From positions 1,809,138 to 1,873,137 of the forward strand of contig JAJEKV010000071.1 of NCBI GenBank assembly GCA_021234155.1: a stretch of DNA of 64,000 nucleotides, written 5' to 3'. The position numbers and the translations under genes were made by a program. Below the pieces are notes generated by a model. That model saw only the letters and a list, made by a program, of their open reading frames with translations, was not told where the DNA came from and ran no database searches. Every line of letters starts with the position of its first letter. Within the stretch, counting starts at the first letter, position 1. The stretch comes from Isoetes taiwanensis. Taxonomy: Eukaryota; Streptophyta; Lycopodiopsida; Isoetales; Isoetaceae. Shown here piece after piece: positions 1 to 64,000 of this stretch.

Positions 1-900
1 ATGTTAATATTAAGGTAATGGAATCATAATATGGACACTTGTTCCACCACATACAGTCACCAAACTTCTAAGGTACCATTTGGTATAGATATTGATACAA
101 CAAAGGCTTGGGATCGGGTCATTTGAGTCTTCAGAGGCACCTGCTCTGACAAAGAGGTGTTTCACTTTTGGTGGCTGGGAATACACAGGTCGCTAAGTCT
201 ATCCTTAATAACATTCATGTTTATGTCAGTTCTGTGTTGCTAGCTCCAGCTCCGAAGTTCAAAGAGATCGTGGCCACAATACGTAATTTTGTCTGGGGCA
301 GCAACGAGACTGAAGCAGTGGTGAAAGTGGCTTGGGAAAAGTGCATGCATTAAAAAAGATGGTGGTCTCATGATGATCTTAAAGTAAGGTCTTAATCTCA
401 AAATTCATTTGGAGAGTTCCAGGCTTTAGGGCATTGATGGCCTTTTGGAAAGTCTTCCCTTCTCCTTTGTTTGCCTTGGACTTTATTTTATCTTTTGAAG
501 CCACTCACTCATGCCTCTCCTTTCCTTTGCGGACTCTTCAAAGCTTGGAGAACTGTCAGCTCATTGGTTTTGTTGTTTCCGTTAAACAGATTACATGCCC
601 TCTCTCATTTCCTTTGGGTGCCCTTACCCGATTCACCTCCACTGGTTTCTACCATGCATCCTAAGACTCAGCTTAGGTGGCTATCTGCAGCTATCTCCCA
701 GCTCCATGGTTGGTATTCTAACGGACGTCTTCGTTCTTGACAAGAGTATAAAGACACTTTCAACCTGACTTCACTGGATTACTCCATATGGAAAGTTGTG
801 ACAAAAAATATCCCCATGCGACCCAACCTCGAGAATGACTATGTGTGGCATTTTGTAGCAGATATTTCATGGGGAAAGAAGTTTGTTCGGCCTTGTTATA
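1..900 (+). mobile_element. Degenerate L1-like LINE, 3' part of the reverse-transcriptase ORF
   Basis: The frame from 168 to 353 reads like the region behind the RT palm of plant L1-type LINEs: VAKSILNNIHVYVSSVLLAP, then IRNFVWGS and VAWEKC. The same block, with the same spacing, occurs in the fuller LINE of this window near 51640-51790 (VANAIYNATHIYYSS, IRRFIWG, VAWSEMC), so the two are related. Downstream frames (434-740) are broken into short pieces by stops and shifts. No poly-A tail or target duplication was found, and the left end lies outside the window. This is a dead fragment. Confidence 0.6.
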
Positions 901-1039
901 ACTAGCTATCCATGCAACTCCTGCAATTGCTTCTTTAGCTCTGATAGCTCTGGGGTGCTCATCCTATAAGGAGCATTCCTGACATGCTTAGCATCTGATG
1001 CTAGAGTGATCTCACATTGCACGCCTCTATAGGGCGGTA

Positions 1040-2860
1040 ATTCACGAATTTTCTTAATTAGTCTAGCAACTGCCCCATGCAATGCTTCAAGCTTACCTCC
1101 TTTTGATGCTTACGGTTTGACTCAACGGCCTCTAGCTTAAGGATGTACTCAACCTCATCCCTCATTATGCATTTATGCAATTGCTTCAAGGACATGCACT
1201 GCATTACACTAAGGAATTTCCTTACCTTTGGCCACAAAACAGTTGCCATGATTGAAATCTCATGCTTATCGTAGTCAATCATTGCTTTTGCCAGCTTCAG
1301 GAACTCCATGCCAACTATGAGATCAGACTTACCAATGTCCATTACTTCTGCACCCATGGTCAAGTTGGTTCCCCTTAGACCTATGTCAAAGTTGAACCTT
1401 CTTCCCTTAGTATAGCGAATTGCCCCACTTGCCATGTTCATTGGCCTTAGCTCCGACTTAAGGGTCTTAGAATTTAACAAAGCTACCAATCTAGGAGATG
1501 CGAAGTTGTGCGAGCTGATTGTGTCTATAAGGACTACGTCTCTGCTGAAATGACTGAGGACTGACTTCCAACATTATCAGTCTCAATTGCTGCACAAATC
1601 CTGCACTCACTATCAATGTAATCGCGTGCCTCCTCCTCATCGTCGTCCTCGTCCATCTCTGTGGGTGATTCCCAGTCTATGAGTTCTACCAAAGCTGCTT
1701 GCATGATGAATGGGCAGTCATGCGTGCGGTGCCCTAGCTAGAAGCATCTAAAGCATAGCTTCTTCTTGATGCATTCTTCCCTCTTCTCCTTAAAGATGCT
1801 CTCCAAGAAATGCTTCACTAATATTCCTACTAATGAGCCTAGCGCCTATTGGTCCTTGGGTGAAAATTTCCTGCCTCCTTTGCCTTGTGTACTGTTGGGC
1901 CACTGGTTGGATAGCTTGCTGCTTTGAGGTGTATGGCGCTGTTGCCTTCCCTTTTTTATAAAAAGGTTGTTTCTGTGTAGGAGTCTGGGGTGTCTCCTCG
2001 GCATTCAATGTATCTGTCTATTGCCTGCCTTTCTGTTATCCTTGGCGCATTCAATCTCAGCTGCATGAATTTCTCAGTGTATTTGGCTACAGACAGGTTG
2101 CCTTGGTCAAGGTGGTAGAACTGTTAAATTTGCCTACTCGTATATGACCGTGGAACATAGTGCTTTTAAAAGGCTTTGCTGAAGGTTTTAAATCTGCAGT
2201 TGTTTCTCTTTAGCTTGTTCGTGATAGCCCTTCCACCATTATCCATGTTGGTCTGATAAGATTTGTAGTCCTCACCGATATCCTTATCCTTCATCCCATA
2301 TGAATTTCCAAATTCCTCCATCTCATCTAGCCATGCCACGGCCTCCATGCCTGACGGTCCTTCCTTGAAAACTGCCCTAAGTTCCGGGTCTTCCAGACAT
2401 TGCCCATAGCGCTATTAATTTTCTTCTGATAGTCCTTTGCTTTGCAGTTCCTCTGCCTTCCGTGTGAGCTATTTGACTACTCTCTGAACTGCCATATGAT
2501 CCGTTGTCTGTGCTGTCACTTGGCCTGGAGCTCGAAGGACTAGGGCTTCTCCTGTTTCTTCTCTTTCTTTTCCTGTCCCTATGTGCCACTAGTGTTGCCT
2601 CCTTCTGGTTGGTCCCCCTGTTCTACCTCATGGAGAGGTGGTGGTGGAGGTGGCATAGGCCCAGACTCTTGAGCTCGCATGAGTGGGGTAGCACATTGCA
2701 CCCGTTGTTCCATCTAGTTATGCATCTATGTCAGTCGCCTGTTGATAGTCTTTGTCGATATATCTTCCTCTTCATCTCCCTGCCAAACAAGTTTCTGGGT
2801 TGCCAATTGCATTGTCGGCCTTGGTTCTTCTGAACCAGTGAGGCGGAGCCCAAGTTTCTA
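1040..2860 (-). mobile_element. Decayed LTR-retrotransposon gag-protease region (Ty3/gypsy-like)
   Basis: Read on the minus strand, the order is that of a gag-protease polyprotein: an Arg/Ser-rich N-terminal part (2589-2377), a gag-like helical block (2348-2166), a Gln/Lys/Arg-rich linker (2008-1790), a CCHC knuckle near 1720-1750 (CFRCF, stop, LGHRTHDC) and a retropepsin-like domain (1560-1200). The protease shows the second conserved block as DLIVGMEFLKLAKAMIDYD, but the active-site triad reads D-T-I (VLIDTISSHNF) instead of D-T/S-G. Several stops interrupt the frame. No RT, integrase or LTR could be assigned next to it. The assignment to Ty3/gypsy rests on this layout only. Confidence 0.6.
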
Positions 2861-3141
2861 GCTGCAAGTATTAGTCACACATACTTGTCATTCGAAGTTA
2901 TATGTTATTATGATGCTTCTTTGTTGATTTTTTTCAATCATGAAAGAAATTAGGATAAGACTCAATTACAAAGTTACAATATCAATATTTTGAACATGTC
3001 ATAGTGTTATAAGGGATCACGTGCTTCATCGCTCCATCGGTCGCCAGAAGATAAACGTAGACCAAGAAGAAAAAAAATCCCAGTTTAAAAAATTGCCACG
3101 TAGCAAAAAATTCGGCCTTGTGGACATTTACGTGGCATAAT

Positions 3142-3256
3142 TGCATTGGCTTGGGGGTTTCCTGAAGTAAACCCCCTGGCGGTGCCGCTCGCTGCTGCTG
3201 CCGCTCGTGGGCAGCTGCCAGGGGGTTTATTTCAAGAAACCCCCCAAGCCAATGCA
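3142..3256. repeat. Long inverted repeat (hairpin), 39-40 bp arms
   Basis: The left arm 3142-3180 and right arm 3217-3256 are reverse complements except for two substitutions and one indel. They are separated by a GC-rich 36-base spacer rich in CTG/CCG triplets. Each arm carries a G5-6/C5-6 run and the outer ends are TGCATTGGCTTGGGGG. It could be a small foldback element, a hairpin-RNA locus or a chance remnant. No target duplication is evident. Confidence 0.75.
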
Positions 3257-3387
3257 GTTTCCTCCATCTTAAGGTATGGTTTGAAGTTGGATGGAAAATG
3301 TTGGGGGGGGTATATGGTAACTTTAGGCAAGGGCAAAGGTCCTTTCAAGATTAGGTTTGTGAGAGAATGTGGAGATACCTTATTCAC

Positions 3388-3485
3388 ATTGGATAAAGAC
3401 ATACCAATTTTCATTTCGACTATGTACAAAAACATCATTGGATAAAGACATACCAATTTCCATTTCGACTATGTACAAAAACATT
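3388..3485. repeat. Tandem duplication, 2 x 49 bp
   Basis: Two adjacent 49-base copies (3388-3436 and 3437-3485) begin ATTGGATAAAGACATACCAA and differ at only a few positions, so the duplication is recent. A more diverged duplication at about 300-bp spacing surrounds it: 3271-3310 resembles 3573-3610 and 3361-3380 resembles 3689-3710. Confidence 0.8.
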
Positions 3486-4582
3486 AGGAGATTTTCGGGT
3501 GGGGGCTTAAAGGTGCCCCCAACCATGGCAACTAGTGGGAAACCCAATGTACCTAAAGCTTAGAATGTGAACAAGGTATGGTTGGAACTTGGATGAAAAA
3601 TAATGGGGGGCTATGTAGTTAGAAAAGCAAAGGTGCGTTTTTTTGCAAGGTTAGGTTAGGCTCGAATTTTGTCGAATTATGTGTCAGAGAATGTGGGGAT
3701 GAGATAATGTACAAAACCAAATTCCAAAAAGGATGATAGTACAATGATGGATAATCCGGGTGGGAAACTCCAACCATGCAAAATGAAATGATGGGTCTAT
3801 GATCTATTAATCCAGCAGCTGCAGAAATGAATGAAATCATAGGCCGAGCTGCCGGATTAAATGCAGCGGATCTGCAAGATCAGGCGAGGCGGTGGATTTT
3901 TTTTGTTCCGTTCCGTTGCCCATGCACGTCCGCTTGCAGATTGCGTCACCAGTAGATCCGTTAACAGGCCGAGAAATCTTAATCCACAGAACAAAAAATT
4001 GGCCATTAATTCGCCCATTTAATACCGGCCCAAGCCCTCTAGATTTCTTCGCACAAAAGGAGCTCACGTGGGCGCCCCAGATTCAGCGTCTTTTCAGACG
4101 GATTTTGGATTGATCCGCCGGTCTTGGGAGTCTGAAACATGGCTTTTGTTGTGTGCTTAAATTAGATCTGCTAGCTCCATGCTTGGGCGTCTTGTATTGC
4201 TCTTCAGCTTTGGCTTGTTCCGGCAAGATTTCGGGGACTATTTTGGGGCATTTTTCTGCCAGAGAATTCGTTTTTTGTGCTCAGATTCACAACTGGATGC
4301 ATTTTGTCTTGTTGGGTCCTTACATGTGCCATCAAAGTGTGTGATCGGGAGCTAGATTTGAGTCTGAATTCATCGACTATTCATCGATTGGGCAATTTTG
4401 TCGTGTTGGGTTCGTAGATCCGGGGTTGAACTCTGCGAATCTGTGGTTTATAGAGCTAGATTTGGGCCTGAATTCATCGGTTGTCGGATTGGGTTTTTAA
4501 ATCCGAGCTTGAAGACTGCGATTGGAAGCTCGCTCGCACGAGGAAGGTTTTGGATTGTTGGGTTTTTTTTTTGGGTGTGATC

Positions 4583-5593
4583 ATGAAGGCAGAAGAAATT
4601 AGCAGTGCGGGGGTCGGAATTGGATGCAGCAAAAAATACAGAGGGGTTCGGAAGCGGCCGTGGGGAAGATATGCGGCAGAAATTCGAGATTCTGCTACGA
4701 AACAGCGGAGGTGGCTCGGAACTTTTGATACTGCAGAACAAGCTGCAGTGGCTTACGATTTGGCCGCCCAGGCGATCCGAGGCGTGAAAGCCAAAACCAA
4801 TTTTTTCCACGCATCCCAGCAGCAGGCCATCCGCAACGCTGCAATCGATTGCTTCAAAATCAACGTCTACAAGGATCCCAAACGCCATGGCAACAAATTG
4901 GAATTTCGCAACCGATTCTTAGCAGAAAATGACTCCGGAAGTCTCCATTCCGATCGCTCCCCCGGCCTCCCTGATGGGTCCTTCCAGTCCCGCAATTTCG
5001 AACATCAAGGTATCCCGAATCATAATTCTATCAATTCTCTGTTGCAAAATCTGGCCCGATCGGATCTTACCCGAGCTCCCCAATTGCGCCCATCGGAAGA
5101 TCGCGGAGACCTCAGCTCGGTGTTTCAGAATTTCTGCGAAGTTGACAGCGGGAAAAATACGTTGATTTCTGTACCCCCAATGTCATCGGCTGTTTCGGAA
5201 ACAAAATCATCCTTGCTGCAGCGGCGGATTTTATCCAATTCTTCTTTCAATTCCGGCTTGATGCTTCAACCGATCCAGCCAGTTGGGCAGTACCTGCCTT
5301 GGAATTTGGCCGGAGTTGAAGATTTAACAGATTCGTCGTCCACAATAATGTCCAATTCGCCGGGCCTTTTGGATTCGCCATGTACGATAATTTCTTCTTC
5401 GACCTGCTGCACAGAGCCGAGTTTGGTATCATCTGGCGAATCCGAGCCCGAATCTGTGGATCATATGATCCGTCGGCCACTTTACGTTCCTGATCATTGC
5501 CTTTTAATTCCTGAATCATCTCCCAGGTCTCAGCATCACGACTTTTACCAGCGCAACAAAAACCTGCAGGATATTTTAAGGAGCCTAGCCTAG
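4583..5593 (+). CDS. AP2/ERF-domain transcription factor (ERF subfamily, group VIII-b-like)
   Basis: This is a single-exon gene for a 336-residue nuclear DNA-binding protein. One AP2/ERF domain lies near the N terminus (about residues 18-77): [18 protein letters not shown], then [19 protein letters not shown] and a terminal RG..AKTNFF. Ala and Asp at the two discriminating positions (AAEIRD) place it in the ERF rather than the DREB group. The [12 protein letters not shown] and WLGTFDTAE wording matches the ESR/PUCHI/LEP type (group VIII-b), which controls meristem and organ initiation; that subgroup is an inference. The remaining ~260 residues are Ser/Asn-rich and low in complexity, as usual for ERF activation regions, and end [10 protein letters not shown]. 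The frame is open upstream to 4481 without an ATG, so the ATG at 4583 is taken as the start. No interrupting stop or frameshift was seen. Confidence 0.9.
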
Positions 5594-5599
5594 CTCGAT

Positions 5600-6880
5600 C
5601 CTTGATCCCCAATCCTGTGCAAAATTTTGATCCATATGCCACTGTAAAAATCATCTCTTCTACTAGTTTTTGAATCTAATTAATCCAATGGTTTGTCTTG
5701 CCATCTATCGATCCGGTCTTTTTGTTTGTGTTGTGGCAAATAAGCCTTCTAATCAACAGAGGCCATCAATGGAGTTCTGTTATAGAATTTGACCTATGAA
5801 TCAAGCATTTCGAGTTTTGAAGCTGTTTTTGAAAATGTAAAATTGGGCTACATTCTGGCAGTCTGTATGATATTGTTCAGGTAATCTGTATGCTAGCTAT
5901 GTTCATACGTTCTTTCCTTGAGACAATTTGGTTCTGAGAGCTTAGATTATGTTCAATGCCTGGAACTAACGAATGCTGATGATCCAAGGGTCAGCTAAGA
6001 AGAAGAAGCAGTTTTTACTTAGAAGTTCATAGCATTCAAGCTCGATTACAATGGTTCATTTTTTGAACCTCCAAAACAAGCTGAACAAGTTGATAGTAAT
6101 ACTAATATGTGAATCTCGTCCTTCCCAAAATGGTGCATCCTCAAAGGTAGTGCCCAACTAGGGTTTATGCACTCAATCCAATTTGACGACATTAGTCCTA
6201 TTTTTGCCAATACAACATTCACCGGTACCTTTGGACAACGCCCATCATAGATGTCGAACATGTTGGCATCTTAAAGCCATAGTTTTGAATACCAATATTG
6301 TGATATGAGAGGGAATTTTTGTTTCAGCCTCTCTCCCTGCACGATTTATCTCATTTCGGTCTCTCTGGCTCTTTTCATAATTGGAGCGAATCAAATCCTA
6401 TACTGTTCTTGCAAGGTATGCACCCTTCTCAGGTTTCTCTATCGCCATCATGTTGTTGGTTACATGTATTTTCATCTTTTGTTCTCTTCTACAACCCGTT
6501 TCTATTGTCATCTACAAGATTTTGCCCATCTCACCTCACTAGAATTTGGTTCTATAGTATGCAACACATTAGATGTGGCTAATGTGCTTTATGCAAGATG
6601 CAACAGTATCAGGAATTCAAAATGGGAAAGTAATCTGACAAATTGGCCTACTACTAATGCAACTTCTAGGCAGCTATATTTGCTCTGAATTAATTTCTTT
6701 ATAAGACCTTTTGTTAGCTCTACTCTACCACTCCTGGCTTTTTGTAGATCATTTAGCACCTCGTAATAAAACACTGTTCTTGTGCCACACCAGTTGGAAC
6801 ACATTCACCTTTAGCAAGAGTAGGATTGAAGTTTTATTGTGTTTATGGTTTGGATGCATAAGGTAGTGGTTGCTTTGACT
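5600..6880. other. Intergenic stretch with no recognisable gene
   Basis: This is AT-rich sequence between the ERF gene and the ABCB relic. Short open frames (for example 6305-6688) have no recognisable domain or plant-gene-like composition. It presumably contains the ERF 3' UTR, but no polyadenylation site was pinned down. Confidence 0.5.
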
Positions 6881-7268
6881 AAATCTTCAAAAGAAGGATA
6901 GGCTTGACATACATGCCACCAGAGATGGCAGCAAAACCTGTGGCTAAGATTTGTCCTCCATTGGCATGAACATGAATAACAAGAACGCTTCCATACCATG
7001 CCATAAAAGCCCAAAGTGCAAAGTTAATCCCGCTTGAACCCATAGCTACTCCTTTAACAATCCCTTGCTTCAGCCCAAGTTTGATAGTCGCATCTAAAGC
7101 TTTAGAGTAAGCATGTAGGATTCTCTTCTCAGCTACAAAGGAATATATGGTGCGGATTGATGATATAGAACCAGCTTCGGCATAAGCCCTCTCTCGACGA
7201 ATCGCAATATCTGAAAGAGCTTTACTATAAAATGCTCCTGGAAGTATCAGAATAAAAGCCAAAGCCAC
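6879..7268 (-). pseudogene. ABCB (P-glycoprotein-type) transporter exon relic
   Basis: The minus-strand translation matches the first transmembrane domain of plant ABCB transporters: YSKALSDIA, AYAEAG, SISSIRTIYSFVAE, YSKALDATIKLGLKQG, then FALWAFMAWYGS. These proteins export auxin and other small molecules at the plasma membrane. The usual TIAEQA segment between AYAEAG and ISSIRT is missing, and no nucleotide-binding domain, Walker A or signature motif is found nearby. It is therefore one orphan exon region with an internal deletion, not a working gene. Confidence 0.8.
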
Positions 7269-7344
7269 CGTGTAGCCAGTTAGGCGGTTCGACGCCGTGT
7301 TCTAGTCCATTCTAACAGGATAGGCCAAATCCTGCTCGGAATTT

Positions 7345-7523
7345 ACCTGCAGTTGCATGCCAGTTATCCGGTTGAAACACCAACGATCAAGAACGCATAT
7401 GACCGTGCATTTACAGGGAGCAGCAGGTTTTTAGCAGTCACAAGCATATTCTGGCATATACCAAAGATATGCCACAAACCCATATAAACAAGGGTTTGCC
7501 CCCTAGGGGCAACCCAAAAACTT
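7345..7523 (-). repeat. Dispersed ~200-bp repeat, copy 1
   Basis: In minus-strand orientation it starts TTTTTGGGTTGCCCCTAGG and continues through GTGGCATAT, GTGACTGCTAAAAACC, an ACGGTCA block and CAACCGGATAACTGGCA to TGCAACTGCAGG. The same order of blocks recurs at 8198-8409 (same strand) and 36733-36930 (opposite strand). No coding capacity or terminal repeats were recognised, so its class (solo LTR, MITE or other) is unknown. Confidence 0.7.
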
Positions 7524-7864
7524 GGTTGTTTTTAAGAGGCATTTCTAATGCAACTTATATTCTGTATACGAAAGTCATTTGCAAGTTGGAGATTAAGTCT
7601 TGACCTTTATGGGCACAAGGGCGACACAATGCTGGAGAAAAACTACTGGATGCTGGGGAAGAATTAATGGATGTTTAATCTCAATTCTTTCTCAAAAGTT
7701 GCTTCTAAATCTTACCGTATGCGAGGTGGTCCATAAATGGAGAAATATATGAGGCTATATTAATCTACACATAAATCACCAGCATAAGGGATGTTTTACC
7801 ATATTGGGCAATTTTTAGTCTGTAATAGATAGGGAACATATGCTAAGGATTTTGAGGAGTACCT

Positions 7865-7990
7865 TTAGACCAACCCAATGCTGGCAGCTGTCTGTGCAAG
7901 ATCAGCAGGAAGAATAGCGCCACGAGCCTTAAGCTCCTTCTTAATTTCTTCAGCACTCAAAACAGGCCCATATTCGTCATCTGCATTCTG
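7865..7990 (-). pseudogene. Orphan C-terminal exon of an unidentified protein
   Basis: On the minus strand a good acceptor (TTATTTCCAG) precedes a 41-codon open frame that ends in TAA. It reads DDEYGPVLSAEEIKKELKAR, then ILPADLAQTAASIGLV-stop. The composition looks like a real amphipathic, conserved coding exon. I do not recognise the protein. The sequence upstream of the acceptor runs into copy 2 of the dispersed repeat and no partner exon was found, so it may be a truncated gene or the visible end of a gene with a long intron. Confidence 0.4.
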
Positions 7991-8197
7991 CTGGAAATAA
8001 AATAACGTACTTACAGAGATGGAAGAGATCTAGCATCATTCAAGACCTGATGCAAGTGTGAAGCCTGGTCTTCAACTGCCGGAACTGAGTGTTGGGTTGC
8101 CATAGTCAGGGCTTCGGGTATCAAAACACGAGCTTGAAGTTGCGTCTCCCAGAGTGAGTATGCCGCAGGCCAAAACACTTACACAACATATTGTTTG

Positions 8198-8409
8198 CCT
8201 GCAGTTGCATCGGATTGGATCTTCGGTCTGCCTTGCCAGTTTCCCGGTTGACACATCCACGATCCAGAATGCAGGTGACCGCCAGTTTATAAGAAACAAT
8301 AGGTTCGGAGCAGTTACTAGCATATCCTAGGTATATTCCAGCATATACCTAGGATATTCCAGAAACCCACATAAGGAGGGTTTGTTCCCCTAGGGACAAC
8401 CCAAAAATT
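8198..8409 (-). repeat. Dispersed ~200-bp repeat, copy 2, with a perfect 13-bp palindrome
   Basis: This copy has the same blocks as copy 1 (TGCAACTGCAGG, CAACCGGGAAACTGGCA, TGGCGGTCACC, GGGTTGTCCCTAGGGG). It contains a perfect inverted repeat, TATCCTAGGTATA at 8323-8335 and its complement at 8344-8356, around an 8-base loop. It ends about 107 bp before the ObgC start codon, so it lies in or beside that gene's promoter or 5' UTR. Confidence 0.75.
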
Positions 8410-8515
8410 GAGAAAACTTTTGAAGGCAACATTGCATATCTATCCAGCACTGTGTTATTTTGCCAGTTGCCACGTAGGAAATAATGTAAAACCCCGAATC
8501 TCATCGATAGCAGAT

Positions 8516-11500
8516 ATGGCTCTGCTATCGACTTGCTTTCCGTCCATCTTTGAAAGGCAAATTCCAGCAGCGAAGCTTTGCTTTGAGTATCGAGTTCTTC
8601 CACATTATGGAACGTATCAAGGCAAGTATAAAATCTCCAGGCGCCTTTTGGTACAGGCTGGTCGAAAGTCAAGTAAGAAGCGGGCATCAAAAATTGAAGA
8701 TGATGTTCCTTTATTACAAGGTAATGGGCATGCCATTCTTTTGGGTCCAATATCAGGAGCTTTAACAGTTCCAGCTTTGCTACCAAAGGAAGAGTATCTC
8801 TCTTCTCAAGAGTTTAGCAATTCTCAAATTTCTCCTCTTAATGGTTTCGGAGAAGAAAAAAAACAGGATTTTTGGAAGAAGGAAAAGTTCGAAATGAGAG
8901 ACATCATTCATAATGTGGACAAGTCAAGCTTATCATTGGAGGAATTCTTGAAGATGCAGCAACAGAAAACACCAGTTAATGCAAGAGGCAGCAAGTTCAA
9001 TGGTAAAATGTCCGTATCCTCAGTTACTACCACAGGTATTGCTCATGTTGATGAGCAGGATGATTCCAAGGAAATGGTGGAGGTCTGGGAAGGAGATCTA
9101 GGGCCCATGACACCAGAGGAAGAAAAAGAGTTACTTGCACGTGCCCAAAGAGAACTGCAGAAGTTGGAAGAAATGCATCCATCTGCAAAATTTATATCTG
9201 AGAAAGAGTTTATCAGGTCAGAACCAGTTGGTGATTTGGGCATACAAAAAGAAGTTGAAGGGTCTTTAGATAGTGATAGATCAGCTGAATCCTCAGATGA
9301 TACAGAAAAGAAGGGAATTCCTGCTGTGATGAGATGCTTTGATAGGGCTAAAATATATGTGAAAGCAGGAAATGGGGGGAATGGAGTTGTTGCATTCAGG
9401 AGAGAAAAATATGTGCCATTTGGAGGGCCTTCTGGAGGTAATGGAGGAGATGGGGGAAAGGTATTTATAGAGGCAGATTCTTCTCTTAATTCTCTCCTCT
9501 CTTTCAGAAAAAGTGTTCATTTCAGGGCTGGACGGGGTAGCCATGGACAAGGAAAAAGCCAGGAAGGGGCCAAAGGAGAAGATTGTGTGGTAAAGGTTCC
9601 TCCTGGTACCATAGTGAAAAGGGCAAGTGATGGTCCAACTGCAACTGGGGAAGTGCTCTTAGAGTTAACCTCTCCTGGTCAGCGAGAGCTCCTGCTTCCT
9701 GGCGGTCGTGGTGGTCGTGGGAATACAGCATTCAAATCAGGACGTAATAAAGCTCCAATTCTGGCTGAAAGTGGTGAAGATGGCGCAGAAATGTCTCTTT
9801 CTATACCTTCCTATCTTTCTCTTACGGTTTGTCTGCAACTGTTTTGGCTCTTGTCATGCAAATTATGTCTTTCAATGCATTCTTGTTGGACTAGAATGCG
9901 AGAAGTGTCTGAAAACGTATTGAGGTGTAAGGCATGTTCCCTTGATTCTTTATTGACCCTCATGGCAGGTGGATTGATTTGGAGCTTAAGCTAGTTGCTG
10001 ATGTGGGTATTATTGGAGTACCAAATGCAGGGAAAAGCACTCTCCTAGCTGCTGTGAGCGCTGCTCGTCCCGCCATAGCCAATTACCCCTTCACAACGTT
10101 GTTGCCCAATTTGGGTGTCGTCTCACTAGATTTTGATGCCACCATGGTGCTTGCAGATCTACCTGGTTTGCTTGAAGGTGCTCATCTTGGTTATGGTTTG
10201 GGCCATGAATTTTTGAGACATACAGAACGCTGTCGTGTTTTGGTGAGTCTCCTTGTCATGAGTTACCGTCACATCCTAGTAACTTGTAGTTGTTCGAATG
10301 GTCGGCTTATTGCAGTTGAGGACAGAAATTCATGATATATTCATTATAATCCCTCGTAGAAAGACTGCCTGAGACTTGCATTTTTGAATCCTGTCCCTTC
10401 ATGTTTTTAATTTTAGGTTTTAAGAAATGCTGGTATTCTGTTTTATTGTAGTTCGGTTGCGAATGTATATTCCCTTGTGTTTGTTCCATGATTCTAATGT
10501 CGTAGCAATCCCAAAAACAGGTACATGTCATTGATGGCTTGAGTCAACAACCAGAGTATGAATATGAAGCAGTCCGACTGGAGTTGGAACTTTTTAATCC
10601 TGAACTTTCCCATAAGCCAGCTGTCATTGCATATAATAAGATGGATGTTCCTGAAGTTTCAGATCGTTGGCAATTATTTCGTTCGAACATGGAACAAAAA
10701 GGTGTTAAGGTTTATTCCATGAGTGCTGCCACAACGCAGGGGACTTCAGAAATCATGCATGCAGTCTATGATCTTCTGCAAAATTCCACTGTCAATGATA
10801 ATCCTTCAGGTAATTTTTTCTGAGTGTTCCTGGAGTTCGAGAAGATCTTTTTCGTACTGTTTTATCTTCATTCTCTTTACCTGAGGCTGTACTCATCGTT
10901 TAATGCTAATCGTCTTTACCATGAACATGAATTAAAAGGGAATCACATAACCGGAGTAGACTAAAATGGAAAACATGGACCATCGTTTGGAAACACGAAA
11001 CGCGCTTCTACTTTTGATGAAGTAACCTTTCCCAGTAGCAGGCTTTACTCGCAGATTTTGCCCTTCAGATTTTCCCTGAAATATGGTCAATCTCACAATT
11101 ACATTTTCTACACTGCATACCTTATGCACACAGATTATTCTACCTCTGAAGTGAAAGCTTTCTTTTGGTAAGTTTCCTGGTATCAGGTTATATCTGTTCC
11201 AGAGTGTAACACTGCGGCTGAAGAAGTATCCGTCGATTTGTGCAATTTAGCTGGTAGTATGGTTGAGAAGGATGGTGATGCTGCATTGAGTTGGCCGTCT
11301 TCAAGGCACAAGCAAAGGGACGGTCTAAAGACGAGCCAATGCGTTTTGTTATACCTTTTAAAATTCCTTGACACCCTGCCCTGGTTGTGAAATCTTCATA
11401 ACTGGCTCATGATAGTAAAGATAGTAATGCTCTTCTGCAGCTATGACACAGTGAGAAACAGTATGATAAGACATTTTGAGCGAGCGACTAAAATTGCCCT

Positions 11501-14079
11501 AGAAAATTGTAATCATAATTGAAAAATAAGTCCCAAGGGAAGTATTCCGCTAAACTGTAGCACAAGCTAATCAGCAAACAAAAAATAAATGGGACATGCC
11601 AGACTTGCATAGCATTTGACACTGAAATAATGGCATGACAGAAGAAGCAAAGGCAGTGATGGAGACATATATAATGCATGAATTTGCCTGCCATGCTGTT
11701 AGTCATCCTTATGATTATATTCTGCTATACATGTTTGCTATGGTATGGGTTTAACTGACTACAGCTATGGACATTTGGATAGTAGAGGCACACACAGTTC
11801 GGAGCACAGTTGCAGCAGATCTGCATTGCAGATGAGTTTGTATGATAAAAATAATAGCACATTCGTAGCATGACATAAAATCTTAAGAAAGAAAGACACA
11901 AAGATTTATTAACGTCTACGTAAGACCCGAAGGGTCTATGAGACCATAACACAAACAGAGTTCAAGACCTCCAGGAGGAAAACCCTCCTGTTATCTAAAG
12001 TATAGAAACAAATGAGTTTAACAAGTAAAAATCTAAAAATCTGCTCAGGTAGGGATTGATGGAGATAGCCCATTCGTTTCTGTGATTGCTGCAAAATAAT
12101 TCATAATACTCCTTCTTGGCTTGCTTTGATGCTTGATTATCCAACAGGTTAAGGATTGATAGGCCAACAGTTTACAACAAAGGGATATGCTGTTGGAAGA
12201 CATGGAAAGGAAGATTTGTTTGACATGTGTGGGAGATTATAAGGCTATAATAATGTACTCCATAATTGTTGCTAGGGTCCATTTATGCATTGTAACCAGG
12301 CGAGTGACATACGAGTGGCGAAGCCATGAGTATGCCGCTGCATCGAGCTCCTTTGGGCCCTGGCAACGGTTATGGAACACAATAAACACCTCTGATTCAG
12401 ATTATGTTTCTATATATAACAGTTAATGTGCATATAATTGGTAGAAAAAAAGAAAATGTGATAGAATTGATAAAATAATGTCAATCAAATGTTTATTATG
12501 GTATAAGATTGGAGAAATATGAAACATAAAGATGTAATCTGAGCCAGGACACAAACTGTGGGAGTCGGTTATTCCAGAACCATTTTCTATTATTCTACAT
12601 TCTCTATTATCCAGCCAACCAAGAAACTTATCGAGTTCTATGAAATCACATTACTGTCATACTCACGTAGCAGCTTTTTTTTCTTCTTTGTTACATGCAT
12701 GGTCAACTGTCGCCTAAGCTTTTAAAAAGCTCTCTTCTCTTTTGGTCTTGCATCAACTCTTTCTGTCCTCCTTTGGGGTTTATATGGGGAATGCTTAACC
12801 TCAAACTTTACTCCTATTTTACCTGACATGGTTGTAGAGCTGCTATCATATTATTATGGTTCCCTTTCAGGCTCTATTTCTCTCTCTTTCAAGGAGCCTT
12901 ATGGATTGACTTATGCCACTCATTATCATCTATGCTACATGTTAGCCAGTATATCTCACACGTAAATATGTAGGAACATTTTTAAGTTCTTGAATTTAGT
13001 CCCGATGAAGTTATAAATACGCATTCTGAATGACATTTCATTCTTGTATGCGAATGTCCATAATGGTGGCTTATTGTCTCAAAGAATGGTGTATTATGGA
13101 ATGTATAGTGACTGCTATCAAGCCATGGGAAACTAGCTGTTTATTAGGGCTTCTTGCTTTCACAGCACTTCATTTCATGGTCACTTTAAACTTATTGATT
13201 ACTAAATGGTCTTAAGAAGTTTTATAAAATGGAATTACGAACCAGGGTTGAACTCTCACATCTCTTGTCTGGAATTATGCTAGCATAGAACTAACTTATT
13301 TGGCTTGTGTGGCAGGAGGAAAGCGGCAAATTAGTCTGAGTGTGTATTGATAAGAATATAACATTTATTATATTCTTTTGATTTGCAGATCGGACAGGTG
13401 CTGTAGAAGTAGGTGAAATGGTGAGACGGCAGCGCAATGCCCCAATAAGTGAATTTAAAGTCACTCCATATAAGCACCTTCGTGTATGGGAAGTACATGG
13501 AGTCGGTTTGGAACGTTTTACACAGATGACTAACTGGGAGTGAGTATTTTTCCTAAAGGGTTCATACACAAAATAGATTTGGATGTCACATCCTCCAAGA
13601 AGGCACATGTCCCTATTAAACCTGAGGAGACATATGCTGAGGCCATTTCCTTAGATTTTTGTTAGGTTTCTAAATCCAGTTTGCTCCAACTTTAAAATAT
13701 GCACTTGTTGGTCTGAAAGGGTAGAAGAAATGGTCTCAGGCAATATAAGCACCATTGCTTTCACTTTCCCATTGTCTCGTTTTTATGACTTGTTTCTTGT
13801 TTATATAATCGCAGGTACCTTGAAGCTGTTCAGAGGTTTCAACGTGTCCTGGACGTAAGTGGAGTAAATGCTGCTTTGAAAAGAAGTGGAATTCAAGAAG
13901 GTGATACGGTGGTCGTTGGTCAGGTAAAACCAAAATTATGATCATTCCTTTGTCTGCACACAATTACAAAACTTCTGGTTTATATGCAGAGAGAGTTTGT
14001 CTGGCATGATTCAAACGATGTCATGAATGCTGGAGAATGGGAAAGAGGGTACCGAGGCATAAAAAAGTGGCCTCATTAA
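8516..14079 (+). CDS. OBGC: Chloroplast Obg-type GTPase (ObgC/CPSAR1-like), seven exons
   Basis: Exons are 8516-9792, 9969-10242, 10521-10809, 11203-11253, 13389-13539, 13815-13923 and 13990-14079. All junctions are GT-AG and keep phase, giving 746 residues. Plastid Obg proteins are essential GTPases of chloroplast ribosome biogenesis and thylakoid development. Residues 1 to about 270 hold a Ser/Arg-rich transit-peptide-like start and an acidic linker. The Gly-rich Obg fold follows ([31 protein letters not shown]). The G domain has G1 GVPNAGKST near residue 442, the NYPFTT switch, G3 DLPGL and G4 NKMD, and a C-terminal OCT domain ends the protein ([22 protein letters not shown]). The frame is open to 8408 but only by a TTG, so the ATG at 8516 is preferred. 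The 51-nt exon 4 is the least certain. Intron 4 (2.1 kb) carries a LINE-A remnant. Confidence 0.92.
11884..12000 (-). mobile_element. LINE-A 3'-end remnant in ObgC intron 4
   Basis: On the minus strand the sequence GGTCTCATAGACCCTTCGGG, TCTTACGTAGACGTTAATAA and an AAGAAAG-type tail match the 3' terminus of the other LINE-A copies (CCCATA, hairpin, GGACGATAAAA, microsatellite). The hairpin has its own paired sequence, AGACCC-TTC-GGGTCT. The extent of the body beyond 12000 is unclear because the copy is strongly diverged. Confidence 0.6.
12001..13388. other. Remainder of ObgC intron 4
   Basis: This is AT-rich intronic sequence with no exon that keeps the ObgC phase and no recognisable domain. 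It ends at the acceptor GATTTGCAG. Confidence 0.6.
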
Positions 14080-14651
14080 CCATTTTTTGTTTGGCTTCAT
14101 GTACAGAGCACTGTTATATTAACTGTAATATATTTCTAACCTGGAACACAGAGAATAATTAAGAGCGAATGTTAGAACTAAGCAATAATTGTTTAACCAA
14201 AGGACATCAGATTTTACTGCCAAATAATCTAATTTGTTTAACAAGAATATCAGGGATAATGACACACCCTGCATTATGGTCTGTGGAGGCATTTATAATC
14301 TAGGCCTATAATCTTGTGGAGTCCCCTTTACTACGTCTAGAAGATGGGCATTAAGGAACCACCAATGGAGTATTTGTTGATGAAGGATTGGTACGTATTT
14401 GTTGATTTTAACATTAGCCATACTAAGTTTCTTGCTTTGCCAATTGGAATGTATTAACGAAGCAAAGCAAAAGATTGCTAAAAAGGTGAATATCATCCAC
14501 CAAACTTGAGACGAAAGAAAAGTAGCTGAGCGGTAATTACGTCACATGAACTTGACTTGGGTGCAAAGCGATAATGAAAAGCAAGCAAGGTGCATTCTTA
14601 TTTAACAGAGGTGGAATTGATGGATCATCACCAAACTCATTTCCAGAGGCC

Positions 14652-14658
14652 TATAAAA
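14652..14658 (+). promoter_or_regulatory. TATA box of the germin-like gene
   Basis: TATAAAA lies 39 bp upstream of the germin-like ATG. Transcription would start about 30 bp downstream of it, near 14682, leaving a very short 5' UTR. Confidence 0.65.
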
Positions 14659-14696
14659 GAGACTCTGGTCTGATGAAATAAACAGCTGCAAGTGCA

Positions 14697-15344
14697 ATGG
14701 TATTGGCAGCAGATAATTTGCTTCTGTTCTTGGGTGTTTTAGTAGTGGCCATGGCTGTGGCAACCGAGGCAGCAGATGAAGATCCCCTGCAAGATCTATG
14801 TGTGGCAGATCTAAGCAGCCAAGTAAAACCCAATGGCTTTGTCTGCAAGGCAAATCCAAGACCAGAAGATTTTGCATTCAAGGGGTTAAGATCGAAAGCA
14901 ATGCTGGATAGTGCAGGGTTTAATGCTACACCTGCATCGGTGTTACAATTTCCAGGACTCAACACAAACGGAATGTCAGGAAACAGGGTTACTCTTGCTC
15001 CTGGAGCTACCAATTCATTGCATATCCATCCCCGTGCAACAGAGCTTCTGATTGTCCAAGAGGGCACTGTGGAGGCCGGATTTGTCACCACCGGAAACAA
15101 GCTTTTTTCCCAGATCCTCCTTCCCGGTGACCTCTTTGTTATCCCTAAAGGCCTCCTCCATTACCAGTACAATGTTGGTAAGGTCCCGGCTGCAGTTTTT
15201 GCTTCCTTCAATTCCCAGAACCCGGGTACCCTTCGGCTCCCTGTCGGCGTATTTGGATCTGGGTTGAGCACTCCTTTGTTGCAGGTAACTTTTGGGCTTG
15301 ATGCTAAAATCATTGAGCAGCTCAAACACAGATTTGCAACTTGA
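14697..15344 (+). CDS. Germin-like protein (secreted cupin)
   Basis: The gene encodes 215 residues in one exon, a usual germin-like length. A hydrophobic signal peptide (LLLFLGVLVVAMAVATEA) directs it to the apoplast. The conserved Cys pair is C35 (QDLCVADL) and C50 (NGFVC). Cupin box 1 gives the metal ligands H109, H111 and E116 (HIHPRATE), and box 2 gives H155 with N159 (GDLFVIPKGLLHYQYN). The Mn-binding set is therefore complete. A sequon N76-A-T is present. Germin-like proteins are cell-wall oxidases, superoxide dismutases or receptor-like proteins; which activity applies here cannot be read from sequence. A TATA box lies just upstream and nothing is broken. Confidence 0.95.
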   Translation: MVLAADNLLLFLGVLVVAMAVATEAADEDPLQDLCVADLSSQVKPNGFVCKANPRPEDFAFKGLRSKAMLDSAGFNATPASVLQFPGLNTNGMSGNRVTLAPGATNSLHIHPRATELLIVQEGTVEAGFVTTGNKLFSQILLPGDLFVIPKGLLHYQYNVGKVPAAVFASFNSQNPGTLRLPVGVFGSGLSTPLLQVTFGLDAKIIEQLKHRFAT

Positions 15345-16840
15345 GATAGGTCTTCTAGCAAAATACACTTGTTTCCATGAATTGAAAGTTATCTAAAATT
15401 GTTAAACGTTGGAAAGGAATGGAGGCCGAATATTCTTAAAGAGATTCCTTTTTCCTGGCCATGACTTCTCCACGAGCTAGGTAGCCTCAAAGGTAGTGCA
15501 ATGTTTCCCTATACAAGAAATACGGAGTGGCTTGAATTTTGGGGTGGCAGCAGTGCCGACATCGTGGAATTCAAGCCCTCGAAGTGTTTCTTGAAACGTG
15601 AAGGCATGCTGATTTAATTCTGGAAGGTCAACGTGCAGACTAGATGGATAAAATAGAGAGTAGAGCGCGTAGAATGCAAGGTAGAAGTAAAAAGCCAGAG
15701 TGCAGAACACTAAATAAAAATGAAATGAACGCAGCTTGTGATGCAAAAAAATAAACTAAAAAAACAGGGACAACATTCAATTAAAAAAAGTATGCGACAT
15801 GGTGGAGCGCGATTGTCTCTGTGGCCTTCAAGAAAAAAAGGAGCTATATAATCCAACCACTATCCTAATATGGACTCCCCCCCCAAAAAAAAGCTATATA
15901 ACCCAACCACTATCCTATATAGACTTCCATATAATCCGAGACAAGAAATTATAATGTCTTTTTGTTGTATCAAGTCTTACAATTCAATGTTGTGATTGAA
16001 CTTCATTCTAGACTACTTGGTCTTTTATGGATGTTAAAAGCACTAGTCTTATACTATTCTATAAATTTTGTAACTGAAAGCATCATGTAGAACTGTTGAA
16101 CTCTTTGTCAAATCAGCTCTAAAATTGGATAGTAAATGTAGTAAAATGTTGAAAACACACCTAAAACCCCCTTTTGTTTGGGTGCATATTCACGCAAGGG
16201 GATAAGGGGCGCCTTGGGGCATTAAGAGCTGTTAGATGGGCATATTCACAAGTTGTGCCTCGTTTTAAGCCTTGGGTGTGTTTTTTATTTACATACTCAA
16301 TGTCAGGTGTGGGCGGCGCAAGTGCTGGTCGGGTGCTGGACCCGTCACATTGTATACTTGCCACACGTCATAGGCCTTCACGCGGCATTTTTTCTTGGGC
16401 GCCAAATTCTATTGGTCGATCCGAAGCACTGGAATTTTCCACTTTAGGAATCCATGGGACTGCTGATCCATGCTGCTGATGCGAGGTGGTCACTGGAGCT
16501 GTTATCTGAAATTTGAAATTAGATTTGGCAGTTTTGGTGCTTTTCATAGCATAAATTTCATGAGTTTCTTTGCTGCACATTTTCTCTAGTTTTGGCTATG
16601 GCGAAATGAAGAGAGGCATTTTATGCATCTGTGTGCAAGACACATGTTAATTTTGATGTGGGAAACTGCTATCTAGCCTCCATTTTTTTTAGAATCAAAC
16701 TGAAAATTTCTCTAGCATTTGTTCTCGAATTGCTGATACAATTTCTCAACAATTTGCAACTGAACAATCTGTTTTCGGGATAAATGCAAGCGAATTTGTA
16801 CCATGGTAATTGGATACTCATAATTCATTATAGTTTTTTT
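15345..16840. other. Intergenic; contains a ~50-bp direct repeat
   Basis: No gene was recognised. Two imperfect copies beginning AGCTATATAATCCAACCACT (15843) and AGCTATATAACCCAACCACT (15892) lie about 50 bp apart, split by a C8/A8 run. An open frame at 16174-16479 has no recognisable domain. Confidence 0.5.
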
Positions 16841-19319
16841 TGGTGTTGATAAACAAATTGCTCTATTAGTAGACGTTGAAGCGAATGATGTGGAACAGCA
16901 GATCCCTACATCAGATCCTATACATTCAGGTAATTATTTACTTTTATAATTGTTGTTTGCTGTTACCTTAATTATTGTTTGTGCTGATGAACTGCTTTCA
17001 TATTTTGAATCTTTTCACTGTCTTAATCCTAAACCTTATGAGCAAAGTGAATCAGATGTGCAATTATTTGAGGAAAATGAATGTAATGAAGCTTTGAAAC
17101 CTTCTTTCCAAGATAATTTCTGAGATAATTCTTTTTCTTTCCTTTGAATCTTTTTTCATACATTGAGTTCTCCATCTTTAGATTCTTTTCTCCAAGACTT
17201 TGAAGGTTATGAAGGGTGGCACTAGTACAACACCCAAGAAACCCAATGTCATAAAGAACGCGAACAAGCTTCTTTGAGGGTAAGTAAGTTTTGCAATTGA
17301 TTTACTCAAACTTAAAAGTTTCATTTTACATTGGACTTCAAAAATATATTGCAGATAGTGATGCTTTTAGAAGGTATAGAGTTGAGTTAAGGAGAAAAGA
17401 GAGGTGTCTTAAAAGGAAAAGAGAACGTGCATCAAATGAAGAAGCATTGCTCAAGGATATCTCAGCACATGGAAAAAGAGAAGGTTATAAAAAAAGTAGC
17501 ACTGAGAGTGAAAAAGATTCTAGTGCAAATTCTAGGGATAGAAAAGAGATACTTCAATCTACTATAAAGTGGCTTCTTGAACTTGATCTTCCTAGCATCA
17601 AAGAAGAAACCGTAGTAAAGAGTATTGTCGATAATTTAAAAAAAATCTTTTACAACTCACAGAGTGCATTTTTCTGGATTGAGACTGATACCAGACTCAT
17701 CACATTTTTGAAAAACAAGCTCTGACTTATCAAGATGTCCATCCATAGAGCTATATGCAGAGAAATCATCCTGAAAGATTTGTAGAAAGGCATTGTCTTT
17801 CATGTAACCACTTTGTAGGCAAAAGTGCCCCACGGCGTGGTGAAAGTGGTTTTCAATTGATCTTCCGCTTTGATAGAGATTTGATTGTACCCCGAAAAAC
17901 CATCCATGAAGGAGTACATCTCATGACCGGCAACGTCTTCCAGAACTTGGTCTGTGAAGGGTAGTGGGAAGTGATCCCGTTCGGTGGCTTTTTCCAATGT
18001 GCTTGAGAGCAATTACAATTGGGCTCACCAAGAAATGCTATCATTGTTTATATTGTTAATAATAACATTAACAAATCAGCTTTCTCTAGAACTTTGTGCC
18101 TAAACAGAAAGATTGTTACAACTGCTGTAAGAAGAAGAGTAAGTGCTAAACATGGTGATGGACCATGGTCCATGTTCAAGAATAAGATTAGATGTGACAA
18201 ACTATCTTATGATGAGAGAAAACTAGTGATGGACTTTTGGAGGTATAACACAGGGATATCTCCATGTAAGAAGCATGTCATTAAGATTAATGCCTCATTA
18301 GGAAAGAAGATCTTGCATGCATTTCACTTTCTTGAAGAGACCTAGGTAATTCTTAAGTAAATTGTTCACAATGTTGAAAACTTTTTAGAATGCTGATTTG
18401 CTGCGGACTGTTCCTACAAGTAGCTTTTTATCAATACTTTGTAAGACAATATCCAAACTTTCAAATACCATTTTCAGCATTTCATGCTCTAAAGCCCCCA
18501 TATGTTAAGAAGGTAAGAGATAGAGAAACTTGCCATTGTATTTATCGATTGAGAGTTGAGACTAGACCAAAACATTCATGGTCCCAATTGCACATGCAAT
18601 TGTGATGTATGCGGTCCAAAGCCAACATGCAATGCATTTAAAGTTACATACTCTTCAACTTCTGAGCTTTGGAGAACTTTGGTATGTTTTAAGGATGAAT
18701 CAGAAGAGTGGCATCAACATAATTGTATGTTGCTGAAAATGCAAAAGACGTGGAACAAATAAGGTATCAACTTGTCCAAAAGAAAGAGATTATAAGTTGA
18801 ACCATCAAGTAGAGTGGAAGATATTTGTTAAGGTAATGCACTTGTTTTTTATATGTTCATGTGAAATATACAAGAATTCAAACTGATTTCTTATATGACA
18901 GGTTTATGAGGACAAGGTAACATTCTGCACACTTAAAATCAACTAGAAATTTTGGTATTGATAATTGCTATTCTTTTAGCAATTATTAAAATGGGGCAGA
19001 ACATAGTTGAAGAATTTGTTAAGAAAGTTGTTGAGAATGAAAAAAATGTTAAGAAGAAAAGTGTTGCTGACAAGTGTGCTGCTGATAAGCAAATTGCTGT
19101 TGAGAAGTCAAGTCAGAAGAAAAATCCAAAAGCTAAAAAGAAGGTACTATACTGCTATTGAATCGAGTATTCCAAAAATCTGGGACCGATACATGTTTTT
19201 GTCATTTATAGCAAGCTCTCAAACCTGTCAACAAGCTTGTGTACAAGGCAACACCCATACCAAAATTGTTTAAAGTTGTTGAAACTTTCCCTAATGCTTT
19301 CATTCATCATAATTATGAA
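16840..19319 (+). mobile_element. DDE-like 'DFAENY' element, copy A, left part (interrupted)
   Basis: Plus-strand exon-like frames run in order: an Arg/Lys-rich N-terminal block (17350-17725); an FW...SPCKKHVIKI block (18019-18345); QYPNFQIPFSAFHALKPPYV with a CHCIYRL motif (18420-18560); a Cys-rich block and EEWHQHNC (18690-18745); then a Lys-rich stretch and FPNAFIHHNYE, which stops at the CACTA terminus. Copy C (59388-62150) has the same order (HIKIALQTFERLKPSFV, CCCIYHLKF, EEWFDHNC, DFVPHNYIAHWQ). The protein resumes at 36307 after the CACTA insertion. Stops and shifts show that the copy is dead. A foreign gypsy RT fragment sits within it. Confidence 0.65.
17790..18035 (-). mobile_element. 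Ty3/gypsy reverse-transcriptase fragment (~245 bp)
   Basis: The minus-strand translation holds an RT segment, ATERDHFPLPF, then YSFMDGFSGYNQISI and KTTFTTPWGTFAYKV, which is the block around the first catalytic Asp in gypsy elements. Both ends stop abruptly within copy A of the DDE-like element. No other part of a gypsy element is nearby. Confidence 0.8.
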
Positions 19320-19329
19320 CACTACTACA

Positions 19330-19990
19330 GAAGAGGCCATTTGCGACATCATTTCAGACGTCGGATGCACATCCCGCACGTCGTAAATGACGTCGTCGTG
19401 GATTCGTCGCAGCGCGACGTCACGTCGCAGGTGCAATGTATAATCGACATCTTTAACGTTCCACACACGTTTCTAATATGTTCTTGCGACGTTTTATCAA
19501 TGTTGCTTATATGTTCGTGTGATATTCTCGTAACCTCGCATAATACTCTCAGAAACTGTCACATCAACGACGTGCTTTCAACGTCACCCGCGTTTTTCTC
19601 ACGTCTTTAAGATGTTGCTTGTAAGTTGCAAAAAATGTGGCAAATACGTCGCAGGAACGTCGCTGTTATGTTTCCAACATGTTCTTTATATGCTTCAAAT
19701 ACGTTGTCTTTACGTCCCAAATACGTGGCAATTATGTTTTATTCATGTGTCATTTTTATTTTATTATTTGAATGTCAAATATTTGTGGGCATGCCACGTG
19801 GCTTTTAGTAATGACGTTTAGTGACATCTTATTGACGTAAGTTAGACGTCGCTAAGCACGTTGCATTTACGTCCCTTTTTTTTATTTTTATTTTTTTTTT
19901 TTTTTAATTAATCCCATGACGTTTTCTTGCGACGCATGGCGTACATGACATGTTTTTGTTGCGAGGTATATTAGTTTTAATTAAAAAAAA
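19330..19990. repeat. CACTA subterminal repeat region, left
   Basis: The stretch is crowded with GACGTC, GCGACGT and ACGTCGC motifs in both orientations. Subterminal short repeats are the TNPA-type binding sites in En/Spm elements; that role is inferred here. It ends in a T-rich run near 19880-19905. Confidence 0.7.
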
Positions 19991-20143
19991 GGAAATTAGT
20001 ACAAAAATCACAATTATAAAGAATATTCATATATAAAAACAGAAAACCGATATATTAATATTATGTCACGTACAATAGAAATATGTCACGAAGATAATCA
20101 TATGCAAAATAAAGATACTAAATGTTAAAAGAAGTCACCATGT

Positions 20144-22255
20144 TTATAAGACATCGTATATATGCTCATCATTAGAATTTTCAGAGTGGTCATTCTCAGA
20201 TATTGCATCATCGTCACCGTCCTCATCATCATCATCCTCAACATCGTCATCATCATTATTATTGTCCTGGACAGCAGTAGAGCATTCACCTTGACGATGT
20301 AGTGCATTGTCAACAAGGGCCCTATCAAGTTCTCCAACAACATCCTAAAACATATTATAACAAGCATCCAAATATAAATGAGAAAACAAACTATACAAAG
20401 TTAAATTAAAAATATAATAGAACAAGTCAAATAAAAAGAATCACTCACCTTACCATTCGATGCTCTTGGCAAAGTACCATTAGCAATTAGCCTTCGAAAG
20501 AGCTCGGTAGCTCCAAATTCACCTGCCACTTTAATGTACTCATTTGTGGGTCGAAAGCCATATATTCTCTCCTATAGCGATATGACACGTAAGTTGAAGA
20601 GTAGGAACATAACTTTAATGACAATAAAATCTAAAAAAAAAGGAACCTACAAATCTATATATAAATGATGGTCTTCCACCAGAACCCAGGTGCGAGGGTT
20701 TACGAGTACTTCTTGTTGCTTCGGCCGTTCGTTGTGAATGCTTTTGCTGGATCCTTTGCTCGTTGCAATGCAATCTACAACCCATATAAGAAAATTAGTT
20801 GGTGATTGAGCCTTATAACAAACGAAAGCGTATTAAAGTATTTAATATACCTTGAAGTCGTTTGCACTTATATTCTCAGGTACAGGCACTTTTGACCAAT
20901 CAAGGAAGTTCTTTTTGTCCCTCTTTAGTTTCTTAATAATGTGTTTTCTTCATAAATAACAACAATTAGAATAAGCAATCTAAAATAAACAAGTATCAAA
21001 CTCATCAATAATATTTGCTTACCTTTTCCTCCTCAGATAACTACCCATCATGCGAGTTATAATTTTCCAATTGAAGTTTTTGTACTTTTTTTATAGCAGG
21101 AAATTCCCGACATAATGCCTCACGCACGTCTTCTATTTCTCGTTGGTTGTAACCTCCAGGCCACTCCCCATCTAGACTAAATATGTGAGAATTTTTTACA
21201 TCCACCAAATTGTATAACCTGTTGTAAAATAGATCGCCCCACGCATTCCTTTCTGGAATGTGTTCACTACAATAAAAAGAAAAAAGAGTGTATGAAAATG
21301 GAGATCTTCATCATCTAAACTTAGCAAAAGTTTTACACTTACAAAGAAAACCTAGGGCCTTCATCCGGTTTTTCTCGTGCATCTTGAACGACCACCTCTG
21401 ACTCATCTCGATCCTTTCGTTTCTTATGATGACTACGTGTGTCATTACCAACTCCAACATCTTAAGGTCATGCTCCACTTGATTTAGTCCTGCAAAGTAA
21501 GATATGATTAAAACATTCTTAAGAAGTGAATTGATGGCTTCCAACGATCTAAAATAGTGTGATTCAAATTAAAAAAGAAAATATAACCACCACAAAATTT
21601 ACAAAACCAAAAGAATCAAATTAATTGCATCAAAAGCATCTACTTGTCAAACAAGAGGTTTTTCAAGGTTCCTTGGTATATGCAAGTTCGTGCTTTTCCT
21701 CCTGCGCCTATCGCTTTCGTGCACGCTATTATCACTACCACGCCTTGAAGCGTCAGAACTTTCTTGTGGCATACTAGCCATAACATATGCCACTACTTGG
21801 CTAAGCATCTCAGCACTCAAACCGGCAATACAAGAAGGTGGTTGAGGTGGTTGATTGTCTTGAGGTGCTAATTGATTGCTTGGAGGTGGCCCTAAAATAT
21901 AATAATCCAGAATTAAAAACAAAAAGAAATGTCAGATTTTCATAAGCAATAACAAGAAATAAACAAGTGAAATTCATGGAATAAACTTGAGTTATGGTCA
22001 TCCACTACTCGATCATTGTTATGTGGAGGTGGTCTTCCCCCGCTACCACTGCCTCGTTGATTGCCTTGAGAATGTGGCTGCCCTGAAATGAATGTTAAAA
22101 GCCTTTAAGTAATGATAATAAATAAACAAGCCATTTGGGAGGAATTTATTGAATATACCTGGAGTGTGGTCACTCAACCGATCATTGTTTTGTGATAGCC
22201 CTCTATTCCTAGTCTTTCTATGGTCTAGACCACGAAAAACATTTTTAACAAACAT
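20144..22255 (-). CDS. TNPA-like / Transposase_24-type gene of the CACTA element
   Basis: This is a multi-exon minus-strand gene whose last exon (20344-20144) ends in TAA. Exon blocks read from 5' to 3': a Pro/Gln-rich part with AEMLSQVVAYVMASMPQES (21922-21647); SHHKKRKDRDESE and KPDEGPRFSL (21480-21340); FSLDGEWPGGYNQREIEDVR with a stop behind it (about 21250-21040); LDWSKVPVPENISANDFK (20935-20850); EQRIQQKHSQRTAEATRSTR and HLGSGGRPSF (20776-20650); FRPTNEYIKVAGEFGATELF (20572-20450); and a terminal run of Asn/Asp/Glu. The layout matches the second protein of CACTA elements, which binds subterminal repeats. Exon borders are partly guessed, and at least one stop (21048 area) suggests decay or an unseen splice. 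Confidence 0.55.
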
Positions 22256-22329
22256 GGCATGAATTATAAATAAAATAAGAAAATAACATCATTACCACGC
22301 TAGTGAGGTGCTCCTGCAGCTTGAGCTTT

Positions 22330-25300
22330 AGGAAGGAAGGAAGGAAGGTATTTTTATCGTCCACGGAGACCAATCGGTCTATGGGACCCAATACAAAAAC
22401 GCAGCAAGCGGATTACTGCCCGGATTAAAAAACCCCCGCCCCGAAGGGTTTTCGAGGAAAAACCAGGGCAAAGAATCACCTGCCGACAAAACCGCCCTAA
22501 CATATAAAATGCCAAAACACCCAAATATATACAAATCATGCATCGCACCGTAGTGCCCAATCACGGCCCAAAGGGGGCAAAGGTGACCTCAGCAGTCCAA
22601 AGACTCCCGAATGTACGACCCTGTGGTGCGTGATCGACGGTGTTCATCAAGAAATGTAAGGGCAAGTCCTACCGCATTTGGGAGCCGTGATTTGGCCCGG
22701 ATCCGACCAACGGGCAACTCGAAAGTGTGAGACTCATCCTCAATGGCACCCATTTGACAAAGACCGGCAGAGAGCCCTGCCCCGGCAGGGCTCCCCAATC
22801 CACCGCCCGCCTCGATAAGATGGTGGGCACTGTATGTAATGGAGGCAATGAGTCTGGGCGCTTTTTAGGGGCACCGGGAACCCGTGTAGAGGTGTGGGCC
22901 CCGCTAACACGGGGTTGATGTGCTCCTTGTAATGGGCCGCTTTTGACCCGCTCTAGAGCCGGGGTCACAGAGCTTGCCAAGGAAGCAAGCTGCCTAGGTA
23001 CTCCCAAGCAGCCGTCATGATCGGCCGCCAGGTCCACCCGCGACGATCTGTGCTCCCCGCACGCTCCATCCGGGCGAACCATCGATCTCTTAGCCCTCCA
23101 ACAAAGCTCCCCGAGTCAGCCAAGGACCCATTGCCACAAGTAAGCAAAAAGGGAGCCGAAAGCATCACCCATAGTAACAGCCTTTGTGAAAAATAGACGA
23201 TGTGTCTATCAATAACGCCCACCGCTTTAAGAATCCGGGCCTCGCAGCTAGACCGATAGGGGACCGAGGGTTTCACCCCTGTGCCCGCAGGCTAAAATGC
23301 CTTCCGTGACCGCTCCAAGTCATTCCAGTCGCCAAAGAGATGACCGCCCCAACCTCACTTCGCATGTATGGCAACTGTGCCTCGACCAGCGTCTCAAAAC
23401 AGATGTGATCGATGGCCCCAATCATAGAGCTCACCGATGATCTTGTTCTCAGATGGCATAAAGCGCCGCCCACAATTGCCACACCCGCAAGCCGGATAGA
23501 CGCCCCCGCCAGAGCGAGGAGGGGAACTCCACCCCTAGGTACTCAGAGGGTGGGCGGACGCCCACAGGCCGCCCCCGATATGTGAGTGCAAAGCAGCATG
23601 GGGTGACGTGGAAGAGGATATGAGAACCACCCCGGGTCTGGGCGAGATTCACGCTGCATTTCAGAGCCCGACAAAATGTGTCTAGGGCATCCGTGTGAGA
23701 CCGAGATAGCGGGGGGTGGGCCAAAGAAAGCCAACATCGCCCGCGATAGATGAGCCGGGCGGATGACCCGGTGCAAAAGTTGTATGCCATCCCCCATGCT
23801 CAAGAAGCCGTGGCTCTAACCGATCAATGTAGAGGCCAAAAGTGTTGGTGAGAGGGGGGCACCCCCGCCGGACTCGATGCTACCGGGTGAATGCTTGGTC
23901 TGGCGCACGATCCCCGCCAAAACAACTCGATACAACTCAGATATGGCATTCTCGCGACTGTGCAATGGAGCCCCCATTGACGCTATCTAGCCCACGCCTT
24001 TTTCAGGGGAATCAGATCAAAGCCTTCGCTGAAGTCCACAAAGCAAAGAATACAAGTCCCGCCGATGATTCCTACTGTCTTCAATCGCCGCGAAGTAGTA
24101 AAGATATGGTCAATCGCTGAGTGACGGGTCCAAGCCCGCCTCGTGTGAGGGCTCGCGACATCGGCCGCCTGCCGCCTCGTGGGTCAACTGCTGCTCGAGA
24201 ATGCCGCCAACAGTTTGGCAAATACCGAACCGACCATGATCGTCCGGTAATTGGCCGGACAGTGTGGGTCGCCCGCCTTGTGAATGGGAACAACCCTGCT
24301 TATGGTCCATTGTCGGGGGAAACCTTCCTGCAATGCTCTGTTGAACAGGGTAGTGAGGACCGGCACAAGTGGCTGCCCTGCCCATTTGAGTAACTCGGCC
24401 TCAGCGAAAATTTTAGTGGCCCCGGCGGGCCATTTGGCCACAAATTACAGGTTCAGGCAAAATGTGACGGCCGGCTTGAGTAGGATGCCTTACCTATGGA
24501 CTACCTGCAGATTCGCCATTTCCTAGCACTTTATTGCCTATTATGACATTAGAATGGCCAATTAGATGTTTGCTAATTGGAGTGGTATCGACTTTGGGGC
24601 CAATTTAGTGCCAAGTGAGAACTAGATATGCTTATGGAATGGCCATTTAGTCCACTTGGCCAAATCCTGTTGCCTTAAGTTCGCCAAAGCTTAACTCATT
24701 AAGAGGCCCCTTCATAAATTCACTTATGGGGGGCTAACATTATTAGAGATTTTTATTCCTAAATATATCTACCAACTAAGAATAATCCCGCTCTTTTGGA
24801 AAATCAAATGTCAAGGCACTTTTCAATCCTCTTTACGAAGACTCCGGCATCCAATTTCTGATTCTTCCTACCAACAATACGTGCATTAGTGAAATATATG
24901 GGGTATGAATTCAAATTCATACAACATGTAACTTAAATACATTTATATAGGGTAGCGATTTCTTTATGTTTGGGCAACTAGCTCTATATTTAATAAGAAT
25001 TTAGCTAAAAATCGCCATTTGAGCTATACATTATTAGATAATTGGTTCAAAATTTGCCAATTGGGTTGCAGTCACATTAGAAAAGAATAGGAAAAATGGC
25101 CAGTTCAGGCTACACTTTTGGGGGCACATTTTACAAGGAATGGCCAATTCATTATACTTATACAAAATTATAGGTCCCTTAAAATTTTCCCTGCTCGGCC
25201 TGCATACCATCGAGGTCAGCTGCCTTCCCATTACCCAGCCGTTGCAGGCCGTCCACAACATCCTCCTCCACGAGAACCAATGGGGGGCCATCCGTGGGGG

Positions 25301-26715
25301 TATGGGCGACGCCCCTCGGTGGGTCATAGAGTCTTTGCAAAGTACTGTTCCCACTGCCTGGGTGTGATGTCCCCTGTAGGCTGGGCTGGCCTTCGAAGCA
25401 CTCTGCGCCAAAAGGTTCGAGGATGAGTGTCCAGCAGGCCGAACATCTCCCACTGATGCCTGGCAAGGTACCGTGCCTTTGTCTCCTTCCGGATGGGCAC
25501 GCGATGCGTGTGGTGGCCCCGCAAGCGGGTACTTGGATCCGTATGTGACGGAGCTGCCGCTATTCTTTACACCGCATCAAACCATCGGTTACGCTGAATG
25601 TTGCTGACCCCGGCGGCGGCGACGGGGAGGGGGTCCGCCAAAGCATGTCCATTTGCATCCCGTAATAGCGAAGTCACCGGTGCGTCTCACGATCTAGTGT
25701 GGAGGTCCGCAGAATTACCGGGAGGGCGCCCACGCAGCATCTCTGGCGTAGTCCTGCACCGCTCATAATCTAGTCTCAACCGAGGGGGCGAGGGGCCTGT
25801 CATAGTGGGGGTTCCGGGCGGCTTGCCAGCAGGTCCAAATAAAGTGGGAGGTGATCTCGAATCGACCTCCTCATCCCGACCGCCTCGTGCCCACCGGAAA
25901 CGACCGATGAGATGCATATCTTGCGCAACTACGGAGCACATAGTCCACCACACTAGACCCTCCCCCGATTGTCTCCGCTCGCACGCGCACTATGGTGAAT
26001 CAGGCCATCGCGGATGTGCCATTGCAAATTATGAAGTCAAAAATACCACATAGCGGGAGCAACCGGTCACAAAGCGGTGACGGGTGTCATCCGATCCTCG
26101 TGGGCCGTGTTGCTTCATGGGGCGAGCCGCAGGACATCGCCGAGGGGGTCAAGTCGCATGGGCTGCTCTACTCCCCGTCTGCATTGAAATCTCCAAGAAG
26201 GACGACCCTACCCAACCGGCCGGTGCCGCCAGATGTCATCATATAGATCGACATAAGGGTCCATCCTATCCGCAGACGGGGTGGCTGCGATAGAAGGTGC
26301 TCTCGCGTGAGGGAAATAACAGCGCCGTAAAAAGAGGGTTGCCACTGGTATTATGCACACGAACCCACAAGTACCGGTTGTGTGTCCGTCCGTTTCCTCG
26401 GAGGGTAACCGAATGTGCCAAGGTTGTCCGCAGTAGCAAGCCACTCCACCATGACCCCTCCGGCCCCGCATGTGTATTGAAGACCGAGAAATGTTGGTAA
26501 CCCCAGCAGAGGTAGCCTCGCTTGGCTCAAAGATGCTCCCATGTCTCCATGAGAAAGATGAGATCCATATCGGCTGCCACGGAGTTCAGACTGTCCCCCT
26601 TCTGCCAAGGGAAGCCTCGACAATTCCACGAGACCACCCGGAGGCACAATTCCTATTTGTCAGCAGGCATGGTATGCGCAGCCTGAGTCGCGGGGGGAGG
26701 ACGGGAAGCAGAGGC
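22330..26715 (-). mobile_element. LINE-A, longest copy (endonuclease to 3' end), with nested MITE
   Basis: Minus strand. An APE-type endonuclease start (VSWNCRGFPW, MDLIFLMETWEHL) lies near 26640-26520. A linker follows (about 25524-25330), then RT block 0-1 (LGNGKAADLDGMQAE near 25200; PANYRTIMVGSVFAKLLA near 24260) and the palm. The catalytic YADD is corrupted to an IAGD-like reading near 23740. A thumb (HTDALDTFCRALKCSVNLAQT, YLGVEF) and a Cys/His C-terminal part follow. The 3' end is the LINE-A terminus CCCATAGACCGATTGGTCTC followed by a (CCTT)n tail, seen on the plus strand as AAGG repeats at 22330-22348. The frame shifts many times. GC content is much higher than in the surrounding CACTA DNA. 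Confidence 0.8.
24402..25193. mobile_element. hAT-type MITE, 792 bp, inserted in LINE-A
   Basis: The termini are CAGCGAAAATTTTAGTGGCC at the left and, read inward, CAGGGAAAATTTTAAGGGAC at the right, which form ~20-bp terminal inverted repeats of the hAT type. A perfect 8-bp target duplication, CTCGGCCT, flanks the element (24394-24401 and 25194-25201). Removing the element and one duplicate restores the LINE frame (DGMQAE joined to LLKWAG). The interior is AT-rich, non-coding, and contains several ATGGCCAATT-like motifs near both ends. Confidence 0.92.
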
Positions 26716-26719
26716 TAGG

Positions 26720-28040
26720 AAAGAGAAGGGACCATACAAATGTACATATAGCCACACAAAGCATGGGAAGCATTAGATTGAATATAAATACACAAGAGGG
26801 GGATGACAAAATAAAGTTCATACCAAAGAGAAGCACCGATATAATAGTAGTCCAGGTTGAACAATGATTAAATCCAATAATTGCACAACCACCACAAGCA
26901 ATATAACAAGGCCACCCATCTTGCCACAAATCCAAAAAATCATAATTGAGATACTTGAGATACTCGCCACAAATCTGTTATATCAGAATACTTGACACTT
27001 GTCACAAATACATGCCCTCAACTACATGCAATAACGAATAAGAGGAGCAAATTTGTAGTTCATGTCTGTAATCTGTAACCAAGTTGTTGCAGGCCATGTT
27101 CTGCAGCAAAAGATAGAAGAAGAGATTTTAACGTCACGCCACAAAAACTTAACAGACTTGTTCAATAGCGCAACCAAATGGTCAGATTTGGTAAAGCCTT
27201 CTGTTATAAACAAAAACGAATTAAGATCACTGCCACTTAATGATTATGAGGATGCAGCCCCTAGATTTACATTGGAAAAGTGTTCTTCAACTAAATATAC
27301 TAAGTACAAATATCCTTTACTCAAATTTGAAGCTGCATGGTTGTGCAAATGCAGATAAAAGTCTTAAGCTGTTTACTCTTCAAGATCATTCAGGATATGT
27401 ACATTAAGTGTATAACTGCAAAACATAATCCCAAACCTGAGTATATGTTGAAGATCAAGTATTTTCTCCATGGAATCATATCCGGTGCTGCCTCTAGCTT
27501 TCTCTAAGTTTGCCTCAGTCTACAGAAATGCCGTCTTAATGGAAATTGATCCAACACAATCAATAATTATGAAGGGATGCCAACGATACTTGACCTATTG
27601 GGATTCCATGCAACTTTGTTAAGTTCTGCTGCGCTATTAGTCTGGGCGGCAACGAGAATAGGGCGCACCATTTCTGGTATATCAAAAGGTTCGAACGGTA
27701 GCAGACCTGGGATTCGGCTGATAATTCCATCCCTCTGATCTTTGACATCTTACGGATCAGATTTATGAATTGCCCTCAATCAGAGTTATGACTGCCCTCA
27801 ATTATGAACGTTTTTTTATGAAGTTATAAATAGTGTCAGCCGGATTAACCACAATATTTTAAGACCTTAACAATACTATTCTGCATTATTCAATGAATCT
27901 ACCTTTTAACGGTGCAGTAGAAGTTTGCCTCCTAAATCATACAGCTAAGTCCTGTAACGAAGCTTGAATGCCTTTCGCTCCTGTAAGGAATTGGCAATTT
28001 TTGAACCAGTGAACATGCAAAAATGCTTATATCAATGCTC
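26720..28040. other. CACTA interior without a recognised gene
   Basis: This AT-rich sequence lies between the LINE-A copy and the AP2 fragment. The open frames at 27062-27358 (+) and 27560-27748 (-) have no recognisable domain. Later exons of the captured AP2 gene (second AP2 repeat) were looked for and not found. Confidence 0.4.
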
Positions 28041-28044
28041 TTAC

Positions 28045-28287
28045 CTGCTTAATGTCCTCTTCATAGTCCTTAAGTCTGAAGTTTATGTCTACATCTAGTC
28101 CACGGAATTTGATGGCAGCTTTGTCATAAGTTCTACAAATAGCTGCAGCTGGATTAGCTATTAGCCATACTAATTGTGATTTGAAAGAATGGATTCATGA
28201 TGCACTAAACACAAATGAGCACATCATCATTCAGAACTGGAATACAAACAAGTTACCTGGCAGCTACATGTGATGTGTCAAAGCCTC
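28045..28287 (-). pseudogene. Captured AP2/TOE-type gene fragment (two exons of the first AP2 repeat)
   Basis: A 31-nt minus-strand exon (28287-28257) encodes GGFDTSHVAA. After a 124-bp intron with GT-AG borders, an 88-nt exon (28132-28045) encodes [19 protein letters not shown], then KDYEEDIKQ and a GTAAGA donor. This is the end of AP2 repeat 1 of euAP2/TOE regulators, in which GGFDTAHAAAR is typically on its own tiny exon. The spliced phase is intact, but the YRGV part, repeat 2 and the rest of the gene are absent. The introns show that DNA rather than cDNA was copied. It lies inside the CACTA element. Confidence 0.85.
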
Positions 28288-29090
28288 CTGCAATCACAAG
28301 CATTATGAGGATCACTACAACAGATCTTTAAACAAACAACAGATCTTGTAAAGGCATTTCAAAGATTAAAGAAGACGCTGTAAAAGTGGGTGAAGATAAG
28401 AGGCAAATCCGACTAGTGGTACTCAAGCAAGCATATCTGGCTTCAGGAAAAGCAGTTCAGGACGAAAAGCCCAATCCTGCTTCTGGGATTTGGAATCCAA
28501 CTCGGACTGTTTTGGAACCCAATCCTGCTTCTCGGTTTTAGAACTCCAAATGTGCTTACCGAACTCAAGTAAGAAAACAAATCAACAGTTATAATGATCA
28601 GATGATCTTGGGAAACAATGTTGGAAAGGCATTTCAAGGTAAAGAACTCGAATCCATGTAAGCCAAATCTGAACGATATAAGTAGTTCAAGGTATGAGCC
28701 AAATCCGACACAGTTTGCTAGCAAAAGGAAAAAGCGTACGAAGATAAACCTGGTTGCCAGAATCCCTGCCAAAGAATCACAAATACAAGCCTTAATTCCG
28801 GCGGCTCTTCTTTATGGGCTGATAAGCTTCTTCGGATTTGACATGGCCAGAAAAAAAAAAACTTACAAGCTTGAACAAGAAAACTTACAACAAAAAAAAG
28901 AAAGGCAGAAGGCTGATGAGATGGGTTCAAGAGGAAGAATGCACCTACATCACCATTTTTAGTCGGAGTAGTAGAGATCGGAATGAAGGTCGGACTGAAT
29001 GGTATTCCCGCTCGCTTCTCTCAGCACCGACAAATTTGGACCAACATATCAGAAACGTATGATCGACGCCAAAATTCCTTCCGACGTCTG

Positions 29091-29146
29091 GTGATTTTTT
29101 TTTTTTTATTATTTCGTTATCTAAAGATTAACTTTAGATTGCAATG
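29091..29146 (+). repeat. ~57-bp direct repeat, copy 1
   Basis: GTGATTTTT, a T-run, then TTATCTAAAGATTAACTTTA and GATTGCAATG. It recurs at 30276-30333 with only run-length and single-base changes. The truncated LINE-A lies between the two copies but does not touch either. Confidence 0.7.
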
Positions 29147-29271
29147 CATGGCTTACTTTGTACTCAAAATGACCCATTTGATGCTACACCAGCGTTTTAC
29201 ACAAGATTGTTATGGCGACTTGGTCTTGGCATGGATTGTTTGAACTGGAAATTTTGGAAAGCTCGAGCTAA

Positions 29272-30092
29272 GGAAGGAAGGAAGGAAGGAAGGAAGGTTC
29301 TTTTATCGTCCGCGGAGGCCAATCGGCCTATGGGACCCAAAATACACGGGTGCAGCAAGCCCGTTGCTACCCGGATTAAAAAACCCCCTTACGAGGGAAA
29401 AACCGTCGCAGCAACAAGCCTGCTGGCAGCTGTACAAATATACATATACGCATGAATTCCCGGCACCTCAGGTAGGCACGCGGGGACAGAGGTGAGTCCG
29501 TAGATCCAAAACCTCATGGAGGTAGGAGCCAAGGGATCGAACTGACGGCGTACTGAGTAGCTCGCGCAGTGGCAGACCAGGTCGCACCAAGAGGGCGTAG
29601 CGAGCCCGGATCTGCCTATAGGCTGGACAGCTTTGGAAGGCATGGCTTTCATCCTCAACAACCCCCAGGGGGCAACACTGACAAAGCCTGTCCTGGCGCG
29701 GCTCTCCAATCCACCGTCCCGTCTCAAGCCGAAGATGGTGGGCCCCTGTTCGAATGGACGCGATGATCCTGCGCTTCTTCATGGGCAACTGAGAATGCAG
29801 GTAGAGCTGTGGGCCTCGAACCAGGGTGGGGTTTATGTGCCGTTTGTAGTGTGCCATCTTTACCTGTTCCAGAGCATTGGGTCCCAGAGCTTCCCCAAGA
29901 AACAAGAGTCCAAGTACCCCCTCAGCCTATCCCAGCTGGCGTCTGTGTGCACATGGACGCACCTATGTGCCTCTACGTTCCAGCGCGCCAGCCACTGGGC
30001 TCTCTTGTCCTTCCAACAAGCCCTGAGTCGTTGCGGGCTCATCGCCACAGCGTAAGCCAAGTGCGGGAGCCGAGTGTCGCCCATGCTGGCAT
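29272..30092 (-). mobile_element. LINE-A, 5'-truncated copy
   Basis: The minus strand carries the C-terminal zinc-binding part (RTGAHHLRLETGRWIGEPRQ, RLCQCC, VEDESHAFQSCPAY) followed by the LINE-A 3' end CCCATAGGCCGATTGGCCTC and a tail seen as AAGG repeats on the plus strand (29271-29297). A 7-bp direct repeat GAGCTAA (29265-29271 and 30093-30099) fits a target duplication. Confidence 0.85.
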
Positions 30093-30275
30093 GAGCTAAA
30101 TAATTTTTTCGTGTGCTACTTTAATATGTTGCATTGTCATGCGGTTGGTTCTTTGAGTAATCTAATCATTTGATGGCATTGTCCTCCTATTGAAGGATTG
30201 ATGCCGCTTTTTACCAATGTATGTTATTAGTTTTGGTTATTCACTATGGCGATCAATTCTTTAATTCCATTACTT

Positions 30276-30333
30276 GTGATTTTTCTTTTTTTATTTTATT
30301 TCGTTATCTAAAGATTAACCTTAGATTGCAATG
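30276..30333 (+). repeat. ~57-bp direct repeat, copy 2
   Basis: This is the second copy of the unit at 29091-29146, with the core TTATCTAAAGATTAACCTTA. The stretch from 30334 to about 31000 is AT-rich and contains a long polypyrimidine run near 30765-30810. No gene was recognised there. Confidence 0.7.
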
Positions 30334-31009
30334 TTATTCCATTACTTAGAATAGAAAGGTATGTGCACAAAGTCATTTGATAGACCACATCTTTTAACAT
30401 ATTTCAAACATAGAGAGATAGATAGTAGTTTTAATAATACAAAAGGATTGTAAGAATGAACTTCATGCATAATTTATTTTTTGTGGTGGTGGAATATTGT
30501 CTAGCTATATTTTTTTTTAGACAACATACTCTAGAATTAAAAGCTAGGCATAAGTATGCGCATGAGGTGCTAATCTCCTCTTAGAAGTGAAGAAGCAACA
30601 CATGAGAAATTAGGATAAGTACATGTATAAATGTACGCACCAACAACATCAATATACTGGCACATGAGAGGAAGGGGATTGACTAGGGCGACCCAGGGGT
30701 GGAGCTAGGGAGCTCAAAATTTGAATGATGGGAGAGATGGAAGTTGGGTCTTTGTTTATTTTTTTACTTTTCTTTTTCTTTCTTTCTTTTTTCTTTTTTT
30801 TTTTTTTGGGGGGAATCTAACGAACTATTGAGGAAGTGGAGCATGCCGCATTTCCTTATGGGATGTCCAAATCCTTCTTGGCCCATGCTATAGCATTACT
30901 ACAAATGTTTACTACAATTCATGCTACTATAGAATAAAAAAACAATGAATACATAATAATATTATCTTTGTGTCCTAAATAACCCAACCTTCTTCTCCAT
31001 TTGTCATAA

Positions 31010-34000
31010 TGTGGTTCCGAATTCGCTTATGTGGCTCATCACTATCTTCCCCTAACTCATCCTCATGCAAAGTTGCTAACTCAAAACAATCAGAGGGTTC
31101 CTCATTCACACTCATGCTTTCTTCCACTATTGCTCCTTGGAAAATTCGACGAGCTCTTGGTGAGGTTTATATGACGAACCACCATGCCTTATCATTTCGA
31201 TCAGGAAAGAAGAAAACCTGCAAAAGCATTGTCATTTACATGATTATTTAAAAGCAAATTCAATGCTATTGATCAACCAACCTGTTCACAATTCTCTGGG
31301 AAAGCAAGTGTTTCAGGGCCACGATATAACTTGGTGGAGTTAATTGCAAGGAAGCCACTGATATCATTTCTCACAGTTGGCCTTGGACCTCTAAGTTGGA
31401 GATCAAACCAATCGACATCAGACACAATGGTCTTGAAGTCACAACCAACATCAACTTCCATGATTGGTTTTTAGTGTGCCAACCCAGTCAACTTCTGCTT
31501 GAACTCGATTACGGTCCGCTACACTTGATTGAAATTCCATCTCAAATGATACCATGACTCCACAATCACATGTTTTCCTATTTTTATCAACATTTTGTAC
31601 TCGATAGTGGGTACCATTCCCCCATATAGAGGAGTAAGATTGGAACTACAACACATGTAAGAAAGACAAAATAAGTAATTAATAATCAATTTCTCATTGA
31701 AAATAGATATTTAGATATAACTAGTTTTATGCATACCTTCTTTGCAACCCTTTGTGCATTGGACCATTCTATTGGAGTGACCAGCTCACCGTTATTGGTT
31801 GCATCATGCAATGCATTGCGTATCCAATCTTGTGTCATCTTATCTGGTAAGCATTCGTACTCATTTGGGAATGGGGCTCATCGATTTAGCTGTCTCCATG
31901 ATTTTCTCTTTTGCTCTCTTTCTTTCTTTGTATCCTCATATCGATCAATCCATTTCTCCATCTCCTTGTCATTGTAAAGCAAGAAACTATTAACTTTAGC
32001 TCGAGCTTCTGGAGTAAATACCTTTTCTATGGCTTTACCCTCAGTGAATTTCCCCACACTCTTCTCCTCTTCTTCATCTTTCCATAGTCGAGGAGCTCCT
32101 GGATGCAAGTCAATAATGAACTCTGTCATATAAAACAGAGACTCTCGTGCTAACCACCCTTCAGCCATGCAGCCCTCAGGATGTGCCATTTGACGCACCA
32201 TATCTTTCAAAACTTTCATGAACCTCTCAACAAAAAACATCCACCTTGCATGGACAGTCCCTGCAAGTTCAATCTCTTCCACGATATGCACCAAAAGATG
32301 AGGCTGGATATCTAGAAAACTTGTTGGGAATTCCTTCTCCAACAAGCAACATGCTTCAACCATCTTCACCTTCATCTCTTCTATCTCATGCTTTGGGATT
32401 TGTTTTTGTGAGATCCACCTGCAAAAAATTCAACGTTAGAAATAATTCACATAATTACAACATTATATAGTAAAAAATATACATATGTGTTCACCTTATA
32501 ACCTTTGATAGTGTACATATTGCTTCCAAAGGGCCTTTACTCAAAGAACCCCTAAAGGGCAATGGCATAAAAAACTACATTTTGAACATAACAAATGAAA
32601 TGTCAAATAGAAATACCACAAACAAATAAGAAATGGCACATGTCTACAACAAAGGAATGCTTACATGAAGAAGCTTGTGCCAATCATGAGACTTAAGACC
32701 TGTAAGATCTCCCGTGGATGAGAATGCACTGGACGAGAATGCACCGCGTAAGAAGTGCATGAAACCAGTTGGTGTTCGTAGGATCTTGATGTCACCAAGG
32801 ACACCCTTCTGCTCAACCTTACTAAGAACCCATTTTGCATTTGGGGCATAGTTATCTTTATTGATCCAGGCGTCCTTCTTTGTGTTTGTCAACTCGAGAT
32901 CCATCCTTGTATTTGTCGTGTCTTTTTCGCCAAATAAATGCTTCCACAAGGAATTTCCTACGTTCTTGAAAATATGCATTGGATCAAGAAGGTGTTGAAT
33001 CAAAAGACCATTCCAATATAGGAGTTCATAAAAAACTGATTTTCGTTTCATCCCATAAACTTCCTTTCCTTTTGCTTTATCCCAAAGCTCACCCCATTCT
33101 CGGATTGTCAATCTCTTTTTTTTTTTTTTTTTTTTTGGGGGAGATTTACTTTCTTCCAAGCCATTAAAATGCACACGATCCTTTCGAAGGGGATGTGTGA
33201 GTGGTAAATATTTCTGAAGACCCTTATACACCACCTTATTTAGATGTGGAGAATGACGAGATTCTAGGTTTTCTCCACAGATCATGCAAGCATCATGACC
33301 CGCCACACTAAATCCCGAGCACTCTGCTAGTCCAGGATAGTCATGCATAGTCCATAATAGGATACCTCGAAGTGTGAACGACTCATCTTTGTGTGCATCA
33401 TAAACATCAAATGCCCGTACTCCATAAGTTCAACAACTCATCCACCACAATCTTGAGGTACACATCTAAGTTCTTTGGTTTCTTCTTCCCGGGAATCAAT
33501 AAGGATAATATGCCCACTCTTCATTAGCAACCATGGAGGTATATTATAGTTTATTAGCAATACAGGCCATGTAGACCATGACGTGGACTGCTTTCCAAAA
33601 GGATTTACTCCATCGGAAGCCAACCCTAAGCGAACATTACGTGCTTCATTTCTAAATTGAGGCCATGTCTTGTCTACATGCTTCCATGCAGCACTATCAC
33701 TTGGAAGCCGCATGATGTCATCAATAGATGCATGTGTTGCTGTAAAGTCCATAAGACTAGCTAATGACTTGCATCGAAACATCAACTTCAACCTTGGAAG
33801 CAATGGGAAATGGCGTACCATTTTCTCAGGCACTTTCTTACCTTGCATATCATCTCTGTACCTAGAGGCATTGCACACCATGCAATGGGTAGTTTTGTGA
33901 TGTTCTTCAGGAGGATAAAAGATCATACAATCATTTCGACATGCATGAATACACTTGTAACCAAGACCAGTCGCTTGAATTATCTTCTTCACATCATCTC

Positions 34001-34520
34001 GGTGACTGGGTAAAGTATTCCCTTCTAGAAGGATTTTCTCGTGCAATAACCTATCAAGAAAATAAAAAGCAAACATGAATAATGTCATGGGTAAGATCAT
34101 AAATCTAAGATAATACTAAGCCCATAAACATTAAGTTATATACCTTAATAGATCGGATACACTTGTGTAGCTCCATTTGTACTTTGTTTGTAGATTCAAA
34201 ATTAATAAACTAGCAGACAACCTAGATGTTCGAGCGCCTGGAAATAGATGTGTCTCTGCCTCTACCACAATGGGTTCCTTATCATAATAGTCTCGTGCAA
34301 TTCCTTCATCACTAGCACCTTCCTCATACTCTCCAAATCAATATCGGGGGGAGGGGGAAGAGCCTCTAACATATCAATCATCGGCTCTTCAACACAAGAA
34401 TCAAAACGAGAGGGAGCATTTGTAGATAAAACTTGTTCTTGTCGTATTGCACTCTCTAGAGCTTTTCTGTGCTTGAGATTGAGAACCCGTGGATCAAGTC
34501 GAATATCCTACAAGAGGTGA
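31010..34520 (-). pseudogene. TNP2-type CACTA transposase, decayed
   Basis: Minus strand, multi-exon. The N-terminal part (34520-34160) contains DPRVLNLKHRKALESAIRQ. The TNP2 core (34053-33438) reads GLGYKCIHACRNDC, CMVCNASRY, FPLLPRLKLMF, RNVRLGLASDGVNPFG and STWPVLLINYNIPPWLLM. It continues in 33348-32644 (TMHDYPGLAECSGFSVAGHDA, LLDPMHIFKN, GLKSHDWHKLL). A DUF4218-like part follows at 32420-31878 (LLEKEFPTSFLDIQPHLLVH, RWMFFVERFMKVLK, PEGCMAEGW), then a DUF4216-like end (31640-31010; DVDWFDLQLRG). One-base frameshifts near 34340, 33490 and 33425 and a TGA at 31878, where the frame resumes APFPNEYECLPDKMTQDW, make it non-functional. A 20-nt T run at 33117-33136 encodes a Lys tract. Confidence 0.85.
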
Positions 34521-34651
34521 CATCACACATTTTCAAATTAACAATAGAAGAAAAAGAAGAGCATTATAAGATTTCTAATGTATATTAAGTATCATCAATT
34601 ATATTTTAGTGACATACGTACTAGAACCAATATATGATGGATATAATGTGT

Positions 34652-35871
34652 TTATGCACTTCTTCCAATTGGTGGAAGAGGCCTATCATACTCATAATTG
34701 ATGAACAACTCATCTCCAACTTCTATTGTTCGAATAGCATACACCATGATGAACCCCTTCTTTACATCTCTTGTAAAATATTCCTCCTTCCCTCCTTGAC
34801 ATTCTACAAATTGACAATTACATAGTACAAGATCATCAATTGAACTATTGATAAACCCTGCAATATTTCCATGGTGCAATGGACGACTATCAACGAATCT
34901 CAAATGAGTGTAATTGCCATCTTCCCTAACAGATTGTGCATTGGAATTCATTCCATAAATCCTCATGCGCCAAGCATGTTGTGACAATTTTTGCCATGTT
35001 TCCCAATCATATTCAGGGCTTGCATATGGCATTAGTGGAACAATAGTGCCTGGAGGGACATCTATCCGTGTAGCTGATATAAGCCCCAATCCTGCATTTG
35101 GACACTTACGACTACGCATTATTATATATCTCCTTCCCCAGTAACTAAACTCATTATCATACACAATGCAATGCTCCACAGGCCATAATCCAAAGGTCTT
35201 GCGCTCTTTATTGAAAGGACGAATTAAACGATGATGCTCTTTTGGAATATCTTCCTCTTCTAGCGATTCCAAATCTTCATAGGATAAATCTATGATACGA
35301 AGACTGTTTAGTGCTTTGGCTCTTCTAGTTCTATCACGTAGAGGAAGACTTCTAGCAGAAGAATGGCTGTGACAACCACTATTGATGAAGGAATTGGTTG
35401 CTCTAATATTATTTGCCTCTATAGATAACATCACGCCAAAATCCACACTTATTCTCGATGATACCTCATCATCTACCTACAAATTTATTTTTAATTTAAT
35501 AACCATAAAAGTAACTAAAATCATATGTAGAAACTAGAGTTTAAATAAGCACCTCATATCCAACACGAGCATATGATGTAGTTGGCGCTTCATATCTTCC
35601 CCACTTAATGAGATGATCGGTAACAATTGATCTGTAACACCTCTTTTAGCCCACACATCGTGTGCAATCACAAATGATCTTATCGGTCTAGTATCATGAG
35701 CAAAATCATTGTTCATTTGACTTAAATGAATATCTAAAATGCAATAACACATATTACCCCCAAAACAGGATGCTCATTCTCTGTCTCTCTTCTGCGCGCA
35801 ACATCCTCTATAATCTTCAAGGTACGCTCAACTCGACGATCAGGACGACTATGAGGAGCACTATGATCCAT
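34652..35871 (-). CDS. SET-domain protein gene carried by the CACTA element
   Basis: The proposed exons on the minus strand are 35871-35758, 35642-35553 and 35476-34652. GT-AG borders keep phase and give 342 residues without a stop. SET-like motifs are N-AGLGL (about residues 197-200), GNIAGFINSS (about 271-280) and GDELFINYEY (about 323-331) with VYAIRTIEVG before it. SET proteins are usually lysine methyltransferases acting on histones or other proteins. Here the usual NHSC core is N-S-S-I, so catalysis is uncertain. There is no pre-SET Cys cluster. The N terminus is Arg/Ser-rich and carries an acidic ESLEEEDIPKE segment. It lies directly upstream of, and collinear with, the TNP2 transposase and inside the TIRs. 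A transposase-SET fusion by splicing around the 34652 stop is possible but not supported. Confidence 0.72.
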
Positions 35872-35939
35872 TTCACGATGTAATAGACTAGTCTCCTAGC
35901 GCAAGAAGACTCCTCCACAAATGAAACAAAAAAGTTCCT

Positions 35940-36306
35940 CGGGATTTTATTTCCTTTTTAATCGTATCAAACGTCGCAAACGCGACGTTCCAATTGCGAG
36001 CGTGACGTCGCATGATCAACGTGGCACGTTTCCTATGCGACGCGTCACGTCTCTTGTGTGACGTGGCACGTATCAGCTGCGACGTGTCACGCCGCTAAAT
36101 TTCGCACGGTCACATTGCCACATCAGCTGCCACGTAGGATGCCATTGAGGCGTCTGATCCAGCGTTTCAGTAGCAACGTGGGACATCGCAAATGCGACGT
36201 CATTTGAATTTTGTGCGACATCATTAGAACATACGCGAATTTTGCGACGTAGACGTTTCAAATTCGTCGCAAACTGGCATCGCAAACAACCCATTCTCTA
36301 GTAGTG
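35940..36306. repeat. CACTA subterminal repeat region, right
   Basis: GCGACGT, ACGTCGC and GTGACGT-type motifs in both orientations run to the terminal TAGTAGTG. This mirrors the left subterminal array at 19330-19990. Confidence 0.75.
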
Positions 36307-36735
36307 CAGCCAGATGGCAAGCAAAAGAGTTCAAGGAGTGCTTCACAACATTTCCAAAGGACACATAGTTTTAGTCATTGACTTTGCAGAGAACTATACC
36401 TTCAAAATTCAACAAGAAATACAAAGTCTACATTGGAAGAATGATCGATGCACCATTTTGGTGCACATCACATATAGGCATGCTCCAATTCTACCGAGCA
36501 AAAAGGAAAGATCATTAAGGAAACATATTTCTATATAAGTGAATGATAGAAAATATGATGTTTTGTTTGTTCAACATTGCTTGTACAAACATGCTATTTT
36601 CCTTGCCGACAGGGTGTCAATTACAAGAATATTATTATATGGCCTAATGGTTGCTCATATCAATTTAAAGGAGAAAGGATGTTCTACTTCCAAGACAGGT
36701 TCTTTCAATGCAAAGATAAACACTTCAGTTTGACT
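36307..36735 (+). mobile_element. DDE-like 'DFAENY' element, copy A, right part
   Basis: This continues copy A after the CACTA insertion: RWQAKEFKECF, then VIDFAENYTFKIQQE, VHITYRHAPI and NGCSYQFKGERMFYF. The second presumed catalytic Asp (SDGC in copy C) is Asn here. The copy is cut off at about 36735 by the third copy of the dispersed ~200-bp repeat. Confidence 0.75.
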
Positions 36736-36930
36736 CTATTGTTTTTGGGTTGCCCCTAAGGGGGAAAATCCTTGTTTATGTGGGTTTTTGGCATATCCTA
36801 AGTATATACTAGAATATACCCAGAATATGCTGGTGACTGCTAAAAACCCACTGTTCACTGTAAACTGGCGGTCACCTTGGTTGTGGATGGCCGATGCTGC
36901 AACCGGGTAATTGGCAGGGCCCTGGGGTTA
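36733..36930 (+). repeat. Dispersed ~200-bp repeat, copy 3
   Basis: It starts TTTTTGGGTTGCCCCTAAGG and shares blocks in the same order with copies 1 and 2 in opposite orientation (TTATGTGGGTTT, GTGACTGCTAAAAACCC, AACTGGCGGTCACC, CAACCGGGTAATTGGCAGG). It interrupts the DDE-like copy A. Sequence from 36930 to about 37520 shows nothing recognisable. Confidence 0.7.
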
Positions 36931-37529
36931 CGGGTCCGATAGATGCGGTGGGTGTAGCTGATCCCGTTTAATAGATACTTGTTTCCATTCTTTTTGTTCA
37001 GGCGTTACGTCACCGGCTAATTTCTCGGACTCCTTTTACCCATTTCGATTGCCAGAATGTTTTTGCTTGATTAGGATAGAGCTTCAGAGTCCTTACCACA
37101 TTCTGATTATGGGAGATGGTGGCTTCACAGAGGGAGGCTGGTGATTTGGTTTCTGGCCACAAATTTCTTTCTAGGCTCGCGATCCGGAGAGTAGCACATC
37201 CAACTGCGCATTAGGGTAAGAGGTATTTTCTAATAAGATGAGCATTGCTGATGTCTGTTAGCCGATTTGAAGGGCATTGATAAAAGCCCTCAAAATCCAT
37301 AGATGAGCAAAGCATTTCTAAGAAATTCGGACCAACATAGCAGGTATTCCTTAGCTCTCCATAATCCAGACCTAAAAGATCAGATGTGAATATATTTGCA
37401 TGCAAGAAGACAGTAAAAGAAAAGTAGCACCATACCCAAATGCTAAGAGATGCGGCAACACAAGAACTGAAAACGTTATTGGGCCGACTAAGAACACTTG
37501 GATTTCAAAAGGATTATGCTTTATACGCA

Positions 37530-39060
37530 TTTATTTTGCAAAGAAGTCGGTGTTTCCACGAGCCCTAGTTGTGGGAAAGCTCGTTCATGGTCAGCTTTTG
37601 AAAAACATACATGAAAAAAATGTCTATTTGAGCAACTTAGTCATAGGCATGTACAGCAAGTGTGGTGCATTGAATTATGTAAATATGGTATTTGAGAACA
37701 TGCTTCAACCTAATGTATTTTCTTGGACAATTTTCTTTGTCAGATGTGTGCGGTGTGGGCAAGTGAAGAATGCACATAGACTATTTAATGCCATGCCCGA
37801 GAGGAACGTTGTTTCTGGACCACAATAATTGCAAAAGCATATGCAAAATATGATGAAGCTTTAGGGGTCTTTGAGCAAATGCTATTTAACGGTGAGAGTC
37901 CTAACATAGTTACAATGGTTCTTGTTCTTGGTGCATGTTCCGACTTGAAGGATCTCATAAGAGGCAAGATTGTACATGCATGAATTCTGTGATAGTAAAT
38001 TTAATTGTGAGGTCATAATTATGAATGCCCTTGTCTATATGTATGGGAAGTCCGGCAGTTTAAAAGATTCGAATCGCATTTCAAGTTGTGCTTGAGAGAA
38101 CTGTTGTTTCTTGGGCTACTATGATAAATGCATTACATTGAAAATGGGCATGTTGCTAAAGCTCTTCATCTTTTCCGGAGATGGAAATGCAGGATGCGTT
38201 CACGATCATGCTATATTCCTAAGCATTTTAAGCTCTTGCTATGGAGATAAATATTGTTGAAGCTAAGAGGATACCGCGACATTATTATAAAAGACAACTA
38301 GAGTCGGATCCCAAAGATTGGGACCACCCTTGTTGATATGTATGGAACATGGGGCCATCTTTCTAGTGCTCAAATAATTTTTAATGGCATAATCACAAGG
38401 GATGTTCTTTCTTGGACTGCTTTAATTAAAAGCATTCATGCACCATGGACATGGCAAGGAAGTACTCTCGATCTTCGTGAAATGGACATTGAGGGTTTGG
38501 TTCCCGATAAGGTAATACTTACAACTATTCTTGCATGTGCCAATGAAGCTTCATTAACCGAAGGCAAGAGAGTACATGATCTTGTAATTGAAACATCTTC
38601 GTCCGATATCGATGCAGCATTGCACTTGTCAACATGTACAATAGTTGCGGAATTGTGGAAACCGCAAGGATAATCTTTGATCGATGTTTGAGGAAAGATG
38701 TGATTTCATGGAATTCTATGCTTGCGGCGTATTCTCAAAGATGGGAATTCTAAGGAAGTATTCGGGCTCTTCCATTTTATGGTTATGGATGGTATATGGC
38801 CAAGCCAAGGAACTTTCACTAGCATTCTTTTCGTATGTGGCCATGCAGGACTCTTTGGATAAGGAAAGTCATTACTTTTCTTATGCGAATGATTCTTGTA
38901 TCACACCATGTAGGGGAGCAATACCACTGCATGATTGATCTCTTCTCGCGTCTTGGATGGTTGGATGAAGCGAAAAGTATAATAGGTAACATGCCATTTC
39001 AAGCCAATGTTGTTTCATGGACAACATTGCTTGAAGGTTGCAAAAGCAACTTGTAGTACT
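37530..39060 (+). pseudogene. PPR-protein pseudogene
   Basis: Pentatricopeptide-repeat motifs are spread over three frames: LVIGMYSKCGALNYVNMVFE, QPNVFSWT, RCGQVKNAHRLFNAMPERNV, YDEALGVFEQML, a MYGTWGHLSSAQIIFN unit with RDVLSWTALI, then MIDLFSRLGWLDEAKSIIGN and VVSWTTLLEGC at the end. Such proteins edit or process organelle RNAs. At least five frameshifts or stops separate the pieces and no E/DYW tail follows. This is a dead member of a large family. Confidence 0.85.
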
Positions 39061-40440
39061 TGTGCAAAAGAGAGCGGGGATTCGATTTGCCTCGAGAGGA
39101 TGTTACATCATCTCTACTAACCTCGACTTTTTAAATGCACTTCATGAGCAGGAAGTTAAAAATTAAGGCTGCATGCTCTTCCATGGATATTAGCAAAGCC
39201 AAGGCACCGATGGGTCTTAGAAGGACCGAAGTTGTTATTTAGCTTGAATAGCAAGGGCGTGCTGCGCAAGGATGAACTGGCTGGGCATCAACTTCGAGAA
39301 CTTCCCGCCTTTTAGGTTCTACCACCCGTTCGCCATCTCTCAAATAATCCCATCTTAACCAGGGAAGAGTTGGCACTGAAGGCAAGAAAGAAATTGCGAT
39401 ACCGTAACTTCTACCTAGAAAATCCCACTGTAATATTTCCACGGTCACCCACACTTTACATAGATTATTGCAACAGGCCATTCACGTTCATCTCTCTTGC
39501 AACTTCTTTGGAAGAAACCTCTTCAAGCCTTTTTGCTAAAGATGTTAAGCAAATGGTCAGTTGTCATAAATCACATTGATTCAATAAGTTGGAGGTTTGA
39601 GAGTGTTAGAGTTAAGCTTTAGCGATTAGATTAGAAGATAATAATATGGGTTAGGATTTACTTTTTGAAATAGGCCTAGGGATAGGGTCTGCAGCTTAGA
39701 TCTAGGGTTTGGGTTAAGATTTAGAGGTTAAAAATGGGTTTAAGGTTTAAAGACAAAACGGAATAAATGAATGCACACATAAACATCAAATATCTACTTA
39801 TGAACTAGCAATTTCTAGAGGAGGGTGCCTTTCTTCCACCAATTGCTCTTTATATGCCCATTTGAACATCCTTATTTTGCCCCTTAACTGCCCATGTTTG
39901 CCCTTTAATAGCCCACCTTAAGAACTATTGTAAGTTGGATGAGATGCATGGTCATTGTTGGGCACTTGTTGTGAGCATTTGATGGTCCATTGAAGGGCAT
40001 TTGGTGGTCCATTGAAGGGCATTTGGCGGTGATTAAGGTCAACATAATTATATAGTTTAAAATCTTTATAGCGTTCATAGCAGAATTCCAAATTGGCATT
40101 CGGTATTTAATTGAAAGCTAAACTCCCAAACTTCATTGTGTTATATCAAAGTATGAGGTTTAATAAAATAATTGCACTCAAGTGGGTGGTTGTAAGATAC
40201 CCTCCCTTATTGTGTTTTTTAAGGGAATGCCACGTAAATGCAGAAAAAACCTTGAAGAAGTGATAACAAAGGCTTGCAATTTAGAAAACTAAAAGGCAAG
40301 AATTATAACCACGATAGCTACCGGAGAAGAACATATATATCAATACATCATCATCATTCATTTTGGAGCGGGTTTAGAAAGCCTTTTCGACTCGAGTAGT
40401 TGGAGTCAAGTCCACAGTTCCATATCAAATTCTTTTGCAA
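39061..40440. other. Non-coding stretch
   Basis: No gene was recognised. It contains a degenerate TTTAGGG-like patch (39600-39760) and a short tandem repeat of GGTCCATTGAAGGGCATTTG near 39970-40025. Confidence 0.5.
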
Positions 40441-40449
40441 GAGTCAGGC

Positions 40450-40770
40450 TTCAGGGAACTGCATTTGAATGTCACATCATATACTTTCAGAAGGTGCTCA
40501 ATCTGGGAGACACTCGCCTTTCAAACCTTGTCTGCACAATGGCCATGGGTGCGCAATGCCTTGAAGCACGTTGCAAGGAGAAGCAAGTCATTTGGTTCTC
40601 CAAATGAAATATGCAGGAACAAAGGTATATACATGTAACCAACAATGCGGACTACAATTACCTAAAGCAGTATCTCAACACACGCTTTCTAAGTAAGCAT
40701 TGGAATGCTAGAGCTTTGGAGCTGGTGAAGATAGCACACTACAATCTTATTTTTTATTGGAACGTTTTTT
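40450..40770 (+). mobile_element. LINE-A internal fragment
   Basis: The plus-strand frame reads HIIYFQKVLNLGDTRLSNLV, KEKQVIWFSK, a stop, NMQEQRYIH and LKQYLNTRFLSKHWNAR. This aligns with the LINE-A copy near 54700-54900 (HIVYFQKVVSMDDTRLPNL, LKQYLDTCFLSKLWDAS). Neither LINE end is present. Confidence 0.75.
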
Positions 40771-40942
40771 TTTTCCCAACCATTTGGATCCAATTCTTAG
40801 TTATCCTTGATCTGTAGTGGTCTGCAGCATGTGAGACCGATAGTTCCTAGGTTAAGATTCTCTAGAGTAGTTATTTTTGCTGTCCCTGTAGTAAATTTCG
40901 TTCGATTCTTATAGACAGAGCGCCCAATGGAGTGATACCCAA

Positions 40943-41018
40943 TTTTTTAATAGGTGGTTTGGCAAGTATGTTTTTTAATAGGTGGTTTGGCAAGTATGTT
41001 TTTTAATAGGTGGTTTGG
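40943..41018. repeat. Tandem repeat, 28 bp x 2.7
   Basis: The unit TTTTTTAATAGGTGGTTTGG followed by CAAGTATG is repeated without change at 40943, 40971 and 40999 (third copy partial). Confidence 0.9.
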
Positions 41019-41439
41019 CTATGGCGATCTATAGCGACCTATTTTCCAGAACCTTATTGGGCAACACTATGACAGGGCTTTGAACAACGTGAACATCATT
41101 TAACCAAGGTTGTTGATATGAAACTCAATGATGCTGTCTTCTAATAAACAACAGAGAACACGTGCTAATTGGGCAAAACTGTAATTGACAGGCCCTTTGG
41201 AGCCACAATGGAGGCAATATAGAAAGAACTAGTAAACGTGCGCCTAATGTTGCCGCGCTAATGTCCTTACTTGTGATTTTACTTGCCGTTTAATGTCAAG
41301 ATGTTGCAACTTTGGACTAACACAACAGGGTTCATGCTTGCAAGAATATAGTATATATGTTTACATAATGAAGTAATCCAATCATGCCAAAATATGACTT
41401 TGAACTATGATTTGACTTTTAAATTTTTGTAATGAACAA

Positions 41440-42245
41440 ATGTAGATGAACATGATGGTGCTGGAGCTGTGATAAAAAGAGCACTTACACATGAGATGTT
41501 GTAGAGGAATTCAATACCACTAACGAATGCATATGATGCAGTTTGTTTTTGCATTTCACATTTTAAATCAAATTGTGAGATTGAAGGAGAAGAAAAGTAC
41601 AGGTATGGCAACTAGTATGATGCATCCAATATATTTACATTGAATTATAATTAAAGGTTATTTCTTACAGTTTTTTTGGGAGATAGTTATCGATGAGGTT
41701 GCATAGAAATAATAGTCATTATTATAAGACATTAACAGGATCGAGAAAGTTCCATTGTATCAGGCCTGTTCATCCCAATGACTCTATTCAGGTAGCTCAT
41801 ATGGATTATTGTCATTTTTGCCAATATTGTTGGGCCTAAAAATTTGAGAAGTGTATAAATAAAAGCAGAATAAGATTTTGGGTTTATTCTGAACTATGTC
41901 CTGGTGGTGAAGACGTACTGAAAACTCTGCAAGGTCCTATCTACGAAGGGGATCATGAATGGGTATCTGATGTAGTTAATATTGGGGATAATTTTGCAGT
42001 ACCATCTGAGGCCAACAACAAGGAGAAAGTGGACTTCTATATTACCAAATGCACTAAGCCTAGATGCATTATAGAAAAGGCTTTAAAAGATGAATGGGGT
42101 GCTAAATTTGCAAGAAGAGAAGTGGTGTTGTCGGATAAGTATTACAAGTTCTTGGGAGGAAATGAATATGAATTGCTTGAAGATGCACTAAAATTCTATG
42201 CTTATAGCCACTTGGTTATGTCATGTTGCTTTGATATGCCACATG
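41440..42245 (+). mobile_element. DDE-like 'DFAENY' element, copy B, 3' part only
   Basis: It begins inside the third catalytic block (DEHDGAGAVIKRALTHEM, compare GEHDGAGAVIKRLLSKEQ in copy C) and runs to the C-terminal domain (EWVSDVVNIGDNFAVPSE, VDFYITKCTKPRC, KYYKFLGGNEYELL). The last exon-like frame (42029-42298) is the best preserved C terminus of the family in the window. The 5' two-thirds are absent. Confidence 0.7.
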
Positions 42246-43011
42246 TAAATGAATGTTCACAATCATCTTCTAGACCGAGTTTTGGAGCACAAGAGTAGTG
42301 TGTATGCTGATAGCATAATGGATAATGTGGCTGCACCAAGTTGTTCTCGAAGAAATAGTACCAAATGAATATTCTAGCATAATGTTGTTGCTCATACTAA
42401 CACATCATTATTCATGTCAAATTCATAGTCATATACAACACATAAGCAGGTCCAATTTCATTCATTTGAAAATAGAAATGTTTCATTCATTTGCAGATTT
42501 GAAGATGAATTGATTCCATAATTGTGATGTTAATTGGTTTTCATTAACAGATTGCAACTGGTTAAAAACAACTGGATCTCATTCATTAGAAAATAAAATG
42601 GTTTTCAGAGTGCAGATTGTAGATATGAAACAAAACAATCACATTACAGATTGCAATTGATTACAAACAAAACATTTGAAGAACCAATAACATAATTAAG
42701 GAAGATTTCAAAAACGTATTTTCCAACTTGATTTCCAAAAAGTTACACTGGTTTTGTGATGTCAAAAATTAACTGAAGACAAAAACTTAGATCAGTTTAA
42801 AAACTTAGATCAATTCATATGTGGATTAGTAGAAACATAAAACCGAAACAGAAATATCATGCTTAGACCTTCAACTTGCAAATCCTTCTGGCTGCTTATC
42901 TAGCCTCTTCATGAACTTCTCGACAAGAGTAAGGTCTTCCTCCTCATATTGAATATTTGATTCCCTTGGTGACTTCAAAGGAGTAGCAGTTGCATTGTCC
43001 CTCACAGTTGG

Positions 43012-43917
43012 CTACTCTGTAACAGGACTTGCTGGGATAATGGGACTTGCAATAGCATTATCACTCACATTCTTAGGACTTGGTGGACTTGGTGGTCTGG
43101 CTTTCTTGTTGCTCTTAAGAATCTTCTTCTTGCCTTTCCTCTTAGCAACAAAATCTTTAGCCATAGGTTTGGCATAGTCAGTTGCACTGGAATCAGAATC
43201 CTCAGCCTTCTCAACTTTCACATATTTTTTTTCGCTTTTGTCACTTTCACATCTTCATTAGAAGTTTTTTCTCCTCGAATACTTCATGTTCATCAGATTT
43301 GAAGTATCCAAGTTCTTGTTGCAGCTTCACTGGTACTTCTATGCCACAACCTGCCTCTATATAATGCATAGTGTCCAATACAGAACAAAGCAGCAAATGT
43401 GAAACTTATAGTCACATGATAATTTGATAAGGAAATTATAATCTGAGCTAAAAGATAGACCACAACCTTCACATCTTTCAACAAATTGATCTGTAGGCAG
43501 ATCATAAGTACCCATATGGACTTTCAGTCTCTTCTTACCTCGATGAGTAAATTGCAAAGCAGAAGTATGCTTGCACTTTGCATGCCAGAAATCCAACCTA
43601 TGACCATAGGCTTTTATATTGACTTCCAAAGACTTTATTTCATCCTTTAACCTTTGCTCATCGGAAGTACTAGAAGTCCCAATGGTTGTAGAACGTAAAG
43701 CCATCTAATTTGCTTCCTCCTTCTTTGAGTAGTCAACCAAAGTAGCATTGTAAAGCTCAATAGTTTTTTTCTTCTCTGATATCTGAGCGTATAGGAGCTT
43801 GTATTTGGCATCTGCACAGTTTATAGCACCTTCCAACCTTAACAAAACTGATTTTTTAATAGTTATATTATCTTCAACTTTATTTCTAAGATCTGACGTA
43901 TTTCTAATGCGATACAA
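43012..43917 (-). pseudogene. Unidentified protein gene with an in-frame TAG
   Basis: Two minus-strand open frames (43917-43705 and 43704-43357) are in the same frame, separated only by one TAG. Together they give ~190 residues: a Lys/Glu-rich helical part (KKTIELYNATLVDYSKKEE), a second helical part, then a Cys/His segment (HAKCKHTS, ERCEGCGLSF) that may bind zinc. A basic Pro/Ser/Lys-rich frame (43221-43012) may be a further exon. It is convergent with copy B of the DDE-like element and may belong to it. I do not recognise the family. Confidence 0.4.
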
Positions 43918-43959
43918 ATCACATTCAAGTTAACTTCAAAAAAGTTAACTTCATCCTCT

Positions 43960-44880
43960 GGATACGCGAAGTCTTACTCCAATGTGGGATAAAATGACAC
44001 TGTCCAATTTCTTTGACACTGCCGTCAAGAACACGACTGCTGATTCTTTCTGGATAGTTTGCTTCGCACGCCCAGAACACAATATTGTTGTCTCTTTAGT
44101 ATTTGATAACCTGGACTATAGATCCAGAGTTTATTAGCATGTACGAGGATGATACAAGAATCCAGCACCAACAGGGCCGCTGGAATCGCATGCTCTCGTT
44201 TACGCCACCAAGATCCAGTCTTCTGCCCTAAATGTCATCAAAGAGCTTGACCTCAGGTTTTCCTATGCCGATCACCCCCAACATCTTCCACCAATTCCTG
44301 TCAAACTGAAGAAGATGCAGACGGGAAGAGTGAGGTTATGATAGAAAAACTCTTTCACAGCAGATTTAGGTACAGTTGGCAAGGTTTGCCCAGAGAAATC
44401 ATAATGAGAAGTCAGTTGGGTCCTGCAACCTGTTCCTACCTCGTGGAGGAGCTCGTGCAGCCAGGTACAGGAGTGTTCAATTACTTCTCTTGTGGTGCCT
44501 TTGACAGAGCTGCATTGATTCATAAAAGATTCTGCATCGTCTTCGAAGATCCGGTCAAATAGCAGTGCTTGAAGGGGATTCTTGGTAGGCTAGACCGTGT
44601 GTTCAATCCTATCCCCGCTGCAGTCCCTATGTCCCAGCAGCAAGGTGCTCTTCCTGGAGTTGAGGAACATGTAGAAATAGGCCAAGCATTGAAATCACCT
44701 GAGATTCCTAATGTCGACTACGATGCTATTAAAGATGCTAAGTTCGACCTCGACAATCTCGATGTAGCTGACCTCGCTGTCCATGTTTTTTATTTTGATC
44801 CCATCAACGGTGCCGGGCCATCTAATCCTATTGTTAGCACTGAGGAGCCTGATACAGCGGAGAAAGACTTGTAATTGTAT
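43960..44880 (+). other. Unidentified coding-like stretch
   Basis: Plus-strand frames such as LESHALVYATKIQSSALNVI, LDLRFSYADHPQHLPPIP and 44569-44874 (acidic, ending EEPDTAEKDL) look coding, but they change frame repeatedly and match no family I can name. It may be a decayed transposon or gene. Confidence 0.3.
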
Positions 44881-44940
44881 ACCTCAAATATAAATATAAT
44901 ATTTCTTGTATATAAATCTATCAAGCTCATACATTGCTCA

Positions 44941-45095
44941 TGTCTCCAAGTGTCGATGGACATGTTCATAACTATAATTTTTGCACTGTCATGTTTCTCT
45001 AAGTATCGATAGATATGTTCTTAATGGTAATTTCTGCACTGTTTTGTTTCTCTAAGTGTCGATGGATATGTTCTTAACTGCAATTTCTACATTGT
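44941..45095. repeat. Tandem repeat, ~53 bp x 3
   Basis: Units with the core TGTTTCTCTAAGTRTCGAT (R is A or G), then GGATATGTTCTTAA, recur at about 44941, 44992 and 45045 with moderate divergence. Confidence 0.75.
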
Positions 45096-45099
45096 TATA

Positions 45100-47230
45100 T
45101 TTTTAATGGCGCCAAACAATGGCATTTTTTATGCACAAATAAACAAAATGGTGCCATAATAGCTCAAAAATTGGTCATAAAACAGACTAGAAAACAATTT
45201 CGTCCCTAACTGGATTCACAAAATTTCCCATTTTAATGAAATTGTGCTTAATACGGCCATATCCTATATTATAATGTTATTCAGTAAGTGTTGGACCCAG
45301 CCCTAAATCGAAGGGCCAGGATTTGATTGATTTAATTGAACGATTGGGATTCAACATAAAAAAAAGGCCCTGCTAAAGCTGAAAGGTAAAAGAGCAGAGG
45401 ACGGATGTGGATCAGGGCAGGGCATCGGTGTAGAGTAGAGGGGGATCAGAGCAGAGCAGAGGCTTGGTTCAGGTCCGGTTCCGTTTAGAGCTGAAGTAGA
45501 GCGGTAGTGGCTTGGCCTCTGTGAAAGAAGCTAAGATGTCCGGCTGACTCCAAATCCTAATACGGCTTCAGTTGTTATCGGTCAGGTCAGGTTAGAGCTT
45601 TGGGTTATGGCTATGGCCACCACTTCTTATGGCGAAAATGGGCAGGCGTTTTGTAGTCTTCAAAGGAGCCGTCCTCTTCAAAAAGCAAAGCATTTTGCCC
45701 TCCCACCCCTGTTTCGTCCCCTTCTTCCTTGGTCTCGATCCATTTGTTCTCGCTATTTAATGCTTTCTCTTTGCAGTTTAGAAGAAAAGCTTGATCTGAA
45801 TTTCTTTGCAGCTTGAAGAACGGCGGCACGAAGTCTTTAGAACCCAATCTTGTGCGGGTTTGTGGAGTTTATTTGGTATTCCTTGCACTCTCGGAAGCCC
45901 TATTTTTGGGTTCCATTTGGTTGCTGTGCTCAAGGTTTTAGTTTCAGAGAAAACCATGGCTACCATGTCGAGTATGCGTGCAAACACCCCAAGTATGCTC
46001 TACAAGTGGAGATGGAAGATTTTGGCTATGGAATATAAATGGACCTAAATTCTCCGTATTGCGAAACCGCTTTTAAGTCCGATAAGTTGATGCGGAATGT
46101 TTCTTAAAAGTGGCTTAGAATTCGAGAAAGCTTCTCTTTTGAGGCATCGGTGGCTATGCAATGATAATCATTTTTCTGTAAAGTATTTGCTTTGGCCATG
46201 GAGGCCACTAAGCAGTGCACCGAGAAAGCTCAAGGATATTATTCGGTGACATGTTTCAAAATGGAGCTCACGAGAAGCCTATTGATGTGCCACCACCTAA
46301 CAGAAGAGGAGATAATCCATCTCTACATAATCCCCTCCTTAGACAGAGCGCATGGGTCTGCGGTTGAAACTTGATTATACTTGAATGGGAAGGAATCATT
46401 GTGGAGGATGATTCGTAATTGGAAACTAAAGCTTGACCGCACTAGTGAAGAAGAGGGGAAAAGGATCCCACCGACTTTTATTCTTAAGAGAGCGGAAGGG
46501 ATGAAAAATGAACAAGCCATATCGGAAGTTCTATGTTGGAGTAGGGATTATAGAGAAATGAAGAGACTTTCACGTAGGAAGGAGGAATTATATGAGCAAA
46601 TGCGGCGTGGTACTTATAGGGTGATTCACGGTTTTTCGTGACCTATGTTGTCATTATGTAACAAAACAATGCTTTAAAATGCATTATACAATCATTGTGC
46701 CAACTATGGCAGTGCTTATACAAAGAAGGCTTCACCCCTTCAAAACAATCTATAGCCATGTGAGAAACAATTGCATTATATATATTCAAAGATGAACAGG
46801 TTAAGTTGAAGTTAAGTTAGCTAAAGGGACATGCTTCTATGTTTTGCCCAATTCGTTTTATAATGTAGGGTGAACTATCAAGAGGACGCAAGTGATACTC
46901 ACAATATGTGATCAAGGCTTTGTTAGATAGAATGGGAATGGGCAGGGCATTCTAGAATGCACCATGTAAGCAGACATGGGACTCCCACAACCATTAACCG
47001 AGGCTCCATTATGCACGATGTAATTTTATTTCATCAACGTCTGGCAAATTCTTCCAGTTCCTTCTACATTTTCTTATGACAGTATAAAGTGTTTACCTCA
47101 TTACATGCTAGGAGCATAATCAAGAGAAAGTTAGTGCGAGAAATAGTTACAAATCTTGTCAAAGTAAGAAATGGAATTACTTGGAGTGCAAACTAATAAG
47201 TATATTTATATTGCTGATGAATTAAACGTC
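45100..47230. other. No assignable gene
   Basis: Open frames at 45607-46048 and 46192-46641 (+) are moderately long. The last is basic and charged (KLKLDRTSEEEGKRIPPTF, KRLSRRKEELYEQMRRG), but no family is recognised. Confidence 0.35.
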
Positions 47231-47232
47231 GT

Positions 47233-47432
47233 GCAAATAGTTAGGAGGAAAATGTATGCCAAATAAGCTTAGGAAATAAGCTCCCAAAATAAATTAAGCT
47301 CGGGAAATAAGCTCAGCAAGACAACATAATATGCAAATAGCTAGGAGGAAAATGTATGCCATATAAGCTTAGGAAATAAGCTCCCAAAATAAATTAAGCT
47401 CGGGAAATAAGCTCAGCAAGACAACATAATAT
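47233..47432. repeat. Perfect-length tandem duplication, 2 x 100 bp
   Basis: Copies at 47233-47332 and 47333-47432 differ at two positions only. Within each copy the unit GGAAATAAGCTC is itself repeated. Confidence 0.95.
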
Positions 47433-47929
47433 GTTCCCAGCAAGTTCCGCTAGATTGTACAAGTTCCCAACATTTACATGTTCCCAAATTTTGCCCAGCA
47501 ACGCTGGGCACCGTTACTAGTTGCAAAATATTGCCCAATGGAGTATGTGTACCAATCACCGGGTGGAGTCTACAATACCCAAGACCACATGATACAAAAG
47601 GACGAGATGATCCAACAGGAGATAATTCACAAATTTGAATGATGAGGGGACCATGCGGATTTGTGTGGAGTGCCAGCAACTCATTTTTCTTACAAGACAA
47701 GAAACAAGATAATTGGATGAAGATGATGACTTATTAATGGATCGTCACCATAAAAGTACGCATGCATCCTCAGAATTGCTTGAAGAAAGTTTCATGGCAG
47801 ATTCTGGGCCTGAAATGATGGAAGAAAAGACAACACATTTGCAATATTTGGAGTCCATACAATACACAATTTAGCCCGCATTAACAGAGAAAAAACCAAT
47901 TAATGAGAAGCTAGCCGAGAAGACACATT

Positions 47930-48540
47930 ACGCTGATGCAAGCAATACACTTGATAAGATTGCTAAGAAGAGGAGAACATCTGCAAAACAATTCATGCAG
48001 AGAATAGTCCAACACGCAAGCATGAACAGATTGAGAAGAAAAAAAGACAATGAAGACTACTATACAAAAATGATGCATAGAAATTTGGAAAACCAAGAGG
48101 AAGAGAGGTTATACATGCAAAAGAAGCAGTTAAAATCCGAAGAAAAGGAAGAGGAGTTAACATTTTGTCAAAAGGAAGAAGCTGCCAGTATTGTGTGCAA
48201 CGAGAAATTAAAAGAGATGGAAGGTCGAGATGGAAACATCAGTCAAACAAAAGAAGGAAAGCAAATCAAGAAGAAGTTTTGCAAAGAAAGATTATGGAAG
48301 TGCTGGAGAATATCAAGGAGCGAGAAGACGCATTTAGAGCCAACATTATTAGAAAACATATTGAATATGATAAAAGATGACTTAGATGCTCGATGGGATG
48401 CGTGGCCAAAAGTGAAAATGAGAAATTTGGAAACAAGGCCACCATTCGGCTGGAAGATATGGGATCCAGGGTGAGTTCAATACCTTGGGTTCCTCGGGAC
48501 GAGGAACAACCCCCACCACAATAATGTCGTCTGCCAAATC
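47930..48540 (+). other. Unidentified Lys/Glu-rich coiled-coil coding stretch
   Basis: Two overlapping plus-strand frames encode strongly charged helical sequence: 47995-48474 (RNLENQEEERLYMQKKQLKS) and a second frame giving KIMEVLENIKEREDAFRANI, then FGNKATIRLEDMGSRVSSIP. The frame change near 48240 suggests a shifted gene or an intron. No domain was recognised. The context is transposon-rich. Confidence 0.3.
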
Positions 48541-48889
48541 GAGGCAACAATCTGCAAAAAGCAGAAAAATAAGAATATAGCTAGGGGAATCTTGCTAGCT
48601 TAATAAGGAAAGCTATGGAAAAAGAGTGTAGTAGTACATTGGAAAGTAGTACGAGAAATGTGGAGACAAGAAGAGTTGGACATGACAACGAGATTGTCAT
48701 GAGAACCCCATAGAAGAAAAAATACATATGGAAATTAAAAGATAGAGACGTGGCGAAACAAAGTCTCCAAATATAGAGGGATCAAGTCAGAGATTGAAAG
48801 AAAAAGTTTGAACCAATATTGTAAAACAAGCATTAGAGGAAATTTGAGATCTCATTTCATCCCCATAAGAATCCTCCAATGGAATGGCT

Positions 48890-49270
48890 ACCCTCTATTA
48901 ACTGCAATTAATGCAGCACCAACAACTTCATTGCTGTTGTTTTTCCCCCATAACTTTTGATCCGCTTGTCAAAATGTTGCGACGTTTGTTGCATTAGATG
49001 CGGAATGAAAAGATCTTTCCAATGATATATGCTTATGATATATTTCAATATGGTCATATGCGTTAACCTTAAAAAAATATGATTTTTTGCTTATTTCTTA
49101 TATATTTATATCGTAAAAGATGTATGAATGGGTTATCACTAGATAGATCTTGTGAAAACGAAACCATTCCTACAAAAAGTTTTTGAATCGGAGTTCTGGA
49201 TCAAAAGTTATAATGAAAAAATGATACCACAGAAGTTAGTTGCAGCTGCATTAATTACAGGCTGCCACAT
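48890..49270. mobile_element. Candidate MITE or imperfect inverted-repeat element
   Basis: The left stretch GGCTACCCTCTATTAACTGC, AATTAATGCAG (about 48886-48916) and the right stretch read inward, TGGCAGCCTGTAATTAATGC, AGCTGCAACTAACTT (about 49268-49234), are similar with a small gap. CTCATTYCA-like sequence (Y is C or T) lies outside both. No clear target duplication was seen. Confidence 0.35.
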
Positions 49271-49949
49271 AATACTGGAATGAGATATACTGGAGCTCTT
49301 CTCTTATTGGACAGTTTAAAAAGCTGACATGGCATTTTAAGCATCCCTTAATGGGACAAAATGTGATCTCATTTTTCCTCTAATGAGAAGGGAACCATGG
49401 AGAGAAATAGGGGAGGCATTGCAAACAAAAGCGTAGAAACATAAGGAAGGGGTCAAATCACGAGATGTTGAAGCCCAGATGGGCAAAGCAAGAAATCAAG
49501 GAAAAGAAATAAGAAGGAAGGAGAAGTATTGGACCAAGAAGGGAATTGATTGACCGAGGAAAATGTTTAAAGAAAATGCAAGCAATGAAAGGAATAAGGA
49601 AAACTTGGAGGAGGCAAAAACCATGGAAGCAAAAACCCATGGAGGAATAAAAAGAAAAAAGGAAAGGAATTGTGGGGCAGATCGAGTCTATTGTCTTCTG
49701 GATAGATTCTATCTGGCCAATAAGTCAGCTCCCTTTATGGACACACACTAGTTTCTTAGCAATGTGGTCTCGAGTTCGAGACCGCCCAGAATCGCACTCG
49801 GTACTGTTGAGGGTCAAATCCCAACAGACGCAATGTAAGGTGGTTGGGGGCAGGGCCCAACCAAGCAATGTAGTGTGTTGTGTGGTCACATATCCAGTTG
49901 GATGCTGCCTAGTGGCGTGACGTTAAAACTACTATGGCAGAGGCAACAC

Positions 49950-52900
49950 CCCCTTCAAATTCAATACGGGGCTCCTTGGTAAGGACGCATTTCGTAATCC
50001 CTTTAGAGCTTTTGTTCTGGCACAATCAAGGGAGGATGAGCTCCCTAGTATGAAAGCATGGGTCCAAAAAGTGGCGGTAATGAAGGAATGGATAAAAAAA
50101 TGGGGTAGAGAACGGGCCAAAGAGTTCCGCAGATCTAAAGGTGACCTCTATGATCAAATCCGGAAGGTTAAGCAAGATTTAATTTCAGATCCATTCAATA
50201 GTTCCTATCAGACGCTTGAGAATGAATTGACTATTAGAGTCAAAGTTGTGGAGGAGGAGGAAGCTCGAGGGGCAGCTGTGAGATCTAAAACTAATGGTAC
50301 GCAGAAGTAGACCATGAAAGCTCCAAATGTTTCTTTAGAATGGCAGGGGCTAGGTTGGCAGATAACAGCATCACCTCGGTTAGAGATGATCAGCAACAAC
50401 TCCTTAAAGAGGAGGTTGAAATCAAATCATTCTTTAGGAATAGCTATGAGGGGCTCTTTAAGGAAGATCCTCTTCCAAATGACTACTCTACTCAATGCTC
50501 TTTATGGTTACCCTCTCTAAGTAGAGTTCCGTCAATAAGCAGTGATGATAATAGATTACTCCTCCAGGTACCAGGAGATGCAGAAATTTATAAGGCCTTA
50601 GGTTCCCTAGCCTCGGGAAAATCTCCAGGGCCGGATGGCTTCCCACCAGAGTTCTACATGGAATTTTGGGATATCTTGGGACCCTTCTTTCTTAAAGCAG
50701 TCAAAGGGGCTTGGGCTGTAAAATATCTTCACCCTGTCTTGGCAGCTGGATTCATAGCATTGGTACCAAGACCTCGGGCCCTTAATGAATGAAGACCGAT
50801 AGCACTCACAAATGTTTTATATAAAGTAATCATGAAGGTTATAGCTAGCCGTATTAAGCCAATCTTGGCTCGAGTAATTGGATGTGAACAGTCAGCGTTC
50901 TTACCTGGTAGAAACATCCTGGACAATTATTTGGCAGCTAGAGAGGGGCTCCATTGGGGTAAGTCTTCTCATCAGAAATGTGTCATGCTCAAGCTTGATT
51001 TCCGTAGAGCATATGATACACTTAGATGGAGTGGGCTAAGAGAGGTAATGGCCCATATGGGGTTTGAAGTAGACTTTATCAATCTAGTTATGGGTCTGAA
51101 TAAGATGGCATCTGCGTCAGTTCTGGTAAGTGGTCAGCCATCTGGACTTTTCGAGCTAAGGAAGGGTATTAGACAAGGATGCCCCTTGCACCATATCTAT
51201 TCCTAATTATGGCAAACCTCTTAACTTCTATGATGAAGGAAAAGATGGCTAGGGGAATGCTTAATGGGTTGCTTATTCCACCCTCAAATCAGATGTTGTC
51301 GATAATGCAGTATGCCGATGACACATTTATCTTCTTGAGGTACGATGATGGTAGTTTCTTAGCATGTCGAGACATTTTGAATTCCTTCTACTCAATATCA
51401 GGGATTGGATTAAACCATGCCAAATGTGCAGTTATTTGGCCATTTGACTGTGAAGTAGATACAAGGGTTAAGGCTTGGAACTATCGAGTAATAGCTTCCT
51501 CAGAGACTGTTCAACTTTTGGGAATGCCATTAAATTTAGCAGAGAATTTGAAGGGCCTATGGGCACCGATAGTGGAAAGGATCCGTAAAAAGGTTAATCT
51601 CTGGTCCTGTAAATCTCTCTCTACCATGGGGCGGGTGACAGTTGCAAATGCCATCTATAATGCCACTCACATTTACTATTCTTCGGCAATAGTGGCCCAA
51701 AAATATATATATGAACAGATTCTAGTCATCATACGTAGGTTTATTTGGGGCAAATTAACTCAAGTGGCATGGTCAGAAATGTGCCGTGATAGGAAGGAAG
51801 GTGGGTTAGGTTGTAAAGACCCACTGACCCAAGGCAGAGCTTTGGCAGCAAAATTTGTATGGAGGGCCATTCAACAAGAAACATCCCCTGTCTTAGAGCT
51901 TGTACGTTATTGGCTTAAGCAAGGTAAGATAAAAGGTAGACCATCTACTCCTAGAGATGAGAATGCATCTTATTTCTACAAGTTTAAAATGGGCTCAGGC
52001 ACTTCCCCTATAATGAGGAAGATACTGGATGCTTGGCAGGAAGTACAAAATCTTTTCAGTTTAACAGAAAACCCACGGGAGGTTGGTGGTTTGAGTTTAT
52101 TCTGGAATACACGGATATGGGATAGAGATCTACTTCCTCTAGCATTGGTTCACCCTCGAATCTTTATGAGATGGCGTGGAGCAGGGATAACAAGAGTTGA
52201 GCATTTGTGGGAAAATGATCGTTGGATTTCCTGGACAAGGTTCAAAGCTATGGTGCAAGGTGTAGGGGAAGGAGATAGGAGAATTTTTAGAATGATTATA
52301 GCAAATGTTAGTATGCTCTCAGGCACAGTAGGAGATGCAGAAAAATGGCAGTGTGGCAATGAAGGAGGCTATAAAGTTAGAACAATTTATGGTCTACTAA
52401 TGTCACCTTCACTATTAAAAGCGGCAGATAAGCTAGGGCTAAACCAGGAAGAGACCAAGGTGTTGTTGACCAATTCTTGGATTTCTTTATGCTCTAGGAA
52501 GATACAATTCTTTCGTTGGGCTTCCCTTCAGGAAGGGATAAGCACTATGACATGGCTGTTAAATAGGGGAATCGTGCAGCATGACCATTGTCCATTGGGC
52601 TGTGGTGCCTCTGAGACAATGGATCACCTATTTTTTTGTCCATATATAGGTGACTTTTGGGGATGGGCTATATAGCTAGTCCAATCATTGGACTGGAAGT
52701 TCATGAGTTATCATGGCCAGTCATTTTTGCAAACACAGGTAGAGACATTATTCAGGTCTCACTAATCAATATAGCACTTTGGTGCATATGGAAGCACCGA
52801 TGTGGAGTTGCTCTTGGTGGTTTGATAGTATGTAAAATTAGGATAAGAAATTTCTTCAATCAAGAGGTGGCCCTCATGGCCCTAGCTCACCATCGTAAGT

Positions 52901-53277
52901 TTGGACGGAACTACAACAGAGAATTGGATAAGATTGGAAGCATCAGTGGATTTTATACCTTCTTCAAGTGCCATTGGATTTCTGAAGAAGGATAAACGGT
53001 TAAAAGTCGAATTACCTACTGAAGAAGAGAGGGCTTCTATGTCCTTCTAGCATGGAAATGACTATTAGATCTGTATAGTATCTTACCCTGAGAAGAAGAA
53101 GGTGTGCTCCCTATAGTAACTCAGGATGAGAGAAGAACGGACTTTAGCCATAAAGTACATGAGTAGAAGATATGGAATTCTCTCCTCCTCTTCTTTTGTG
53201 ACAATTTTTCCTATCTAGGCCACCATGGGGAGGTCATTGTAAACTTTGTTATATTATTAATATCATACATACTCTTA

Positions 53278-53310
<33 letters not shown>
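49950..53310 (+). mobile_element. L1-like LINE with poly-A tail, RT ORF broken
   Basis: This element is 5'-truncated near 49950, just before the RT linker (KAWVQKVAVMKEWIKKWGRE). RT blocks follow: SGKSPGPDGFPPEFYMEFW (50615), RPIALTNVLYK (50800), FLPGRNILDNYLAAREGLHW (50900), KLDFRRAYDTL with the first catalytic Asp (50995), RKGIRQGCPL (51155), the intact catalytic MQYADDTFIFL (51306) and GIGLNHAKCAVIWP. The C-terminal HxC-type segment ends near 52670 (HDHCPLGCGASETMDHLFFC). A TGA at 50790, a one-base shift near 51180 and another near 52660 break it. A 28-A tail (53283-53310) closes it. It is unrelated in its 3' end to LINE-A. Confidence 0.9.
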
Positions 53311-53313
<3 letters not shown>

Positions 53314-53429
53314 TTAGACAATTCTTAACAAAAGGAAAAATTTATGGGCAAGAAGTGCATGGGCAGAATGTCGCGACCTAAGGCCGATTTGGCTGGAATT
53401 GATTAGGGAAAAAGGGTATGATTGTTTTA

Positions 53430-53780
53430 AGATAAGATAAGATAAGATAAGATAATAAGATAAGATAAGATAAGATAAGATAAGATAAGATAAGATAAGA
53501 TAAGATAAGATAAGATAAGATAAGATAAGATAAGATAAGATGGATTTTTACGTCCACGGGAACCCAACGGGTTATGGGACGGCATATGCAAGGGCAACAA
53601 CCCATCTAAAACCTGGGGACTAGGCCACATTACCAATTACAATAACCAAATATTAAAAGACTACCAAGAAGAAGATAATAGATAGACCAGGGAAAAGGAT
53701 TTGGAGCAAATTGGGAAGAACCTTGGTCTCACAGAACCACGGTCTTCAGATTATCGGCCAGATCCTATAGAGACAGCCCA
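53430..53780 (-). mobile_element. LINE-A, very short 3' copy with (AAGAT)n tail
   Basis: About 240 bp of body ends, on the minus strand, in CCCATAACCCGTTGGGTTCC, CGTGGACGTAAAAA and a 110-bp pentanucleotide tail (GATAA units, 53430-53541, one broken unit near 53452). GTTTTA occurs on both sides (53424-53429 and 53781-53786) and may be the target duplication. Confidence 0.75.
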
Positions 53781-55440
53781 GTTTTACTGGAATTTATAGA
53801 ATAGAATAGAATAGAATAGAATAGAATAAAGTTTTTATCATCCACGGAGACCAATTGGCCTATGGGACCCAAACAGGAGGCGTAACAGGGTTCGAATCCC
53901 TCCAATAACATAAGAAATTTTAAAAGCCTTTCCTTAAAATTTGTTGAAAATACCAAGGCCCGAGCATACAATGTGAGCCGTAGGATCTTGGACCAAGGAT
54001 TATGATCAATCTGGACCGTAGGATCATGTAGGATATATCTAAAGCAATGTGAGCCGTAGGATCTCGGACCGGCGGTCAGGATCAGATCAACCTGGACCGT
54101 AGGATCGCGTCTATACGGATTATATATAAACTCCCAAGCCATCTAGGCCGTAGGATACGTCCCAAAGCCACGTGAGCCGTCGGATCTCGAACAGACGGTC
54201 GGATAAGCGCGACAAACATAAGAACATATATAGAGTAGAGTAGATAGATAGATATACAGTATCAGGTAGGTGCCCGAGGACCGAGCTGATCTTGGTGATC
54301 TATGATCTCTTGAAGGTATGATCCCAACCTTCGTATCGAGCTCATGCTCAGCATCTCATGTAGGGGCTGGCCAGGACGGACCAGCTCAGCATAGCGTATC
54401 CGAATGTCATCATATGCCGGACAACTCTGTAGGGTGTGGCATTCGTCTTCCATAGCTCCAACCTGGTAGCATTGGCAAAGCCTCTCCTGACGCGGCTCTT
54501 CAATCCATCTCTCCGTCTCAACCTGGAGATGGTGTGCACCTGTGCGGATAGAGGCAACAGGCCTGCGCTTTTCATGGGTAGATGAGTGCACAGGTAGCAT
54601 TGTGGGCCTCGCTCCAACATGGGATTTATATAGCGTTGATATTGTGCCATCTTGACCTGTTCAAGGGTGCTGGCATCCCATAGCTTGCTGAGGAAACATG
54701 TGTCAAGGTACTGTTTGAGACTGTGGCGATCTGCCTCCATTTGCACTCAGATACACCTGTGCTCCTGCACATTCCATCTGGCCAGCCACTGAGCTCTCTT
54801 TTCCCGCCAGCAGGCTTTTAGGCGTTGAGATCCCATTGCCACAGTGTAAGCTAGATTAGGGAGACGAGTGTCGTCCATGCTGACCACCTTCTGGAAGTAG
54901 ACGATGTGTTTGCCAAGGGCCCTTCCTTAGCGCACGAGGGGTTGCCCTTTCGCAGCGCCCAGCGCCCAGGCCATGCTCATGTAACTCCGTACCAGGGAGT
55001 TAGCATCAAGATACAGAATCGGATCTGGTTCCGCCCTACTCCGAAGTCACCAGCCCAAGCTTCGGGCCAGCACAGATTTCCATCCACAGCATCGGCCATA
55101 GGTACCAGGTTCTGGATTGCTTTGAATTATTTTGGACTGTTTTGTGTCCCAGTATTGCTCTTAGCACCGCGCCCTTACTGCCCTTGCATAGACCCCCTTG
55201 ATTTGCCCCTTTTTGGCTTTCTCTCTCTAGGGTTTACAATCTCTCTCTAGACCCAAAACCCCCAAACCCCAAAAGGTGCTCTGCCCGCCTTTCTGAGTTC
55301 CCAAATTGGATTCTAAGCACCCTTTAGGCAGCCAGAGACCCCTTAAACTTTGGCACCCCCAAAACTTCATTTGTCTTCCCTTGGCTTGCCTCTGCTTTGC
55401 CCTGGTTCCTGGCTCCTTTACCGTTGCCTTGTTCTCGGCG

Positions 55441-56389
55441 ATGGCACGTAAGATCAAGCGTATGGCGGAGACCCGTAAGGAGAAGAATCTCATTCGCTGC
55501 CACGAGCGATTCTGTCCCGCCCTATGACCCCCACGATTGCGCCCTATCTTCAGGCAGCCCCATCATTCGGGCCTCAACGCCCTATACTTGGAGGCCCAGA
55601 CACACACCCCCAGACACGCAACCCGCTCCAGAACCATTTTTAGCTGCAGCCTTGACTAGGATGGATGCTCTGATCCATTGTTTGCCTCCAGATTTGTTGG
55701 TTGGGATCCGCACGATCCAATCCACAGTCACACTCACAGGCACATCGGCTCAGTTGCCCTTGGGAAGCTGGGTCCAGCTTCTAGAGATGCTGCTACAGTC
55801 GGCGGGAGCTGATTCAGTGCAGCACGGCAGTGCTACACCCGTACCTCCCACAGGGGTAGCGCCTGAGCATGTGGATGCTACGTCCCAGGCCGATGATACC
55901 ACACCTGTGCCCACACGGCCGTCATCCGAGGGTTGTTTGCCCACTGCACAGGTCCCGCTTTCGCAGCCTGACCAGGCCACAGCGCGCCCATTAGCCCTGA
56001 ACCTACGCATTGTGGGTTTAGAGGAAGCAAGCGACACTCCTGGGGCAGTTGAGGTGACCCGTTTCTTTTCAGAGGTGATGCACGTACAGGCAGATGGCAT
56101 TCTCTCGGCTTGCCGAGTTGGAGCAGCACGACCGACCGGGCCCCCGGCCATTTGCTAGTCGGGCCGTGGATGCTTTATCTAGGCTGCACATCCTCCGCCA
56201 TGGTAATCACTTGCAAGGGACCTCTTCTCCGTCCAGGAAGATCTTACCCCAGCACAACTCTGTCGACGGAAGGATGAATTATGTCGAGTCCACGAGGCTC
56301 GTCTGCACCGGAAGTGGGCTGTGTATAGAGGCGGCCAGGCTATCATTCGGGATCACTGGCCACTTGATCCATGGGCAGAGTCTGTGTAG
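55441..56389 (+). pseudogene. LINE ORF1-type RNA-binding protein, frameshifted
   Basis: It starts MARKIKRMAETRKEKN (basic). After a shift near 55520 it runs through a Pro/Thr/Ala-rich part (PAPEPFLAAALTRMDALIHC) into an RRM-like block typical of L1 ORF1 proteins (LNLRIVGLEEASDTPGAVEV, TRFFSEVMHVQADGILSACR, VGAARPTGPP). Two further shifts near 56140 and 56220 lead to the C-terminal part (ALSRLHILRHGNHLQGT, SVQEDLTPAQLCRRKDELCR, RKWAVYRGGQAIIRDHW) ending in TAG at 56387. ORF1 proteins coat LINE RNA as chaperones. Confidence 0.7.
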
Positions 56390-56404
56390 CTGATTTGACT
56401 TCGA

Positions 56405-56640
56405 GATCTGCTAGGGCTTAGGCCCTTTTGTTTTGTTTTATTTTAGTATTGTGATTTGCTACGGGGCATAGTCCCCCGAGAAGAGTTCTCTGTACTGGGG
56501 CTAGTCCCCACGTTTGATTTTGGCTTCGGCCTTTTTGGTTTGGTCACGGGGCTTGGTCCCCGAGTTTCAGTCTGGGCTTTTGCCCTCTCTTTTTGTATTG
56601 GGTCCCATAACCCGATTGGGTTCCGCGGACGTTAAAAATT
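56405..56640 (+). repeat. Array of short stem-loops in the ORF1-only element 3' UTR
   Basis: Successive small palindromes occur every 20-40 bases: AGGGCTTAGGCCCTT, ACGGGGCATAGTCCCCGA, CTGGGGCTAGTCCCCA, TTGGCTTCGGCC, ACGGGGCTTGGTCCCCGA, TGGGCTTTTGCCC. The terminal AACCCGATTGGGTT stem follows. Most share a GGGGC/GGGC stem with a 3-5 base loop. Confidence 0.7.
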
Positions 56641-56839
56641 TCATCCTTCCTTCCTTCCTTCCTTTGAAGAGGCAAGAATCTTGTTTCATGTAACAGTATC
56701 TGGTATGGGACTGTAGACTTCACCCCCACGGCCCGTGCCAAGAAAGCTTTTTGCACCTGCTCCAAGTTATTCCAAGTGGCGAGGAAACTCACCAGGCCCT
56801 AGACCTTAACCCTATACAAAAGCACATGTTCTATTATCA

Positions 56840-57357
56840 TGTAACATTCCTAACCGACATGCCCTTAGCCAATTGGGCAAAACCGTCTAGACGTTTATGA
56901 GTAGTCGCTTCTACCCATTTATGCCGATGTCTCGGGAATGCCCCACAGGCACATTCAAGGTTTGAATACTCGAGCGGTCTACCATGGGCCCGTTACAGTC
57001 TCTCCCACTAGAACTATGCTCGTCCTCGAGCATCCAAGGCTATACCATGTCTATGCCATACCTATGCTCGTCCTCGAGCATCCAAGGCTATACCATGTCT
57101 ATGCCATACCATGTTACAATGATTACCAAATCTTTGCAAATTACCCATGCATATAGGCACCCATGGAGACTCGAACTCGAGACCTGCTCTGATACCAACT
57201 GTGACGTTCCTAACTGACATGCCCTTAAGCAACTGGGCAAAACCTTCTAGACATTTATGAGTAGTCGCTTTTATCCATTTATGCCGGTGTCTCGGGAACG
57301 CCCCACAAGCACATTCAAGGTTTGAATACTCGAGCGGTCTACCATGGGCCCGTTATA
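56840..57357 (-). mobile_element. TRIM retrotransposon (518 bp) with two 158-bp LTRs
   Basis: The LTRs are 56840-56997 and 57200-57357, 158 bp each and about 90 percent alike, with TG...CA-type ends (TGTAAC...GTTACA; one copy has mutated ends). On the minus strand the upstream LTR is followed at once by TTGGTATCAGAGCAGG, the primer-binding site complementary to initiator tRNA-Met. The purine run AGTGGGAGAGA precedes the downstream LTR. The internal part is ~200 bp, non-coding, and holds a 48-bp tandem duplication with the hairpin ATGCTCGTCCTCGAGCAT. The flanks TATCA and TAGCA form a 5-bp target duplication with one change. Removing the element and one flank restores the LINE frame. Confidence 0.93.
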
Positions 57358-57883
57358 TAGCACCTTGAATAGGTCCGATTGGTGGGCCCAATCATACAGC
57401 TCTGCCTTGTGGCTATTGTTCTGCATTGCATAGAGTGCTTTCCAACCTGCTGCGGCTCGCAGCCGGATGGAAGGGGCAGGGCATCAGTAAGAATAGCGGG
57501 TCTTCAGATTATCAAGCTGGATTGGGGTTAAATCAGCCATGGCCAGACAAAAAAACCGTTGTAGGTGGAGCCAGGATCTTGATTGTGATTAAATTGGGCC
57601 TGTACCAGGCCAATTGCCTGGTCTTGAAGAAGATTTGGTCTGATCGAACGGAATCATAAGCAGGCCACAGTTTTGGCTGCATTAAGTTTCGAGACATGCT
57701 AAAAATTGATGGCTGGACCTCCAGGCCGCACAAGCACTGGGAAGATTCGACAGTAATGAGAGGTCTTGAGGAATATGGCAGCAGCAAAACAGAAGAACTC
57801 TGAAAGCCAACAATTTAAGGGATACCATGGTAGCTCCGATTTTGTTAAGTAATGGTAGCTTTGGGCGATTTTTTGTTTTGCAG

Positions 57884-58775
57884 ATTGTTGAACTTGGATC
57901 CCTTTTGCGAACTAAACAAATAACATCGATATTTACTGACCATCTGAAGAGGTACTTTGTGATCCTTTTATAGATTATAAAATTATAAAATGTGCACAAA
58001 GGATTGAGATATGTACCAGTGTGCAACGCATTATGCAAAATGGAACTCTCGCAGAAAATCATTCCAAATAAGCTACCAGACTATAATAGAGAACAAGATG
58101 ATCATCTTCTTGTAAGTTGAGTCACGATAGGTTGAAGTCCCATTGCATCCATAATGAGGCAGAATGGTTAGGACAAAAGGCATGACATTGACATGATTAT
58201 TCGGAGCTTGTGCATCGATTATAAGTTGATTTAAGGGCATTTTTTATGAGCAGATAAATACCTAGATGACACCAAGTGTAGAAAGAAGGTAGCCGCAGGC
58301 ATCCTGAACGATAATCCTGTTTTACATCGAACTGACACCCAATTCCTTACAGATAAAAATGAATTATTGTTTAATAGCATGCTATGCAATTCATGCAAAT
58401 AGTGGCATGATTTCATTGGTTGGAGGTGAGAAAGTACAAATGCATCATACAAATAATGCAAATGACTACACACTTCACAAAGGCCCATTTGTTTTATCAG
58501 AAAGCAGGCATGTAATTGAAAATTGAGAGGTTAAACTGATATCACCAATGTCTCTTCAGAGCTGACCATGTTTTGAAGGCTGTTGTTACATACACGGACA
58601 AACTTGCCCTTGAGCAAGCTTCTGCAGCAGATAAGCTTTTGGCGGATGGAGTTGAATTGGGTATGTTGTGGTTTAATAGTTCTTTGTTGACTCTGCAAAG
58701 TTCTATGCTCTAGCAAGGTCATTTTGCAGGCCCACTTCATGGAATACCTTATGGTCTGAAGGATATTATCGGATT
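57884..58775 (+). pseudogene. Amidase-signature protein fragment, three exons
   Basis: The exons are 57884-57951 (VELGSLLRTKQITSIFTDHLK), 58560-58660 (ADHVLKAVVTYTDKLALEQA, AADKLLADGVELG) and 58730 to about 58775 ([14 protein letters not shown]), with GT-AG borders in phase. This resembles the start of plant amidase-family proteins (GatA or At5g07360 type). The catalytic Lys of the GLKD motif is present. The Gly/Ser-rich signature with the two catalytic Ser residues is not found downstream, where the frame runs into a stop. Four residues between ITS and IFTD of the usual SEELTxIF seem deleted. It is a truncated gene copy with introns. Confidence 0.75.
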
Positions 58776-58799
58776 ATTGCTCATATATTTTGCTTAAAA

Positions 58800-59387
58800 C
58801 AGGCCCATAAATATACAGAAGGCTTGTACTGGATATTGCGTTACTATTATCAAGGTGTATGCTCATGGCAATGGTAAGATTTTTGAAGAGTTACATGCTT
58901 TATTTTTTTTATGTATATTTGAGGTTGCACAGGTGAAACCAGTTAAATTGATAGGAGAAAACGAATACGGCTGTTTTAGCTATGCAAGCTAACATATTTG
59001 CTACTGCAGGTTTTATCCTTATCATTATGCTCCATTTGCCTCGGATTTGAAAAATTTGGAAGAGGGTGCAAAATCGGTACTGGGTAGCAGAAATCACCGT
59101 CCGGACGCCGCTTACAAGTGCTTAAAATCGGTGTGTTTTAAACACGACGTGCGTGATTGAAGTATTGACATGTAGGGTGCGCGCCCGTCAAATGACAGGC
59201 TGAGAGAATCATGAACATGTTTGGTGCCGGAAACATGAATGTCTGTAGCCCGCCATATTCCTGGATGCGGGCTAACCCATCTTGAATTCAAGCAAAATGG
59301 AGGGACTAATTGTTTCCAAGAATTGCCTGAACCGAAATTCAACAATTTGCCCTCACCAATTTTGCAATACACAGAGATCCGGGATAG
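58800..59387. other. No recognisable gene
   Basis: Sequence between the amidase fragment and DDE copy C. Further amidase exons were looked for and not seen. The part at 59100-59380 may be the leader of copy C. Confidence 0.4.
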
Positions 59388-62150
59388 ATGAAACCCAATT
59401 CCTCTCCCCGTTCAATTTACAGAGCTATTGATGCAGCAAGGAAGGGAGATCAGAGGCAGAGATTGTATGCAAAGAAGGTAGCAATGAAGAAGAATTCCCC
59501 TTCTAAAGATTCGCCTTCAAAGAAGAATAAGAAATTGAGACTGAGTGACCGCAGAATAAGAGAAATTTCAGGAGAAATTTATGAAGTATTCAACCAAATT
59601 AGTACAAATGTTGATGACAATGACAAAGGCCGCATCATTGACAGTCTTCTTTGGAGGGCAAGGGATTTACCAATTGCTTCTATAAAGAAATCTAAGCAGG
59701 TTACTATGGCCGAGCAAATGGTGAAGAATTTGAAGGAAACAATGCAAGAACATAAGTTTGAGAGGAATCATGACATGCTTCGTGCAAGGAAGTCCACCCT
59801 GATAATGGCAAAGAAGCAGTACAAATGGTGAATGGCCGAAAGCAAATGGTGAAGAATTTGAAGGAAACAATGCAAGAACATAAGTTTGAGAGGAATCATG
59901 ACATGCTTCAGGCAAGGAAGTCCACCCCGATAATGGCAAAGAAACAGTACAAATGGTGTCAAGCCATTGAATCAAGCAGAAGTGGCCAGATTGCTCAGCA
60001 TCCCCAGAAAAACAATTTCAAATGCTTTTCAAAGAAGGGTGCAAGCTAACAAAGGGGAAGGACTTGGTCAATGTTCAGGAGGAGGAAGCGGATGGATAGC
60101 ATGTTAGATCACAATAGAGAAGTCAAGTATCAAGTTCGACGAGAAAATACAAGAGTTTCTCCATACAAGAAAGACGCGGAGGAAGTATGTATCGAGAGAC
60201 AGAATAAAGATGGAACATCCAATTCACCTTCTTGAAGTCAGCCAAGTAAGTATTCATCCTATATTGTAGGGTTCATTATATGTAGCATTTATTTGGCATT
60301 CACACGATTTCCCTGCACGGTTGCAATTCTACCTCAGGTTTAGAGAGGAGAATCCTCATATCAAAATTGCATTGCAGACTTTTGAGAGGTTGAAACCGAG
60401 TTTTGTAAGGAGGATGCGTGAGAGGCATACATGCTGTTGCATTTACCACTTGAAATTTGAATACATCATGCAAGGATTGAACAGCCTGAGAAAATCGGGT
60501 GGAGTTCATGATAATTGCAACCGCCATCGCGGAGATTTGTGGCCCCGGCCCGTAATGTGCAGCCAAGGAGCATACAATCAAGTGTACCGTTGATTTATGG
60601 AGACAAGTGGTCCGCAGCAAAGAAAGGTGATGATGAGGAGTGGTTTGATCATAACTGCTTGATGTTGGCGTGTAAAAAATGTGGGTTGGATAGAATTAGA
60701 AAATGTCCACAGGAAATGGATGGCACGGGTTCAGTACTAGTTACTTGGAAGACATTTGAAAAGCAACCTGTGGACCAGGACAGAGAATTCAGGGATCCAA
60801 GAAAGGCTTTGAGGTACAAACCTGTCTTGAGATTAGTACAGAAGGAGAGAAGTCCCAAAGAATTTCAAGAGGAAGTGAAGAAGGTAATATCAGATTTTGT
60901 TCCACACAATTACATAGCACATTGGCAGGCCAATCAGTTTAAACAGTGTGTGTCATCATTTCCAGAAGATACAATTGTATCTGTTATTGACTTTGCAGAA
61001 AATTACAGCATCAAGATCCAGAATGAGCCCCGATCAATGACCGCATACGGAGATTCAAGTTTCTATACTTGTTCACATAACATATAGGCATGACAAAAGT
61101 GCTGATATTCCTGTTCCTGTGCAGACAGAAGAAGACTGTCCAAAGAAGAGAAAAAAGAACAGAAGGTTGGAGCAGATCAGGAATAGACTCAACAATGGTA
61201 GGAAGATCATAAAAGAGACTCACTTTTACATTTCTGATGATAAAGTGCATGACTCATTATTTATGGAACACTGCCTACAAAAGCATATTGCATGGCTTAA
61301 GGAACAGGAAATAGAGTATGAGAAGCATTGGGTTTGGAGTGATGGCTGCTCATCACAATTCAAGTCAGGAAAATCTTTTTTTTTTCTTAGGTAGGTACTT
61401 CACAATCAATGACAAGGAAATAGTGTGGAACTACTTTGCCACTGCTCATGGTAAAGGTGAACATGATGGTGCAGGTGCTGTTATCAAAAGGCTGCTAAGT
61501 AAGGAACAACTCAAACCCAATGGTGTGCAACTGAGGCATGCTAAAGATATTGTAAAATTTCTGTGTACATATTTCAGCAGTCTACCAGTCGATGAAACAG
61601 ATGAGATCAAAAGATATTTTTGGGAAATTGAACCTGCTGTTGTGGCAAACATGGAAGAATATGAAATTGAAACACTCAAAGGCACAAAGAAGATTCATCG
61701 TGATCGGACACTGCCGCCAGGACTAGACCAAACAAAGCTTGCTCATAGATGCCCTGTCATGTTTCTCGCCGCTTTGCATGGATCATAATTGGGATTCCCG
61801 CATCAATACGTAGATTTGGAAAGTGGGAGGTAACCCGACTTAAAACCAGGAGTTGAGAAGAAAAAGGAGACTCTTGAACAAGCCAATGAATGGATCAGTA
61901 ATTTGGTAGAGGTAGGTGACAATTTTGCAAAGGAATGCCGAGGTAGACAATTCAGAGGGTGTGGACTTCTACATCCTCAAGTGCACGTAACCCAAATGCA
62001 CACTTGAAGATTCATACAAAGATGGATGGGGCAAAAATTTGGAGTGCATGAGGTTATCTTAAGTGGATTGTATTATCAATTCTTGGGTAATTTCAAGTAT
62101 ATGTTGCTCACTAAACAACCCGGAAGCCTCGCAATGACCATGTGGTAAGA
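59388..62150 (+). pseudogene. DDE-like 'DFAENY' element, copy C (most complete transposase-like gene)
   Basis: The order from 59388 is: a basic N terminus (MKPNSSPRSIYRAIDAARKG) and a Lys-rich block with a 126-bp tandem duplication; IKIALQTFERLKPSFV and CCCIYHLKF (60360-60450); KGDDEEWFDHNCLML with CKKCG (60625-60690), a likely zinc site; then an RNase-H-like core. The core has VSVIDFAENYSIKIQNE (60975), HWVWSDGCSSQFKSGKS (61325) and YFATAHGKGEHDGAGAVIKR (61430), giving a D, D, D or D, D, E triad. A C-terminal domain follows (EWISNLVEVGDNF near 61890). Frameshifts near 61065 and in a T-run near 61376, and a TGA at 59829, disable it. The catalytic layout recalls DDD/E transposases, and Sola-type elements are one candidate family; terminal repeats were not identified. 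Confidence 0.6.
59706..59959 (+). repeat. 126-bp tandem duplication inside DDE copy C
   Basis: ATGGCCGAGCAAATGGTGAA (59706) recurs at 59832 with a 2-base insertion. The following ~115 bases are nearly identical (VKNLKETMQEHKFERNHDML in both). The junction produces the TGA at 59829 that ends the first frame. Confidence 0.95.
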
Positions 62151-62159
62151 TATCCTAAA

Positions 62160-62750
62160 ATTGATATGGAAAAATAGAAGGCATGCACATGTATGAATTT
62201 CACAGAGACCCATGAAAAAATTATGGCCAGTCTCCCAATAACAATGTAATTGTTTGACACTTAACGAAATTGATGTTATTCTTTTCAAGTGATTTGTTGT
62301 TCCAGCACCTAAGCATGTAAGCACATATTTTTATACATATTAACAATAGTGAGGGTGCACAAGGGTGGTGTGCATGGACACGTACTTCGAAATGAAGATT
62401 GAATTGTTGTTTATAAGAATGTAGATTTGTGACATTGGAATAAGGTTCAATTATTTATTTTGGTACCATCACTATCCCAACATTCTTGGCAAAATTATAT
62501 TGTCAAGGCATTTTCTCGATGTGACATGTGTCAATTCGACTGGCCATACGAAATATTTAAGCCTGATTACGAATTAATTGTTCTGGCGCGTGTGAGGTTT
62601 ATCGTACACTGACGCGCCTAAGCACATGATTTAAGCAGTAGGCGCCCACAAGCTCACGCTCCGCCTACAAGCTCACGCTCCGCCAATTCCTCCGCCCGCC
62701 AAAATCCCTCAGACTCCGCCTCCGCTTCGCATTCCGCGATTCGCATTAGG
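62160..62750. other. Intergenic; short direct repeat before the acidic ORF
   Basis: No gene was recognised. CAAGCTCACGCTCCGCC occurs twice in tandem near 62649-62684. An inverted pair, GGCGCGT and ACGCGCC, lies at about 62585-62620. Confidence 0.45.
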
Positions 62751-62751
62751 C

Positions 62752-63263
62752 ATGAAGCGAGGAAGATCAGAGGAGCCGGAGGTCACCTCGAAGAGGCGCT
62801 TACTAAGCGTCGAAGAGGTGTTCCCTCCACTCTTCCCGCCTCTGCCAGAAATTCTTGCTGCCTCTGCTGCCTCCTCTCTTGCCCACTCTGCTGCCTCCTC
62901 TCTCACGCCCACCCTCGCCTCCCGGTTTGAGGAGGAGTTCGATTCCCGATTCCTCATCCGATTCCTATGAGGAATCAGAAAATGAGGAATCGGAAATGAA
63001 TTCGCAGGAATATATCACCGCTGTGATGCAGGGATGGATAGGCGAATCAGAAGAAGAGGACGAGTCCGAGGAAGAGGAAGAAGAGGAAGAGGAAGAGGAA
63101 GAGGAAGAGGAAGACGAAGACGAGGAAGCCGACTTGGAGGAGTTCAGGGCGGTCCTTAAAGGTACATGCATTTTCATTTGATTTCTGTTTTCAATTTTTC
63201 GTTTGTTTCAATTTTTCGTTTGTTTAATTATTCGTTTGTTTCATTTGTTGCAGATGGAGAATG
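62752..63263 (+). CDS. Possible small acidic protein gene
   Basis: An ATG at 62752 opens MKRGRSEEPEVTSKRRLLSV, followed by a Pro/Ala/Ser part. A different frame (+1) from about 62900 reads DSSSDSYEESENEESEM, EYITAVMQGWIGESEEED and a 15-Glu run encoded by GAAGAG repeats. It then reaches EEFRAVLK, a GTACAT donor at 63169, an acceptor (TTTGTTGCAG) and DGE-stop in a short last exon. The two frames need a small intron or a frameshift to join, so the model is incomplete. No family is recognised; acidic tails of this kind occur in nuclear proteins. Confidence 0.35.
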
Positions 63264-63884
63264 AAGATGCAGAAGCAGATGAAGATGAAGAAGACACCCC
63301 CTTTGAAGAAGACACTGGCCTCAGGGCCGAAATTTTGTAAAAATTTTGTATATTTCTCTTTTGTGTACTGCTTTGGCCTAAGGGCCTTTTTTTATAAAAA
63401 TCTTGTTTACCATCAAACTTTTTTGTAACTTTGTTTTCGTCTTTGTTTCATTGAGATCTCTTCTTCTTCTTCTATGAAATGTTATTTTTGTCTATCTATC
63501 AAATTTATGAAGTTCGAATTCAATGCGGTCCATTCAGATTCGCTTTGAATGTAATAAAGGTCTCTAGCTCTTTCATTAGTTTCAAACACTAAGCATTTTA
63601 ATCAGTTTCAGCAAGATTGCGGTTAGTAACCTTTGGAACACACGAACACTTATGCAATAAAGCGACTACCTTTAAGCGGTTATATGGCTTAACAATAAGC
63701 ACCGCACCTTAAGCGCATGACGGTAAGCACATGATGACATTAAGCAACTACATAAAAGTATACATCCTTTGCATGACAATAAGCAGTATCTGCCATTAAG
63801 ACTCATACCAGACTAGCACTTGCAGGCAATTCTTTTTTTTAAGCACTTGATAAGTTTTAAGCATCCCTTTCAGTCAGCATTGAA

Positions 63885-63960
63885 GTATATATAAACAATA
63901 TAGCAAAAACTTATAGACAAGTCTGCATTGAACTACATAAACAATATAGCAAAAACATTC
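63885..63960. repeat. Direct repeat, two copies of about 35 bp
   Basis: ATAAACAATATAGCAAAAAC occurs at about 63891 and 63939, each preceded by a GCATTGAA block, so the unit is repeated with ~47-bp spacing. The rest of 63340-64000 shows only AT-rich sequence with repeated TAAGCA words. Confidence 0.75.
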
Positions 63961-64000
63961 TTAAATTAAGATAAAGATGGTACATGAAAAGTGTAGGATT

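Follow-up and report, generated by a model that had tools for sequence, protein, structure and literature searches.

The window, that is, the whole 64,000-nucleotide stretch of Isoetes taiwanensis DNA that was analysed (on contig C1080; genome searched, 1.66 Gb), contains a CACTA (EnSpm) element on the minus strand, with its 5' end at 36306 and its 3' end at 19320. A SET-domain exon lies within it and is followed on the same strand by a TNP2 transposase gene that is broken across several frames. The features are listed below from the 5' end to the 3' end of the element.

36291..36306, minus strand: 5' terminal repeat, CACTACTAGAGAATGG, with subterminal repeats of the TTTGCGACG type then down to about 35970
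35758..35871, minus strand: exon 1, 38 aa, beginning with the ATG at 35871 and followed by the donor GT at 35757; SET-less copies have a related exon ahead of TNP2
35553..35687, minus strand: exon 2 of 45 aa (CxCxxC...DHLIKWG), which resembles the C-terminal half of Transpos_assoc; in the window a premature stop lies at 35646-35648
34652..35476, minus strand: SET exon, 274 aa and a stop codon, open in the window copy; Pfam SET, 31.4 bits (cut-off 22.4)
34144..34507, minus strand: first TNP2-specific exon (DIRLDPRVLN...), phase-0 acceptor before 34507; boundaries read from the sequence
33438..34100, minus strand: TNP2, first part of Transposase_21 (Pfam match)
32644..33348, minus strand: TNP2, last part of Transposase_21 (Pfam match)
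31878..32375, minus strand: DUF4218, C-terminal part of TNP2 (Pfam match)
21041..21931, minus strand: open stretches, a possible second (TNPA-like) element gene near the 3' end, conserved in the siblings on C1045 and C963
19320..19347, minus strand: 3' terminal repeat, CACTACTACAGAAGAGGCC when read inward on the plus strand, located by genome pattern matches and target duplications

In the preliminary description of this locus, a SET-domain frame with the motifs GLGL, GNIAGFIN and GDELFINYEY was placed inside CACTA termini, upstream of TNP2 and in the same orientation. All of this was confirmed: the three motifs are found in the exon that matches the Pfam SET model, both element ends enclose it, and the downstream gene matched PF02992 with 106.4 and 51.2 bits (cut-off 28.6) and DUF4218 with 88.7 bits. 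The stop codon of the SET exon is separated from the TNP2 exon by 144 bp in the window, and in the window copy, L002, L012, c701 and c941 the SET exon is closed by a stop codon ahead of TNP2.

The upstream part of the gene model was corrected. A conserved exon of 45-51 aa with the pattern CxCxxC...H was detected in 36 of the 45 sequences examined. It lies before the SET exon or, where a copy has no SET, before the TNP2 exon, and it was preceded by AG in 31/36 and followed by GT in 31/36 (the sequence examined for C957, C889 and C1032 starts too late to include it). In the window this exon occupies 35553-35687, and the acceptor proposed earlier for intron 1 at 35643/35642 was therefore replaced. 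That acceptor had skipped the in-frame stop codon at 35646-35648, a position that is open in five siblings (L003, L004, L006, L007 and L019). Because of this premature stop, the window gene is broken and not intact as had been described. The best Pfam match of exon 2 in three subfamilies was Transpos_assoc (PF13963), the second half of the model being covered. For this half-domain exon the scores were 25.2, 21.9 and 15.4 bits against a cut-off of 27.7, with E values of 2e-4 and 2e-5 in sibling copies of subfamilies 1 and 2 and 0.02 in the third subfamily; the 11 genome matches above the Transpos_assoc cut-off were all at places other than exon 2. TNP2 proteins usually start with Transpos_assoc.

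The borders of the element were established by comparison of copies. The extended 5'-end pattern had 21 matches in the genome versus 0 in the reversed control, and the bases flanking the 5' end varied from copy to copy. The 3' pattern had 9 genome matches (up to 1 mismatch), eight of which lay downstream of a SET copy in the correct orientation. Both flanks were examined in six SET copies, and perfect 3-bp target duplications were present in four (C1045, ATA; C963, CAA; C1064, TAC; C1059, AAT) and absent in two, namely, the window copy (CTG/TTC) and C996 (GTG/AGG). Since both ends recur around SET copies and are accompanied by target duplications, it may be concluded that the SET exon moves inside the element. 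Terminal repeats starting with CACTA and ending with TAGTG are present in the window and in subfamily 1, the two ends being similar and not identical. The ninth match of the 3' pattern is the end of a gene-free, SET-less derivative of 328 bp (L041, C1026:9106405-9106732), which is MITE-like and non-autonomous; the terminal repeats at its two ends are those of the window's CACTA family, and its flanks show no matching target duplication.

The window element is interrupted by 22345-26716, at a place where the sequence is contiguous in C1045, and by 29274-30089, at a place where it is contiguous in C963; these stretches are perhaps nested LINE pieces. A weak match to a reverse-transcriptase zinc finger was seen at 29468-29926 (13.5 bits, below the cut-off). 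In C1045 and C963 the A-rich stretch of the element is followed by other sequence and, farther on, by the 3' repeat, so the assumption that these two copies lack a 3' end was rejected. No family scored above its cut-off for the open pieces at 21041-21931, for which a weak match to DUF7020 lay below the cut-off. Immediately beyond the element's 5' end, at 37400-38940 on the plus strand, frames were noticed by eye that resemble pieces of pentatricopeptide-repeat proteins.

The occurrence of the SET exon in the genome was studied. When the exon was used as a protein query, at least 146 matches with 41-100% identity were found; this number is a lower bound, 145 of 1794 first-look candidates having been scored. 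All of these matches had E values of 3e-44 or better except the last row (4e-4), which is a short piece, and a chance origin of the SET match is excluded. A second search with the distant member C1032 as the query gave at least 153 matches from 150 of 1269 candidates scored, with about 25 of the listed rows common to the first search. Subfamilies were defined by identity to the window: subfamily 1 (approximately 73-100%), subfamily 2 (approximately 62%) and subfamily 3 (approximately 48%), with C889 and C1032 forming subfamily 4 and C957 and C1093 forming subfamily 5. The SET exon is thus present in at least five subfamilies; the Pfam SET scores were 29.5 bits in subfamily 3, 22.6 in subfamily 4 and 21.7, just below the cut-off of 22.4, in subfamily 5.

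The subfamilies were also distinguished by their ends. The 5' ends of subfamily 1 are CACTACTAGAGAATGG, as in the window. The ends of subfamily 2 are CACAACAAGAGAATGG, with 564 genome matches (up to 2 mismatches) versus 0 in the reversed control. In the 100 of these 564 ends that were listed, CACAA replaces the usual CACTA. Comparison of the SET rows with these 100 ends placed a CACAA-type end within 20 kb of at least 15 of 59 SET rows (contigs up to C1019), in all 15 cases upstream and on the same strand. Two copies of subfamily 3 become similar no more than 2 bp from a CACTACAAGGGAT end on the 5' side. It had been proposed that other CACTA copies be searched for a SET gene at the same place, and many such copies were found. 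The SET exon is an old and standard component of a CACTA (EnSpm) lineage and not the result of a one-off capture.

The order of the two genes was examined at 148 TNP2 loci, which represent the best 150 of 173 matches. Among the matches listed, a scored SET exon lay upstream, on the same strand and within 8 kb at a minimum of 58 of the 148 loci. The median gap between SET and TNP2 was 772 bp, and 54 of these 58 gaps were between 400 and 1300 bp. At one of the 59 loci where TNP2 had a scored SET close by, the SET was inverted, and no scored SET was near the other 89 of the 148 loci, again among the matches listed. The sequence was inspected at 12 loci without a scored SET. The exon was present at seven of these (C957, C889, C1032, C1018, C263, C909 and, in part, C1073) and was absent from the stretch inspected at five (C942, C1034, C1031, C1044 and C82). 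The assumption that TNP2 lineages of 52% identity or less lack the SET exon, which came from 0/19 rows with a scored SET, was therefore wrong, since C957, C889 and C1032 carry it.

The copies on C942 and C1034 (L083 and L084), with TNP2 88% and 87% identical to that of the window, lack SET: in them, exons 1 and 2 are separated from the TNP2 exon by a short intron. Because such relatives exist, SET is not indispensable, and these two copies provide a natural SET-less control within the same genome. For the copies of subfamilies 1, 2 and 3 that were inspected at these junctions, the donor of exon 2, the acceptor of SET and the acceptor of TNP2 are all in phase 0. Upstream of the subfamily-1 TNP2 exon (L002) there is a stop codon, with no ATG between it and the start of the exon; in subfamily 3, an ATG lies near the TNP2 acceptor.

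Selection on the SET exon was estimated from the longest open stretches of 19 copies. The median dN/dS was 0.26 between subfamilies 1 and 2 (60 pairs) and 0.20 between subfamilies 1 and 3 (18 pairs, dS near saturation); between subfamilies 2 and 3, dS was saturated in 30/30 pairs. Within subfamilies, the values were 0.40 (subfamily 1), 0.96 (subfamily 2) and 0.33 (subfamily 3). The value within the recent burst of subfamily 2 is what would be expected of dead copies. A dN/dS near 1 had been named beforehand as evidence against a functional SET gene; such a value was found within this burst and not between subfamilies 1 and 2. In the query-anchored comparison, SET gave 0.25 for subfamilies 1 and 2 (one pair, 0.25, bootstrap 0.17-0.36), 0.20 for 1 and 3, 0.61 for 1 and 4 (5/8 pairs with finite dS), 0.33 for 3 and 4 (5/6 finite) and 0.09 for the pair C889-C1032. 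The corresponding values for TNP2 were 0.07 (1 and 2), 0.15 (1 and 3), 0.20 (1 and 4) and 0.28 (3 and 4). The SET exon is constrained, less so than the transposase, and the deepest dN/dS values are unreliable.

The distances of SET and TNP2 at 21 loci were correlated (Mantel r 0.76, a value reached in 0 of 5000 permutations), and both trees, that of SET and that of TNP2, showed the main groups. Therefore, the SET exon most likely predates the split of the subfamilies and was inherited along with the transposase, as far as these sequence comparisons indicate. In the preliminary description, the open SET frame beside a damaged transposase was taken as a hint of separate constraint or later acquisition. 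Co-inheritance across subfamilies contradicts a later acquisition, and separate constraint was not supported. It was borne out that SET belongs to the CACTA element itself, recurs at the same place in many copies and was maintained by selection between subfamilies. In a small tree, as had been suggested for comparison with host proteins, the transposon SET exons formed one group separate from the seven host SET exons compared.

The motifs of the SET domain were considered with regard to possible catalysis. The canonical NHSCxPN was not found in the transposon copies, which have FINSSI...NC or INSC...NC, whereas 5/7 of the host SETs compared have INHSC. The asparagine of this motif was kept in nearly all transposon copies, and GxG and the ELxxxY tyrosine were kept across transposon and host SETs. 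Catalysis is uncertain because the usual NHSC histidine is missing, and changes at this histidine inactivate well-studied SET enzymes. PR-type SET domains lack NHSC and can be active; an active enzyme is therefore possible to judge from the motifs. AlphaFold2 models of the protein were of low confidence (pLDDT 36 and 40). A Foldseek search with the pLDDT-40 model returned SET proteins (ATXR5, MLL1, SET7/9 and SETD2) among the top rows with E values of 0.57 and worse, which carry little weight. Sequence searches of the PDB yielded nothing reliable, and when the SET alignment was used to scan viral contigs, no relative was confirmed among 316 pattern matches.

The position of the SET exon, its recurrence, its co-inheritance with TNP2, the purifying selection between subfamilies and the compatible phases were observed directly, and they are the starting point for a model that we consider rather probable. 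According to this model, the SET exon lies in an intron of the transposase gene, between the Transpos_assoc-like zinc-finger exon and the TNP2 exons. From one promoter, exons 1 and 2 would be common to two products: splicing would join them to the SET exon, which a stop codon closes, or would skip that exon and join them to TNP2. The two resulting proteins, a finger-SET and a finger-transposase, would have an identical DNA-binding start. The finger would bring the SET protein to the subterminal repeats of its own element, where SET would alter histones (or the transposase), and the likeliest purpose would be to keep the element transcribable against host silencing. Given the layout of the SET-less copies C942 and C1034 and the phase-0 junctions, it is simplest to regard exons 1 and 2 as transposase exons and SET as an alternative end in the next intron; SET and TNP2 look like alternative exons behind one common start. 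A comparable scheme is found in maize En/Spm, where one transcription unit gives rise by alternative splicing to TNPA and TNPD, a DNA-binding protein and a transposase. En/Spm has no SET domain, and for the present element the common-exon scheme is predicted from the sequence. Plants silence transposons by histone and DNA methylation and, given this, an anti-silencing role is the most likely one, self-restraint or a dead scaffold being less so. Nothing in the data indicates which protein is methylated or favours activation over repression.

The layout could also be read as two adjoining genes with separate promoters, in which exons 1 and 2 belong to SET, TNP2 starts from an internal ATG or its own first exon, and SET still serves the element. 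The stop codon of SET, 144 bp before the TNP2 exon in the window, and the ATG near the TNP2 acceptor in subfamily 3 agree with such an arrangement. However, exons 1 and 2 run straight into TNP2, in phase, in the SET-less copies, a stop codon but no ATG directly precedes the subfamily-1 TNP2 exon of L002, and an unsystematic look revealed no second Transpos_assoc-like exon beside TNP2; two genes are thus unlikely. Passive capture of a host SET fragment in the Pack-CACTA style, with no role for the exon, would be in keeping with the frequent uptake of host gene pieces by CACTA elements, with the many broken copies and with the dN/dS of 0.96 within subfamily 2. It is already contradicted by the same place and orientation of the exon in at least five subfamilies, the dN/dS of 0.26 for subfamily 1 versus subfamily 2, the correlation of SET with TNP2 distances and the grouping of the transposon SETs apart from the seven host exons, and we regard it as extremely improbable.

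Two further explanations are compatible with the layout of alternative exons and concern the role of the SET protein. The exon may encode a catalytically dead scaffold whose fold is kept as a binding surface, e.g., for the transposase or host chromatin proteins. The changed NHSC histidine in the aligned transposon copies, a kind of change that inactivates well-studied SET enzymes, speaks for a scaffold; the constraint on the exon, the retained GxG, ELxxxY tyrosine and (nearly always) asparagine, and the activity of PR-type domains without NHSC speak against it, and this explanation is possible though doubtful. Alternatively, SET could restrain the element by placing repressive marks on its own copies and so limit copy number and host damage. 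This fits the general idea of self-regulated DNA transposons, the writers of H3K9 and H3K27 marks belong to the SET enzymes, and the data do not favour activation over repression. On the other hand, by reasoning, an element that solely represses itself gains less than one that escapes silencing. Moreover, the SET-less group (TNP2 identity of 85-88%) comprised only 7 rows among the matches listed, four of which were inspected (0/4 with SET in the stretch examined); therefore, SET appears to have been lost without visible expansion. Self-restraint is accordingly considered improbable.

The hundreds of related cut-and-paste transposons with an old, conserved SET exon beside or inside the transposase gene suggest a chromatin-modifying protein that is directed to the element's own DNA. 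If the preferred model of two products from one gene is true, a transposon lineage has long carried a self-encoded, sequence-targeted chromatin modifier, which would make it possible to test directly if transposons use an enzyme of the host's kind to combat or adjust silencing.

VANDAL elements belong to the MuDR superfamily, and their protein is unrelated and has no SET domain. The VANDAL anti-silencing proteins of Arabidopsis (mentioned in PMC12730594) provide a parallel, since there too a DNA transposon of a plant brings along an epigenetic regulator that is sequence-specific; the present element differs from VANDAL in its CACTA superfamily and its SET domain. The uptake of SET histone methyltransferase genes by the DNA transposons HarbingerS and MuDR of Phytophthora was reported by Kojima and Jurka 2014 (as summarized in PMC12730594). 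These share with the present family the presence of a SET gene on a DNA transposon, but they belong to other superfamilies and to another kingdom. Here, the transposase is TNP2 and not the PIF/Harbinger transposase that defines HarbingerS, the ends are of the CACTA type, and the SET exon is apparently situated within the transposase gene, after a start that resembles Transpos_assoc. In fungi, EnSpm and other transposons carry TET/JBP dioxygenases as stable cargo, which the author reads as anti-silencing (passages of PMC12730594). In both the fungal EnSpm elements and the present family, a transposon of the CACTA type stably carries an epigenetic enzyme; TET/JBP enzymes act on DNA methylation, whereas SET acts, if at all, on protein lysines. 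In the primate SETMAR, a SET domain is combined with transposon DNA binding (PMC9062482). The likeness to SETMAR drawn in the preliminary description does not hold in the strict sense: SETMAR is one host gene encoding one polypeptide, whereas here SET belongs to a mobile multicopy family and, with the exon ended by its own stop, does not form one chain with the transposase. No report of a plant CACTA element with SET was found in full-text searches of open-licence PMC, as judged from titles, abstracts and counts, a search that covered few subscription papers and no Repbase report. Within that literature, the arrangement is known in concept and may be new in its host group, superfamily and gene layout.

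A single open frame of 831 codons was noticed at C1042:13841681-13844173 on the plus strand (L095:82-2574), in which a host-like N-terminal part is joined to a SET domain of subfamily 4. No TNP2 was found near it in the stretches examined, to approximately 6.4 kb downstream. The frame is a candidate SETMAR-like host gene, Treslin-like::SET, putatively built from the SET exon of the transposon, and it illustrates how such exons might be turned into host genes. Taken as a whole, it is conceivable, and tentatively proposed, that a large plant CACTA lineage encodes in one transcription unit a transposase and a SET methyltransferase with the same transposon-binding start, that the methyltransferase marks the chromatin of its own element and so evades or tunes host silencing, that this arrangement is older than the subfamilies, and that a host gene was built from SET at least once. 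The N-terminal part of the C1042 frame itself had no Pfam name; its sister on C1033 matched Treslin_N with 29.0 bits (cut-off 26.5), and the sister on C907 had no match. The SET part scored 22.4 bits, just at the cut-off. The dN/dS was 0.38 (0.30-0.48) for the N-terminal part versus C907 and 0.15 (0-0.27), at a dS of 1.8, for the SET part versus C1032.
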